Positions 1 to 64,000 of a DNA stretch of 64,000 bases are shown here, one piece after another. Numbering within the stretch: position 1 is the first letter of the stretch; each line of letters starts with the position of its first letter. The notes under the pieces were generated by a model that was not told the DNA's origin, did no database searches, and saw only the letters and a program-made list of their open reading frames with translations. Both the position numbers and the translations under genes were made by a program. Location of the stretch: the NCBI GenBank assembly GCA_011037195.1, contig JAAEAF010014533.1, forward strand, positions 1 through 64,000, read 5' to 3'. The DNA is from Triatoma infestans. Its lineage: Eukaryota > Arthropoda > Insecta > Hemiptera > Reduviidae.

Positions 1-1133
1 ATATATAAATAAATATGTGTGTTTACAGAAAAAAAAAAAAAATTATATATTTTATTATATCATGTCATATCATCAATCAATTATATCATTTTCTATCAAT
101 TATTTTAAGTATGTATTAATTGTTAAATTTTACTCTGCATCTTTTTACATCACATTTGTTTATTAATTATCTACTTCTATAATTGTGATATTTATCAAAA
201 ATCTTTTTCAATTGTATAATTTTCAATGAATTTTAAATCTGCATAAATATTCCTTTTATCAGAATCAATCTTGAAATTTTATTTGTATTCATATTCTATT
301 TCTTAGAGTCATCTTTAAAAATGAACAGTTGTTTATAGCCATTAGTTTTGTTACATCTGAATAATTATTAGAAGATATTTTAACAATTTAATCAAATCAT
401 TATTATTGTATATCATTACTTAATTAGGAAATAATTTTTTTTAACATTTATACCATAATCATGACGTTTTTCATTCATCAGGAAATTTTTAATTGTTTAT
501 AACCATAAGTTTCATTACATGGAAATCATTTCTAATTTTATATCGAAAATGAATCATGAATTTTTTCAATTGTTTAATACTTATACTCAAGCGAAAATAT
601 TTATTTAATCAAAAAAAAAAAAAAAAAATTTAATCATTATTGTACCTTAGATTTAGTCAATTTTTATGTTCAATTTTATATTCAAATTTTTAAATTTCTA
701 ATTTTATATCCAAAATGAATCCATGATGCACATAAATTCAGCAAAACTCCTTGTAAATAGAATTCTAACTCTTACATGGTACTTAGTAATGGATTTACCA
801 AGTATTTCAATAACATAAACAATTGGCAAAATAAAAACAAAATGTAAATAATTAATTTAATAAATGTAGATAATTTTCAAGAGCCAATTTTCACATATGT
901 AAATAATTTTAAATTTTCAATGGCATCTGGATTGCAAATGTAAATAATTAATGGATCTCTTAATATTTCTAAAACTAAAAATGCAGATCCAATATCATGT
1001 ATTGAAATTATTAGTTTTTTTCTCAAATTATGTTAATGACCGATCGTGTAAATATTGTTCTTTTAATGTACATATTTAAATTACTGCCAAAGACTGCTCC
1101 AATTTTAAATACTCTATGACAGACATGACAAAA
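1..1133. other. AT-rich non-coding stretch
   Basis: Very AT-rich sequence with homopolymer A runs (near 30 and 610) and no open reading frame with recognisable content. I see nothing assignable to a known element. Confidence 0.6.
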
Positions 1134-1249
1134 CTGGCTCTTAAAAACAGCATGATAGTCGCATATCACTAGCCACATATGCTACAAATTCTGGCTCTCT
1201 TAAAAACAGCATGCTAGTCGCATATCACTAGCCACATATGCTACAAATT
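1134..1249. repeat. Tandem duplication, ~58-bp unit x2
   Basis: Two adjacent near-identical units, 1134-1190 and 1191-1249. Each starts CTGGCTCT and ends GCTACAAATT. The second differs by a CT insertion and one substitution. A short hairpin (AATTTTTCG/CGAAAAATT) lies downstream at about 1292-1313. Confidence 0.9.
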
Positions 1250-1318
1250 TAGCAGCATCAACAACATCATTTCAGCCAAGCTACCAACGCTAATTTTTCG
1301 CAAACGAAAAATTACTTC

Positions 1319-1750
1319 AGGAGGGGGGATGATGTAGGGGTAGTGAACCCCCACCACACATCCACTCTAGCGAGTGAACCCCCATCAATCATAAACAGCC
1401 CCTCGCGCACAGAGAGAGGAGAGGGTTCGGCGAGTGTATATATATACGAGAGACAGAGTCAAAAGATATTCTGTTCACAGTCTACACTTCAATTGTACAT
1501 ATCGTTTAGCCAAGTCAGTCTGTCTGTTCAGTTCTTGTAGTGTAAAGTATACAGTCCTTGGTAGTCAGTCATATACATTATATATCAATTATATATCGTA
1601 TACCGATATATGAGGTGTTTATGTATATCGCATCACATCCACAACCAACATCCCGCCGACACACCATTTACAGAAAATAAAATGTTGTTGAACTTTTCTT
1701 CTTTTCTCCCCCATAGTACAATTTCAAGCTCATCTTCGACTATATTCTGT
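1319..1750 (+). mobile_element. LTR-like segment preceded by a polypurine tract
   Basis: A purine run (AGGAGGGGGG, 1319-1328) is followed directly by TGATGTAGGGG at 1330, the arrangement expected at the junction of a polypurine tract and a 3' LTR. Downstream are direct GTGAACCCCC repeats, a TATATATA stretch near 1439, and an AATAAA-like signal near 1676. I cannot fix the 3' end because a LINE tail begins near 1750. No gag or pol remnant is visible upstream. An LTR is the best guess, not a certainty. Confidence 0.35.
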
Positions 1751-2625
1751 ATTTTTTTTTTTGTTTTTATTTATTTATCCAATAAACGGGCGTAGCCTTA
1801 TGGTTGAAGTCATTACATGTGATACATACAGTGATACATAAAATAATAATAGTAAAATAATACACGCTCATTTAACAATTTAATCTTCAAGTAATGCAAA
1901 AATGTTTTTGGAAAAGTCCAGATGCCATTTGAAAACCCACATCACCAGGAATATACTCATTCCATGACCTGCATATTCTACAAATGATGTCAGCGTTAAA
2001 CAGCGCAGTAGTCTTAACGGCAGGGACCACGAAATGCGAAATACTGCGCAAGCAGCGAGGTGGTACATGAAAAGGAATGGCAGCAAGTAGCTCCGTGCAA
2101 TCAATTTCGCCATTCAAGAGCTTCTTCAAGAATAAAAGACCAGCATTTCGTCTTCTAGACTCTAAAGAGCATAAATGAGTAGCACCGGTGGGTAACCTTT
2201 TCTTAAAAGTCCTGATGAAACGGTTTTGTATAGCTTCCAGTCTGACTATATCCTTCTTGGTGTAAGGACACCAAATCAATGACGCGTACTCAAGAAGGCT
2301 TCTAACGTATGCATTGTACACAGTTAGCACCGCTTTGGGATCTCTAAGATCACGAGTGTGCCTTATTACAAAACCCAGTGCTCTCGATGCTTTCCTACAA
2401 ACATATTCAAACTGTTTTGTGAAAGAGAGGTCATGACTCAGAGTAACTCCTAAATCCTTCACGTTACGAGTCCTCTCCAATGGTTTGCCATCAATGAGGT
2501 ACTGATATGATATAAAAGTCTTTTTGCGATAAAAAGAAATGAATTGGCATTTTTTAACATTTAGCTCCATGCCATTACTGCAGCACCAGTCAGAAATAAT
2601 GCGGAGGATTTTATTCAATTATATA
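1750..2625 (-). pseudogene. 5'-truncated LINE: C-terminal part of reverse transcriptase ORF plus 3' UTR
   Basis: An uninterrupted minus-strand frame (2618 to 1887, about 243 residues) matches the region just after the RT catalytic core of non-LTR retrotransposons. It includes a KDLGVTLSHDLSF thumb-like motif, LLEYASLIWCPY, and a following QNRF helix, as in CR1/jockey-group elements. The catalytic YADD box is missing, so the copy is 5'-truncated near 2625. The 3' UTR (1886-1760) ends in an A-rich tail seen as T-runs near 1750-1772. The clean frame suggests a fairly recent insertion. Clade is uncertain. It is not the family found at 7-10 kb. Confidence 0.85.
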
Positions 2626-2658
2626 TTGTTATTATATTATTTAAACTTTCTTTTCGTT

Positions 2659-2913
2659 AATTGCAAAGCCAGTACTTCACGTATCGCCCATCTTCAGGAT
2701 GCGTTTGTCAGACAGTGTGATAACACAGACTTGCACAGAGCAAATTTAGTTTATACACTCTGTTCATTTTATACTTCACAGTGTATAAACTGAATTTGCT
2801 CTGTGCAAGCCTGTGTTATCACAGTGACTGACAAACGCATCCTGAAGATGGGCGAACGCCCAAAACCAGTCGATAATCACAAAATGAAGCAGGCTACCAC
2901 AGAAAATGTCTGT
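2659..2913. mobile_element. Palindromic element, hammerhead family, copy 1 (left arm truncated)
   Basis: Two arms of about 75 bp are inverted repeats of each other: left 2685-2760, right about 2782-2858, around a ~20-bp centre. The right arm continues outward to about 2912 and ends AAAATGTCTGTGA. The left arm stops inside what would be stem II of the hammerhead motif, directly after CGTAT at 2684. A 22-bp stretch (TGCAAAGCCAGTACTTCACG...) just left of the element recurs at about 3217-3239. The reading frames through it (e.g. 2539-2793) have no coding features. Confidence 0.8.
2838..2875 (+). ncRNA. Hammerhead ribozyme motif, mutated core
   Basis: Stem I strand CATC (2838-2841), core CTGAAGA (2842-2848), stem II GGGC-gaac-GCCC (2850-2861), then AAA where GAA is required (G12 to A at 2862), stem III ACCAGT, cleavage base C (2871), and GATA. 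The G12 change and the weakened stem III make activity unlikely. It is a decayed relative of the copies at 4,266 and 52,163. Confidence 0.6.
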
Positions 2914-4195
2914 GATGCCTTGATTATTTTTTTATCTTTCGAATTTTTATTAGCAGTAATGTATTTCATCCTCTAATAGCATATATTGGATATAACATTA
3001 ATAAAAATCAGTAACAAGTCAAGAGCATTTAAATCAAGAGAAAATTGACAATTTCTGCATTCGGCAGCAAAATACTGGTAAAAAAAAGAGGCACTAAATC
3101 ACCTACGTGAATTTGGGTCCATAATGCTGGAAAATATCTACATTTTTGCTATCGCCAAGTTTCAGCCTACCTTCAGAATGTTTTGATAAACAGTGAGATA
3201 TAATCGCTTTGTAGAATGCAAAGCCAGTACTTCACGTATAACACAGCAAGAAGAATGCAGCCAACAACATAACGACCAAGCACGTGCTTCCATTATAGAA
3301 CGTGTTCCCACTTTAACTAAAAATTTAGGATTAAGAGGATTCCGTGATACAGCGGCGAACTTCTAAAAGACTAAATTATATCTACTTCAAATACTAATGA
3401 AAACAAATTTAACTTCTGTGATTCCTATTTTTTATTTTTTGGAAAATACTTCCAGTTAAATGTTATCATTATCTGCTTCCCTTTAAGTGCACGTATAAAC
3501 CGAGAGATTATCTGTTAAATAATATAAAACAGATAACAACGTTCAATTATTAATTAAATAAATTACAAGCAATATTATATTTTAAGATATAAAGTTTATG
3601 TTTTGCTAATTTAGTATTCTCTGAAATAATTATCAACATACAAAATGTAAAGGTATCTTATTTAATTTTGCCTTTTCATAATGTGTTTTATGTTAAATCC
3701 TTTTGGTAGTACTAATTACGTTGCTGCTATTTGTGTCTTTGGTAAACTAAATTAAATCAACTTGTGTACATAGGAAACAAAGTCCACGTAAATTAAAAAT
3801 ACCTTTCAGGTTTCCATATAACACAAGAGTTGGATATATTGATATCATAAATAAATTTATATGAGGTTCCAGGAATTCAGCAGATTACTAATGATAGGTA
3901 AAGGACGGCTGATTTCTAAACATGGACAAAATTTTCCACCTTCTACGATCCTCTAGCTTATATTAAGTTACCCCTTATATGATTTATGATTTTCATTTAT
4001 TTATAGACTCTTAGTCCAATTGGTTTTATTTTCTTTCTTCTTCGTTAATTTTTTATAAACGTAGTTATTTCTACATTCAACAAGATTATTCTTAACAAAA
4101 TCTATATTATATCAAAGAAAATAAATTACGTTAAACAAAGCTAAGGTCATAAAAATTTCCACGCATAAAACGTAAAACTGGTAAGAATAACCTGA
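2914..4195. other. Non-coding stretch with one decayed palindrome-family remnant
   Basis: No supportable gene. At about 3150-3215 there is a weak, heavily diverged copy of the hammerhead-palindrome arm: GCCTACCTTCAGAATG followed by TTTTGATAAACAGTGAGATA. The rest is AT-rich with nothing I can assign. Confidence 0.5.
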
Positions 4196-4265
4196 AAAAA
4201 ATCTGGTGTAAAACACTCACCCAACTCAGAGACATTTTCCATGGTAGCCTGCTTCATTTTGTGGT

Positions 4266-4303
4266 CATCAACCGGTTTCGGGCGTTCGCCCATCTTCAGG
4301 ATG
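4266..4303 (-). ncRNA. Hammerhead ribozyme motif (complete core, minus strand)
   Basis: Read on the minus strand: CATC (stem I), CTGAAGA (core C3-A9), one extra T, stem II GGGC-GAAC-GCCC, GAA (12-14), ACCGGT (stem III, self-complementary), T at the cleavage position 17, then GATG, which pairs perfectly with CATC. All invariant core residues are present. Position 17 is U rather than the preferred C. The tiny palindromic stem III is typical of hammerheads that work best as dimers. An extra nucleotide between A9 and stem II is known from a viroid hammerhead, so it does not exclude activity. Confidence 0.7.
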
Positions 4304-4322
4304 CGTTTGTCAGACAGTGAGA

Positions 4323-5261
4323 TGTAATGTCATATCAATGTCAAGTGGCTCCAGCCAGCCGCTATCTTCACAAAAGATAACAAGAAGAAAGGATAATTTA
4401 CAACTAGTGGCCCCAGCCAGCCGCTGTCTTCTGGACAAGAGCCGCGCCAAACAAAAGCCTTTTCAAAACAAGGGTCAATACACACGGTCAAAGCAAGCAC
4501 CGCTAAAAGAATCATTATTGTACAGAAGCCACCTGGCCGATATTCCTTCATACAAGGGTCAATACACACGGTCAAAGACAAGCACCGCTAAAAGGATCAT
4601 TATTGTACAGAAGCCACCAGGCCGGTATTCCTTCATACAAGGGCCAACAAACAGTCAAGGCTACCAGTCTTTGAAAATCACCGATGGGCGACCATCTGTT
4701 GCCAAATCTGGCCACTGACCTAAATTACACTGGTCACCGAACTGACCAAGGTCGGCACACTGCGAGAGATGTCTTAGTGTGAGTACTACTTACACACCTG
4801 GCAATGTGTGAGTAATACTAATATAAACTTCGCCGCACTGGAGGAGGGGATCATTATATCATTATAGTTTCAACGAGCATTACAGCTTCAACGATCAGTA
4901 CAGCAGCAGTTTCGCGAGCGCGTCCCTATACAAGGTTTAACTTATAATTATTATCATTCAATTAAACATTTTATAGTTGTGCATCTTAGTTTTATCTACT
5001 TAAATCATTTTAAATTATTTGTAGTTTTATCTCTTTAAATTATTTATTTACTTATATCATTTCATATTAATTGTAGTTACCAATTGACACATTTAAATTA
5101 TTGTTAAAATATAGTCTATTTTTGTAAATTCAGTGTTCGTATTTCAAGTAATAACTCTCTAAAAATCTCTAAACTAGCTTCCGCCTATTCAACATATCAA
5201 GTCCCTCTTCAAGACATCTGAACTCCATTACCTCTGGAATCCGATAACTGATTCCAATACA
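4323..5261 (+). mobile_element. Solo LTR, 939 bp, with 4-bp target duplication
   Basis: It begins TGTAATG and ends CAATACA (imperfect inverted termini TGTA...TACA), and is flanked on both sides by GAGA (4319-4322 and 5262-5265). Excising it leaves a single GAGA and reconstitutes sequence matching the paralogous uninterrupted element at 2700 bp. It holds a 2-copy tandem repeat (4469-4637), a duplicated CCAGCCAGCCGCT block (about 4352 and 4425), and no coding sequence. A single LTR with a target duplication implies LTR-LTR recombination that removed the internal region. TG...CA with a 4-bp duplication fits Ty3/gypsy or BEL-type elements. I cannot say which. Confidence 0.8.
4469..4637. repeat. 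84/85-bp tandem repeat, 2 copies plus partial third
   Basis: Units begin CAAGGGTCAATACACACGG at 4469 and 4553, with a partial copy at 4638. They lie inside the solo LTR. Confidence 0.9.
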
Positions 5262-5391
5262 GAGATAACACAGACTTGCACAGAACAAATTCAGTTTATA
5301 CACTGGACTCCGAGTCAGTGTATAAAGAGAGTCAGTGTATAAACTAGATTTGCTCTGTGTAAGTCTGTGTTGTCACACTGTCTGACGAACG

Positions 5392-5429
5392 CATGCTGAA
5401 GATGGGCGAACGCCCAAAACCGGTCGATG
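5392..5429 (+). ncRNA. Hammerhead ribozyme motif, mutated core
   Basis: Same layout as the other copies: CTGAAGA 5396-5402, stem II 5404-5415, stem III ACCGGT 5419-5424, cleavage C 5425, and GATG. G12 is A (5416) and the stem I base next to the core is mismatched (CATG). Probably inactive. Confidence 0.6.
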
Positions 5430-5570
5430 ACCACAAAATGAAGCAGGCTACCACGGAAAATGTCTCTGATGCTTTCCAGCTCTGCGGAACCAACAACCAC
5501 AACAACTCATCCAACTATCTGTTACTGTAATTTACATAATTGTAATTGACTAATTCTATTCTAACGTATA

Positions 5571-6999
5571 ATTCTTACTGATGTTTAGTTGTCTTCAATT
5601 AATATGAATTGAACAATCATAACTTTAATATACGACTTTTTTTTTGAGGAAAGCATTACTTCCCACTCCCTTAAAACAAAAAGGAGGGGTAACTCCATTA
5701 AATGGATTTTCTTGGAAAAGGAACTTTCAGACAAAAGTGGATAGGTCTCTTTATATGTATAATTAGCACACCAAGTTTAATGAAACCTAGTGGTAATTTT
5801 TGAAGTAGCACTTCCGGGTCAATCGATTTTCATCAAATTCAATATTTTGAAGATAAAATTTATAGTTCTTTGAATGTGTAGTTGACATATTATTATTATG
5901 TTGCAGCCGTTTTCGACAAAATTGCAAAAAGGGGGAAAAAAAAACAATAAATAAGCACAACCCAGGTATAAAAAAGGCCACATATCTAGCCATTTATAAA
6001 AAATAGACTCTGTAGACACCCTTAAAGAAAATTGAAGGAATGAAGAGGGCAATACAGCGATTACAAAGAGAGATAGTGCAATAACGATAGCAGCTATCAA
6101 GATCGGAGACATTCATTGATAGAGCGAATAAGACATTTATTTATTAATAACTATAGACTGGAAAGTGAAATAGAGTGAATCTAGGCACATGTTGAGATTG
6201 TTGGAAATGAGGTTGCTATGTGTTGTCAAGGGAAAAAAATCACAGATAAGCTGTTAATTTTGTCCGGTCATTTTGCAGAAATAAGTTCCGAATGCAAGAA
6301 AATAAATGAGAATAAGAATAAAGCAATGCAACAAGATTAAGGGAAACATGATGATACATACTAACTAGAGAGAATAGAAAACAATTAACTTTACAATAGA
6401 CTATAAAATAACACAGATGGAAGAGTTCGACATTACTTACATAGGTATCATATAATAGAATATACAATCCACAACGTACTTATGATAAAATGACCATTTG
6501 AGACAAAACTGGGACCATCTAATTGACGACTGTCCACTACTGATGCGTCCAAAAAGAGACTTAATGCAATAATTTAACAACGGCAGGACACGACTGGCCA
6601 CTATCCAAGAAGAAGATTACCTCTTATCTCTAAAGTTTTGTCATAATATATTGTTAAATTTCTTACGAAAACTGAAATAGATTTTTTTTTTTTAATTATT
6701 TTATGCTTCATCATTAGAATTTAAAAAAATGTTATACATTGTATAGTACATGTTAAGATTATTTTATAATCAAATTCATTTCAGCACGGGTACTATGGAA
6801 TGAAAATACAACACACCCTGTACCATTCTCTAGAAAATACTTTTTCAGATTCAGGGGACATCAAAACATGTATTTCCTGTGAAAACTCGATATAAAAAAT
6901 TTGACATTTTCGCAGTACTTCATCCTACCAGTAGTTAGAGAAAGTAATAAACTAAAAATAAACAAATGACAACATATATATATATATATATTTTGGTAA
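5571..6999 (-). repeat. Old, fragmented family A copy (about 5640-6960)
   Basis: Recognisable family A blocks lie in minus orientation. They include CACTTCCGGGTCAATCGATT near 5810, the GTGTAGTTGACATA block near 5875, GCCGTTTTCGACAAAATTGC near 5905, and near 6858-6955 the end block with GGGGACATCAAAAC and TTAGAGAAAGTA. Between about 5990 and 6780 I see no clear family match. The copy is much more diverged than those at 15.6, 35.6 or 40.9 kb. A (TA)n run lies at 6976-6991. Confidence 0.6.
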
Positions 7000-7263
7000 A
7001 AGTTTTCAACTAGCAATAATCGTACCTCAGGAGACCTTCATTGGTTAAGATATTGCCACTGCGCAAGTATTAAAAGATCACGTTCTTCTCCTGGACTTAG
7101 TGAAAAAAAAAGTAGACTCAAGAAAGATTGTGCTAAAAAGTTCGAAAGAGAAATGGGAGTAGAGACTGAGCTTGGTAGAATTACAATAAAAGAACTTCTT
7201 GAAAACGTATAAGAGCTAAAAATCCAAATCGGTACACTTCAAGAGGAGAATAAAATTCTTAAA

Positions 7264-7887
7264 ATGACCGTCGAGAATTTGAAGAAGAAAAATAATTTGT
7301 TAGAAAAAAAAATGGAATTAATGGAAAACGATTCACGTAAAAATAATCTTATTTTCAAAGGTCTAGATAATTTGAAAGTTGCTGATAATGAAATTATACT
7401 TAATTTTTGTAAAGAAATTTTGGAAGTATCAGTCTCCACGCACGATATATCTAATGCATTTAAGTTTAATATTGGAAATAGTGGGAAATGTATATGGAAA
7501 GTCACTTTCAATCAACACGAAATTGTATCAATCATTTTAAAAAATACAAATAAGTTGAAAGGTACTGGCTTTTACATTGATCGCGACTATTCACCTATAG
7601 TTATGTCTAGGAGGAAAGCGCTGCTGCAATACAGGAAAGAAATTTTACAGCGAGATAAGTCTAAAAGAGTTTTATTGAGAAGAGACATTTTATTTGTGGA
7701 TGGTGAGAAGTACTTCTGGGATGATGAAGAGAAAATAATAAAACCGTATATTAGTGGAGAGTTGAAGAATCAAGGTTCTGATTTAGTTCAGGGGGCAGGA
7801 AAATCTGTATCATCTTTTCTATCTGTTCTCGGTCCAAGTACAAGTTCACAGGAAAAGCCGATTCAAGACAAAAATTTAAAAAAATGA
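7264..7887 (+). CDS. LINE-B ORF1 protein (coiled coil plus RNA-binding-like domain)
   Basis: A 207-residue frame. Residues 1-25 form a charged heptad-like coiled coil rich in K/E/L. This is followed by RKNNLIFKGL, a motif typical of LINE ORF1 proteins at the start of their RRM-like region, and a basic block near residues 117-140 (MSRRKALLQYRKEILQRDK). ORF1 proteins of this kind bind element RNA and help form the ribonucleoprotein. The frame continues upstream of the ATG with coiled-coil-like sequence but is cut by TAA at 7210-7212, so the true ORF1 start was probably further 5' (near 7080). The stop overlaps the next start as ATGA at 7884-7887, a layout suited to termination-reinitiation of ORF2. 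Confidence 0.75.
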   Translation: MTVENLKKKNNLLEKKMELMENDSRKNNLIFKGLDNLKVADNEIILNFCKEILEVSVSTHDISNAFKFNIGNSGKCIWKVTFNQHEIVSIILKNTNKLKGTGFYIDRDYSPIVMSRRKALLQYRKEILQRDKSKRVLLRRDILFVDGEKYFWDDEEKIIKPYISGELKNQGSDLVQGAGKSVSSFLSVLGPSTSSQEKPIQDKNLKK

Positions 7888-10435
7888 GAAAGTTCTGTCA
7901 GAATAACTCCATTATAAACGGTAATAAATTAATTAATGTTCTTAGTTATAATGTTGTAGGTATTAAGGATAAAGTTAAAGATTTATCTTGTGTTAATTTC
8001 ATAAATCAATATGATATAGTTTGTTTAAGTGAAACTTTTATTGAGGGAAAAGATACGAATGTATATATATGTTAAATATTTTCAAGGGTTTAAATTATTA
8101 TGGATACCAGCGTTAAGATTTGCCTATTATGGGCGGGCTAAAACAGGTTTAATATTATGTTGTAAATTAGAATTATTTTCTGAAGGTATATGTAGTTTTA
8201 TCAAATTGGGTGAAATGGATGTAATTGAGGTTAAATTTAATGCAGTTGAAAAGTTATATCTTTCGCTTGTATATTTAGGGAAGGAAAGCATTAATAATTT
8301 AGAGCAGGTTATTATGAATTATAATCATTTAGAATTTTTAGTATTGGGGGATACGAATGGAAGAATAAGAGAGAGTCAACCTATTGATGTAGATATTTTG
8401 AATTTAGATGTCTGTTCTAAGCGGCGAGTTTCAAAAGATAAATTGTTAAATACTGAGGGGAAAAAAATATTAGAACTTCTTGATGATCAAGGCTGGAGAT
8501 AATACCGGTGATTTCACTTTTATTAGTGGCCGGGGGTGCTCGGTTATTGATTTGGCAGCTATTTCTAAAAATTCTGTAACTAGAATTAAGGATTTTCTTG
8601 TTAAAAATGCAATATGGTCTGATCAAATGGGTATTGAAGTTAAGATAGAACTAGATTTTGTAGAAAAGAATGATGATTATCTGCCTGTCCGGTCTAAATT
8701 AAGATGGAATACATCTTTTTCTGACCAAAACAGAAGGAAATTGGATGAGTTGGCTGTTTTAAAATCCGAAAATTATAATAATGAGGTGGATGAATTAAAG
8801 TCTATGATTAGACAAAGTGCAGGTAATAGGAACGGGAAAGTTCGCCCCTTTAAACGTGTTCAACCTTGGTTTGATTTTCAATGTTTTCATATTCGAGCTA
8901 GAGTTCTCAACGTAAATAAAATTCAGGCCGACAGAAATATTTAGCGGAAAAAAAGGAAATTTAAAGAGTTATGCCCTAACAAGCGTCAACAATATTTTGC
9001 GGAAGCAGTGGAAAGTATTTTAAAGGTTAGAGATGCCTCTGAATTTTGGTTGCAAGTGAATAAATTCAAGCCTAAGGGTTTGAATTATGGCGGCAGTATA
9101 AGTATGAAAGAATGGGTTACTTACTTTTCTCGACTTTTTAATCCGGTGGTTAACTTATCGTCAGTTCTGTATACTAAATCCGAAATAACAGATGAATTTC
9201 TCAACCAACCTTTCCCTTTAGAAGAATTGCAGCCGATATTATCCAGGTTTAAAAATAATAAGGCATCGGGTTCTGATGGAATCGCATTCGAATTTTATAA
9301 GTACTCCCCGCAACCCTTTCTCCAGCTAGATTCATCGCTGTTAAATGTTTTCTTTCAGGAGGGTTCAGTCCCAGAGCGTTTTAATGAAGCAGTGATAGTT
9401 CCTCTCTTTAAAAAAGGTGACACAAACAAGGTCACTAATTATTATAGGTGTATTGTGGGTAAACAGCAAGAATTTATTATGTGAGGAACAGGCGGGATTT
9501 AGGGAAAGCTATTCAACTATAGATAATCTATTTATACTTACGAATGTTATTAGACTGAAGTGGCACGAAGGTTGGAATAGAATCTATTGTTTTTTTGTGG
9601 ACTTGAAGTCTGCATTTGATTCTGTGGATAGGAGGGCGTTATTATTTAAACTTACACAGCTAGGAGTGTCGAACAAATTCACTAGAGCTATAGGAAGCCT
9701 GTACAAAGATACTAAATTATCTGCAAGGGGGAAGAGTAGTTGCTCACTTATACTAGTTCTGGGATGCAACAAGTTTGCAACCTTAGTCCATTATTATTCA
9801 TCATTTATATCAATGATCTTAAAGCCTTATGGTGGAATTATGCTGAAAAGATACAGTCTGAAAATATTTGCTGATGACATTGTTATTTTGGAGGTTAAGC
9901 CGGATATACTTCAGAATATGATAAATGAAGTGGAGAGCTACACGGTTACTTGGAATCTCAAACTGAATCTGACGAATCGAAAGTGAAGATTTTTTGTAAT
10001 AAAATGATATTCAGGAAAAGGGGCGGTAGACTTAGAAATGATGAAATATGGAGATACGGGAGCCAGGTAATTGAAGTAGTAAATTCCTATAAATATTTAG
10101 GAGTGGAACTTACGCCTTCTTTGTTATTTAGCCAGTTTTGGAATAGAAAATCTCGTCAAGCTTTGCTAGGCGTTAATACAGTTTGGTCGAATTTAATAGT
10201 AAATAAATATACTTTCTGCAAAGTATGATCTGTTTAAGGCCGTATTTCGCTCCATCCTTACTTATAGTTGCCAGGTTTGTGGATACCAATGCTCGGACCA
10301 TATAGAAAGGGTACAGAGAATAAGGCGTTAAAAGGTACATTTCGTGGTATTTATCGTCAGCTTTCCTTGGATGTTGATTACACGCTAAAGACCCTAAACA
10401 CTGAGGATATAGGACTATTAATAGCCATTTTCTCC
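7884..10435 (+). pseudogene. LINE-B ORF2: endonuclease and reverse transcriptase, frameshifted
   Basis: The frame opens at 7884 with an APE endonuclease N-terminus (NVLSYNVVGIKDK, DIVCLSETF). It shifts frame near 8060. The GDTNGRI box (the GDFN motif of the family) is near 8350. Frame shifts again near 8500 to GDFTFISGRGCSVIDLAAIS; the following SDH motif reads SDQ (near 8620), so the catalytic His is lost. TAG at 8942 interrupts the linker. The RT shows NNKASGSDGI (near 9260), IVPLFKKGD, then an apparent internal deletion near 9450. It continues with EEQAGFRESYSTIDNL, FVDLKSAFDSVDRRAL (near 9600), a frameshifted NLSPLLFIIYINDL, and catalytic FADDIVIL (near 9868). The thumb has VVNSYKYLGVELTP (near 10,080). 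The element encoded copy-and-paste retrotransposition; this copy cannot. Confidence 0.85.
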
Positions 10436-11830
10436 GTCAGATGTTCAATATGCTATAAAACGTCTCTCCCCAAAGAAAACTCCCGGATATGATCTTATAA
10501 CCCCAACCATTCTTCGAAATCTTCCCAAAAAAGCCGTGGTCTTCCTCACTTCCATATACAACGCGATTCTCCGAACCACCTATTTCCCAATTCTGTGGAA
10601 GTTCTCTATTATTTGTCCCATTCTAAAACCCAAAAAACCTCAACATCTCCCCTCATCCTATCGTCCCATTAGCTTACTCTCTGTCTTAGCCAAAATATTT
10701 GAAAAACTCATCCTTAAACATATCCTACCAATCCTTGAAGTTTCCAATGTTATCCCAGACCATCAGTTTGGATTTAGACGCCACCATCTACCATACAACA
10801 AACTCACCGCGTTGTAGACACCATTGCATCCTCCCTTGAGAAGAAGGAGTGCTGTTCGGGGGCTTTCCTTGATGTGAAGCAGGCCTTCGATCGAGTATGG
10901 CACCCCGGGCTGCTCTGGAAACTTAAGGGCATCCTTCCAGCCACTTATTATCTTATCCTAAAATCTTACTTATCCGATAGGTATTTTCAAGTACAAATCG
11001 GATCATCTTTCTCTCCTTTCAATCATATCGAATCTGGAGTGCCGCAAGGCAGCATTCTAGGTCCTATCCTTTATTCAGTATACACTGCAGACATCCCAAC
11101 ACATCCTGATACCATCCTTCTCACCTATGCGGATGATACTGCTATCCTGTCTTCCAATAATGATCCCGTAACAGCCCATAGAAATCTACAAACCCACCTC
11201 TCCTCCCTAGAAAATTGGTTCAAAAAATGGGTCATTAAACTTAATGAAAATAAGTCCCAAAACATTACCTTCACTCTACGTCGCATTACTCTTCCCCCAG
11301 TCTACTACAACTTAATTCCCTTACCAGTGGTCAACGTTGCTCGCTATCTTGGGCTTTACTTAGACCGAAGACTTACATGGAATCCTCATACAAGACTGAA
11401 AAGACTAGAACTAAACAGACGCTTTCGACAACTTAAAAGACTACTGGACAACAGATCTAAACTCTCCCTAGACAACAAAAGACTAATTTATACATCTATT
11501 TTAAAGCCTATCTGGGCGTACGGAATAGAACTATGGGGTTCAACCAAACGCTCAAATCTCCAAAGACTCCAATCCCTACAATCCAGAATCCTCCGTAACA
11601 TTGTGAACGCTCCTTTTTACGTCTCCAACCGAACCATACATACTGATCTTAATATACCGTTCATTGCTCAAGTCGCCCAAACCCGTTACAGGAAATTCCA
11701 TATTAACCTACAGACTCACACAAACCCTTTAATTCAACACCTGTCTTCCCGAACACTTCCTAATAACCCTCCTAGACGTCTTAAAAGACAATGGCCTCGT
11801 GATCTCCTCTCAAGTGAAGAGAGTGAATAG
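10436..11830 (+). pseudogene. Jockey-like reverse transcriptase, one frameshift
   Basis: The frame reads through RT fingers and palm: KKTPGYDLITP near 10,475, SSYRPISLLSVLAKIFEKL near 10,655, DHQFGFR near 10,760. It then breaks near 10,788, consistent with a single-base loss in the Q-Q-T-H-RVV region. It resumes as DVKQAFDRVWHPGLLWKL and runs open to TAG at 11,828-11,830. The second block (318 residues from 10,874) has SGVPQGSILGPILYSVYTAD, catalytic TYADDTAIL (near 11,130), VARYLGLYLDRRLTW, and the GIELWG thumb motif. Motif order and spacing match jockey-clade RTs. With one visible lesion this is among the youngest RT copies here. Confidence 0.9.
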
Positions 11831-11961
11831 TGATTCTTTATAGTTTTGGAGTGTTACCATTGGGTAGCTTCTCCACTCATTTTGTAATGTATGTTCTTTG
11901 TATGATCGTTACTAATAGCGCTATCGCGCTGATTGTAGCATGAATAAAGATTAAAAAAAAA
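10436..11961 (+). mobile_element. Jockey-like LINE, 5'-truncated, with poly(A) tail
   Basis: It starts inside the RT domain, abutting LINE-B sequence, and ends after the ORF with AATAAAGATT and a 9-base A run (about 11,953-11,961). Codon usage and GC content are visibly higher than in LINE-B. No matching short flanking duplication was found, so the insertion may have been accompanied by deletion of LINE-B sequence. Confidence 0.85.
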
Positions 11962-12420
11962 ACTTTCTGTCTGTATTTTCAATGTTCAATATAATGGAGT
12001 TGTTGAGGAGAGAAATTAGGTTTGATTAAATGAACAAGGTATGAAGACACTAATATAATCTAGCTAAGTTTTCACTAACTGCACTGGACTTTATAATGAA
12101 AATGATAGAATGAATGGTGTGAGTAAAGATATGACACGATGCGATGTACAGTTGTATGATTGTATCTGGCAGATCTCCTCTAGATAGATTCCCACTGGCT
12201 TATATCACAGGTTCTCCCACTCTAGCCTGCCTAAGTCAGAGAGTAGTCTCTGTTAACCACAGAGGGCCTCTCTTCTCTCTGCTGTGATTGCATTATTTTT
12301 GCGGTACCATTACACCAGCCTCCTGGCAGACGGCCAAAGCCATGTCAGTAATATGCTTATTATTGTATCTTTTTGTCTGTATTTTTAATGTTTAATAAAG
12401 CGATTATAATAAAAAATAAA
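11962..12420. mobile_element. LINE-B 3'-UTR pieces flanking a solo LTR of the shared LTR family
   Basis: CTGTCTGTATTTTCAATG (11,966) and TTGTCTGTATTTTTAATG (12,371) are near-duplicates. The second follows CCTCCTGGCAGACGGC...AAAGCCATG, which also occurs in the 3' UTR of the LINE-B copy at 54,830. Between them (about 11,995-12,297, minus strand) lies a diverged copy of the LTR family also seen at 24,432, 26,650 and 36,887. It shares AGAGTGGGAGAA, AAAGTCCAGTGCAG and TTTCTCTCCT blocks. A (TA)n tract follows at about 12,426-12,440. Confidence 0.6.
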
Positions 12421-12440
12421 AAATTATATATATATATATA

Positions 12441-14250
12441 TAAAATAAAATTGTATTAATTAAATTCATGATTAAATAATAGAAGTATAAACAGAGAAGC
12501 GAACTAAGTATACCACCTGTACAAACTAATATCTTGTGGATGTCAGTTTTTTTTTTTGTAATAAAATGAGTTTATGTGTGCATTTTCCTTTAGTAAACAG
12601 AGAAGTTTGTACCAACTATGAAGAGTTTCCGTTTAGGGTAAAGAAGGGTGAGTATATTTTGTCATTGGTATACGTATTCACACTATAGTGTTCAAGGAGT
12701 TTGAGATGGCAAACTTTAAAGTGAACAACACAACTTTACATTACGTTGTGGTACTTTATGCCGTTCAAACAATATTCACTACAAATGGCCTCTTAACAAT
12801 CAATATCTCTCTCTGTCTCTGGATAAATTCGGTTTTAAACAATGCAATAATTTATTTTTGCATAAACACAATTAAACAATTATCAATTAATATATTAAAA
12901 CAAGAAAGTTTGAATAAGTATATATATTAAAATTTGTGTGAAATTCATTCTCTTAACGGTATTAAAGTGATCGTTTCAGATTTTCTAAACTGAGCTATTA
13001 TGAGAAATACTGATATGAATTAAAAGATATGTGTGTGTGACTCTTATATCTTTTTATAGAATGATGTGTCGAATTTCGAAACTGAATTTTCACGCGAAAT
13101 ACTTGTTTGAGGTTACCTTATTTCCCAAAAGTTTTAATAGTGTTAGCATATTTGTGTCTGGTGTTGGCATTTTGTGTCTTTGTCTAGTTTTAGAATTGTT
13201 TTTTGATTCAGAATGGTTACAAGTAAAAGTCTTTTTCTGGCTATTTAAATAAACAGATTTTAAGTTTGTTTTTCTGTCTTTTATTTTTATTTATTTATTT
13301 ATTTTGTATTTTAGTCATAGATAAGATGTTTTACAAAATTGAATGTTTATCTACCTCTTAATTGAGTCAATATCGTGCGAAAACTTTTGAAACGAAAATT
13401 TTTGGAAGATTTTAATATATAAATATTCAACAGTTGGGATTTAAACACGGTTTATGATTTACTAGAATCGCTGGAACCTATTCCCGGGTAACATTGTCAT
13501 GATGTGTGTAGGTAACCGGTGATAAGGCATCGCTTACAAGCTGAACGTCACAAGAGCTAAACCAAAAGTTCCAGCAGTAACTCAGAAGGATGACTCTAAG
13601 GACCTCATTTCACGATATTGGAAGGAGAAGTTAAGGAGAGCAGAAGAAGTTGAACATCGTATATAAGGCCAACATCATTCTCTATCTGACTGAAGACACA
13701 TTCAACGACCATCGTTCAACATCTCTCCATCAACAACCATCGCACGCAGTCACTCTGTCATTCTCCCTATTCACGCTATCATATACTTCTTTATACAGTA
13801 TAAAGTCCTTACAATATATTTCTTATAAAATACACTCAATGTTCAGTAAGTCTCACTTGTTTCTCAACATAAGTTTCTTCTGTCCAACCCCCAAAAACAA
13901 CCACTACTTGACTCTCATTTTAATTTAATCTATTTTTCCAAATTTAATTTTAGATCAATAACATATGCGATTAATATAACCAATATTACATTGAAATCAA
14001 TTTGCAATAACTTCCTGTGGGTCTGAAAGGAGAGGCAACAGGGGATACATCTATTACCCATTGGCATGTCTACTTTGAATCTGATCGGTTTAACTTTTGG
14101 TTTTGGTGGCCCCGTGCCCACACAGATTAATGTTAATTGCTGCATAAGCGCTTAAAATCGAATTTACTAATTTGCTCAAAACTCGTTTGCTCTGCTATCA
14201 TTAGTACATGCAATCTCTCTTTTTACCTAAGACTGCAGATACAAGAAAAT
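12441..14250. other. Non-coding stretch, possible degenerate LTR near 13.5-13.9 kb
   Basis: Short frames at 12,688-12,930, 13,031-13,252 and 13,650-13,928 have no recognisable content. About 13,500-13,930 has a promoter-like layout: TGATGTGTGTAGGTAACC, a TATATAAGG near 13,662, and a C-rich tract near 13,880. This could be an LTR, but I find neither an end nor a partner. Confidence 0.4.
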
Positions 14251-14339
14251 AGTTGTGAGGGGTCTCCTGCGCCGAGGCCGGTAATCGGTCAATATTTGAC
14301 CGGGCTGAAGGGAGACTTGTAAATATTAGGGGGTACGGT

Positions 14340-15215
14340 GGCCACTTCGGCCAGAGCAAGGACGTGGCCAATTCGGATCTTCGACTAAAAGACAGAGGGG
14401 AAGGAATGTGACTCAAGGTTGGCGCTGCGAATGGAGGATGTGGCTGAGTTTCCAAACATAAGGAATATAAGGCGGCAAATGAGAGAGAATTCTTTCGAAG
14501 ACTGGAGTAGCTGCAAATGGCAGGGTGTTGGAGTTTGCCAATTTACGGATAACCCAAAGGCAAATTGGTTTATTTGTGATAAGAAAACCCTGTCTTGCTC
14601 TGAATGGACGAACATCATAAAGCTCAATACAAATTACGCCCCTCTTTGTGCTGTTCCTGGAATCGGCGGACAGTCTGCGGAAGCTGTTGGACCCTTCTGT
14701 CGCAGAAGCAGCAGAGAGCCTGAAACACTAGCCTATGTGCTTGGTACATGTCCGAATAACTTGCTCCTAATAACCCGACGCCATCACAGAGTAAAGCACG
14801 CTATTATGGATTTGCTGCATCAACGGGGCTTACGAGCTTTGAGGAAGTTTATACCATCGATACTGACGGTTCAGTCAGGTATGCCGACATCGTTACCTTC
14901 CAGGAAAACAGTGACATTGCTTTTGTTTTGGACCTAACGATCAGATACGAAAGTAATGATCCGAGTCAAGGGGAGAAGGTCTACGAGGAGAAGAGCACCC
15001 CACTTCAAGAAAAATTTAGAGACCAGTTTGGGAGAGAGGGCCTGTAGGATGCCGGGCCAGTAGTTAGGCTCGAGAGGTATCATCCCAAGGGAGACATCCG
15101 ACTTTTTGGGTAGCGTTGGCATCAGCCTCGATGACTTGCTTCCGATTGTGGAGGGCGTTATTGTTGACTCCCTGGGCATAATATCCCAGCACTTGCACGG
15201 TTGAAAATGTTTCAC
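14340..15215 (+). pseudogene. R2-like LINE C-terminus: zinc finger and restriction-like endonuclease
   Basis: The frame 14,419-14,937 has a pre-finger block (NIIKLNTNYAPLCAVPG, near 14,615), then C-x2-C-like RRSSREPETLAYVLGTC and RHHRVKHAIMDLL, the CCHC/linker of RLE-type LINEs. A frameshift near 14,840 moves to the frame reading TDGSVRYADIVTFQ and FVLDLTIRYES, the endonuclease catalytic block with its two aspartates (near 14,884 and 14,931). After TAG at 15,046 and a further shift the typical C-terminal block follows: GIIPRETSDFLGSVGISLDD, then IISQHLHG. The first zinc-finger Cys pair appears altered (CRRS). RT is absent, and no 28S rDNA is visible nearby. Confidence 0.85.
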
Positions 15216-15582
15216 ATGTTTATGTACGTAACAGCCTGTCTATTTCAGTCACCCATAAGGTCCCTGAAATTATTTTCTTTTTATTATTAGATATTTTACT
15301 TAATAATCAAATTGGTTTAAACATATGTCTGTCGATTGATTGGAACACGTGTCGTCTAGCAACTCAGTATCGTTGAGTAGCCTTGCTTCTCTGAAATATT
15401 TCTCTTCTTCCTTCCGTTTTACTTTTTTAATTATAATCTACCTGTTTATCTATTCTAGTATCGCGTTGAAAAATGTGTTTACTCTTACTTTTCTTAACTT
15501 CATTAAGAGAAAATTTTGTGTCTATGTCACGTTTTAGAAGTGTTTTTTGATTCAGAATTGTTCTTGGATCTCCTACAAATAT
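15216..15582. other. Non-coding stretch
   Basis: AT-rich, with no supportable feature. The short frame 15,340-15,537 is low complexity. Confidence 0.5.
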
Positions 15583-16568
15583 AAAAAATCTGGTGTGAAA
15601 CACTCTCACAACTTTCTCTTACTCCAGTTCTCATAATTATAATTGACAAATTTTATAGTTTGTGTACCGAATTTAATGAAATTCATCGAAAACTGAAAAA
15701 ACTGTTCAGTAAAAGCCACTTCCGGTTTACTAATTTTCTTGAAACTCGGAATGTTTGCCATCTATTTATTTCTAATTAATTTTGTTGGATGATAGAATTG
15801 CATAATCAACCTATGATAGCACTTCAGAGAAAAACATAACCCCACCCCTCCTAAAAGTGCCCTTATATGAATTTTTCCAGAGAAATGTTTTAAATAAAAG
15901 TTGTAGATCATTGTATGTTTAGTTTATATAAAATATTTCAAGAAAATCGTTGGAGCCATTTTTTGAGAAAATCGCAAAAAGTGAAAAAATCATTTAGTAA
16001 AGTTGTAAAGTAAACGCACTTCCGGTTATCTGATTTTTTCAAACTCGGAATTTCAACAACATATCCAATTCTAATTACTTTATTCAGATGACCGAATTGT
16101 CTAATAAACTGAAACAGCACTTTAGATGAAAACCTAACCCACTTCTCCACCATAACTGCCCTTAAATGAATTTTCCCAGAGAAAAATTACAAATAAAAGT
16201 TGTAGTTCTTCGTATATGTAGTTGATATACCAAGTTTCATGAAAATCGTCCGAATCATTTTTGAAAAAACGCAAAAAAGTAAAAAAAAAAGCTCAAAGTG
16301 TTACTTGCGGTTAAGGAATTTTGACAGATAACGTTCTGTCAGATCCCATGGTCATATCTAAACGGACTATCAAGTTTCAATTTTCTACGATTTTTCGTTT
16401 TTGAGCTATGCTGTTCACATACACACACACACACACACACAGACCATTTGCTAAATACCACTTGTTTGGACTCAGGGGACCAAAACGGATATTTCCGGTG
16501 AAACTCGATATCGAAAGTTGACGCGATTACAATACTTCCTCTTACTAGGAGTAAGAGAAAGTAAAAAA
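15583..16568 (-). mobile_element. Family A element, near-complete copy (minus)
   Basis: It begins with an A run and ATCTGGTGTGAAACACTC, a hairpin (TGTGA/TCACA), then the subterminal repeat CTTTCTCTTACTCC. Internal units starting ACTTCCGG recur at 15,718, 16,018 and (degenerate) 16,302, giving periods of 300 and 284 bp. An (AC)n run occupies 16,421-16,440. The right end has CTCTTACTAGGAGTAAGAG, a hairpin that contains the inverted copy of the subterminal repeat, then AAAGTAAAAAA. There is no coding capacity. See the family A finding for interpretation. Confidence 0.85.
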
Positions 16569-16736
16569 AGATTTATGAGCGATTGTGTAAAAATAGCAGG
16601 CGGGGGGTTGTGAATAGTGAATTAGGAAAATACTAGATTCGCAATGTATTTTTATGATTTACTTAATGGTAGGAAAGATATTGGTAATATGATGGATGTT
16701 TGGCAAAACTGTTCCATTGTGAGCTTTATTAGAAAA

Positions 16737-17965
16737 CCATGAATTATCGTCCGATGATTAGTAATTTTCATTACCGTCATTACTAGAAATAAGCAATGTC
16801 AGCTGCTGAAGCTAAGCTTTCTCTGTGTGGAATAAAAGGGAATGATATCCTTGATAAGCGTAGTGCCCGGCGTTCGCTTTAAAAATTTAATAGTGGTGAT
16901 ATAAACTTAAAAAGAAAGACGGGTTCAGGGCGGCCATCATGTGACAACAGCTTCATGGAAAGTTAGAGTCAGATCCAACCACACATTTTCTTGCAATTCT
17001 TACTGAACTGGCTGTGTCTAAAGATACCTTTAACCCCATTTCCATATAATGAACATTGAATAAGTAATAATGCCGCATGAACTTACATCTCAATAGGTTT
17101 AAGAAGACACCACTACGTAATAGGGCTCATGCTATACCCCTTTTGTAGAGTCTGTGAGATAGAGGAAGAAACACCCAACAACCTTATGTCAGATTGTTCG
17201 AGTTGTGAAGAAATTAAGTCCAGTAACTTTCATCGGAACAGGATGTCTGTGGAAGAGCTTAGGCTAATTCCCTTTAAAGTTTTAGTCCAATTTGTTCGGT
17301 CTGCCTTGTTTTTCTTTGGTTTCTCAGGCGAATAACAAATAATAATAAACACATCTCAACAGGTCGCCAATTATCAGCAGGATAATGCTTATTTGCCAAC
17401 TTCTCTTAAAAAATCCATCTGACTGGCGTTTTTACAAAAAAATATTAAAATGTGATGAGAAATGGATTTACTGTGCCAATGGTTGGGTCGCGGTAAAACG
17501 GTGTTTCCGGTTGGTGCAAGAGACCAATTTGAGAAAGAGCCGATGTTGTGCGTTTTATGGAATTTATGGAAGTATGTCATCACGAATTCCTTCCCACTGG
17601 ACTTACTTATAAATTTCTACCTTTACTACCAACAATTAGATAGATGTACTCTATCTAAACTGGCCCATCGTTATCCCGCAAACCAGTTTTGCTCTAGCAA
17701 GATAACGCTCCGCTTGAAAATCAAATTGATGAATTTAATGGCATTGAACTTCTTTTACATCCTCCTTATAGTTTAGACTTAGCTTAACCCGATTATTATT
17801 ATTTCGGTTCAAGGCACAGTTTCTTTGCGGCAGAAAATTTTAATCATTTCTCCGAAGTTGAAATAAGAGGGCGAGAGCTTTGTGATTCCAACCCTAAAGA
17901 ATGGTATCAGCAAGGCCCCTTCAGCTAGCAGAATGATGGTTTACTACTATCAATCACAATGGGTT
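16737..17965 (+). pseudogene. Mariner transposase pseudogene (D,D34D type), interrupted
   Basis: The N-terminal helix-turn-helix part reads SAAEAKLSLCGIKGNDILDK and then LKRKTGSGRPS (near 16,795-16,945), with stops. After a 250-bp insertion (17,098-17,350) the catalytic part resumes as LLLKNPSDWRFYKKILKCDEKWIY, with the first catalytic D at 17,454. DNAP (second D, 17,701) and PDYYYF (third D, 17,791) follow in other frames, then SNPKEWYQQG near 17,895. Several stops and frameshifts make it dead. The D2-D3 spacing is slightly short of the family's 34 residues. The protein was a cut-and-paste transposase acting on TA targets. I could not identify terminal inverted repeats. Confidence 0.9.
17098..17350 (+). 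mobile_element. 5'-truncated LINE 3' end inserted in mariner, with 14-bp target duplication
   Basis: The frame 17,129-17,335 encodes a LINE C-terminal zinc-knuckle region: CRVCEIEEETPNNLMSDC (C-x2-C...C) and a following FKVLVQFVRSALFF helix, as in R1/I-type elements. It ends in an AATAATAATAA tail. The flanks ACATCTCAATAGGT (before) and ACATCTCAACAGGT (after) match at 13 of 14 positions. Joining them restores mariner continuity. Confidence 0.8.
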
Positions 17966-19137
17966 ATATTTGGAACATAAATAAGGAATTCATAAAAAAT
18001 ATTAAAAAATGGAATTTCATTGAAAAACAGTCATTTGTTTCATACACTTCTTTATATATAAAGAAAATCAATATGATAGTGTGACATTAAAGCAATCTTT
18101 TGATTAAGGAACGTTAACATTCAAAGATTTTATAAAAGGAATTTAATTAATAGGAACCCCAGCATATATAGCAACCATTAATTAATTACGATATAGTCTA
18201 GAATAACGTTTCAGAATAACGAACTAAAAGCGACTTTGGTACACCTAATATTTAAGGAGATATATCAAGCACATAGTCGTTGGAAAACAAGGGCTGAAGT
18301 GTAGCTTTATTTTTTTTAAAGTAACACTAGTATACTATAGATGAAATGGCTGTATATCAGCATGAGGGTACTCCTAATATCTACGGATCATTCTTTAATT
18401 TTCACTTATTTCAGTGATTGACATGAATATTAAAAATCAAGGTTTAGTTTTGACAAACATCAGATGCCATCCATTTCTCACAGGTTGTTCATCGATAGGT
18501 ATATATAGTAAAATTGTTCCAAGGAACATTTTAGGAGAATAGCCGGTTCGAGTGATTCTTGGAAAGGCATATGCTGTCGCCCTAATAAAACGTGTTTGCA
18601 AATGATTTTAACTTTCTATTATTGCTGTAAGAGAAAGTACTGTTTTACTTTCCTTTACTGCTGGAGAAAGTTTGATGAGTTTCTTACAATGGAACAGACC
18701 AGTTTCAAAAAGAATTCTTTAACAATAAGCCACTAGAAAACCATCAATCACTTAACTGAGAAGGACAAAGAATATAACTTTAACATTATAATTTTCCAAA
18801 ACAACCTTTCGACAGTATTTATCAGTTCAACACTAATAAAAGCAAATATTAAAAATGTAGATATACGCTATGATGCAATAATTCTATTTAGATATCCGAA
18901 AATGTTTGTATTGCTGTGAAAAGTGTGAAAGGAAAAGCTACAACAAAACTTACTAGAACATTGATAAAAGCAAAAAATATATGCCTTTTCTTTATCAAAC
19001 ATTAAATTCCATCAATTTTTATTGATATCTTCTGTAAAATTTTCCATCTTATTTCGCCAATAAGTCAAGAAAAAATGAGATTTATTTTACAAAAAAATTA
19101 CGTGAAAATTTAGCAAAAAATTTAGGATTCCAGTTAT
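17966..19137. other. Non-coding stretch
   Basis: No gene supported. Isolated family A-like ends (CTGTAAGAGAAAGTACTG near 18,624 and CTGGAGAAAGTT near 18,661) suggest small, decayed remnants. Confidence 0.5.
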
Positions 19138-20142
19138 TTTAAAAAATATCTGGTTGAACTCCCTCACACAACTTTCTCTTACTCCAGTTATCAATATTTT
19201 AATTGACAAATTTTATAGTTATTGTGCCAAATTTAATGAAATTCGACGGAGTTCATTGAAAACTGTAAAACTGTACAGTAAAAACGCACTTTCAGTTAAC
19301 TAATTTTCTTAAAACTCGGAATTTTTGCCATCTATTTATTTCTAATTAATTTTGTTAGGATGGTGGAATTGTAAAATCAACTATGATAGCACTTTAGAAA
19401 AAAACAACCTCTCTCCTCCCCCAAAAACCCCCTTACATGACTTTACCAGGCGAAATGATTCAAATAAAAGTTGTAGCTCCATAAATGTGTAGTTCACATA
19501 ATATGCAGTTTAAAGAAAATCATTGGAGCCGTTTTCGAGAAAATACTAGAAAACTGAAAAAGACATTTCAGTAAAAACGCACTTCCGATCATCCGATTTT
19601 TTTTTTTACTCGGAATTTCAACAATACATTTAATTCTAATTAATATAATTTAGATGACAGAATTGTATAGTAAACTAAAAAAATAGCACTTTAGAGGAAA
19701 ACCTAACCCCAGCCCTCCTCCAAAAGTGCTCTTAAATGAATTTCCCTAGTGAAATGTTATAAATAAAAGTTGTAGATTTTTTTATGAGTAGTTAATATAG
19801 AATGTTTGAAGAAAATCGTCGGAGCCATTTTTGAGAAAATTGCAAGAAAGTGAAAAAATTATTTAGTAAAGTGGTACTTCTGGTTGAGGGATTTTGACAG
19901 ATGACCAACTGTCGGATCCCATGGTGATACCTAAACGGAATATCAAGTTTGAACTTTCTACGATTTTTCGTTTTTGAGCTATGCTGTTCAAATACATACA
20001 TACATACATAAAACACACACAAACACACACACAGATCATTTTCCAAAAATCATTTTTTTGGACTCAAGGGACTTCAAGCCGAATTTTTCTGGTTGTAAAT
20101 TCGATACGAAAATTTGGCACGATTACAGACAGTATAAGTAAT
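19138..20142 (-). mobile_element. Family A element, near-complete copy (minus)
   Basis: Same architecture as the copy at 15.6 kb. The left end is TATCTGGTTGAACTCC...CACACAACTTTCTCTTACTCC. Repeated units begin at ACTTTCAGTTAAC (near 19,288), ACTTCCGATCATC (near 19,580) and ACTTCTGGTTGAGG (near 19,875), and an (AC)n-like microsatellite lies at about 20,010-20,032. The right-hand hairpin is degenerate. Confidence 0.85.
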
Positions 20143-21820
20143 AAATAGACTAATATACTAATAACCACCCAACAAAGTGCTTAAACTATTCCGTCCGTAT
20201 ATAGCCCTAGAATAGGTAAATTAAAGATTTATCAGTGAACACTTCAACTAAATATAAATAATAAGGCCAGAATGGATATGAAAGCATATTCTGTTTTTTT
20301 TTTTTTCACATTAAAGCCAAAGTTAAATGTGGAACACGATAACACCTTTCTCTAACCTTAATTAGTAACTTGGCCTAGCTCAAGAAGTACCACATTCCAG
20401 TAGAGAATCCACTACATTATCTAACTAAGTACATTGTCTTATTTTTCTTGGTCCCTTATCTAAAATCGGACTTTGTATATAACGTTTTGGGTGTCAATTC
20501 TTGCCACATAATTAGCCACTTCAATTCTTTTCTCTTTATTTTACATCAATTTCCGCAACCCAGATTGCCTTTGTTCTCACAAGGTTTTAGAAAGAAAATA
20601 AAACAATAACATAATGTAATCTAAATAATATTCAAGCTAGGGGAATTCTGGCAACACTGCTAGATTTATTCAGCCTCTGAATATGGTACGGTAAAAAAGG
20701 TCCCTTATTACGGTGACGGTTCTTTATTTGTTATTCTGAATACAACTCCTTGCTCGTTTATAATAATTTGGTTGTTTTTTATTGAACTTCCTCTTGTTCT
20801 ATCCGGTCTAATCTTTTGGTCTGATTTGCAAGCAATATAACTTTTATGGAGGGGCGGGAATCACGAGAGATGGCAGATTGTCTTCCGATGCAGGGAACCT
20901 GAGGAAAGAACCTGTCAAAATTATTTAATAATAAATTATATATTTGGTGTATAAATTATTTATCAGTTCTTTGCTTCACTATCAAAAATGAAGTTTAGTC
21001 TCTCATCAACAGCACTGAGTCTCTAAACATATAACACACGGTCACACAGAAAATATCATTTTCTACGATATCACCTCATCGCTAGTAAATATTTTATTTT
21101 TTTTTGCCATATCTTTCCAGATGCTGCAAAAGTTTGCACATTATCTCTTCCAACTGAACTAATCATCCCATCCAAACATGTATGTGTGCGGATTTTTGTT
21201 TCAGTGGCTTTCCATTTAGTTTTATTACATGCTCTTCCCTAACTTACCAGCTGACCCGAAATTAACATTATTTTATAACTTCTCCGACATAATCGACATA
21301 TTGAAAGAAGAGTAAGAAGTTATCTGCTTTAGTCCAACTGCTATTGGAAATTTTTGGTTTTAGCTTATTATGCCCTTTAGTAAAACATCCATTAAAACAA
21401 GTACAGAATCTTGTTAAACTGCTGTGTGAAATGGGTCTTGTAGAAACTTTTGTTGAGAAATTTGATCTTCAGTTTTCAAGTTTGGAATATTTCTTTAAAT
21501 AAATTCTACAGTTAGATATTATCTGAAAACTATATTATCACTATTATAACTTCCAAAAGATATAAGCGAGATCTATTACAAAATGTATGAGATCCTGGGT
21601 ATAAAATAAATGTATTTTCTTTACCCAAACATGTTAAAGTTGAAAACTTTATGGATTTACTTTACTTCCCTGTACCAAACTTAATAACTGGATTTAAACT
21701 CTTGATGCTATTTATATTCTACTAGTTTTTAGTGTGCGGATACATTTAACTGTATTTGTATTTGTTTCAATTTAAAATGACATTTAAATTGCTTTCAACG
21801 AAACAAACAAGTAAACAATC
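20143..21820. other. Non-coding stretch
   Basis: AT-rich with no open frame of recognisable content. I see no repeat shared with the rest of the window. Confidence 0.5.
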
Positions 21821-22600
21821 TAGACTTATACAATATTCTCATATGTATTTCTTTCTGCAAATTACGTAGTTATAATTGACAAACTTTCTTTAAGCTTCGA
21901 AGTTTTAGAAAATCGTTAGTAATTCATTATTACACATGTTGGAAAACTAAACATATTAAAATTATATTTTCAGTGAACTCTCAGTTCTCTATTAACACAA
22001 CTAAAATCAACTTCCTCGGATAAAGTGATAGATCACTGTGTATGAATAGTTAATATTGTAACGTTTTTCCCTCTGTAAAATAGCTACTAGTTATAAGTGG
22101 GTTCGTATCCATAAAATACTCTAAACTTAAATAAAGAAAACACCAATTTATTGTTATACACAATAAATTACAAAAAACCAGCATTTAATAATAATTATTT
22201 CGCAGGTTAAACCACAAAAGTTCACTTTGTTCACTTTTTTGACACCTTCCACAAACATACACTTCGTTTGTAATTGGAAACTCTGCCAACTCTCTGCGGT
22301 CCCACTATTTATAACCGGTGGAGAATCTTCTAGAACCTTCTCAATGCTTCCAGAGAGAACTAGAGCGCGTCGCCAGCGCTTCCTAGCAGCGACTAAGAGA
22401 ACGTGAGGTTCCTACTTCCTCTCTTAGATGGCACCACTGGATGCGTTACACTATACTAAATTTAATGAAAGTCTTTTTAGGATCTTCATAAAGAAAACTG
22501 AAAAGAAAGACGTCAAGTAAAATCATACACTTCCGTTCAGTAGATTTTTTTGTTTTTAATTTGAGTCGTATTAACATCTAAGGCCATTACCGTCTAGGCT
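21821..22600 (-). repeat. Decayed family A copy split by an LTR
   Basis: Blocks such as ATAATTGACAAACTTTC (near 21,871) and CACTTCCGTTCAGTAG (near 22,528) match family A in minus orientation. At the LTR insertion, left ATAGTTAATAT and right ACTAAATTTAATGAAA join two family A blocks. Confidence 0.5.
22057..22450 (-). mobile_element. Solo LTR, Ty3/gypsy type (394 bp)
   Basis: It has perfect 7-bp inverted termini, TGTAACG and CGTTACA. On the minus strand it has a classical LTR promoter layout: CCGGTTATAAATAGTGGG (TATA box near 22,315), a GC-rich upstream region with GCGCTGGCGACGCGCTC, and an AATAAA-like signal (CAATAAATTGG) downstream. A 4-bp flank ATAT versus CTAT may be a mutated target duplication. 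There is no internal region, so it is a solo LTR. Confidence 0.8.
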
Positions 22601-22619
22601 ATCATTATATAAAGAAATG

Positions 22620-23740
22620 GTGAGTATGCATGAATGAATGAATTAATGAATGAATGATGCTTATTATTACAAAATGAATATACAAATATACAAAATTATA
22701 TTTCAAACATCTACGTATATGACATGGTCTTAAACCGTCTGTCAGAGTCTACACTTTATATGTATTCAAACTTAAACAATGCCTAATAAATAAATAAAAA
22801 TAAGTACATTATTGTAACAATAAAATAAAGTGCTATCTCGAAAGCTTATTCAACTTAGTTCTTTATTATAATTTCTCTATACATTAATGCGTATTTTGTA
22901 AACAATGCTAAATTCAACCAATTACTCCCATTTATTAAACATACAAATTCTTGTTGGGATAAGGAACTTTTATTAAAATAACGAAATCTAAAATCATTAA
23001 AAATTGGGCATTCGGCAATAAAATGAAATGTACTTTCAAGTTTATTTAAATTACACAGTGAACATGTAAAGTTGGTTTCAGTAAGCCAAGGCTTATAATT
23101 TAGATTAATCATTTCTCCCCGTATTTTAAATATCAATATTTTACATTCAAAGCTTATTTTTTTACTCATATAAGATACATTAAACTGTAGAGATTTAAAC
23201 TGTTCATGATACTGTGCATGTTTGGCAAGGAACAGAAATTCCTCTTTCTCGATTTGCATAACTGTAGACAATAAATTGTTGTTTGTTGTTTCCATATACT
23301 GCTAGGATAGTTATTCAATAAAACATTAAACCTCTCTGCCAACTGCAGCCAACTTTGAAACCAAGAAACCTAATTCTTTACTACTTCCATTGCAACTAGA
23401 TAAGTTAATCGATCCCTCCAATGATTAAGCAAGACGTTTAAAACATAAGAGAAATGCAGCTTCAAGGCAAAACCTAAGAGAGTACCCCTTCCCGGTTCCA
23501 AATGCAAGAAATAAGTTGGATAGTTTCTCGGTAGATTAAATAATTTTTTTTATAAAAATTCTTTGCAGTTTTTCCGTATCTTCGAATAATTCATAACCCC
23601 AGACTTGACATTCATAACAGTAGACAGATCGAATTACAGCATCGAAAATTTTATACTTGACCGGTAAACTGATCCGATTATTTTTAATAAAATTATATCA
23701 CACACTTCCAACACAGCGTCTTCCCAAAATTGATTTCTCT
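22620..23740 (-). pseudogene. LINE-B copy 2: ORF2 C-terminus and 3' end
   Basis: The minus-strand frame 23,295-22,855 contains LKIRGEMINLNYKPW and the CCHC knuckle CSLCNLNKLESTFHFIAECP, closely parallel to the copy at 54.3-54.6 kb. Upstream minus-strand sequence (23,740-23,300, several frameshifts) encodes SVYCYECQVWGYELFED and NYPTYFLHLEPGRG, aligning with VWGY and the block after it in the 53.9-kb copy. The 3' end has an ATTC/AAT-rich simple tail (22,620-22,660). The RT catalytic core is absent. Confidence 0.85.
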
Positions 23741-23749
23741 TAATTAATG

Positions 23750-23925
23750 GTGAGTGAAGGGAGTCAGTAGTGGTAGCATGCTTGATTTCCAGACGTAGGT
23801 CTCGGATTCAAATCCAGCAGTGCTGCCCTTAGATATCTTTTCGTAGGAGCCTCTAAAACTCGAAGCTGGGCCGGAGGCATTAAGAAGGCTCCGGGCGTCT
23901 GTGGCATAAATGTACAAATATAGAA
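23750..23925 (+). mobile_element. tRNA-derived SINE, diverged copy
   Basis: The head has a degenerate A box (AGTCAGTAGTGG) and a B box-like GGATTCAAATCC. It is followed by the family body TGCTGCCCTTAGAT, GTAGGAGCCTCTA, GGCTCCGGGCG. Tail poorly preserved. Confidence 0.75.
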
Positions 23926-24431
23926 TGGCCCTCAAAAACAAAGAGATTCTTATCTTCTCGGACAGCCAGGCTATTTAAGGTCCTTCTCGTCTTCAGGAAC
24001 CTCATCTCTAGTTTGAAAGTGTAAAGTGTCGCTTAAACTTCTGGTCTGGTAACAGACTTCCTCACAGGGCACGGTATTTCAAAAATCATTTACACAAGGT
24101 GGGGATAGTTAGCTCGGAATCTTTGTTTAGATTATGTCAGGAAAAGGAAGGTACGGCCTCGCACCAACTGTTAGAATTTGTTGCAATCGTTAGTTGCGTT
24201 GCGAGACGTTTGGCACTTTGGGACCAGACGAGTTATTAGTGCAAGAAGACCTAGTAAGGAAAATCCTCAGTCTCATAAAGACAAGAGGTTTCTGTACTAG
24301 ACCCACAGGGGGGTAGGCACAGTAAACCTCAAATTGGCTGTAGCGCTTGGTGGATTGAGACCCACTCCTAATGTCTAATTTAATCTAATCTACTCTAAAC
24401 TATGCAAAATTATATTTATGTTAATGGTAAC
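23926..24431. other. Non-coding stretch
   Basis: No supportable gene. Around 24,000-24,380 the GC content rises, ending in a simple TAATTTAATCTAATC tail. This could be a degenerate SINE, but I find no second copy. An (AG)n run lies inside the next feature at 24,466-24,483. Confidence 0.4.
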
Positions 24432-24754
24432 TGTAATAGGATCTTAGGAGAGGGATCCATAGCAGAGAGAGAGAGAGAGAGAGACAAAATGACAGGACCA
24501 CTCTCTCGGACTAGAGTGGGAGAAACTGCTTAAATAAAGCGATGGGAGATATACGAGATATATATATATATAGCAGAGTTTACTCGGCAGTCACAACGTG
24601 TCATCTACCTTACCCTTTACTACTCTACCATTCTCTACCATTTTAGGGTAAAGTCCAAGCAATCAGTGCCACTTTTTCATTATACAGTGTTCAGCCATAT
24701 CTAGTTTATTAATCTAAACCAAACCATTTTCTCTTCTTCATCATACCCATTATA
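24432..24754 (+). mobile_element. Solo LTR, shared family, copy a
   Basis: It starts TGTAATAGGATC and ends CCCATTATA. It shares with copy b (36,887) the blocks AGTGGGAGAAACTG, TAAATA, CAGTCACAACG, CTACCATTTTA, TTATACAGTGTTCAGCC and TTATTAATCTA. Mid-element A/T runs (TATATATATATA) stand where the promoter would be. No internal region is adjacent. Confidence 0.75.
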
Positions 24755-24845
24755 TTTAGTAACTAAAAGTTGAGTAAAATTTCTAAGTGTAAAGAATATT
24801 TTGTCAGTGACATTGTATTAAATGAAGTATAAGAAAGTCCACAAG

Positions 24846-25040
24846 GGAAGAGATTAGCTCAGTGATAGCACGCTGGACTAGCAAGGCGGAGATCCCGGGT
24901 TCGAATCCAGCCTTGCTACCCTTAGATTTTCACAGTTCACACACAGATCACAGTTCACTTTCCGACAGTGATGGGCAGTGCACTGAGATGGTTCCGGGGG
25001 CGAATGACCGTAGATGTTGAAGCGCCTTAAATTAAAGAAA
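24846..25040 (+). mobile_element. tRNA-derived SINE, full-length
   Basis: A box TTAGCTCAGTGATAG and B box GGGTTCGAATCC form an internal Pol III promoter. The body has CCTTGCTACCCTTAGAT, GATGGGCAGTG and GCACTGAGA, and ends GTTGAAGCGCCTTAAATTAA. The acceptor-like ends do not pair, so it is not a tRNA gene. Confidence 0.9.
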
Positions 25041-26649
25041 ATTCCAGAGAGTGTTTCACACTAAGTAATATCAGAAAATATAGAGCAGTGGTAGAAAAGT
25101 ATCAAACATTTATTAGAGGGACTTAATATAACTATTAGTATGACTTGTTGTTGCGCCTAATGGTCTTGAATGCAGTTCTATTAGATAGGCAATTAATATG
25201 TTTAGCATATCTGTAGACAAATTATCTCGTCACCGCACTACCAACCTTTTAATTAAATTTGTCTCACTTTTATAGTAAATACAAACATAGCAAATCAAGA
25301 TAGTCACAATAGAACTCCTGGGTAGCGAAGATTATTTGGTTTTTGGACCACTAATTCTACACATCTACTTCTATTTGAGCTTTGGCTTTAAAGGGTCAAA
25401 AGGAAATGAATGTAATTGACTCTGTTAATTAGATTATCTTAATTCACTAAGCTTTATTTGCCACATAAGCCATTAAACCGCAGAGTAAACATATAATAAC
25501 AGCAGAATATACACCTGCGTGCATTATTAATTAAGGTGAAATTATCATTCAAATAACATTATAATTTTCACAAAATATCCCCTATTTGCAGTTCAATAGA
25601 TTAAATTGGATATTTTACAAAATTTACCAAAATAAAAAAAAATAGTCAATTTTTAATCAGAGGTTAAAAATTTTTGAATACAATTCTAAAAGGTTTACAA
25701 ACAAAACGATTAACCAATTTTCTTTATAAAATTAAAACTAAATAATAAATATTTAAATACTTTTAAGAATAAATGAAATAAGGTATTTTATTTATATTAT
25801 TATTTTTAAATTTAACGCATATAAATAATTTATTAGACTTGGTGATGGTGGTAGTAGGACTGTTTGTCAGTCTATCCATATTAAGTGTTAATGGAAGGAA
25901 GCGTTTACTTTGGAATGATCATTAGGAAGAGGAAATGTAGATAAAAGACAAGATATACGGGAAAGAATGTGAGACTGAACGACAATATTGGATACCATGT
26001 GTCCAGTGGTAAAGTGTTGCTCCCACTTGTATAGAATAGGGGAAACTAACGAAACATCAAAATCATTTTATTATGTCTGAATGAAGAAATGTTTCTTTTA
26101 TTCTGGTTTCTTTACAAGGTTTCCCCCCTCACTAAAATGTCTCTCTTTCTCCCGTCAACTCTCTTAATAAAATAAATATGTTTTTAGTTAAAATATAGTT
26201 CATTTTTGAGGCTTAAGTTTCGATGATTACAGATTAATAGCAGATTTATTTTTTTAATTAATTCTGTTTAAAAGTTCATGTTCACTTCAGACATCGACAG
26301 TAAGGATCCGTTTATAGGCAGGAGCCTCTAACAATGTCATCATTTAATCTTTTATTAATTCTTCACTTAAGAGAGGTGTACTCAGCCTATTTGCCAGTGG
26401 TCTAGGACCAGTCTAATGTATAGGACAGTGTTGTCTTCTTTAGCGGATTCTGTGCTGGTGGCTAGGTGAGAAGAGGTTGACTTCTAGGGGAAGTGTTTGT
26501 CACCTATGTTGTGTGCCTTGGTCGTAGGCGTTGTCCTGTGCAAATTGCCCGAAGGGGACTTTCATTATCTAGTAGTTCTTTCATGCTAAGTACTTAGGAA
26601 CCGTTTATCGCCGCACGGTATCGGAGAGGATCCAAACGGTTCGAATTTC
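25041..26649. other. Non-coding stretch
   Basis: AT-rich to about 26,280. From about 26,300 to 26,640 composition is more GC-rich (e.g. GCCGCACGGTATCGGAGAGG) with no open frame. I cannot assign it. Confidence 0.45.
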
Positions 26650-26984
26650 AATGGGTATGAGAAGGAGAGAAATTGGGTTTATAAGATAAATAAACTGGAA
26701 CTAATGCTGAACACTGTATAATAGAAAAGCAACGTAAACCGCCTGGACTTTACACGTAACTTATTAAATGATAGTGAGAGTTTTAGAGTGAGTAAAAAGA
26801 AAGGTTATTGACGCGTTGTAACTGCTGCATAGACTGTTGAAAGATTATCCTCTGTATGGATAACGCAGCTGCATTTAAACAGAGTCTTGCACTCTAGTCT
26901 GGCATAAGTAGCGAGTGAGACTCCCAATTTTTGTGTCTCTCTCTCTGCTTTATATCCCTCTCTTCGGATCCTACTATACTTACA
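26650..26984 (-). mobile_element. Solo LTR, shared family, copy c
   Basis: On the minus strand it starts TGTAAGTATAGTAGGATCCG and includes AGAGAGGGATATAAAGCAGAG, GCCAGACTAGAGTG, CTGTTTAAATGCAGC, a tRNA-independent promoter region, AAAGTCCAGGCGG and TTATACAGTGTTCAGC. It ends CATACCCATT. It is aligned block for block with copies a and b. Confidence 0.75.
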
Positions 26985-27059
26985 CGAGGGATTAAATGCA
27001 TCAAAGTCAAGAAGGTTAATTACGTCAGGTCATTTTTGACCGCAGAATCGATTCACACA

Positions 27060-27415
27060 TCCTCCAAGCCACTCAAAAGGGGCAAATAATCTTATCAAAG
27101 GGAGAGCACTTTGGCATCTACTAAAGGTTGTGTGGGTAGAACTGAAGGCTGGAAAATGATCCTTGGTTTTATGCAAGTGTCCGTTAGATCTATGGTTCGT
27201 TGATTTGGGGGACTAAAGCGCTGCAGCAGAGATCTAAAGTGGTTCTTAACGATGTGCAGAGACTTGCCTATCTCAGTACCACGAGGGTCTTGAACATTGC
27301 AACTCCCAGGGCTTCAGCCTCACTCGGCCTGCCATCTACAACTCCTTTACATCCAAGATGATGCCAGGGAGATTATTCATGAAGAAACCTAAAAATTCGA
27401 GCTGTCCAATAAGAA
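27060..27415 (+). pseudogene. LINE RT thumb fragment, R1/I-like
   Basis: The plus-strand frame reads STKGCVGRTEGWKMILGFMQ, then after a shift YGSLIWGTKALQQRSKVVLN and DVQRLAYLSTTR, followed by LGLP. This is the conserved region downstream of the RT core in R1/I/LOA-type LINEs (the YG-x-VVW and QR motifs). Multiple stops. No tail or target duplication recognised. Confidence 0.75.
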
Positions 27416-27734
27416 ATTACAAATACTGTTTCCGATAACTCATTCTATTTGCCCCGAAATTTTAACCTTCTTGACTAATTTTATGTTCAGAAAATTGTAT
27501 TTCCTTTATTAAATTTAGATTCCACATCTGTGTAATAATGATGATAATTTCGAATTTGGAAAATACTCCAAATTTGAACATTCAAATTTGACTTATTAAT
27601 TTGTTTATAAAGCTTTATTTAAAAATGGTGTAAAAGATATACAAACATTGGTCAACATTATTTTTCTGGTTACTGTAATGCTTATTTAAATAGACCCAAT
27701 CTGAAAAATAAATTGGCGTTACTTTACATTACTT

Positions 27735-27880
27735 ACTTCGTTTTTATTTATTTATTTATTTTTTCTTAATTTAAGGCGCGTCAACAACTAAAATCATTTG
27801 CGCCCAGCTTCCTTCCGGTCAGTGTTCTCTCGTTAGAGACAATACTGTCTTTCATCGGAGTGAGCTATAGAGGTTACTTC
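27735..27880 (-). mobile_element. SINE 3' part, 5'-truncated
   Basis: A T-run with a TTTA repeat, then TTAATTTAAGGCGCGTCAAC (the SINE tail reversed), followed by CATTTGCGCCC, CGGTCAGTGTTCTCTCG and ATCGGAGTGAGCT. The tRNA head is missing. Confidence 0.85.
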
Positions 27881-28185
27881 ATTTTTTTTTAATTGATATA
27901 ATACTGTGTTCTTACTCAATGTGCTATTTTTTAAGAAATGCTTTATTGAACTTGTTTCTATACCCTTCGATAACTTCATGACTTTCATTATGAAGTGTTT
28001 CGGAAAAGTCAGCTAAGTGAAAGAGTAAAATGATAAAGAGCAGCTAATGTAATCAGAAAAATTCTCTAGCAGAAAAAAATAACTATTAAATTTATAGTTC
28101 CTAATAAAAAATTCAAACACAAAATAATCTTATGTACAGGTATTTTATGATTAAAAAAAAAAAAATATGAATAGGAGCCGGAGTC
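27881..28185. other. Non-coding stretch
   Basis: AT-rich, with an A run at about 28,154-28,164. No feature. Confidence 0.5.
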
Positions 28186-28565
28186 ACCCAAAGCAGGTCA
28201 ACCAAGCATCCCACCCAAAGCTATTTTAAACAAAAACTGATTAACCAAGAGATCATTTTTTTTGTTTAACAAATGAATTCAACTGTTTAGAGAGAAAATT
28301 TATACTCTCTATAATCTTTTGTTTGGCTAAATAATTTCTATTCAAAGTTACCTAGAGAAAGCTTATGCTGTTTATTGTATTTGTGGAGAACAAAATGTTA
28401 AACCTTGTGGTCGGCCAGAACAATAGAGGCCATACTGGCTTAAAATCATTGAGCGTGACGTCCAAGATTACCCACTCATTTATTCGTCGTGTTATTCAAA
28501 AACTAGTAGGAGTTCAAATCGTACAAAGGAAATCGTATCTCTCTCTAAAACGGAATCCTTTCGTT
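28186..28565 (+). repeat. Unclassified dispersed repeat, copy 1
   Basis: About 340 bp match a second copy at 45,375-45,710 in the same orientation. Near-identical blocks include AACAAATGAATTCA, ATTTCTATTCAAAGTTACCT, AAAGCTTATGCTGTTTATTG, GCGTGACGTCCAAGATTACC and CGGAATCCTTT. Copy 1 has about 30 extra bp at 28,294-28,325. The frame 28,365-28,649 overlaps it, but the second copy does not keep that frame, so I do not call a gene. Confidence 0.85.
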
Positions 28566-28910
28566 TTTATTCGTAAATTATTTTTTATAACAGAATTTCC
28601 ATGGATAACGTTAATTTTATTTCATTTATTTAATATTCGAATGTTTTAATGTTCTTAAGATGTATTTTATTTTAACAATTGTGACATTTAAAATATGACT
28701 AGAAACTACTAAGAGAGAAAAATGCAATTAGTAACTTTTGAAGAATCATTTTGGAAACTCGGCTAAACTGAGAATCATTTAATATTTGGTTAAATAATGG
28801 TTTGAAATAAACACTGAAAATATTAAAAATTAAATCTTAAATCTATTTTTGATCATAATAATGATAAAGAGCTATCGATGAGAGGGGTTGGGCGAATGGT
28901 AGACACTTAA

Positions 28911-29694
28911 GGCTTTGACACACAGGACGCGATCTGTCGCTGCGGGCAGTGATCGCGCGATCTTTTCGGCGGTCAGTGATTTGGCTACGTCACATACAAA
29001 GTGAGATCTGTGTGAGCGATCTAGTGCTGAGTTGTCCGTCCACAGAGCGTGATCGCAGTATTGTTTTGCACTAGTTATATAGTGTTTTGCAGATTTTTGG
29101 GGGGAAAATGAATAGTTCTGATGATGAGGAACTCCTGCTTCTTCTAGCACTACAGTGCACCAGAAGAAATAGACGACATTGGGTGCACCCAATTAATGAA
29201 AAAAGAGAAGAACTTGGTTAATACCACCGTCTCTGTAGCGAACTGCATTCACATGAATACATAATTTGTATATTTTTTGTCACAATTTGTAAATTGTATA
29301 TTATTTGCAGCAATTTTTTTTATACATTTCCGTATGTCAAGACAAAGTTTCGAGGAACTACATGATCTACTCCAGCAGAATATGGAAAAGGTCATTACGA
29401 ACTGGAGGAGACCTGTTGAAACAAGGGAAAGATTGGTCGTTTATTTGAGGTAAGTATGAACAGAATTATTTATTTCACTAGAAAACTGATGAAGATCGCC
29501 TAGAATGCGCGACAGTTTTTGTAATTTTGTATAACCAGCTCGCCTACTACGGCGGTCAAGATTGTGTCGCTGAGATAGATCGCCTCGTGTGTGACAGGGA
29601 TGATGCAGCAATTGCAACATACAACAATATCGTTGGATGCGGTGGTCTGAGATTGCTGTCCGCCGCAACAGATCGTGTCCTGTGTGACAAAGCC
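28911..29694 (+). mobile_element. PIF/Harbinger DNA transposon, internally deleted (784 bp)
   Basis: Terminal inverted repeats match at 37 of 44 positions: GGCTTTGACACACAGGAC at 28,911 and the inverse of GGCTTTGTCACACAGGAC ending at 29,694. Both ends are bordered by TTAA (28,907-28,910 and 29,695-29,698), compatible with the 3-bp TTA/TAA target duplications of this superfamily. Subterminal regions are rich in GATCGC-like motifs and GC, unlike the flanks. It encodes the first part of a HARBI1-like transposase only. The catalytic DDE domain is deleted, so it could move only with a protein supplied in trans. Confidence 0.85.
29108..29449 (+). pseudogene. HARBI1-like transposase N-terminus, two exons
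   Basis: Exon 1 starts at ATG 29,108: an acidic DDEELLLLLAL stretch, then RRNRRHWVHPINEKREELG, a signature of PIF/Harbinger nucleases. It is followed by an in-frame TAA at 29,219-29,221 where E is usual, then YHRLCSELHSHE. A plausible intron ends at TTATTTGCAG (29,301-29,310). Exon 2 reads HFRMSRQSFEELHDLL and NWRRPVETRERLVVYLR, ending at the splice donor GAG|GTAAGT (29,449/29,450). The rest of the gene, including all catalytic residues, is absent. Splice sites are inferred from the sequence only. Confidence 0.8.
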
Positions 29695-29699
29695 TTAAA

Positions 29700-31530
29700 T
29701 ATAATAATGTTGGGACGCTGTTTATTAATATATTAATGAAAAAGTTTTTATTAGAGATTTCAAAAAAAGTGTAATGAGGAGCACAGATCAAACATTTTTT
29801 TTCTTCAGCACGATGAAGGAGATTTTTTTTATGTATTTATTAACATTGGCCAACAATGAGGAGTTCACAGATGGTTCTTTCTACTAAATAAACTTTATTA
29901 TGCTGTGGCAGACAATACGAATAGATGAAATTCCAATAACTGAAAAATGCATGAATGAATAAAATGTTGAATATTTAATCATCATTCTCCAATAGTTGAA
30001 TGAATGGGATTGTTCATTTGTGAAAAAAAAAAAAAAAAAATACTATCTTTTATAAACCGGTCTGGCAGAAAAATAATACGGCGAACTTGGGGGCCAAGTC
30101 ATTCAGCAGCAATCAAGTTTCCATTAGTTTTATTTTTTCTTTTTTTTGGTTTAACTTTCTCTTACTATTGTAAGAGGAAATTGATTCACTATTAACTGGA
30201 TTGTCTGATCCTGTCGCCGTGCAGATGGAAGTATTTGAAGCATTATTATGTAGGTCTACAATGATCATAGAACCAATAATGCTCTTTGATGTTGATGTAA
30301 ATAAGATTAATAATATCTACTTATTTTTTTTTACCAAAATTATGAAGTTAAGAAAATTTCTTATAAAATCCATTATATCTATTATTTCTGTTGTAATTAT
30401 AACCTTTTTATTGTTCTGTATTTCTTTTTTATAATTTTTTTTTTCAAGATTTTTGCAGTTTACAAAAAGTTTTATTGATTATTATCGATGAATTATATTT
30501 ATTTTTTTCAAACATTTTGTTTTAACAGCAATAAGATGTAAATAAAAAAAATGTATGATCAGGAAAAAATAATAGAAATATTAAGCTGATTGAAGTGTTC
30601 ACTCTTAAATCTTTTTATTACTTACGATCTTCATATTGACTGCGATTTCTATCAGATGATTTATTTTTATGTATAAATTTATTTATTCAAGCACATTTCC
30701 ACTTATTTATCATTCAATCATTTATTTGAATAGAGTATTTATTTCACGATTCTACGAAACATAGATTCCAGTCAGTATGGTCAGCTAAATAAATACAACA
30801 TATAAAATCAATGTATAAACAAAATAATATAAATAATTAATAATTACATATTTACATATTAACCATGGAATATAAATTATAATTGTAGAACAAATTGTGC
30901 TTAATGTTAATTGATTTTAAAGTCAAATATTGATTTTAAAATAATATCTGATATCCTAACATTAGATTTTTATCTGAGTAACGTTACATTTTTAAACATA
31001 GATTTATTAAAAGTGGTATAGTTTCCACTTTATGTGTTGGCATTAAGTAAAGAGAAGAAGATAAACAGGAAATTATTCCGCAAGTACTTTAGTCGAAAGT
31101 CAAAAAATGAATGATGAAACTTGATCATTCTTTGCACTTTTTTTTTAGAGATCCATGTTAGAATGTCTACTCGTAGTAAATTGAAATCTTTGTGGACATC
31201 CTTGATATTCTAAATAAGTTATGAACGCCCAAGTTGCGAGTAGTTGGCCGTAAGAGGAACCGTTTCCTTCCAGAATGTTTAGAGGAATAATGATATAGAA
31301 ATTAGAATAAAATTAAACATTATTATAATTTTGACTATTTTTAGTTGAATGATTCTCCGGGTATTCCTATGTTAGACTTCAATGACTTGAATTAAATGAA
31401 CAACGATTTAGCCAGCTATCTGAATTACTAGATAGACAATTTATATTATGAGGCAAAAGACTATGATGTGTAAAGACTGTATTGTCGACATACTGAGACT
31501 AAATGGTTTTAAAATGTGGCAAACAAGGAA
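29700..31530. other. Non-coding stretch
   Basis: AT-rich. A family A-like end (CTTTCTCTTACTATTGTAAG) lies at 30,150-30,170. The frames at 30,004-30,195 and 30,201-30,434 are low complexity. Nothing else is supportable. Confidence 0.5.
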
Positions 31531-31539
31531 GCGTTCAAA

Positions 31540-31960
31540 TTCCCAATGGTATCCATTTTCTTTAGTCTATAATCCTCGAGAAAATTGAAAACACCTTACT
31601 ATGTTGCTAACCTCACTATTCATAAGATGAATATTGAAAAACAAGTTTTCGGGTTGAGAAACGCATCAACCGCCTATCACGTACCGCCTATATTGCCGTG
31701 AGCTTCTTCGGGGTAGTCTTGTATGTCAAGGCATTTAGTGTTTGCAGTTTAATAATATATGACTTCAATATTCTTTTCTTTAACGATTTAGCCTGACCTG
31801 TTTTGGCTTAAATTCCACTTCTGCAAAATTAGAGCAGTTGAACACGCCACCTTTCAATCTACTAACTCTTTTCAAATGCCACTCCCCAAACAGGTGACAG
31901 AAAAGTCCATAACAGGCCTCATGACTACATTATAGATTAGAATACAATAGTGGACTGTCT
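31540..31960 (+). pseudogene. Possible gypsy-type RT relic
   Basis: Scattered plus-strand blocks resemble Ty3/gypsy reverse transcriptase: QVFGLRNASTAYH near 31,640 (compare the family GLRNAP-TF box), KIRAVEH near 31,828, and PLPKQVTEK near 31,880 (compare PTPK-V-E). Order and spacing are right but the catalytic YxDD is not recognisable and stops are frequent. A tentative call. Confidence 0.4.
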
Positions 31961-32067
31961 TCGCTAGATTAATACTCCCCACTTCGCATTCTACTCATTT
32001 AATTTCCATACAAATTTCAACAAATTTATTATTTGCATTTTTGTTTTTTACAATAAAAAAATTGAAT

Positions 32068-32786
32068 AAAAATCTAGTGTGAAACACTCACACGACTATC
32101 TCTCACTGCGAAATGACAAATTTTTTTCACATTTACGATGTTTATGAGTGTTTAAAGCCGTCGGCATTTTTATGGAGAAAATCACAAAAAAACGGAAAAA
32201 GCTATTCAGTAAAGTCGCACTTCCGGATCAACCGATTTTAATTCAAACTGGGAATTTTGGTAACTTATATAATTCTAATTCATATTATTTAGTTGACAGA
32301 ATTGTAGAGCACAATGTTGAACTGAAAGTCCCCTTAAATAAATTTTCGTAGAAATGTTTCAAACAAAACTTGCAGCTCTTTGTATGTGTAGTTGATATAC
32401 CAAGTTTCAAGAAAATCGTTGGAGCCGTTTTCGAAAGAAATCACAAAAATCTTAAAAAAAAAAAAAAACATTCAGTAAAATGGCATCTCCGGTTGATGGA
32501 TTTTGCTTGAAATCCTCGTGTCTGATGCGGTGGTATATATATATATATATATATATATATGGAATTCCAAGTTTGCGGTTCCGGCAACTTTTCGTTTTTG
32601 AAATTATCTTTTCATACACCATACAGTCTCACACACAGATACTTACATACATACATACCATTTTCTAAAACCACTCAGGGGACCTCAGAAGTGTATTTCC
32701 GGTGAAACTCAATTTCGAAAATCTGGCACGATCGCATACTTCCTCTTAATTATTATTAGTAAGATAAAGTAAAAAAAAAAAAAAAA
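32068..32786 (-). mobile_element. Family A element, shorter copy (minus)
   Basis: The left end is AATCTAGTGTGAAACACTCACACG. Only two of the internal units are present (ACTTCCGGATCAACCG near 32,218 and CATCTCCGGTTGATGG near 32,483). There are an (AT)n run at 32,534-32,560, CATACATACATAC at 32,645-32,658, and a degenerate right hairpin with an A-run tail. The frame 32,148-32,351 is not a gene. Confidence 0.8.
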
Positions 32787-33738
32787 ATGATCAATTATAG
32801 CAGATAATTTCAAGAAAAATCTCTATCCTAAAGAAATTTGTTTTGCTTTTAAATAGAGAAACTAATGGACAAAATATAGTAAGTAAATATTCTTTTGAAT
32901 GTTTCTGAAATCTGGGCACTGAACGCGTCCATTCACCTTACTTGTACACGTCCAAGTGAATTTTTTTTTAAAGTTGCTCTTTCAACTTTCTCGTCATGCC
33001 CCCCCCCCCAATAGTCGTGCACGAAAAAGCTGAATGTACATAAATAAATCTATAAGATTCTGTTGGAAGCTTTTATTGATGGAAAACAGCTCTCCTTTAA
33101 GGAAATGCTATAAAAGGCTTGTGAAGCTTTTAGATGGTTGTGACATCCTTATAACTGGATGGCCCTTGCCAGGAAAAAGCTCTATTCTATAAGAACGCAG
33201 GTTATCCTGGGAGGCGCAGAGTACTGACGTGGTGTTTAATAACTTAAAAACCTCTTGATTTGAAATTTTATAATAAATTATTAAGCATTGACATCATGGA
33301 AGTACTCAACTCTTCATTATAACACACACTACAGATTGATTTGATCTTGGCTACACGCAGCTAATATGTAAATGTTAGGTGCAATATCATTAAAATCAGA
33401 TTGATATCTCAAATTAGAATAACCACTGATTAGATGACCAGGATATTTTACATTCAAATATCCCCCTATTTCACCCTAAAAGGGTATGCATTACTTGTGT
33501 GGAGGGTAAAACTGATAATATTATTCACTTTATTTTGAATAATAACGTGTATTATAATATTATAAAGATTTTATATTCCGTTTTAAAGGTGACACTAACC
33601 TGAAGAAAGATGCTGTAATAATAAAACATTGAAAAGGAGATTCGAAGGAATAGGCATTTATTTTCGAACAGTTCTTATATTTTTGTTAATTTACTCGACA
33701 TAGAAAATAAGGAAAAGTTCAATTAAATTTTTTCTCTA
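32787..33738. other. Non-coding stretch
   Basis: No gene recognised. A C10 run lies at 33,000-33,009. Confidence 0.5.
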
Positions 33739-33975
33739 TTTTTTTTTATTTTTTATTTAAGGCATTAAGGCGCGTCAAAATCTATGGTCATTGGCGCCCG
33801 GTGGATTGCCAGCTTCCAGACAGTATTCTCTCGTGAAAGACAACACTGTCCTTCACTGGACAATGAGCTGTAGGGGGCTCCTAAGAAGAAAAAATCTAAG
33901 GGCAACGCAGCTGGACTCGAACCCGGGTCCTCCACTTGGAAGCCCAGTGCGCTAACCACTGAGCTAAACCCTTCC
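33739..33975 (-). mobile_element. tRNA-derived SINE, full-length (minus)
   Basis: The reverse complement shows A box TTAGCTCAGTGGTTAG, B box GGGTTCGAGTCC, CTTAGATTTTTTCTTCTTAG, GGACAGTGTTGTC, and the GCGCCTTAA tail, with A-rich end at about 33,730-33,755 (as T-runs). Confidence 0.9.
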
Positions 33976-34429
33976 CTCTTCTCTAAATTGTATAAATGAA
34001 AAAGGTTCTATTTAATTTGTTATTGATATTCATTTTATTAACCAAGTATTTAACATTGTTTTATTACTATGACGAATAAGCGGTATAAACATTTATTTTG
34101 TAACGTTGTCCTTTTAATTATTTATTTTTGTCAGTCGAGGCTACAGAGATGTTCTCTTGCTACAGAAATGTATACTTTATTTAGGCAATAAATAAATAGT
34201 ATATCAGTTTATAGACCTAGTTGAAAAAAAAAAAATTTTATGATGACACTGGAACAAAGAAAATAATGATTTCAAGGTCCATCCAAGTTGTCCAACCCGG
34301 AAAAGATTGAATAGACTCATGTGTTTAAAATTTATGTTTATTCTCCCAGCAGTGAGAAATGGATTTATAAAAGTGGACCCTCGTTTTTGAAGAATTATAT
34401 AAAATTACTATGATTAAAAATAATGCAGA
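33976..34429. other. Non-coding stretch
   Basis: AT-rich with no recognisable feature. Confidence 0.5.
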
Positions 34430-34667
34430 GAAGGGATTAGCTCAGTGGTTAGCGCACTGGACTCCCACGCGGAGGACTCGGGTTCGAGTCCAGCTGCGAG
34501 CTGCCCTTAGATTTTTTCTTCCTAGGAGCTCCTACAGCTCACTGCCCGGTGATGGACAGTGTTGTCTGTATCGAGGGAGAATACTGTATGGGGCCGGCAG
34601 TGAACTGAGAAGGCTCCGGGCGCCAGTGACATAGATGTTGACGCGCCTTAAATTAAAAAAAAAAAAA
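34430..34667 (+). mobile_element. tRNA-derived SINE, best-preserved copy
   Basis: It has A box TAGCTCAGTGG (34,438-34,448) and a perfect consensus B box GGTTCGAGTCC (34,481-34,491). The body has GCTGCCCTTAGATTTTTTC, CTAGGAGCTCCTACAGCTC, GGCTCCGGGCGCC and GTTGACGCGCCTTAAATT. It ends in a ~13-base A run. The poly(A) end and tRNA head indicate Pol III transcription and LINE-driven retroposition. The clean promoter and tail suggest a young insertion. The overlapping frame 34,410-34,634 is not a gene. Confidence 0.93.
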
Positions 34668-35559
34668 TATTGTATAGTATAAAAATATAAAAATATTGGA
34701 TAGTATCCCGTCAACTTTGACATATTATTGGAGAATTATATATATTACTAATTTTATATTTTCCTTTTCTATTGAATTAGAATCAATCAATTAAATCTCC
34801 CATGAGATTCTATTAAGAAAAAAGTTTTATTTTTAAGACAAAAGGAGAAAGTAAATATTTTTAATTAATTAATAATAAATTAATAAATCTTACTTAGATT
34901 AAATAATTAATAAATTATTTAGATAAATGTAAACTATACAATAAAAATTGGCGTTAAGGAAAATGAAATGTAATTAAGGAAAACATGAAAAAAAAGGGTA
35001 TTCAATTCCCCGTATCACACTTGAATTCAAAATCACAAAATTCCCATTCAAATATCATCTTCAATTTTGTATAATTATTGCTAATCACTAATTAATATCT
35101 TAATAAACTTTCCTTTTATATTTGAAAACTTAGGAACGTTTCTTTATATTTATAAAATGATTGTGCAATATAGTAATTACCTATTCATTGAGAAAAAAAT
35201 GAATAGTGGTTACCATTATTGTACAACTTGGAATAAATGAAATCATTGTTAATATTATTTGATTTTTTATGCTAAATTTACAAATGAACAAGGTACTTAT
35301 TTAACAGTTCAAGTGTTCTACAAAATTAAAATGATTTAAAATTAGCTGAAAATATAGTTTTTTATAATTTAAAATTGAATCGTATCCAATAAGGGTTTAA
35401 TAATTAATAATAAATGGAAATAAAAAAAACAATAAATAAATAACTAAATATTTCAATGATAATGAAATAAAGAAAAATGGGTAGCTTGAGAGTTGTGTCA
35501 TATATAGAAAGAATTAACAGCTCAGAATATATCCTCAGTTATAATTGGTTTTTGCTTAT
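34668..35559. other. Non-coding stretch
   Basis: Extremely AT-rich with many TTAATTAAT-type runs. No feature. Confidence 0.5.
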
Positions 35560-36516
35560 TACTTTCTCTTACTCCTAGTAAGAGGAAGTATTGTAATCGT
35601 GTCAAATTTTCGATATCGAGTTTTCACCGGAAATATCCGTTTTGAGGTCCCCTGAGTCCAAAAAGTGGTTTTTAGCAAATTGTCTGTGAGCATGTGTGTG
35701 TGCGTCTGTGTGTGTGTCCGTGTGTGTATGTGTGTGTGTGTGTGTATGAGAACAGCATAGCTCAAATACGAAAAATCGTAGAAAGTTGAATCTTGATATT
35801 CCGTTTAGGTATCACAATGGCATCTGACAGTGGGTCATCTGTGAAAATTCCTCAACCGGAAGTACCACATTACTTGCTGTTTTTTTTTTACTTTTTTGCG
35901 TTTTTCTCAAAAATAGCTCCAACGATTTTCTTTAAACTTGGCGTATCAACTACACATACTAACAGCTACAACTTTTATTTAAAAAATTTCTCCGGGAAAA
36001 TTCATTTAAGGGCACTTCTGGGGGAGGGGTGGGGTTAGGTTTTCATGCTATTTCAGTTTATTAATTCTATCATCTAAATAATGTTAATTAGAATTAAATA
36101 TGTTGTTGAAATTCCGAGTTTGAAAAAATCGGACGACCGGAAGTATGTTTACTTTACCACTTTACTAAATGATTTTTCCACTTTTTCGCGATTTTCTGAA
36201 ACATGGCTCCGACGATTTTCTTTAAACATTTAATGGCACTTTTAGGGGAGGGTTGGAGTTATGTTTTTCTCTAAAGTGCTATCATAGTTCATTATACAAT
36301 TCTATCATCCAAACAAAATAAATTAGAAATAAATGGATGGCCAAAATTCCGAGTTTCAAGGAAATTAATTAACCGGAAGTGCGCTTTTGCTGAACGGTTT
36401 TTTCAGTTTTCGTAGTATTTGAATTAATTTAGTACACAAACTATAAAATTTGTCAATTATAATTTTGAGAACTGGAGTAAGAGAAAGTTGTGTGAGTGTT
36501 TCACACCAGATTTTTT
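35560..36516 (+). mobile_element. Family A element, near-complete copy (plus)
   Basis: The end hairpin ACTCCTAGTAAGAGGAAG lies at the left, a TG-rich microsatellite at 35,693-35,745, then internal units with CCGGAAGT at about 35,855, 36,136 and 36,372 (periods near 281 and 236). The right subterminal repeat GGAGTAAGAGAAAG is at 36,474, followed by TTGTGTGAGTGTTTCACACC and a T run. Frames through it (35,559-35,765 and 35,793-36,038) are not genes. Confidence 0.88.
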
Positions 36517-36886
36517 AATTTAATAAAATGTTGATGTAAACAAATTCACTGTTTGCAAATTTTCTTGTATAATTCAATTGTTTTTCCTGCGGTTGATTAT
36601 TGCCACAGAATACATTCTGCTGATGTAGTAGAAATGGAGAGAGATCTAAAAGCTTTCCGTTCATTTCGGCCATCTTATAAAAGGTATAGTCTAGAGGATT
36701 CGACGTATCCGATAAGAAGAATAGAAGTGAAGACAATCTGGTGGATAAGTAAGATTCATACTAGGAGAAGAACTTCCTAGAACACTGGTATTTCGGTTTC
36801 TAATTAATGATTAGCTGAAATAGTTATCCTATTGCAAGTTCTATATTTAAGATCTTTCTTTTCTAGTTGTGTTTCTTTTGTAAATC
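36517..36886. other. Non-coding stretch with a doubtful LINE-like frame
   Basis: The frame 36,553-36,780 begins LYNSIVFPAVDYCH, which faintly recalls the region after the RT core of LINEs. Too short and isolated to call. Confidence 0.3.
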
Positions 36887-37218
36887 TGTAATAGGATCCG
36901 AAGAGAGGGATCCAAAGCAGAGTGGGAGACAGGATCACTCTCTGGTTTAGGCCAGACTAGTTTAAGCCAGAGTGGGAGAAACTGTTTAAATACAGCTGTG
37001 TCAGCCATAGAAGGGAGGCTACCGACAGTCTTGCAGCAGAGTTCACACAACAGTCACAACGCGTCATCAACCTTTCTCTTTACCTCTCACTACCATTTTA
37101 TATATTTTAGTGTAAAGGCCAGGCAGTTTGTGCTACTTTTCGATTATACAGTGTTCAGCCTTACTTCTAGTTTATTAATCTATCTAACCCATCTTCTCTC
37201 CTTCTTAAACCTATTATA
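36887..37218 (+). mobile_element. Solo LTR, shared family, copy b
   Basis: It starts TGTAATAGGATCCGAAGAG and ends CCTATTATA, roughly the inverse of its start. It has TTTAAATACAGC as a TATA-like element near 36,987, then CAGTCACAACGCGTCATCAA, AAAGGCCAGGCAG and TTATACAGTGTTCAGCC. It is the most complete of the four copies (also 11,995-12,297, 24,432-24,754 and 26,650-26,984). Confidence 0.78.
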
Positions 37219-37937
37219 AATAGGTTAAACCTATTAATATTAAATATTTCTGATTTTTTTTCAGTACTAGAACTTACTTAATACTCAGTACTTAAAAAGC
37301 AGATGAATGTTTTATTTTAACATTAAATAAAACTTACTTTATTCTGTTATCAATCCCTACAAAAATAACCATGGAATAAGAACAGCTAACAAGTTTATGT
37401 AGAGAATTGAAGATAAATGTTTAAGCCCCAGATGTTATGATACTTTTTTTGCAGAAATTACATGTATTATAAAATACCCCCGAGGAATTTTTCTGTTTTT
37501 TAAGGTACAAGGATGAAAGAAAGCCATTTAAAAAAAGACCATATTTACTAGAAATTGTTTTCATCTTTCACTGTTCCCCTGTGCCTCATTATCGATTCTT
37601 CCTTTTTTCTTTTCAGGTAAGTAGAGAACAGGAACCTATCTATTCCATCAGTCTGCAGTATAGAAAAATTGGTAATATTTTCCAAGCATGATCACGTAAT
37701 GCATGGGTAATACTGTAAATTTTTCATCAGCATATTTACATCAAAAATGGTTACTTAAAATTTCTCGTTTCTCATGCAGTTACTTGGGGAGTAACGACCA
37801 CATAGGTTACCACAGCTCAGTAACCATGCACTTCGTAAGAACAATACACAATATATTTAAATTACATACACTCTAGTCTTTACAGACAAGGACAAACTAG
37901 AGTCTCCGTTCCTGTTAATTGGCGTAAGCCCGGTGGA
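37219..37937. other. Non-coding stretch
   Basis: No recognisable gene or repeat. Confidence 0.5.
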
Positions 37938-38182
37938 GAAGGAAGAGATTAGCTCAGTGACAGCGCGCTGGACTACCAACGCGGGTTCGAATCCAGCATG
38001 CTGTCCTCAGATTTTCTCATGCTAGGAGCCTCTACAACTCACTGTCCGCCGATGGGCAGTGTTGTCTATAGCTAGAGAACGCTGCTTGGTGGCTGGCAGT
38101 GCACTGAGAATACTCGAGGGAGCACAATAGATCTTTCAGGTCTCAGTGCAATAATCCCCTACAATAATCTACAATCTAATGT
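37938..38182 (+). mobile_element. tRNA-derived SINE with an alternative 3' tail
   Basis: A box TTAGCTCAGTGACAG and B box GGGTTCGAATCC, then the common body (CTAGGAGCCTCTACAACTC, GATGGGCAGTGTTGTC, GGCAGTGCACTGAGAA). Instead of the usual GACGCGCCTTAA tail it ends CACAATAGATCTTTCAGGTC, TCAGTGCAATAATCCCC. The same alternative tail occurs inverted at about 50,170-50,213. The anticodon-loop region is about 13 bp shorter than in the 34,430 copy. Confidence 0.88.
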
Positions 38183-38440
38183 CACTGATTGGTACCTTTA
38201 GTATAAAAAAAAACATACAATAATTGGTTCAAAGTTGGCCTTCAAATTGGTTCAAATCCTCCTTTTATACAAAGTCCACTTGCTAAAGATTAGTCAGAAT
38301 GGTTAGTTGGATGTCTAGTTATATTTTTTTTTTTTAAAGTACTATTCACATCTTACAAAAAGATTAAATCGCAAGGATTCGAATCCTAGAGATTTAAGGT
38401 AAAAGAAGGTCAATAATGCCGATTTATATAATAATAAAAA
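38183..38440. other. Non-coding stretch
   Basis: AT-rich. No feature. Confidence 0.5.
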
Positions 38441-39178
38441 ATAAAAAAATCTGGTGTTATACACTCACCCTAACTGTCTCTTACTCCAGTTTTCAAAATT
38501 ATGATTGACAAATTTTACAGTTAGCACACCAAATTTAATGAAATTCGGCGGTATTTATTATGTAGAAAATAGCAAAAACTGAAAAAACTGTTCAGTAAAA
38601 ACCCACTGAACTTTCCCACCAATTTCTTATAAAACTCGGAATTTTGGCAATCTATTTATTCATATTAAATTTGTTTAGGTGGTAGAATTGTATAATCAAT
38701 TACAGTAGCACTGCACAAAATAATTATAGGAATGGTAAATAGCACTTTAGTGGAAAACTAACCCCATCCTTCTCCCAAAAGTGCCTTTAGATGCATTTTC
38801 CAGGAGAAATGTTTCAAATAAAAATTGTAGATCTTTGTATGTGTAGTTGATATAACAAGTTTAACGAAAATCGTTGGAGCCATTTTCGAGAAAATGGCAA
38901 AAAAGTGAAAAAAAACATTCAGTAAAGTGGTGGTTGAGGAATTTTGCGTATAATGTACTGTCAGATCCTATGGTGATACCTAAACAGAATATCAAGTTTC
39001 AACTTTTTGCGATTATTCGTTTTTTGAGCTTTGCTGTACACATACACACATAGAGATCATTTGCTAAAAACTACTTTTTTGGACTCAGGGGACCTCAAAA
39101 CGGATATTTCCGGGGAAAACTCGATATCGAAAATTTGAGACGATTAGAATTCTTTCTCTTACTAAGTAAGTAAGAGTA
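38441..39178 (-). mobile_element. Family A element, internally shortened copy (minus)
   Basis: Left end AATCTGGTGTTATACACTCACC, then TGTCTCTTACTCCAG. Two internal units. The CA microsatellite has shrunk to ACATACACACATAG near 39,039. Right end TTTCTCTTACTAAGTAAGTAAGAG. Confidence 0.82.
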
Positions 39179-39589
39179 ATTTAATAATTTACAAATAATA
39201 GTACATTATTTACAAGAAGAGATAAACATACTTTTTTTAAAAAAGATTACAAATAAACTTACAGACACTAATAAAAGAAGAAAAAAAAAGAAGCTCATAC
39301 CAAATCAAAGCAATAAAGGCGCACTGGAAAAAATTAAAAAGCTGTGTCTACGCCATGAAAGTAATCATAAATTATAAATATAGGCAGAACATTTACCTAA
39401 TTGCAGTCCCAAAACAAAGAGGTGCATTTTAGTTGGATTAAAGATCGCTATAGCATCAAATGGAAACAAAGCGGTAGTTTCATTAGCAAGATTAGCTATG
39501 GCATAAACTAATGGCCTATACTTAGACATGAAAGTACCATGTACTGACTTAAAATGATGGGTACGTATTAATGTAGATATTGTTATGTG
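39179..39589. other. Non-coding stretch
   Basis: AT-rich. The minus-strand frame 39,365-39,592 has no recognisable content. Confidence 0.4.
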
Positions 39590-39940
39590 CAAAAACAGTA
39601 TATGGAGTCCACTAAGAGCCGATTTATAAAGAATTATTCCCGGTATTCCTCACGAATTGTAGTATTAAGGAAAATGCACGACAAAATTGCTAGTGATGCA
39701 TATAATTTGGCTGCGTTCTAGTCATGGGATATGCAATGAGTGCTTGCATAAAATTGGTAAACCTTCCTCTTCTCTATGCGGCGACTTTGGAGAAATCGAA
39801 AATTTAGAACATATTTTAATGCGAAGCAGTGCGAACCGAATAGAAAGATATGAGATGTTCTACAAGTTTAAAATGATTACCCGCTTTGCTATTAATTATA
39901 AGGAACTATTCGGTTGCAATAATAATAAAATTTATTAAAT
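39590..39940 (+). pseudogene. LINE C-terminal fragment (zinc-knuckle region)
   Basis: The frame 39,687-39,938 reads WLRSSHGICNECLHKIG, then SSLCGDFGEIENLEHIL and RIERYEMFYKFK. This resembles the post-RT region of insect LINEs (R-x-GHG-x-CNEYLHKIG, C-x2-C, E-HIL-x-C), with the second and last Cys lost. Upstream sequence (SRYSSRIVVLRKM) extends it in the same frame. It differs from LINE-B, so it is a further LINE family. Confidence 0.7.
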
Positions 39941-40851
39941 ACTTGGAGAATTTTTGTATTTAATTTGTTGTGGATATCCAGCATCACTTCATCACTTGCT
40001 GTAGGTTATTTATAGATTTAGTTCAAATGAGCTACGAGAAATACCAAGTACTTTAACCCATTGCCACTGGGTCTGTGTGTACATGATTTTTGTGGTATAT
40101 TTCTAGATGTGATGCACTAGAAGTTTATATATTGTATACAGTATTTACTTTTTGCTATTTTATGTATATATGTATTTATTAAAATGAAGTTAGTTTACTT
40201 AGCGTAAATAGATAAGTTTATAATTAGTTACCAATTTTAGAGGAATGAATTTAGAGAAATTGTGTGAGAGAGTGTAGGAGAACCAATGTCTTTCTACGCT
40301 TTTTATTCCGGGAGCCACTCTCTCTTGGAAGGGTAGGCCTGAGCCTATGTGCATGTGAGGGTGAGTTTAGTGTATAAATAATGTACAGATTTATTATCAG
40401 AAGAATAAGGTGTGCGAAAAACATTGAATACCCCACTCCACATTTTAGCGGATCTATTGTGCGGTTTTAAATAAATCCTCAATTATTTGAAGTCTTTATT
40501 CGTTTGCGAGTGACTTTTTTCAATGAATGTATTTATTTGTCGAACGGCTATTGTATAACTTATATTCATAACTTCTTATACTTAGAGTAATTAAGTGTAT
40601 TTACAGGCAGTGGTATGTGGTAATATTGATGATGCTAGAGCTGGATTTGCACCAGTTCAGTTGAGTGGGGGAAAATCCCAGAATGATGAAATAAATATAC
40701 ATGCTAGATGTTATCCAGCATTGCGGGCATAACCACATATTCAACAATATATCATTTTATCTAGAGAAAAGCAGAGAATTAACTATAAATAAAATAAAGT
40801 TGCTAAAAATATGAAATTAAGTTGTAAAAATTGAAATCTAAAAGTAAATAC
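39941..40851. other. Non-coding stretch, LTR-like features near 40.25-40.5 kb
   Basis: About 40,251-40,500 carries a GAGAGAGTGTAGGAG block, TATAAATAATG (40,373) and AAATAAATCCTC (40,470), spaced like an LTR promoter and poly(A) signal. No ends, duplications or second copy were found, so I leave it unassigned. Confidence 0.35.
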
Positions 40852-41838
40852 AAAAAAAAAAAATCTGGTGTGAAACACTCACACAACTTTCTCTTACTCC
40901 AGTTCTCAAAATGATACTTGACAAATTTTATAGTTTGTGTACCAAATTTAATGAAATTCGTCGAAAACTGAATAAACTATTCAGTAAAAGCGCACTTCCG
41001 GCTTACTAATTTTCTTGAAACTCGGAATTTCAGCCATCTATTTATTTCTAATTAATTTTGTTTGGATGATAGAATTGTATAATCACATATGATAACACTT
41101 TAGAGAAAAACATAACCCCACCCCTCCCCGAAAGCCCCCTTAAATGACATTATAAGGAGAAATGTTTTAAATAAAAGTTGTAGATCTTTGCATGTTTAGT
41201 TTATATACGAAGTTTCAAAAAAATCGTCGGACCCCATTTTTGAGAAAATTGCGAAAAAGTGAATAAATCATTTAGTAAAGTGGTAATGTAAACGCAGTTC
41301 CGGTTATCCGATTTTTTTCAAACTCGGAATTTCAACAACATATTTAATTCTAATTAACATTAGTTGACAGAATTGTCTAATAAACTGAAATAGCACTTTA
41401 GATGAAAAACCTAACCCCTCCCCCAAAAGTGCCCTTCAGTGCATTTTCCCGGAGAAATGTTTCAAATAAAAGTTGTAGCTCTTTGTATGTGGTTGATGTT
41501 TGGAGTTTAAAGAAAATCGTCGGAGCCATTTTTGAGAAAATTGCAAAAAAGTAAAAAATCTAACTAGTAAAGTGGTACTTCCGGTTGAGGAATTTTGACA
41601 GATAACGTAGTGTCAGATCCCACGGTGATACCTAAACGGAATATCAAGTTTCAACTTTCTACGGTTTTTCGTTTTTGAGCTATGCTGTTCATACATACAT
41701 ACACACACACAGACCATTTGCTAAAAAAACCCTTTTTTGGACTCAGGGGACCTCAAAACGGATATTTCCGGTGAAAACTCGATATCGAAAATTTGACACG
41801 ATTACAATACTTCCTCTTACTAGGAGTAAGAGAAAGTA
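40852..41838 (-). mobile_element. Family A element, reference-quality copy (minus)
   Basis: The best-preserved copy, about 985 bp. The left end is an A run, TCTGGTGTGAAACACTCACA (hairpin TGTGA-AACAC-TCACA), then CTTTCTCTTACTCC. Internal units at the TTCCG box: 40,996, 41,298 and 41,579 (periods 302 and 281). Microsatellite ACATACACACACACAG at 41,696. Right end CTCTTACTAGGAGTAAGAG hairpin with the inverted subterminal repeat, then AAAGTAAAAAAA. There is no open frame longer than chance. Confidence 0.9.
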
Positions 41839-43399
41839 AAAAAATAAAAAGGGAAAAATTTACTTCTATCTTAATAGCTGAGAATTTAATAAATTTAATA
41901 AACCATATAGTTTGAAAACAATTTTTTTTTTTTTTTTACAACTATAAAGGAAACAAATTTGAAGTGATGAAAAAGAAATTTACGTGTTGAAATAAATGTA
42001 TCAAATTTTTATTTGGGATTAAGTTTTTTATTTATACTTACTTTTAAATTTTGGTCAAATTTCTGATAACTTAGAAATTCGATTTATTTCCTTGATAAGG
42101 TTTCGTACGTGATTAAAAAAAAAAAATTTCTATAAAAAAATTTTATAGAAAATTGGTTAGGGAAACAAAAACAAAAAATCAGATAATTTGTTGACCGATT
42201 CAAACAGAAATGTTCAGATCCGTTAATTGTACCCAAATGGGGTATGGAATTTAGGCGACAGACATACAAACACTACAATATCATTCGCATCTTTTTAGTG
42301 TTGCCAGGGAAATTCGCAAAACACGTATATCCGGAGAAAAATTAATTTGAAAAATTTGGCATGACCACAATATATCCTTTTACGGCAGTAAGAGAAAGCA
42401 ATACCTTTAAAATAATTGTTTTTTTTTTTCCGAATGTAACTTGGTGCTGTAAAGAGAAACATGAAGGTTGCTGCGCCTCTTGGGCCAGTTCTGATGTTGT
42501 TGACAAACCTCTCCAGCAGAAACAACACACGGACACAAGTAAATATCAAATAGCACAGAATTGAATATTTATAGCTGTTTCTTTTAAAAATAGGCTACTT
42601 TTATTTACGAGCTAAAAATAAGAACATTAACCGATTAATTTTCCATTGCTATAGATTTTCTTAAAAAGTTTTTTTATCGATTAATATAAAATAATAAATT
42701 TCTGTTTTGTATCAAATTTTTATTTGGGATTAAGTTTTTTATTTATATTAACTTTTAAATTTTGTTCAAATTTCTGATTACTTATAAATTTGTTTTATTT
42801 CCTTCATAAGGTTTTGTATGTGATTTAAAGAAAAGAAAAAGAAACCAAATAGGAAAGTTTCTATTACAATAATAATAGTAATCTAGCAGTGATAAAAAGC
42901 CTTTAACTGCTAATGACACAAATATGTGTCCGCTTGAAGCCGACCCTGCCATGTAAAAGTCACGTACTTGCGCTTGTCACTAGCAATGCCTCCACCGCTA
43001 AGGGAACATTTATTGTGTTTCCATTTTTCTCGCCTACTCTGTTCAACACACACATAAATGTGTAACGACTTTAGCGTTTTCTGTTATTTGTTTTCTGATA
43101 AGATAATAAATTTTCTTGAAGATATATGATACTCTATTGACAGATCTCTCTCTCTCTCTGCAGTTGCGTTAAATTTAGTTATATTTGGGGAATATTAAAC
43201 TGCACTAGTAAAATACGTCCATCTTACGGCATATTCAATAAGAAAAATGTGGCACAATTAACAGAAATATTGTGTAATTAGCTTGACAAATTTAGTGTTT
43301 CTAACGTTAATTGATACTGCAGCAAATCATGTTGTCCATACAGAAAAATGTGATTATTCTAACAAATAAATGAAAAAATAAACAATGTTATATATAATT
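41839..43399 (-). repeat. Non-coding stretch with a decayed family A remnant (42,060-42,405)
   Basis: At 42,300-42,405, AAACACGTATATCCGGAGAA, ATTTGGCATGACCACAATAT and GGCAGTAAGAGAAAG match the family A right end. The 20-bp AATTTTTATTTGGGATTAAG block occurs at about 42,005 and 42,716, a separate local duplication that extends TTTTTTATTTATA...ACTTTTAAATTTTG. The remainder, including a CT run near 43,146, has nothing assignable. Confidence 0.5.
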
Positions 43400-44300
43400 T
43401 CATTGTTTTAGTAGAGCAGTGAAGTTGTTGCAGAGTGTTCACCCGATTCCTTGAACATCTATTCAACAAATTTCAACAGATTTTCAATTGAATTCATCCG
43501 GATTATGCCCAGGCCAATCGATAACACTTATGCATTCTACCTCCAAAAGTACGGAGACATTTCTAATCACGAATTCTTCTGTTCTTACATAAGCGTGTCT
43601 TACATAACCGATGAATGAAGCAGACTATATGCCTATGTAATAGTATCAATCACCATCAAATTTGCCACACGAAAGCTGGATTCAATAAGTTCCATTAGCA
43701 GACAAATCAAGGCGCGACATTTGAGCCTCCAAGCGCAAGTCAACCATGGATTATACCCGCTGCCACACCCATTACAAAGTATTACGAATGAGCTTTAACT
43801 TCGACATCGAAAATCCCACGTAGAAGCTTAGGAGAAACTGAATGAAAGCTGAGAATCTGATGGCTTAATCAATCAATCTGCAGATCAACTTTGACGAGTC
43901 GATCTGTACACCAACCTTGAAAGGTACACGACCTTTCTACAACAGAAAATCTACCGTTAAAACAAGCAAGAGTTTCTAACTAGCTACACCTCTTTTCAGG
44001 CAACTCACATCAGCCAATGCTTTCATCGTCACCATAATTCTGTTACGACTGCATCAATCTTCAAAAAAAAATTAAAAAAAACTTCCACATCCTCGCAATG
44101 GCCACTACTTCTTTGCAACCAAAATCAATCTGTGCGGATCTATCTGCACGCCTCACTCAGCTGCATTAAGAAGCAGTATCATTTTCTGCTCATCTGAAGA
44201 ATTTACCATTTTGAACTACCTGTTTAGAAATGGGCTGACTAAAACATACTGACCAAATCATGATTCGTCTGTGAGGAGAACGGCTTTCTATTGTTCTAAT
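43400..44300 (-). pseudogene. Tc1-like transposase relic (minus)
   Basis: The minus strand encodes KAVLLTDES near 44,285-44,255 (the first catalytic block, TDES) and, far downstream, IDWPGHNPD then after a one-base shift NSIENLLKFVE near 43,525-43,460. The latter is the D-W-P-x-x-(S/N)PD-x-N-x-IEN catalytic block of Tc1 elements. The spacing between them (about 780 bp) is too long, so something is inserted or two relics are juxtaposed. Confidence 0.5.
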
Positions 44301-44349
44301 TTGCAGACAAAAAGTCAGATCTTTTCCAAGTGTAGAACTGAATTATAGT

Positions 44350-45303
44350 TTTACATTTCCCGATCCAGCGGTTACTGAAATATGTCTGTTAATATTTGGT
44401 GCGGAATGGTTGGAGACAAAACTTTCGGCCCATACTTTCCGCCAGGTACCTTAAATGGGCAACAATACGCTAATTTTATTCGCCAAGAGTTACAACAGTT
44501 GCTGGAGGATGTGCCATTGAATGTCAGAACAAGAATGTGCCCCAAAAAGATGGTTGTCCCAAGCACTATGCCTTAGTGGCGAGGAGAGAAGTGAATGAGA
44601 TGTTCAGTAACAGCTGGATCGGGAGGCTGAGACCGGCAAGCTGGCCTTCCAGATCGCTAGATTTAAGCCCTCTTGATTTTTTCTTTGGCGATATTTCAAA
44701 GAAAAAATTTATACCAAGAAACCAAAACTCCAGAAACACCTAGAGAAGACTTAATCCAAACATGCTTAGCAACTCCGCAGGCAAGATACGATTAGCAACT
44801 TCAAATGTTGGGTGCCGTTTAAGCCGAGGAAGTCATTTTAAATAAATAGGAAATATTTTTTTATCGATTTTTGTAAATAAACTGGCAAATTGTTTTGTTT
44901 TAATGATGTTTTACCTGATTTTTAAGTCCCTTATGGTTTTAAAATAGCTTTTAAGTTTTATCAGCATTTGAATTCTCTTATTTATTCGAAATTAATAAGA
45001 AAATCCGCTTTTAATTTTAGTTTAAGAAACCCAAAAATACAACAAAAAATTGAATCTTTATGGCATTTTTCTTCATTTTTTTAATAGTTTTTTAATACAG
45101 TAATAAAAAGTGGAGGTCAAAAGGAAATCACCACTTTCAACCACCAATTTAAGGTGTAAGGCGGCAATGAAATCAAAAAACATTAACATTATCATAAACT
45201 AGAGTGCAAATAATTCAACAAACGTTATGTTTACTTTTTAGATATCTTGCTTCGTTTAGGAGTTCTTTTAAAAGTGGCCCGGTTTTAAATGGGACACCCT
45301 GTA
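44350..45303 (+). pseudogene. Mariner-like transposase relic with 3' terminal repeat
   Basis: Two overlapping frames (44,382-44,576 and 44,537-44,743) encode SVNIWCGMVGDKTFGPYFPP, LNGQQYANFIRQEL, then after a shift KDGCPKHYALVAR (second catalytic D at 44,549) and SLDLSPLDFF (third D at 44,675). Forty-one residues separate these two aspartates, the spacing of the DD41D group of Tc1/mariner elements. Downstream, AAAGTGGCCCGGTTTTAAAT and GGGACACCCTGTATA (45,289-45,303) look like the 3' terminal inverted repeat with a TA target. I did not find the matching 5' end, so the copy is 5'-truncated. Confidence 0.8.
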
Positions 45304-45374
45304 TATATTTAACTGAACTATGTTTTGGCCATTGCAGTACCCCATTTGCAGTAATTAGTTAAATGTATCCAAAC

Positions 45375-45710
45375 ATGTGCCCAAGTCATCTCCAAGCTAT
45401 TTTAAAACCGAAACTGATTAACCAGGAGATCATTTTTTGTTTAACAAATGAATTCAGCTGTTTAGGGAGAGGCTAAATAATTTCTATTCAAAGTTACCTG
45501 GAGAAAGCTTATGCTGTTTATTGTATTTGTGGAGTACAAAATGTTAAACCTTGTGATCGGCCAGAACAATAGAGGCTAAACCGGCGTGAAATCATTGAGC
45601 GTGACGTCCAAGATTACCCTCTCATTTGTTCGTTGTGTTATTCTAAAACTACTATTCAAACTGTACTAAAGAAAACGTATCTCTAACGGAATCCTTTGTT
45701 TTAGTTGTAA
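45375..45710 (+). repeat. Unclassified dispersed repeat, copy 2
   Basis: The partner of 28,186-28,565 in the same orientation. It lies 70 bp after the mariner-like 3' end, but copy 1 has no mariner beside it, so the two are probably unrelated. Confidence 0.85.
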
Positions 45711-45729
45711 TTCAACTTATATACAAATT

Positions 45730-47300
45730 ATAGGTAACTCGGATTAATAATTTCTCTTCAGGAAATGCGTTCATTCAAATTTTCGACATGAAAACGAAAA
45801 AACGCATGAATTTAGACTTGACAATTTGTTTTGGTATTTACAAGAGTTAACATGGGATTGTGTAAAAATGCTTCCTCCAAAAGTATCACTTTAACGGAGT
45901 TGATTTTCCTGTTTTATCTGCAATTTTCTCAAAAATAGTTCCAACGATTTACTTTAAACATTCTATGATTATTACTATATATAGATCTATCAATTTTTTT
46001 TTTGAACAATTTTCCTGGGTAAATTCATACCCAGAGTTTCTGGGAAAGGGTGAGAGTATGCTTTTTTTCTAAAGTTCTATTTTGGTTACTTTATAATTCA
46101 ATCATCTATACAATATTAATTAGAATTAAATTTCTTCAATCATCTATACAATATTAATTATAATTAAATTTCTTCAATCATCTATACAATATTAATTAGA
46201 ATTAAATTTCTTCAATCATCTATAAAATATTAATTAGAATTAAATTTCTTCAATCATCTATACAATATTAATTAGAATTAAATTTCTTCAATCATCTATA
46301 CAATATTGATTAGAATTAAATTTCTTCAATGACCTATAAAATATTAATTAGGATTAAGTTTCTTCAATCATCTATACAATATTAATTAGAATTAAATTTC
46401 TTCAATCATCTATACAATATTAATTAGAATTAAATTTCTTCAATCATCTATACAATATTAATTAGAAATAAATTTCTTCAATCATCTATACAATATTAAT
46501 TAGAATTAAATTTCTTCAGTCATCTATACAATATTAATTAGAATTAAATTTCTTCAATCATCTATACAATATTAATTAGAATTAAATTTCTTCAATCATC
46601 TATACAATATTAATTAGAATTAAATTTCTTCAATCATCTATACAATATTTATTAGAATTAAATTTCTTCAATCATCTATACAATATTAATTAGAATTAAA
46701 TTTCTTCAATCATCTATACAATAATAATTAGAATTAAATTTCTTCAATCATCTATACAATATTAATTAGAATTAATTTTCTTCAATCATCTATGCAATAT
46801 TAATTAGAATTAAATTTCTTCCCAACATCCTGAGCTTGAAGAAAATCGGTTGGCCGGTAATATGACTTAACTTTTTCCAATTTACCAACTTTTCGTTTTT
46901 TCTACGATTCTATCATCTAAGTGATATTAATTAGAATTAAATGTGTTGGCAAAATTCTGAGTTTGAAGAAAATCATTGTCGGGAAGTACTTTATACGAAG
47001 AGCTTTTCAGTTTTCTTCGATTTTCTTTATAAAGAGCCATCCATGGGATTACATTAAATTTGGTATACTAACAATACACACAGAGACATATCTCTTTGTT
47101 TGTAACTTTTCGGAAAAATTATTGCTGGTGTGGTCACACCTTCTTCGAAAAAGTCGTTTTAATAATTTTAGATTCTTCCATTGATATAACATTGAAGACA
47201 GCTATATATTTAGTAAAAATTATAAGCTTCGAGAAAATTTTGTCAATTATAACTATATAAATTGGAGTAAGAGAAAATTGGTTTCAAAACAGTTTCATAA
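45730..47300 (+). mobile_element. Family A copy expanded by an internal minisatellite
   Basis: Degenerate family A blocks flank the array on both sides: left ATCACTTTAACGGAGTTG and CAATTTTCTCAAAAATAG, right GAGCTTGAAGAAAATCGG, GTAACTTTTCGGAAAAATT and GGAGTAAGAGAAAATTGG (47,263). The array (46,101-46,822) occupies the place of the normal single ATCATCT...TTAATTAGAATTAAAT block. Confidence 0.8.
46101..46822. repeat. Minisatellite, 38-bp unit x 19
   Basis: The unit begins ATCATCTATACAATATTAAT and ends ATTTCTTCA. Start positions step by exactly 38 (46,101; 46,139; 46,177 ... 46,785), so I count 19 units with only point changes between them. Its parent sequence is a single block in every complete family A copy (e.g. 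near 36,070 and 48,830). Confidence 0.95.
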
Positions 47301-48209
47301 TATATATTATATATTTTGATGTCGACATTTTTTTAGTGGTTGAACCTATGAAGAAATTTTTATATTCACTGGATGGTATGCGGGAACGCAAAAGGTTGAG
47401 AAACGTTGTTCTGGATAGATTGATATAAAATGAATAAACCAAGTAAATAAGTTGGGTGTTGAGAATTAGTAATTTCAACCAACTTGTAAAAGGCTTAGAA
47501 TAATAATTGTGTTACTGTACAGGGTAGTAATGTTAATTTTGTAGAACTTTTACTGGTGAAGTAAGATTAGTTATATGACACTATGAACATTAAGTAAAGA
47601 GGAATATAGAAGTGGGTATAAAACTTGGTTGATTTGCGTAAGAAGTTGGCAAAGAGTTTGGAAGTAAGCAAGTGAGACAGTGGTTGTTAGTAAACTGGGG
47701 AGCATGGAGTCAAAAAGGAGAGAAGTAAGCAGGCTCGTAGATTTCCCTTGACAAGGATGGATGGATATTTGTGTTTTGAACGGAATTAATATTTTTGCTA
47801 CTAGAGAAAGTATACTTTATAATATATTTTCAAAAAGATGTTTATTTACGCAATTTCTACAGAAAATAGCTTGTAAAAATGTATGCATATTTTTTCGTTT
47901 GTTTTAATGTATTTTACTTTATTCAAATTAATAATACAAAAAAAAGGAAAAAAAGATAAAAGAACAATAATTTTTATATATTTTTCTTGAAAAAACAAAT
48001 ATTTGTATTTTCTTAAATTTATTTTTCGAATAAAACAACTGCAGTAGGTTCAGTGATAAATACAAGAAATATAGATTTGCTGTTTGCGTTTATTAATCCT
48101 CTCTAAATACTATTGACATTAAAATAAAGAAAATAAGTTGAAAATAGTCATTGACGATTTAATCATCTTTGAAATTTGTAAGTAGATACGTTTTTAAATA
48201 ATTAATTTT
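47301..48209. other. Non-coding stretch
   Basis: No gene. An isolated CTACTAGAGAAAGTATA near 47,799 resembles a family A end. Confidence 0.5.
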
Positions 48210-49068
48210 TTACTATCTCTTGCCCCCTAGTAAGAGGAAAATATTGTAATCGTGTCAAATTGTCGATATCGAGTTTTCATCGGAAATATCCGTTTTTAAG
48301 GTCCCCTGAGTCCAAAATAGTGGTTTTTAGAAAATGGTGTGCGCGCGCGTGTGTGTGCGCGCGTATGTATGTGAACAGCTTATCAAAAAAAGAAAAACCG
48401 CAGAAACTTCAAATTTGATATTCCGTTTAGGGATCTGACAGTACGTTATCTGTAAAAATTCTTCAACCCGAAGTACCACTTTACTGATTAATTTAACTAA
48501 AGTGCTATTTTAGTTTATTACACAATTCTATCATTTAAAAAATATTAATTAAAATTAAATATGTTGTTGAAAGTCCGAGTTTGAAGAAAATCAGAAGACC
48601 GGAAGTGCGTTTTTACTGAAAAGTATTTTTCAAAATTCTGCTACTTTTCTAAAACAGTTCCAAAATTTTCTTTGAACTTGTTATATCAACTGCCCGCCCA
48701 CAAAAGGATCTACAATTTTAATTTGAAACATTTCTCCGGGAAAATGCATTTAAGGGCACTTTGTAGGGAGGGGTGGTGTTAGGTTGTCCTCTAAAGTGCT
48801 GTTCCAGTTTATTACACAATTCTATCATCTAAATAATATTAATTAGAATTAACTATGTTGTTGAAATTCCAAGTTTGAAGAAAATCAGAAGACCGGAAAT
48901 GCGTTTTTTTTTATACTGAACAATTTTTGAAGTTTTTGTGATTTTCTTCATAGAAACATCGACGAACTTCATTAAATTTGGTATACAAATTATAAAGTTT
49001 GTTGTTAATTACAATTTTGAAAATTAGAGTGAGAGAAAGTTGTGTGAGTGTTTCACACTAGCTTTTTC
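48210..49068 (+). mobile_element. Family A element (plus)
   Basis: Left hairpin region CTATCTCTTGCCCCCTAG, a TG/CG microsatellite at 48,340-48,365 (with unusual GCGCGC content), two and a half internal units, and right end GTGAGAGAAAGTTGTGTGAG followed by TGTTTCACAC. Confidence 0.85.
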
Positions 49069-49129
49069 TTTGATGTTAAAAGCTAATTAATTAATTAAAT
49101 TAAATTAAATAATTTGCGTTTAAAAGCGA

Positions 49130-49880
49130 GAGGTTCTATGTTGAGAAGATCTTGCCCGGACAGATGCTTTGATCAACGAGGATGATGCGTCCGGTAAGTC
49201 CAATCCTCGGCATGCCAAATTGTAGTCCATGATGGTTTAGAATGATTAAGGGTGCACCGGAAGTCTGAGAGAAGCAATGATTACTGGAGAGGCATCGAGC
49301 AGGAAGAACACTTATAGAATTCAGCATCTCGATTGGACACCTGATCAATGGACAGCTGTTCTCACCAAAAGTATTTTTGTTTATTTAAATCAGATGTCGG
49401 AACCATGAGTGGAGAAGACTTGAAGAGCCTATATCGGAGTGAAGTCAACATTCTGCTCGTACAGAACTGATTGTCATACGGGCGCATGGATAAATTCAAG
49501 TCCTTCTAGAAGCTGTTTTCCCATTTAGTTCATTTATTGAAAACAACAGTGAGCAGGCATAATAATGCTCGAATACTTGAAGCTCGAGTCGTCATACAAT
49601 ACTTGGAGCAAATTGGAATGACCAAAATAAATTGGCCATCACACGTTCCCAACGTCAAGCCTGTTTAACACGTAGGTGTGGGTTATTATTGTGGAACTTA
49701 TTAAAAATCGATCGCCGCCCCCAACAACGTATTACAGTTGCGAATTGCTATTGTTAAACAATAGGATACTGTTTCGCAAGATGAAATACGATCGGCTATT
49801 TCCTCGATGCCTAAGAAGACTTGAGGCTCCACGCATTGCCGGAAGCGGGAATACGCACGATTAGGAGAAAAATCAAGTAT
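49130..49880 (+). pseudogene. Tc1-like transposase relic (DD34E)
   Basis: Pieces in shifting frames read IQHLDWTPDQWTAVL (near 49,317), KFKSLLEAVFPF (near 49,493), NNARILEARVVIQYLEQIG (49,561) and KINWPSHVPNVKPV, then a stop at the catalytic E position (49,666-49,668), then LRIAIVKQ and CLRRLEAPRIAGSGNTHD at the C-terminus. The second catalytic D is N (49,561). Codon spacing from it to the third position leaves 34 residues, as in Tc1 (DD34E). Inactive on several counts. Confidence 0.85.
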
Positions 49881-50151
49881 TAATCATCAATAATTTAAGT
49901 CGCATTAACGCTTTTCAGAAAGCGTTGGGAAATTTATTTCAAATAATTTGATTTAATTAATTTCCATAAAAGAAACACGATATCAGTAGCATTGCAATCA
50001 GTATTTCTGATATTGTTTGTATTTATTTTGAAATAACATTTTTTGTTAATAAAAATAAAAATATGTATAGTTTGAAATTTAATGCAAAATAGAGTGTACC
50101 AAATAAGTGTCGTTTTTGTTTTATTTCATTAGTTTATTAGACTATGTATCA

Positions 50152-50290
50152 TTTTTTTTTAAGGGGATAGTGCACTGGGATCTCTAAAAGATCTATTGTG
50201 TCGCCGGTGTACTTCACAGAGCACTGCCGGTCTCCGAGCAGTGTTCTCTAGACACTGACAACACTGCCGCCCATCACATTCATTAACAAT
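50152..50290 (-). mobile_element. SINE 3' part with the alternative tail (minus)
   Basis: A T run, then GGGGATAGTGCACTGGGATC and AAAGATCTATTGTGTC (the inverse of the tail seen at 38,125-38,160). It continues with the SINE body reversed: GTGTACTTCACAGAGCACTG, GACAACACTGCCGCCCATCA. The head is missing. Confidence 0.75.
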
Positions 50291-50639
50291 TTTTTTTTAA
50301 CTTCTGGAATGTAAAGTGGCTTTAATTACGTTTTTAAACATTAAAATCTACATTCTCCATTTACATTTAAATTTGTTAGAGCCACACTGAACCACTGGAA
50401 GGGATTTATGGAAATATTACCCAGTTACCGAGATGCGATTTGCAATTTATTCCATTTTATATCATAATATAATGTTCTCATCTTCTTCAGTACACAATTA
50501 CACAAAACAGTCATATTAACCAAAAATCAACTAAAAATTATCTATCTATATTTTCAAAAGAAAAAATGCTGAATGTCAATGGAAAGAAGCCACACCGCAC
50601 TATATTATTTCTCTACGGCAGTTTCCAGCCATCTCTACC

Positions 50640-50652
50640 AATCAAAACACAT

Positions 50653-50694
<42 letters not shown>

Positions 50695-50745
50695 ACACAA
50701 ATATTTGACTTGATCGCAATAATTCCGCATACTAGTAGTAAGAGA
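50640..50745 (-). repeat. (AC)n microsatellite in a family A remnant
   Basis: ACACAC run at 50,652-50,700, followed by ATTTGACTTGATCGCAATAA and CATACTAGTAGTAAGAGAAC, the right end of family A. The frame 50,566-50,802 is an artefact of the repeat. Confidence 0.75.
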
Positions 50746-52004
50746 ACGGAGGCTCACAAAAATATTTCTATATTTGGTTTTCCTAGCGTTTCATTCGGAT
50801 GAAACAAAAGTGATTTTGCCTCAAAAGGATATTGTTACAACAATTCGCTAATTGGTTAAAATTCTTAACATTTATCTTACCTATTTTACCTACCGTAGAG
50901 GAAGATGTGGAAGCAGTTTGGCAGATGGGGAGTAGAAGAGCGGGGCGGCAGGTGGTGTTTAGTTATAATACTTTGCGCACTTGATCAGCCATATATGTAT
51001 TATTATACAAAATAAACTTTTCTCTACTGTATACTAGTAAATTAGAAATATTAATAAGTGAGTAGACAAAGTGGAAACAAAAACCCTTCTAATTACAATA
51101 ATGAATCTTATGCTGCTGCACAATTACAGATTACAGTTACAATTACAGATGTACACAGGACGAAACAATCGTTATTACTGTTCTTCTGTCTCTCTTTACA
51201 CCTTTGTTCCACTGTCAGCTCAACGATACTGGGCTAAAATTGTAGCTAAGAATCACCTACAGATGTCTTGTTTCCAGTTGAGTGACATTACCAAATGCCT
51301 CAGCCAGACTCGAAATTATCTTATTCAAACCTTACATTTTTTGAGGAGGGCGTCGGCCGTTCATACATTCGTTCATTTATTTTGCTAGCCCTTCGCAGAC
51401 TGACTCCACTCCCACTTTTCTCCAAAAAAAAAAATTCCTCCAATTAGCGTCTCCTTCTTCTTCTACCCTTATAGGGGTGCGTGCGTATGTATGTTTGTGG
51501 ATTAAAGATATGACTTTACATCATACAACTGATTTTGAAATATCATACTACTTACACAAGTATGCAGCGTTTACTTCACAATTAACATTTTAGATTAACG
51601 AAGCAAACCTACATTTCCATGTAGTTTGTAAAGATTGTTAAGTTATATAATTAATTGGACATTTAATTTAAAGCATGCTGCCACTTTTTCCAGATTTTGT
51701 TATAGTTTCACTAAAACTAAGTACAGGATTAACTAGTAACCTTACACGTTTATTTTAATCTACGAAAAAGTACCTAATTTTAGTGTAAACATTGTAAATT
51801 CAAAGTGAAGTAAGAGTTTAAATCAAAATATTTTCACAAAAATGATATAAAAATTGGTTGTATTTTTATGTTTGTAATAATTTGTAAGATAGATAATTAA
51901 AACTTACTACTTTTTTTTTAGTTACTATTTAGATACAAGAATGCAAAATAAAACCGAAAAATAACGTGCGATTGTACGGCGAAGAGGTTGTCCAAGAAAT
52001 TATT
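50746..52004. other. Non-coding stretch
   Basis: No supportable gene. 50,890-51,030 is more GC-rich and runs into CAAAATAAACTTTTCTC, possibly an LTR poly(A) region, but unconfirmed. The frame 51,071-51,388 shows no known domain. Confidence 0.4.
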
Positions 52005-52250
52005 TGAGCGAAGTTATTCCAGTTTGGTTCCGCAAAGCTGGAAAGGATCAGAGGTATTTTCCGTGATAGCCTGTTTCTTTTTGTGGTCATCGAACGGTTT
52101 CGGGCTGTATCAACTAAATTTTCTCTGTGCAAGCCTATGTTATCACAGTCTTTAGACAAAAACATCCTGATGATGGGCAAACGCCCGAAACCGGTCAATG
52201 ATCCCAAAAAAGAAGTAGGCTATCACGGAAAATATCTCTGACGATTTCAT
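52005..52250. mobile_element. Palindromic element, hammerhead family, copy 3 (centre deleted)
   Basis: The left arm (about 52,019-52,105) reads CCAGTTTGGTTCCGCAAAGC, then GTGGTCATCGAACGGTTTCG. The right arm (about 52,115-52,245) reads GTGCAAGCCTATGTTATCAC, ACATCCTGATGATGGGC, CCGAAACCGGTCAATGATC and GGAAAATATCTCTGACG. Arms are inverted relative to each other. Most of the inner left arm is gone. Confidence 0.8.
52163..52200 (+). ncRNA. Hammerhead ribozyme motif, canonical core
   Basis: Stem I strand CATC (52,163-52,166), core CTGATGA (52,167-52,173), one extra T, stem II GGGC-AAAC-GCCC (52,175-52,186), GAA (52,187-52,189), stem III ACCGGT (52,190-52,195), cleavage base C (52,196), and AATG (52,197-52,200). 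AATG pairs with CATC at three of four positions. Core residues equal the hammerhead consensus CUGAUGA...GAA...UC. Cleavage would fall after 52,196. Stem I is weakened next to the core, so activity must be tested. Confidence 0.72.
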
Positions 52251-52549
52251 TGTCCTAGAGAATTTTCTGTGTTGGTAGAAACTCGGTTAACTAGACATTC
52301 GGTAATTGAATTTGGCAGCAACAGATAGAATGTCGTGTTATACGACACGTGAGATTGATACCTTCTCCAAATTTCTGAATCCATTGAAGAAATTTACTGC
52401 AATGATAAACATACATAATACATAGGTTATGTATAATCTGTGCAAGCCTAACTGCACCCAGCTTTTCCAACTGCATCCAGTAATTCATAAAATAAAACCT
52501 GAAAAAAGAAATTTATTTCTAAAGCAAATGATAAAGAAATGAAAAAAAA
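52251..52549. other. Non-coding stretch
   Basis: No recognisable feature. The minus-strand frame 52,291-52,488 is not supported. Confidence 0.4.
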
Positions 52550-52840
52550 GATTATGTGCGGCACGTCGAGCCTAAACGATCCAGGGTAAAGCAAGGCGAA
52601 CCACCTCACACACTTCTAAAAAGGGAATAAGACGTCAATAAGGTCAAGGTCATGGTTTCAATTTGGTGAATTGGAAGGGTGTTGCATTCTAAAAGGTGCT
52701 ACCGCGAAATGGAACAACCTCTTCGAACATGTACTGTATCCAGCAGGGCAAATTGAATTCAATCTTCATTTGGAGAGACCGGAATTGACAAATCACAAAG
52801 ATGTCGTGCTCAATAACGATAGTATTATTAAACATGAGTG
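52550..52840 (+). pseudogene. Mariner transposase relic
   Basis: Blocks in changing frames read SRVKQGEPPHTLLKRE, KVKVMVSIW then NWKGV (compare family VM-x-x-WWDWKGV), and LHLERPELTNHKDVVLNNDS. The last matches the family block ending at the second catalytic D (RPEL-NRK-V-x-HHDN). Only the middle of the gene remains. The frame 52,671-52,937 captures part of it by chance. Confidence 0.7.
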
Positions 52841-53109
52841 CGTTCTGTTGAGAACATTAGTATTACGTGGAATAGATTATTATCGCGCGCTTTTTCACCA
52901 GCTATTATTAAAAAATATATACCTATATAAAACATAGCATTTGATATATATGTATATTTGCATGTAAGAAACAAAATGAAACACGTTAAATTACTAGTTT
53001 TTAAATTGTATTGGGACAAGTTATTGGTTAGTGCCTTTGTCTAGTATTTTATCCATGCGATTCTTGAGTAGCCTTATAAATAAGAAATTAACATTTTACC
53101 AATAAAAGG

Positions 53110-53500
53110 AATATATATATATATTTTTTTTTATTTGCGCAGCATCTAGCTACTTCATCAACTAGGTTATTAGCGTCCGTAAACATTTTTCTTTTTTTCG
53201 TTCTTTCTTTCCATTTGTTCTTAAGCCACCGGTACTGGAATGGCACACGTTAATCCTATTTGGTTTCCAGAATGTACCTTGCTTAGCAAGATAAGATGAA
53301 ACCTTTGGTAGCTCTTTAGCCCGAACCCAAGGGGTTGCGCCCGCGGGCGGTGTCAACAAAACTCCGCTTACTCCATATTCCAGTGATGCAGGCCAAAATC
53401 AGCTACTCTCCTCTAAGCTGGAAAGGCAGCATCTCCGACTCTACATAGAGGCTCTGTAGAGGACTGATGCGGAAGGTGCCTTAAAATGTAATAATTATAG
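53110..53500. other. Unassigned GC-richer block with a T-run at one end
   Basis: About 390 bp starting with a TATATA/T run. It contains GGTTGCGCCCGCGGGCGG and ends GGAAGGTGCCTTAAAATG. The homopolymer edge, size and GC contrast suggest a SINE-like retroposon, but A/B boxes and a second copy are lacking. The minus-strand frame 53,162-53,359 is not supported as a gene. Confidence 0.35.
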
Positions 53501-53715
53501 GATATAAATGTCAGTAACTTTAGGGGTGACTTGCGCGTACAGTGGGGCTCCATGTTACCGCATGGAACGGATGTGTGATCAAATTGCTCTTCAATATTTC
53601 CCGCTCCGCTGTCATCTAAATTTCCCTAGGAATTCCGAAAATGTCAAAGGTTCTTCTTGCTTTCTTATATGTATATTCTATGAGATTTTGTCAGGATAAC
53701 TTAGTACCAAATATA
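53501..53715. other. Short non-coding stretch before the LINE-B insertion
   Basis: The frame 53,508-53,699 has no recognisable content. Confidence 0.3.
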
Positions 53716-53728
53716 AGGTCAAAAAAGC

Positions 53729-54663
53729 CCGTCTCTCCTACACGCACCACTTTAAAGAAAGAGTCTCTGTAGCAAAATTGGGCATAAACAGAGTGTGGAA
53801 TCACTTTCTTTCACTAAATGAAGTCCCTCTAAAAGCCAAATATCGTGTATACAATAGTGTTTTACGTTCCATAATCTGTTACGCTGCTCAAGTCTGGGGC
53901 TACAACGCTTTGAGATTTTAGAGCAATTTCAGAGGTATTTCCTCAAAAAGTTGTTTGCACTACCTTCTACTGCTCCTTTTTACATTTTGCATACTGAAAC
54001 TGGGTTAGATTTGGTTTACATTTATACTTTGCACCTCCATTTTAAATTTTGTTTAAAGATCTTGTCTGACATCGATAATCGTTTTTCCAAAATTGTAGCC
54101 TGCGAAATTGTAAGAAAAAATATACTTTGGTTTAAAGAATGGTCTAACCTAGCCCAAAAGTACTCCTTGACTTTTGATTTTACCCTCGATAATCTGTCGG
54201 GTTGGAAGTCTCTATTCTCGGCGCTTTTGCAAACAATAAAACAGGTTAGTTTGGAGGAGTCTGTGAATCGCGCCATGAGCTCTGCGTATTGTTTTGTTAC
54301 ATTGGCAAGCTCAATGTATTTTATGTTGACTCTGATACCAATCTAAAGCTTTCAGATCTAAGGTGGCTTTTCAAACTGAGAAGTGAATTAATTTATTTAA
54401 ACTTTGTACCCTGGGTGAATAAATTGGAATACAAGAAAAAATGTGCAATGTGCAATTTAAATGTAAGGGAGGATCTGTATCATTTTCTTTGTGAGTGCCC
54501 TATATTATCCGAATTTCGTTTGAGATGCTTGGGTGCGAAATTTGTTTCCGCTCAATTTGTAATAGACTCTCTGCGAAATGCGGATACTTGCATCAATTTG
54601 CTTAAGTACGCCAGACAAGCCTGGCATTATAGATTTAGCCTCATTAAAGAATTTAATTTTTGA
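53729..54663 (+). pseudogene. LINE-B ORF2 C-terminus with CCHC knuckle
   Basis: Begins AKLGINRVWNHFLSLNEVPL and YRVYNSVLRSIICYAAQVWGY, aligning with the thumb region of copy 1 near 10,150-10,290. A shift near 53,920 leads to the frame 53,951-54,346 (PSTAPFYILHTETGLDLVYI), and a further shift near 54,290 to 54,289-54,663. That last frame has LRSELIYLNFVPW and the knuckle CAMCNLNVREDLYHFLCEC, ending in TGA. Only two or three frameshifts are visible. This is the best record of the family's C-terminus in the window. Confidence 0.88.
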
Positions 54664-54918
54664 TTTATAATGTACTCTTTTATTTTAGCAGTTCTTTAAT
54701 TTCTTGTTCGTGCCTATTTTTATTTGTATTTTTATTGCTAGTATATTATTTTTTTGGTCATTTTCTATTACAATCATTTTTTGTAATTATAAATTTTTTG
54801 TTTATTATGATTTCAATACCAATCTCTGGCAGACGGCGTTAGCCATGCCTTATGTACTTAGTAAAGTATTTGTTTATGTATATTTCAGAAATAAAGTACA
54901 ATTATTATTATTATTATT
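53729..54918 (+). mobile_element. LINE-B copy 3, 5'-truncated, with perfect 13-bp target duplication
   Basis: Flanked by AGGTCAAAAAAGC at 53,716-53,728 and 54,919-54,931. The body starts inside the ORF2 region after the RT core and ends with a 3' UTR (54,664-54,895) carrying CTCTGGCAGACGGC, AGCCATGCC and a terminal ATT-repeat tail instead of poly(A). 5' truncation plus a 13-bp duplication is the hallmark of target-primed reverse transcription. Confidence 0.92.
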
Positions 54919-54931
54919 AGGTCAAAAAAGC

Positions 54932-56647
54932 TAACACTTTCTTTAGGGTAGTGTACTTTCTTTCGCTGTGTACTGGGTAGCGCTGTGAACTGGATTGGTG
55001 TGCCATTTAATTATAGTATTTCTCGATCTGCAAAAATGAAGCCACCCGTTTCAGTTTCAGAAAATTTAATCCGTTCCTTGTTGCATCATCAATCACTTGC
55101 GCTTGTAAGGCTTCCTCTTAAAGCATTTACAGCATCCTTTAAAGATAGTAAGCAAAAAATGGAATCCAATATAGAAAAACTTATGACATATTCAAAACTA
55201 TTATGTGGATAACAACACCGGAAGAGGCAGAGCATTTCATTTTTCTAAGTTTTTATAGTTTCATTATTTCGTCTTTTTAACTACCAATTTGAATTCATAT
55301 TTTCTTTTGAAGGTGATGAAGTTAAATTTTAATTTGAAATCAATTCGTTCCAAAACATCTGACATTTCTTAGTGGTAGATTCTTAGTGTGATTTGTTTTA
55401 AATATTATTTTTAGTGCAAATATTATATTTCCTGTGATTAAATTTTTGTTTTTATTTCATATTCCTTTATTTATTTCCATTTTCTAAATACAATGATACA
55501 AATGGCATTGATATAGAAAAGAATGATAGGCAAAACTAATGATAGAGTCAAAATGATTCCACATTGGTTTTAAGCGAATAAATTTGGCCATTGTCAATCT
55601 AGGGGGAATCATAATAATTGTATTATATTAACCTATTTATTGTTGGAGGATGTAGATGGTAGATGTTATTGTCAAATAGTATATTATTGTCTGGTAATAT
55701 ATATTATATTAAATATTAATATATTTAAATATCATAGTAATATTGTAAATAGTAATAATGTAAATAGTAATATTGTAAATTATCATATTATATTGTAAAG
55801 TATTATATTATCTATAAATAGTATTAGTATATTATAAATAGTATAATTAGTACTATTATAAATAGTATAAATACTATTAGTATAAATTGCTGTAAAATAT
55901 GGTGCACACCCGTTAGTATTCTCCAGAAAGTTCTGTGTCAACCGCATGAAAATCCGAATTTACAATATTAACGCATTTCACAAAATCGTGCACAATTGCT
56001 TCCTTTTTTATATATATATAAAATATATTATATTTTATATGATTATGTATTCTACTAAAAAATACAATATTTAAGTCATATATCCTAATAATCTAATCAT
56101 TAAATAGAAACTAACGACATGAATAATACATTATTTAAAAAACAAAGATAGAAAATAAGAGGTATAACCAAAATTATTCAACAGTTTGGAGTTATAGCTC
56201 CATATCTTAAATATATCTTTATTTTATTCAAATTACTAGGCCTTCCTTTTAACCTAACCTCTGACTTCACCTTTATCCTCTTGCATACTTATTCTGTTAA
56301 AATTTGCTTTAGTAAATCTATAAAGTAAAAAATTTTCTCCACATTTATTATTAGAATCATTTTATTTTACTTTTTTTTTTAAATTTTACAACTTAAACTA
56401 CCTTTTAATCAGATATTTAATTGAACTGTGATCTACAAATAGAGCAAACACCAATCTTAAGCTGTATATATTGAAACGAACAAAAATTTATTTATTAGTT
56501 TTTATTCTAGTCAAAATTGAATATGTGCTTATCTAAATTAAGATGTATATTGTTAATTATTACGCATATTGATGACGCAATTCATTATCAAATAGATTAA
56601 GTAATCCAATTATTTGAGCATTTAATATACATTCATGTATTCAATTT
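54932..56647. other. Non-coding stretch with low-complexity AT repeats
   Basis: The frame 54,985-55,212 is unrecognised. 55,640-55,890 is dominated by imperfect TATTATATTGTAAATAGTA-type repeats. No gene is supported. Confidence 0.5.
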
Positions 56648-57592
56648 TACTTTCTCTTTCTCCTAGTAAGAGGAAGTATTGTAATCGTGTAAAATTTTCG
56701 ATATCCAGTTTTCACCGGAAATATTCGTTTTGAGGTCTCCTGAGCCCAAAAAAGTGGTTTTTAGCAAATGGTCTGCGTGTGTATGTGAATAGCATAGCTC
56801 AAAAACGAAAATTCGTAGAAAGTTGAAACTTGATATTCCGTTTAGATATTACAATGGGATCCGATAGTATGGCATCTGTCAAAATTCCTCAACCGGAAGT
56901 ACCACTTTACAAGATTTTTTTTTAGTTTTTGCAATTTTCTCAAAAATGGCTCTGACGATTTTTTCAAACTTGTCACATCAACTGCACATACAAAGAGCTA
57001 CAACTTTTATTTGAAACATTTCTCTGGGAAAATTCATTTGAGGGTACATTTGGTGGAGGGGTGGGGGTTACGGTTTCTTCTTTAGTGCTATTTCAGTTTA
57101 TTAGACAATTTTTAGAATGTTGTTGAATTTCCAAGTTTGAAAAAATCGCATAACCGAAAGTGCATTTACTTTACCAATTTACTAAATGATTTTTTTCACT
57201 TTTTCGCGATTTTCTCAAAAAGGCTCCCACGATATTCTTGAAACTCCTTATATAAACTAAACATACAAAGATCTACAACTGTTATTTAAAACATTTCTCT
57301 GGAAAAATTCATTTACTGACACTTTTTTAGGGGAGGGATGGGGTTATGTTTTTCTCTAAAGTGCTATAAAGTTGATTATACAATTCTATCATCCAAAGAA
57401 AATTAATTAGAAACAAATAGATGGCCAAAATTTCGAGTTTCAAGAAAATTAGTAACCCGAAATTGCGCTTTTACTGTATAGTTTTCGACGAATTTCATCA
57501 AAGTTGGTACACAAACTATAAAATTTGTCAATTATAATTTTGAGAACTGGAGAAAGAGAAAGTTGTGTTACTGTTTCTTACCAGATTTCTAT
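56648..57592 (+). mobile_element. Family A element, near-complete copy (plus)
   Basis: Left CTTTCTCTTTCTCCTAGTAAG hairpin (one substitution), a reduced TGCGTGTGTATG microsatellite, and three internal units (boxes near 56,897, 57,158 and 57,456). Right end GGAGAAAGAGAAAGTTGTG. Directly abuts the 3' side of the jockey-like LINE that follows. Confidence 0.87.
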
Positions 57593-57699
57593 TTATATCG
57601 TCTAGTTCTATAAATATTCTACATAAAAGAAAGTACATAGTAGTTATAGAACTCTCATTTATATTGTTGGTTCTTAAGACTTGAATGTGTCTACACTGT

Positions 57700-58640
57700 A
57701 GGACAGAGGCACGAGCTTGATCACTTTCATATGAATTATTAATGAGAATGGTATCTTTTACGTTGCCAAAGAGACTTAGTGGGTCGTTTCTGAGTTATAA
57801 GAGATCTTATGTAAAGAGGAAGATTTTATAGTTCCGTTCGATAGATGTAGTTGTACAGTTTGTCTTCGCTTGCCTTATACATTGTTGAAAAATCAGTTGT
57901 GAACTTATAAGCGAGATCAATTTTCTGTACTAGGCATACCCTAAAGGAGTCTATCAGTCCGTTGCTTAGAGTTGCCTGGGGAGGGTCGCGCGTTTGGGGT
58001 GGATATCTATTGTAAGCATAACGGGACTATAGTTAGATGATAAGTCATCTAAGCTAAATGCGTCGGTATGGAAGGATGAAATCTTGGAGCAGATGAAAAT
58101 ATCAAAGACGTTTGCTTAAAGCAGCAGGCTAGTAGGTGGCTGAAAAGGACATATATAGGAAAAGTTAGTTTGAGAGAAAGCTTTATAAAGTATATGTCCT
58201 CTTGGATTCGCCATTTGACTTCCACAGCGAGAGAGTTTCGCGTGGTAGTCACCGTTATGAACCTGGTTCACCTTCAGCCTTCACCTGGATTATGAATCGG
58301 GAACCTTAAAATTTAAAAAAGAATAGAAATTGATTTTGATTTATTGTTTGATTTGGAAGGATATACTGCAGCTATGGTATAATTAAAGGGTTCACTTTGG
58401 AGAGAGATAAGAAGGGTTGTAAAGAGTAAGTAGTATTGTTTGGGATAAGGAAATGGGTTAATGAATTTCTTATAAGGATAGCGGAACCGCCATGTGCAGT
58501 ACCATCAGGATGATCAGTGCGGCAGTTTTTAAAGCCAGTGATATGGAAGCGTGTTTTTTCTGTGAAGTGTGTCTCTGTTATGAGGACAAAGTAATTCATC
58601 TTTCGTGTACTAGGATATTTAATTCTGGTCTGTGGTTAGT
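57700..58640 (-). pseudogene. Jockey-like ORF2 endonuclease domain, frameshifted
   Basis: The frame 58,599-58,372 has LITETHFTEKTRFHITGFKN and DHPDGTAHGGSAILIRNSL, highly characteristic of jockey endonucleases. Further 3' come MANPRGHILYKAF, ANVFDIFICSK and LDDLSSNYSPVMLTI. The last is the family SDH-x-PV motif with D-H changed to N-Y, so a catalytic pair is lost. Confidence 0.85.
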
Positions 58641-58749
58641 CATGTCCGTTTGCATTCCATAACATATGGTGGGACAGTATTGTTTGAAAGGTATTAAGGA
58701 GTATGGCGGGATAGTAAAGTGTTAATAACTGTGAAGAATAGTGTTACGA

Positions 58750-59963
58750 ACAGTGTAAGGAGGCTTTTCAAATTTGAAAAGTGACATCAGAAGTGGAGGG
58801 TTGAAGAAGCCTCTGAGGCATAGGACAGATGATTGTTGGCTGCTAGAGTGTCTTGATGCGGCGATGTTGGGATTTTTCTTGAAGACGCGGTAGATTGTTG
58901 GATGGGAGTGTTCTCTTACATTTTGGGATTGTTCTCTTGGTTCTATTGATAGAAGACGCATGATTGTCACATTTTTTTCTGGATTTTGTAATTCTCTTTG
59001 AACAAGTACTAGCACTGTGTTGGTCATTACATAATGCATAAGTGAGTGAGGTTGAGTTTGGCTTGCTGCAAACTTGTCTAATATGCTCTTCAGCACATTT
59101 AACACATCGTGGTCGATGTTGACAATAACTTTTTGTATGACCATATTCCCGGCATCGCTTGCACTGGGTTATGACGCACTGCTCATGTAGTTCCCTCTAT
59201 TTTTATGCTCGTATAAGACGACAACTCTAAATCAAATTATTTTTAATTATTATTTTTGGGTTCCAGATCAACGATGGAAAGGGGCAGTTCTATTTAGTAA
59301 TTGGATGAATCACCGGAATGATATTACGGCCACAATCTGTGATCCGACAGTTCTTATTTAATCAAGTCTATAGGGGTACTTTGATACATATATCTAATGA
59401 TAATGCGATATACTTCTTCTTGTTGTGGCTGGTATGTCCAATAGTCTGTGTTCTTTCCTTAAAGGTAATGGATGATGTTCCTATAGCCATCTATAGTTTT
59501 GGTGTTAATAATAAGATCTGCTTCGAGCTTTGCAAATGAAGTTACATAATTGACATCCGGCTAAATGTGTGAGAGCTTTGCTTAAGTCTAAATATTTTGC
59601 GACTTTGTTTACATAAATCGGTGGTGGTTTTGGGAGTTCGCTGTGGCTTAAGGTTTCCATGTCATCTTGGCCGGCAAGGAGGACGAACGTATTGTAGGTG
59701 AATATTTCTGGAGCTACCTCTGTATTCTCTGGAGACGTTTGAGGTGAGATGAGCTATTTGTTCTGAAAATAGGTTGGGTATTTGTTTGGTGTCGAAAGAC
59801 AAAGATTGAATTCCGTTTTTTTTTTTGCAAGCAGAATTCTTTTTGTTTTTGGGTGGTGAACAGTTACGTGTATTCGGTTTTCTCTTTGTTGGTTTTGAGG
59901 TAACTGAGGATGTAGATTCGTTATCTGTTGAGGAAGTGACGTAAGTTCTGTCATTAAGATTCA
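58750..59963 (-). pseudogene. Jockey-like ORF1 (gag-like, zinc knuckles), frameshifted
   Basis: It opens with a Ser/Thr/Lys-rich N-terminus (MNLNDRTYVTSSTDNESTSS). The middle, over several frames, reads EVYRIIIRYMYQSTPIDLIK then LPLSIVDLEPKNN (near 59,390-59,270), the block that precedes the knuckles in jockey ORF1. The knuckles are CKRCREYGHTKSYC (59,163-59,122, C-x2-C-x4-H-x4-C) and CVKCAEEHIRQVC, followed by CNDQHSAST. Such proteins bind element RNA and direct it to the nucleus. Several frameshifts and stops. Confidence 0.8.
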
Positions 59964-60400
59964 TCACACTGACAGCACGCAGCAGACAGAATATAATAGT
60001 TTATGGATGAGAAGAAGGCTAATTTTTTTAATAGTGGTGAGATTGATGTACAGAGAGAAGAGAGTTTATATATATATATATAATTTTAATTTATTTGAAA
60101 ATTTACTACTGCTGGCACGCTTGAGTAACCAGCAACAAGTAAATGAGATGAATCACAATGACGATGACGGTAAAGGAGAAATCACTCAGTGATGACACTC
60201 CACACTATTTCGCTGAGCACTTATAAGAGATCCCAAGGCCACTGCCGCCTCAGTCGTCAAGGAGGGTTATCTGGAATGGATACTGAGGAAAGTTGATGAA
60301 TTAATAGATTATGATGATAGACGAGGCGGGTGTGAAATTAGCGGTAACTTATTTGGACAATGTATATTAACTAAAAGTATATAGAGAATATACGTATATA

Positions 60401-60616
60401 TTAATTTAAGGCCCGTCAACATCTAGGATCATTTGCGCTCGGAGCCTTCTTAGTGCACTGCCTGCTTCCGGACAGTGTTATCGCATTACAGAAAATTACC
60501 GAACATGAGCTGGAGAGGCTCCTAACAAGAGAAAACCTAAGGGCAGCACAGCAGGACTCGAACAGGTACTTTTGCGTGGGAGTCCAGTGTGCTAGCCGCT
60601 GAACTAATCCCTGCCC
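60401..60616 (-). mobile_element. tRNA-derived SINE, full-length (minus)
   Basis: Tail TTAATTTAAGGCCCGTCAAC at the left. Body includes GACAGTGTTATCGC and GAGGCTCCTAACAAGAGAAA. The head is reversed, with a degraded B box (ACTCGAACAGGTA) and A box CTAGCCGCTGAACTAATCCC. Confidence 0.88.
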
Positions 60617-61487
60617 TAATGAATTTCACTAATTGTCACATTATCTGAAAAAATAAAATTTCTTATATTTCGCTAGTACAGGATTAATAACTACAAAAAT
60701 TACTCAATAATTTTTGCGTGTTTAAACTTTAAAACTTACAAGAAGAAAAACTAACAAAATTTTAGTGATTTGCATATTCTAGCTCTTAAAGAAAAGTTTT
60801 CAAGTTATATTAACTGAGTAAGACGAAGTTTCTTTTTAAAAAAATAAAAAGCAAGTTATCTTATATACGGAAACCAAACATATGAGTCTATTCGACAGAA
60901 GTATATATTATTTGAACTATTGTTTCAGCTAGGGACTTGACATTTAGAAGGCTATTGTTAAAAAGTTTTTGTGTGGGATACGGCTGTTTTTTTGCTTGAT
61001 CTTACGAACATTTGTTAAATTTCCAGAGCTCAACACTGGGTGATCTTCGTTATGAGACTTATTAAGACTTTAAAAATGATTTTGACATTTGTGACGATTG
61101 ATTAATCATGAGAATCATCTTGTTGAATTATGCTGAAACTGTCTTTTGCCAAAGAACTGTCATTGACTAATGAGATGCTAAAAACAGTTTGAATCCAATG
61201 AAGCAGAGAGAGGTGCCCATTTAACCAATCTTTTTTCCTAGAAGTTATCAGAGATTATCATGTGAGTTGGGATTCTTCCTAGAAAACCACTTTGAAGGAG
61301 TTAGCTTTTTCACTTTTTCAAAAATTTGGAGAAAAGTGTCAAAAAAAAAAGTATAAACTATGAAATTATCCGTCAATAATTCATCATAATTAATGAATGC
61401 AATCTTAAAGCATCATCTAATTGTAGATGGTGAGAGAAATATTAGGGTGATGCTGCAAAATTTGGCACTGAAAAAGTGTGTCTACCA
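60617..61487. other. Non-coding stretch
   Basis: No recognisable feature. Confidence 0.5.
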
Positions 61488-61635
61488 TTTCTTTTTTTAA
61501 TTTAAGGCGCGTCAACATCTATGGTCATTTTGCACCCGATGCCTTTCAGAAGACTGACGGCCTCCGGACCGAGTTCTCTCGTTACAGACAACGCGGTCCA
61601 TCACCGGACAGTGAGCTGTAGAGCTTTCATTAAAA
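61488..61635 (-). mobile_element. SINE 3' part, 5'-truncated (minus)
   Basis: A T run, then TTAATTTAAGGCGCGTCAAC, ATCTATGGTCATTTTGCACC and ATCACCGGACAGTGAGCTGT. The tRNA head is missing. The frame 61,521-61,718 is an artefact. Confidence 0.85.
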
Positions 61636-63514
61636 GTGTAGTTACAATTTTTTCAAATTTAAAACACGATCAAAACAATCACACATTTTCAAAACAATCA
61701 CAATTTTTTTGCCTGTAATATGAGAATAAATAAAAGTTTGGTTCTTTTGTTGGACTAGTATTAAATCCCGGTTTTACATACCACAAATCTCAAAAAATCT
61801 GCAAAATTACAAGTGTATTTTTACAGGTTCATTTTATCATTAATAATCAATTTGAATTTAAAAGAAACCAGGTTTGAAAACCTGGTTTGTAGAAAATTGC
61901 ATATCATGAAAGTATGTAAAATGAAACATGTAAGGGAAGAGAGTAAATGTAATGGAGGGAAGATTTGGTGTCAGAGGGGGTAGTATCTGATTTGAATTTG
62001 TGACCTCATCCGGAACTTCTCCCAATGGATATGAATAGTCCCAGTTTGTACGCTACAGAATCTGTTATGATCTAAATAATGAAATATAGTCAAGCCTGGA
62101 TACAGTTTGTGATAGAAAGGGTACGTAGCCTAAACATAAAATGGGGCTAACATTTCCTCCTATCAAACATGTGTCTGATAAACAACCACCCTTTTTTTCA
62201 TTGTTGTAAACTAATCCACTAATGACATTGTTTCCAAATTGTTCCAAATAAAATCTGCCTACTAACTTTCCCTTTATCTAGATTCTACAGAGGTTATCGC
62301 ACTTTAAATACAAAACAAAAATGGTATTGTGATAAAACATTATGAACAACAATTACGTTTTTTTTTACTTTTCCTTATTATTTCTCTCAAAAACAAAATT
62401 ATTTGATTGATTTACGCTAGTTAATTACTAAAATATAAACTCATATATAAAAAATTGATTTTATTGGATATATTTTCTATTTCTAACATTAAGGATTCTT
62501 AACCTTCCATTATTACTATAACTTTGAAAGATCGGAGCCATTAATTAATATGGCATAGGAAAATGGCACAATGTGTATGTATCGATTTGTAAACCTTCAA
62601 ACATATCGTACGTCAGCCTCAAACATCATTTGAATCAGCCTCTTTAGCGAACGAGTAATACGAAGTGTCATTAAATTGAAATTTACATTCATTCAATTAG
62701 AGCATAGATTAACTACATAATTCAATAAGTAAAGAGACAAGTCTTTACCGTTTTAAGTGGCACATTAAAATGAATCTAAAATTTTTTCCTAATTTTCAAC
62801 ATAATTCTCTAATAAACACGTCCTACATCTTATTATTTTTTATGCCGTCATTAAAAATTCTTTAAATTGAAGTGTGAGCCAGTTTTGCAAAATTTTTTCA
62901 CTTCTTCGTGAGTGTGAAATTGGATCACAAGGCAGAGGCAGGCGAAATTCGTTATTAAGAAATATCCGCCCAAGTTTATTAGAGAATTATTTAACCATAG
63001 CGTAAAGTTTATGAGAATAATTGTAGTTCTACTAAGGGGGATTGAAGTTGAATAGGCACATTAATCCGTTAGTTCTTACAGAGAACGAGATGTGTTGATC
63101 TGTAGGGTTGAGGAAGAAACCGCGGTACTTCTTGTGTATCTGTCGGCCTGGCGAGGATAAGGTTTCTACAGTTGAGACAAGTAATCCTGAATCCATGAGC
63201 TTTCAAACAGAGCAGCTCTCAGCTGCTAGGCCTGCTAAAACATACAAAGCTGGAAGAAGTGTTTATCCATAATAGGTCTCTTTGTGTAGGGCGCCTTATT
63301 CAACTTCTTTGGCTTAATCTTATCTTTTATTCAATTGCTCTAACATAAATAAGGGAATGTGGATTTATGATGGTTAACACCCACCCTAGCGGATGGTACT
63401 TGAAATGATTGCATTGTACTCCAGAAGAGAGCGCCAGTGGCATTGAACAAACTGCAATAAATGTAGGGGATTTGGTCCAATATTAGTGGACCAAATCGTA
63501 TCATAAGGCCCCGA
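61636..63514. other. Non-coding stretch
   Basis: No gene, RNA or repeat of the families above recognised. A short perfect hairpin (AACCAGGTTT...AAACCTGGTT) lies at 61,866-61,887. Confidence 0.5.
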
Positions 63515-63690
63515 GTTTTCGACTAGCAGCACTACCTTTAGATTTTCTCACCCTAGGAGCTCATTATCCCTGATGGGTAGTGTTGTCTCAATTCACAGAA
63601 CATTGTTTGAATGTCGACAGTGCACTGAAGGCTCTGGGCACCAATTATCTCAGATGTAAACGCGTCTTAAAACAAAAATAAAAACTTTTA
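63515..63690 (+). mobile_element. SINE body, head lost (plus)
   Basis: GCAGCACTACCTTTAGATTT, CCCTAGGAGCTCATTATCCC, GATGGGTAGTGTTGTCTC, GACAGTGCACTGAAGGCTC, GATGTAAACGCGTCTTAAAA, then an A-rich end. Confidence 0.82.
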
Positions 63691-64000
63691 AATCTAACCT
63701 GAAAGATATCGGCAGGAGCGGTTAAAATCAATTTTCTCTACAAAAATATTTCAAATAAAAGTGATATATTTATCTAAGCAGCCATTTTCGAAAAAAAGTA
63801 TTAAAAGCTTAAAAACCATACGTGTAAAGTCGTACATCCGGTTAATAGATTTTCTTTAAGTCTGGCATTCTAATAATGCTATACCTAATATAGCTTAATA
63901 TTCCATAGAAGATGGAACCATAAATTGTACTGGAACTAAAGATGAAAGTTTAACATTGTTTCTCTCACTCACAAACTCTCCAAAAAAAGAAATTTTTCTG
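63691..64000 (-). repeat. Decayed family A remnant
   Basis: Blocks ATATTTCAAATAAAAGTGAT, GCAGCCATTTTCGAAAAAAA and CATCCGGTTAATAGATTTTC match family A in minus orientation. It runs to the window edge. Confidence 0.6.

What the first reader, a model, noticed from the sequence alone, without database searches (positions are those of the whole stretch)
52163..52200. Hammerhead ribozyme motif with a canonical core in a palindromic repeat
CUGAUGA, a perfect 4-bp stem II, GAA, a self-complementary stem III ACCGGU and the cleavage base C occur in the right order and spacing, with flanks able to form stem I (CAUC/AAUG, 3 of 4). A second copy (4,266-4,303, minus) has perfect stem I and core, with U at the cleavage site. 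Two more (2,838 and 5,392) keep the fold but have G12 mutated to A. Independent copies preserving the same secondary structure argue against chance. From memory, hammerheads of this compact form are known in Penelope-like element pseudo-LTRs, and an extra nucleotide after A9 is tolerated in a viroid hammerhead.
Basis: partly seen in the sequence, partly recalled or inferred. Interest (0 to 1): 0.88.

Follow-up and report, generated by a model that had tools for sequence, protein, structure and literature searches.

The report
Self-cutting RNA motif in a retroelement
The window holds decayed copies of a Penelope-like jumping element that carries a small self-cutting RNA (a hammerhead ribozyme); such ribozymes are already known in this element class, but the way copies inserted in this genome hints that the RNA really cuts itself in living cells.

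Summary
The motif is real: core, stem II, self-complementary stem III and cleavage base stand at 52163-52200 (+), with three sister copies in the window and none in 100 shuffles. It is not a solitary ribozyme gene. All four are fragments of one high-copy repeat with the anatomy of a Penelope-like element (PLE): hammerhead, an ATG that begins at A9, two alternative outer ends about 30 nt apart, head-to-head insertions with short target duplications, and relatives that run into the C-terminus of a GIY-YIG endonuclease. A covariance model built only from other hammerhead families of this genome finds the sister copy at 4266-4303 as best window hit (E 0.008); 52163 is weak (E 1.6). The 52163 copy has lost a stem I pair at a CpG and lies in a palindrome that would sequester it, so it is probably inactive. 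Minimal hammerheads in PLEs are known. Less expected: 19 of 21 classified palindromes pair one long with one short end, and genome-wide 212 pattern matches mark arms starting exactly at the cut, against 55 and 120 two bases upstream and downstream. That hints at in-vivo cleavage before reverse transcription. New member of a known kind.

The parts
52163..52200 (+). hammerhead copy: stem I 52163-52166/52197-52200 (CAUC/AAUG), CUGAUGA 52167-52173, extra U 52174, stem II 52175-52178/52183-52186, GAA 52187-52189, self-complementary stem III 52190-52195, C17 52196, predicted cut 52196^52197
   Evidence: CM R1 E 1.6, rank 5 of 16
52106..52248 (+). right arm of the head-to-head pair, short end (q141)
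52024..52105 (-). left inverted arm: long end outward, inner end at the 3' strand of stem II (q77)
52173..52175 (+). ATG made by A9, the extra U and the first G of stem II; inferred remnant of the element's ORF start
   Evidence: sequence; analogy with PAc in PMC11167929; not shown by a full-length copy
4266..4303 (-). hammerhead copy with perfect stem I, A7 and U17
   Evidence: best window hit of CM R1, E 0.008
4226..4323 (-). single PLE arm around it, short end (q134)
2838..2875 (+). hammerhead copy with G12 to A (predicted dead)
   Evidence: CM R1 E 2.4, rank 7 of 16
2782..2921 (+). right arm, short end (q140)
2684..2757 (-). left inverted arm, outer end at the stem II loop (q74)
5392..5429 (+). 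hammerhead copy with G12 to A (predicted dead)
   Evidence: not among the 16 hits of CM R1
5336..5507 (+). right arm, long end (GCTTTCCAGCTCTGCGGAACCAACAACCACAACAAC)
5264..5302 (-). left inverted arm, only the part upstream of the hammerhead (q1-39)

Best explanation
The four window copies are 5'-end stubs of a Penelope-like retroelement ('family A'). SHOWN: the repeat carries a minimal type I hammerhead motif; its insertions end at one of two sites about 30 nt apart downstream of the hammerhead; many insertions are head-to-head palindromes flanked by one target duplication, usually with one end of each kind; longer relatives run into a GIY-YIG endonuclease C-terminus. INFERRED: element RNA starts about 60 nt upstream of the hammerhead; its ORF begins at the ATG formed by A9-U-G; the element protein nicks both target strands with an offset of about 8-13 bp, each 3' end primes reverse transcription at one of two internal RNA sites, and the two cDNAs are joined at their inner ends. 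INFERRED, with some genomic support: two RNA copies pair through ACCGGU, cut after C17, and the 3' product starting at GAUGACC is sometimes the template, which leaves arms that begin exactly at the cut. The copy at 52163 is a decayed fossil and probably does not cleave.
For: Motif beyond chance. Genome: 8369 + 8142 matches of CTGATGA-N6-24-GAAAC against 890 + 849 for the reversed pattern. 46 copies from the window and 20 loci share one layout, with two outer ends. Structure-only scan of 327,467 bases: 53 hits in six stem-sequence groups (G-U variants of one family pooled); 0 in 10 Markov replicates; scrambled cores 0, 0, 0 and 1. Covariation over four families: 95% of cells paired, score 1.0, 0 of 500 shuffles reach it (three of the four rows were found by a scanner that demands pairing). 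CM R1, built without family A: best window hit 4266-4303, E 0.008; in 16 loci 17 hits at E<=1, 16 of them family A hammerheads (of 26 known there) and 1 another family. Family B: RT + GIY-YIG ORF next to its own hammerhead. Family A body runs into an endonuclease C-terminus: tblastn 1e-6 to P0013 and 4e-5 to P0012 with C-terminal queries in a tiny database, 9e-4 and 3e-4 with whole proteins. 24 head-to-head pairs, 0 direct tandems; 19 of 21 classified pairs long/short, p 1.1e-4; 17 of 24 with flank repeats scoring >=8 against 4.2% of mismatched flanks. Matches for arms starting exactly at the cut: 68 and 144 against 19 and 36 two bases upstream and 39 and 81 two bases downstream.
Against: No complete family A ORF was found; PLE membership rests on anatomy plus about 48 codons of endonuclease C-terminus (one stop in the best copy), and the downstream hammerhead of copies L053-L055 was not fetched. 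The window's own three palindromic loci show no recognisable target duplication (scores 4, 5, 4). 52163 scores only E 1.6 with R1, the 5392 copy is not found, and 10 of 26 family A hammerheads are missed. In 16 unselected dispersed copies the core mutates about as fast as stem I (6 of 128 against 3 of 112). Predicted folds: monomers of the 4266 and L021 copies form stems I and II, but CUG of the core pairs with CGG of stem III; of three family A dimers only that of 52163 shows two stem IIs plus the 6-bp stem III, the other two fold as an extended duplex. Part of the excess at the cut has other causes: 11 of the 68 read CCT before GATGA, which fits a deletion between GATGA repeats. In the Anolis PLE, hammerhead mutants insert normally in vitro and no RNA-seq ends were seen at the cut (PMC11167929).
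Confidence: 0.88

Rival explanations
1. Chance resemblance: a palindromic DNA repeat that happens to spell a hammerhead.
For: Rfam finds no hammerhead; stem III has no loop; stem I is 3 of 4 in this copy.
Against: Zero in shuffles, zero in Markov controls; six groups with unrelated stems keep the core; CM R1 built without this family finds it.
Confidence: 0.02
2. A non-autonomous retrozyme: tandem hammerhead units that spread as small circular RNAs.
For: Short, very numerous copies without ORF; type I core; weak helix III is also seen in retrozymes (PMC7761336 passages).
Against: Retrozyme units stand as direct repeats (recalled, and in line); here 0 direct tandem pairs among 81 arms, but 24 head-to-head pairs; the ends match the PLE 'tail' pattern; longer relatives carry an endonuclease C-terminus.
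Confidence: 0.05
3. A fold-back DNA transposon (MITE) whose inverted arms contain the motif.
For: Palindromes flanked by one target duplication.
Against: A single-arm insertion with target duplication (L042); variable inner ends as in 5' truncation; unequal outer ends; endonuclease C-terminus upstream.
Confidence: 0.02
4. Head-to-head palindromes arise by snap-back self-priming of one cDNA rather than by priming from both target strands.
For: Self-priming is proposed for rotifer Penelope (PMC3846280 passages). Arms of one pair are more alike than arms of different pairs (mean 90.6% against 86.7%, 16 of 24 pairs; partner is best match for 8 of 32 arms, 1 expected).
Against: A copied-back arm would not be expected to end about 30 nt short at a fixed site, yet 19 of 21 pairs have one end of each kind; both strands are cut and extended by PAc in vitro.
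Confidence: 0.3

Closest known systems
Poseidon PLE of Anolis carolinensis (PAc), PMC11167929 (parts 1 and 2 of 4 of the text read; passages)
   Same: Hammerhead overlapping the ORF start (C3 and G8 before the start codon); cut 26 nt into the ORF there, 24 nt counted from the ATG here; two reverse-transcription start sites = optional 30-40 bp tail, the AC-rich outer one at +111-118 there, the long end at about +102 here; both target strands cut and extended.
   Different: PAc is known by its complete protein; family A only by stubs and an endonuclease C-terminus. In vitro PAc showed no difference in start site between strands; here 19 of 21 classified palindromes have one end of each kind. No RNA ends at the cut were seen in PAc RNA-seq; here arm starts are in excess there.
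Penelope families of the rotifer Adineta vaga, PMC3846280 (passages only)
   Same: Inverted pLTRs, most often head-to-head; 31-bp tail optionally on one of the inverted pLTRs; 8-10 bp target duplications.
   Different: The word hammerhead does not occur in that main text; the inversion is explained there by self-priming on an antisense template.
Minimal type I hammerheads of PLEs (Cervera and de la Pena 2014; Lunse, Weinberg and Breaker 2017; neither text held; known here through citing passages in PMC7761336)
   Same: Minimal type I core lacking a proper helix III, thought to cut as dimers.
   Different: Whether those papers report the invariant extra nucleotide after A9 could not be checked.
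Type I retrozymes of animals (PMC7761336 passages)
   Same: Type I core, weak helix III.
   Different: Repeats of 150-300 bp between hammerheads; no direct tandem arrangement seen here.

Membership tests
Hammerhead ribozyme, type I | CUGANGA and GAA core, H17 | tested here: met
   met by 52163 and 4266; the other two window copies have G12 mutated
Hammerhead ribozyme, type I | Stems I and II conserved by pairing, not sequence | tested here: met
   stem I of the 52163 copy 3 of 4
Hammerhead ribozyme, type I | Stem III hairpin within one molecule | tested here: not met
   6-nt self-complement without loop; a full stem III needs two molecules. Minimal PLE variants are said to lack helix III too
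Hammerhead ribozyme, type I | A9 directly followed by helix II | tested here: not met
   one extra nucleotide in 53 of 53 hits, family B beside an RT/EN gene included
Hammerhead ribozyme, type I | Self-cleavage after N17 | not testable with these tools
   only indirect: excess of arm starts at the cut
Hammerhead ribozyme, type I | Rfam covariance hit | tested here: inconclusive
   none at gathering or E<=10, and none in six loci with family A, B and other hammerheads
Penelope-like element | RT + GIY-YIG ORF | tested here: inconclusive
   family A: only the endonuclease C-terminus; family B of the same genome has an 809-codon frame with both domains
Penelope-like element | pLTRs in inverted, head-to-head arrangement | tested here: met
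   24 pairs among 81 arms
Penelope-like element | optional ~31-bp tail at one end | tested here: met
   short end about q134-141, long end about q156-169
Penelope-like element | short target duplications | tested here: met
   17 of 24 pairs; not recognisable at the three window pairs
Retrozyme | direct tandem units with hammerheads | tested here: not met
   0 direct tandem pairs among 81 arms

The most novel reading that the evidence does not exclude
The PLE hammerhead cuts in vivo and its 3' product is a regular template: arm starts peak at the cleavage bond. In the same reaction the two target strands are primed at two different RNA sites, one per strand, which makes the one-long one-short palindromes. 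Genomes rich in PLE stubs would then be a readable record of ribozyme activity and of two-sided target-primed reverse transcription.
Probability: 0.4. Interest if true: 0.75.

Novelty: new member of a known kind. Interest (0 to 1): 0.45.

Why it matters
[quoted passage not shown] A genome with more than ten thousand matches lets two open points be tested by counting junctions: whether the RNA is cut before it is copied, and whether each target strand uses its own start site.

Tried and rejected
Rfam at gathering threshold and at E<=10: no hammerhead in the window nor in six other loci. GIY-YIG profile search (38 matches, 150 of 1157 candidates scored): the 11 loci fetched carry one other PLE family (B); of five more, L049 and L052 are also family B, L050 and L051 belong to another PLE family, and L048 looks to me like a host SLX1-type gene (recalled, not searched). 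L009 has PLE coding remnants, but they lie next to another hammerhead (family D) and are not continuous with the family A copy there. Phage records: 17 weak matches, best E 3, none covering more than 7% of the query; viral contigs with P0013: no confirmed relative. Protection of dispersed copies: not seen. Not answered and given up: a pattern for family C, a DNA query further up the family A body, protein P0013 against the own genome, and two further controls around the cut, start q87 and q95. Flank-repeat search for single arms scanned about 970 bases and has no control; matches of 9.5-10.5 that make no sense also turned up there (L010, L020), so only L042 (13.5) and the wide pair in L019 (12) are taken as clear, L012 (9.5) and L024 (10.5) as weak. 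Pair counts: loci were partly chosen because one search listed a minus/plus neighbour, so the share of paired copies is not unbiased; the kind of end was not looked at when choosing. Left out: L001-L008 and L029-L032; L048-L058 were fetched later. L003 and L006-L008 were dropped as redundant.

Full report
Both strands were read and the motif with up to three mismatches occurs four times in the window and never in 100 dinucleotide shuffles. The window is eukaryotic (U4 snRNA match) and belongs to a 941-Mb assembly without a name here. Two of the 16 relatives of the family B protein bear a name, both insects, so an arthropod is likely; this was not established.

The motif is a repeat, not a gene. 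In the own genome the pattern CTGATGA-N6-24-GAAAC has 8369 + 8142 matches against 890 + 849 for the reversed pattern. In the window and 20 loci, 46 copies with enough flank line up without gaps into one layout: about 60 nt upstream part, CATC, CTGATGA (or CTGAAGA), one extra T, GGGC-GAAC-GCCC, GAA, ACCGGT, C, GATG, then a short tail. The majority stem I is CATC/GATG, a perfect 4 bp. In 16 copies not chosen by the search pattern, non-CpG core positions are changed in 6 of 128 cells and non-CpG stem I positions in 3 of 112, so single copies decay without visible protection. In all 46 the figures are 6 of 368 and 21 of 322, but 30 of these were selected by their core.

That it is a hammerhead rests on comparison with other families. 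A scan that fixes only CTGANGA, GAA, a paired stem II, a 4- or 6-nt self-complement and at least 3 of 4 stem I pairs finds 53 hits in 327,467 bases, 0 in 10 Markov replicates, and 0, 0, 0 and 1 with scrambled cores. They fall into six groups with unrelated stems: A (GGGC/GCCC, with G-U variants), B (GATTATG/TATAATC), C (GGAT/ATCC), D (GGACACC/GGTGTCC), E (GACAA/TTGTC), F (GGCAAA/TTTGCC). All 53 have exactly one extra nucleotide after A9 (T 33, A 19, C 1). Covariation over one member each of B, D, E and F: 95% of cells paired, score 1.0 against 0.35 in shuffles, 0 of 500 reaching it; slid registers reach 0.35 at most. D, E and F were picked by a scanner that asks for pairing, so this is partly built in; B was found through its RT/EN gene. 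A covariance model from those four alone gives 4266-4303 as best window hit (E 0.008), with 52163 fifth (E 1.6) and 2838 seventh (E 2.4) of 16; the copy at 5392 is not among them. In 16 loci it gives 17 hits at E<=1: 16 are family A hammerheads, out of 26 known there, and one is another family. Rfam sees none of these, the one beside the family B gene included.

The host element is Penelope-like. Family B of the same genome has an 809-codon open frame with RVT_1 (29.3 bits, just under its cut-off of 29.6) and GIY-YIG (28.1 bits, over cut-off), with its own hammerhead GGTA-CTGAGGA-A-GATTAT...ATAATC-GAA-ACGT-T-TACC before it and a decayed one after it (L029:827 and 3841). For family A, a stretch upstream of the hammerhead in L022 gives 41 matches, L022 itself included, with 40 of 984 candidates scored. 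Three of the five such loci fetched (L053-L055) and L058 share a sequence that reads as the C-terminus of a PLE endonuclease: in L055 tblastn with the last 120 residues of P0013 and P0012 gives 1e-6 and 4e-5, and with whole proteins 9e-4 and 3e-4; L058 gives 0.005. In L058 this coding remnant is joined head-to-head to a family A tail arm. A full family A ORF was not found. The ATG made by A9, the extra T and the first stem II G opens a frame (MGERPKPVDDHK...) through the tail of majority copies; [quoted passage not shown] In family B the ORF starts about 130 nt beyond the hammerhead, so this overlap is not a rule of the genome's PLEs.

Insertion anatomy. blastn with three natural copies over 36 sources gives 81 arms. 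24 pairs stand head-to-head, none as direct tandems; one tail-to-tail neighbour (L043) is two insertions. Outer ends come in two kinds, short (about q134-141) and long (about q156-169). Of 21 pairs with both ends classified, 19 have one of each, 2 are short/short, 0 long/long; of 33 single arms 16 are long, 15 short, 2 unclear. With an even chance, 19 or more of 21 has p 1.1e-4. Flanks of 17 of 24 pairs share a direct repeat scoring 8 or more, against 4.2% of mismatched flanks; 14 of 24 score 9 or more, against 1.1%. Such a palindrome is therefore one insertion. A wider pair with a flank repeat (L019) and a single-arm insertion with a flank repeat (L042) came, with weaker cases in L012 and L024; that scan had no control. 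The three window pairs show no such repeat (scores 4, 5, 4), as expected if old.

Mechanism. In vitro, PAc cuts and extends both target strands and starts reverse transcription at two internal sites that bound the genomic tail (PMC11167929). Priming from both strands, outer ends first and inner ends joined, yields just the head-to-head form with target duplication. The study saw no strand difference in start site; here 19 of 21 palindromes have one of each, which suggests that the two strands take different sites in vivo. The rotifer paper notes the tail on one of the inverted pLTRs and prefers self-priming (PMC3846280 passages). Arms of one pair are somewhat more alike than arms of different pairs, which snap-back or a shared RNA source would both give.

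Does the ribozyme cut in vivo? Two truncated arms begin exactly at the first base after the cut (L022 9334, L058); four begin before it (L046, L019, L011, window 52024), one about two bases after (L013) and four in the tail (L028 twice, L043, L017). Three more rows (L016, L035, L017 2541) are diverged relatives that go on upstream and were not counted. To test this genome-wide I counted places that match the family from position k onward while differing at all four bases before it. Subfamily A1: 68 at the cut, 19 two bases upstream, 39 two bases downstream. Subfamily A2: 144, 36, 81. Many of the downstream counts look like single-base indels in intact copies, GTCG or CGA(C/T/G) before TGACC: by eye 12 of 39 and 39 of 81. 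Of the 68 at the cut in A1, 11 read CCT before GATGA and may be deletions between GATGA repeats; of the listed part of the 144 for A2, 6 do. The fixed words are 25, 23 and 21 bases for upstream, cut and downstream, and the letter sets differ, which lowers the upstream and raises the downstream count somewhat. The raw excess at the cut is 1.7-1.8-fold over downstream and 3.6-4.0-fold over upstream. Only three positions were measured, so this is support, not proof.

The 52163 copy. Its left partner covers the second half of the hammerhead and the tail; RNA across both arms is predicted to fold as one long hairpin (-95.8 kcal/mol for 225 nt, no shuffle control) that takes up the hammerhead. With the broken stem I pair, self-cleavage there is unlikely. 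A dimer of the isolated 43-nt piece is predicted to form both stem IIs and the 6-bp stem III; dimers of the 4266 and L021 copies and of the family B copy are instead predicted as extended duplexes, so the energy model does not by itself favour the active dimer.

Literature. Searches listed papers (58 none); PMC11167929 was read in parts 1 and 2 of 4 and by passages, PMC3846280, PMC7761336 and PMC10085705 by passages; the others only as listing. Minimal hammerheads in PLEs and their cutting as dimers are known through citing passages. In what I read and in those listings I saw no report that insertion ends fall at the hammerhead cut; the two main hammerhead-PLE papers are not held, so this is weak.

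Noticed in passing
window 6951-7070 (-): U4 spliceosomal RNA match, 78.9 bits, above its gathering score; whether it is a gene or a retro-copy was not checked.
   Followed up: no
window 2662-2684 and 3217-3239: Exact 23-bp direct repeat that encloses the 2684-2921 PLE pair and, at about 3140-3205, what looks by eye like a further decayed inverted PLE arm.
   Followed up: partly
window 4468-4658: Two overlapping copies of a roughly 108-bp unit, 92% identical.
   Followed up: no
window 7213-11830: Open frames that look by eye like remnants of LINE-type retrotransposons, among them a 350-codon frame at 10778-11830; not searched.
   Followed up: no
L009:4363, L011:5058, L013:8749 and minus 1403, L025:5159: Further PLE-type hammerheads with other stems; those in L009, L011 and L013 have an ACGT self-complement, so several element families with their own ribozymes seem to live in this genome.
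   Followed up: partly
L046 minus 646; L016:8595; L035:120: A diverged relative (family C) with GGAT/ATCC stem II in L046 and, by eye, a tail similar to that of family A.
   Followed up: partly
L048: Frame that looks like a host SLX1-type GIY-YIG nuclease (recalled resemblance).
   Followed up: no
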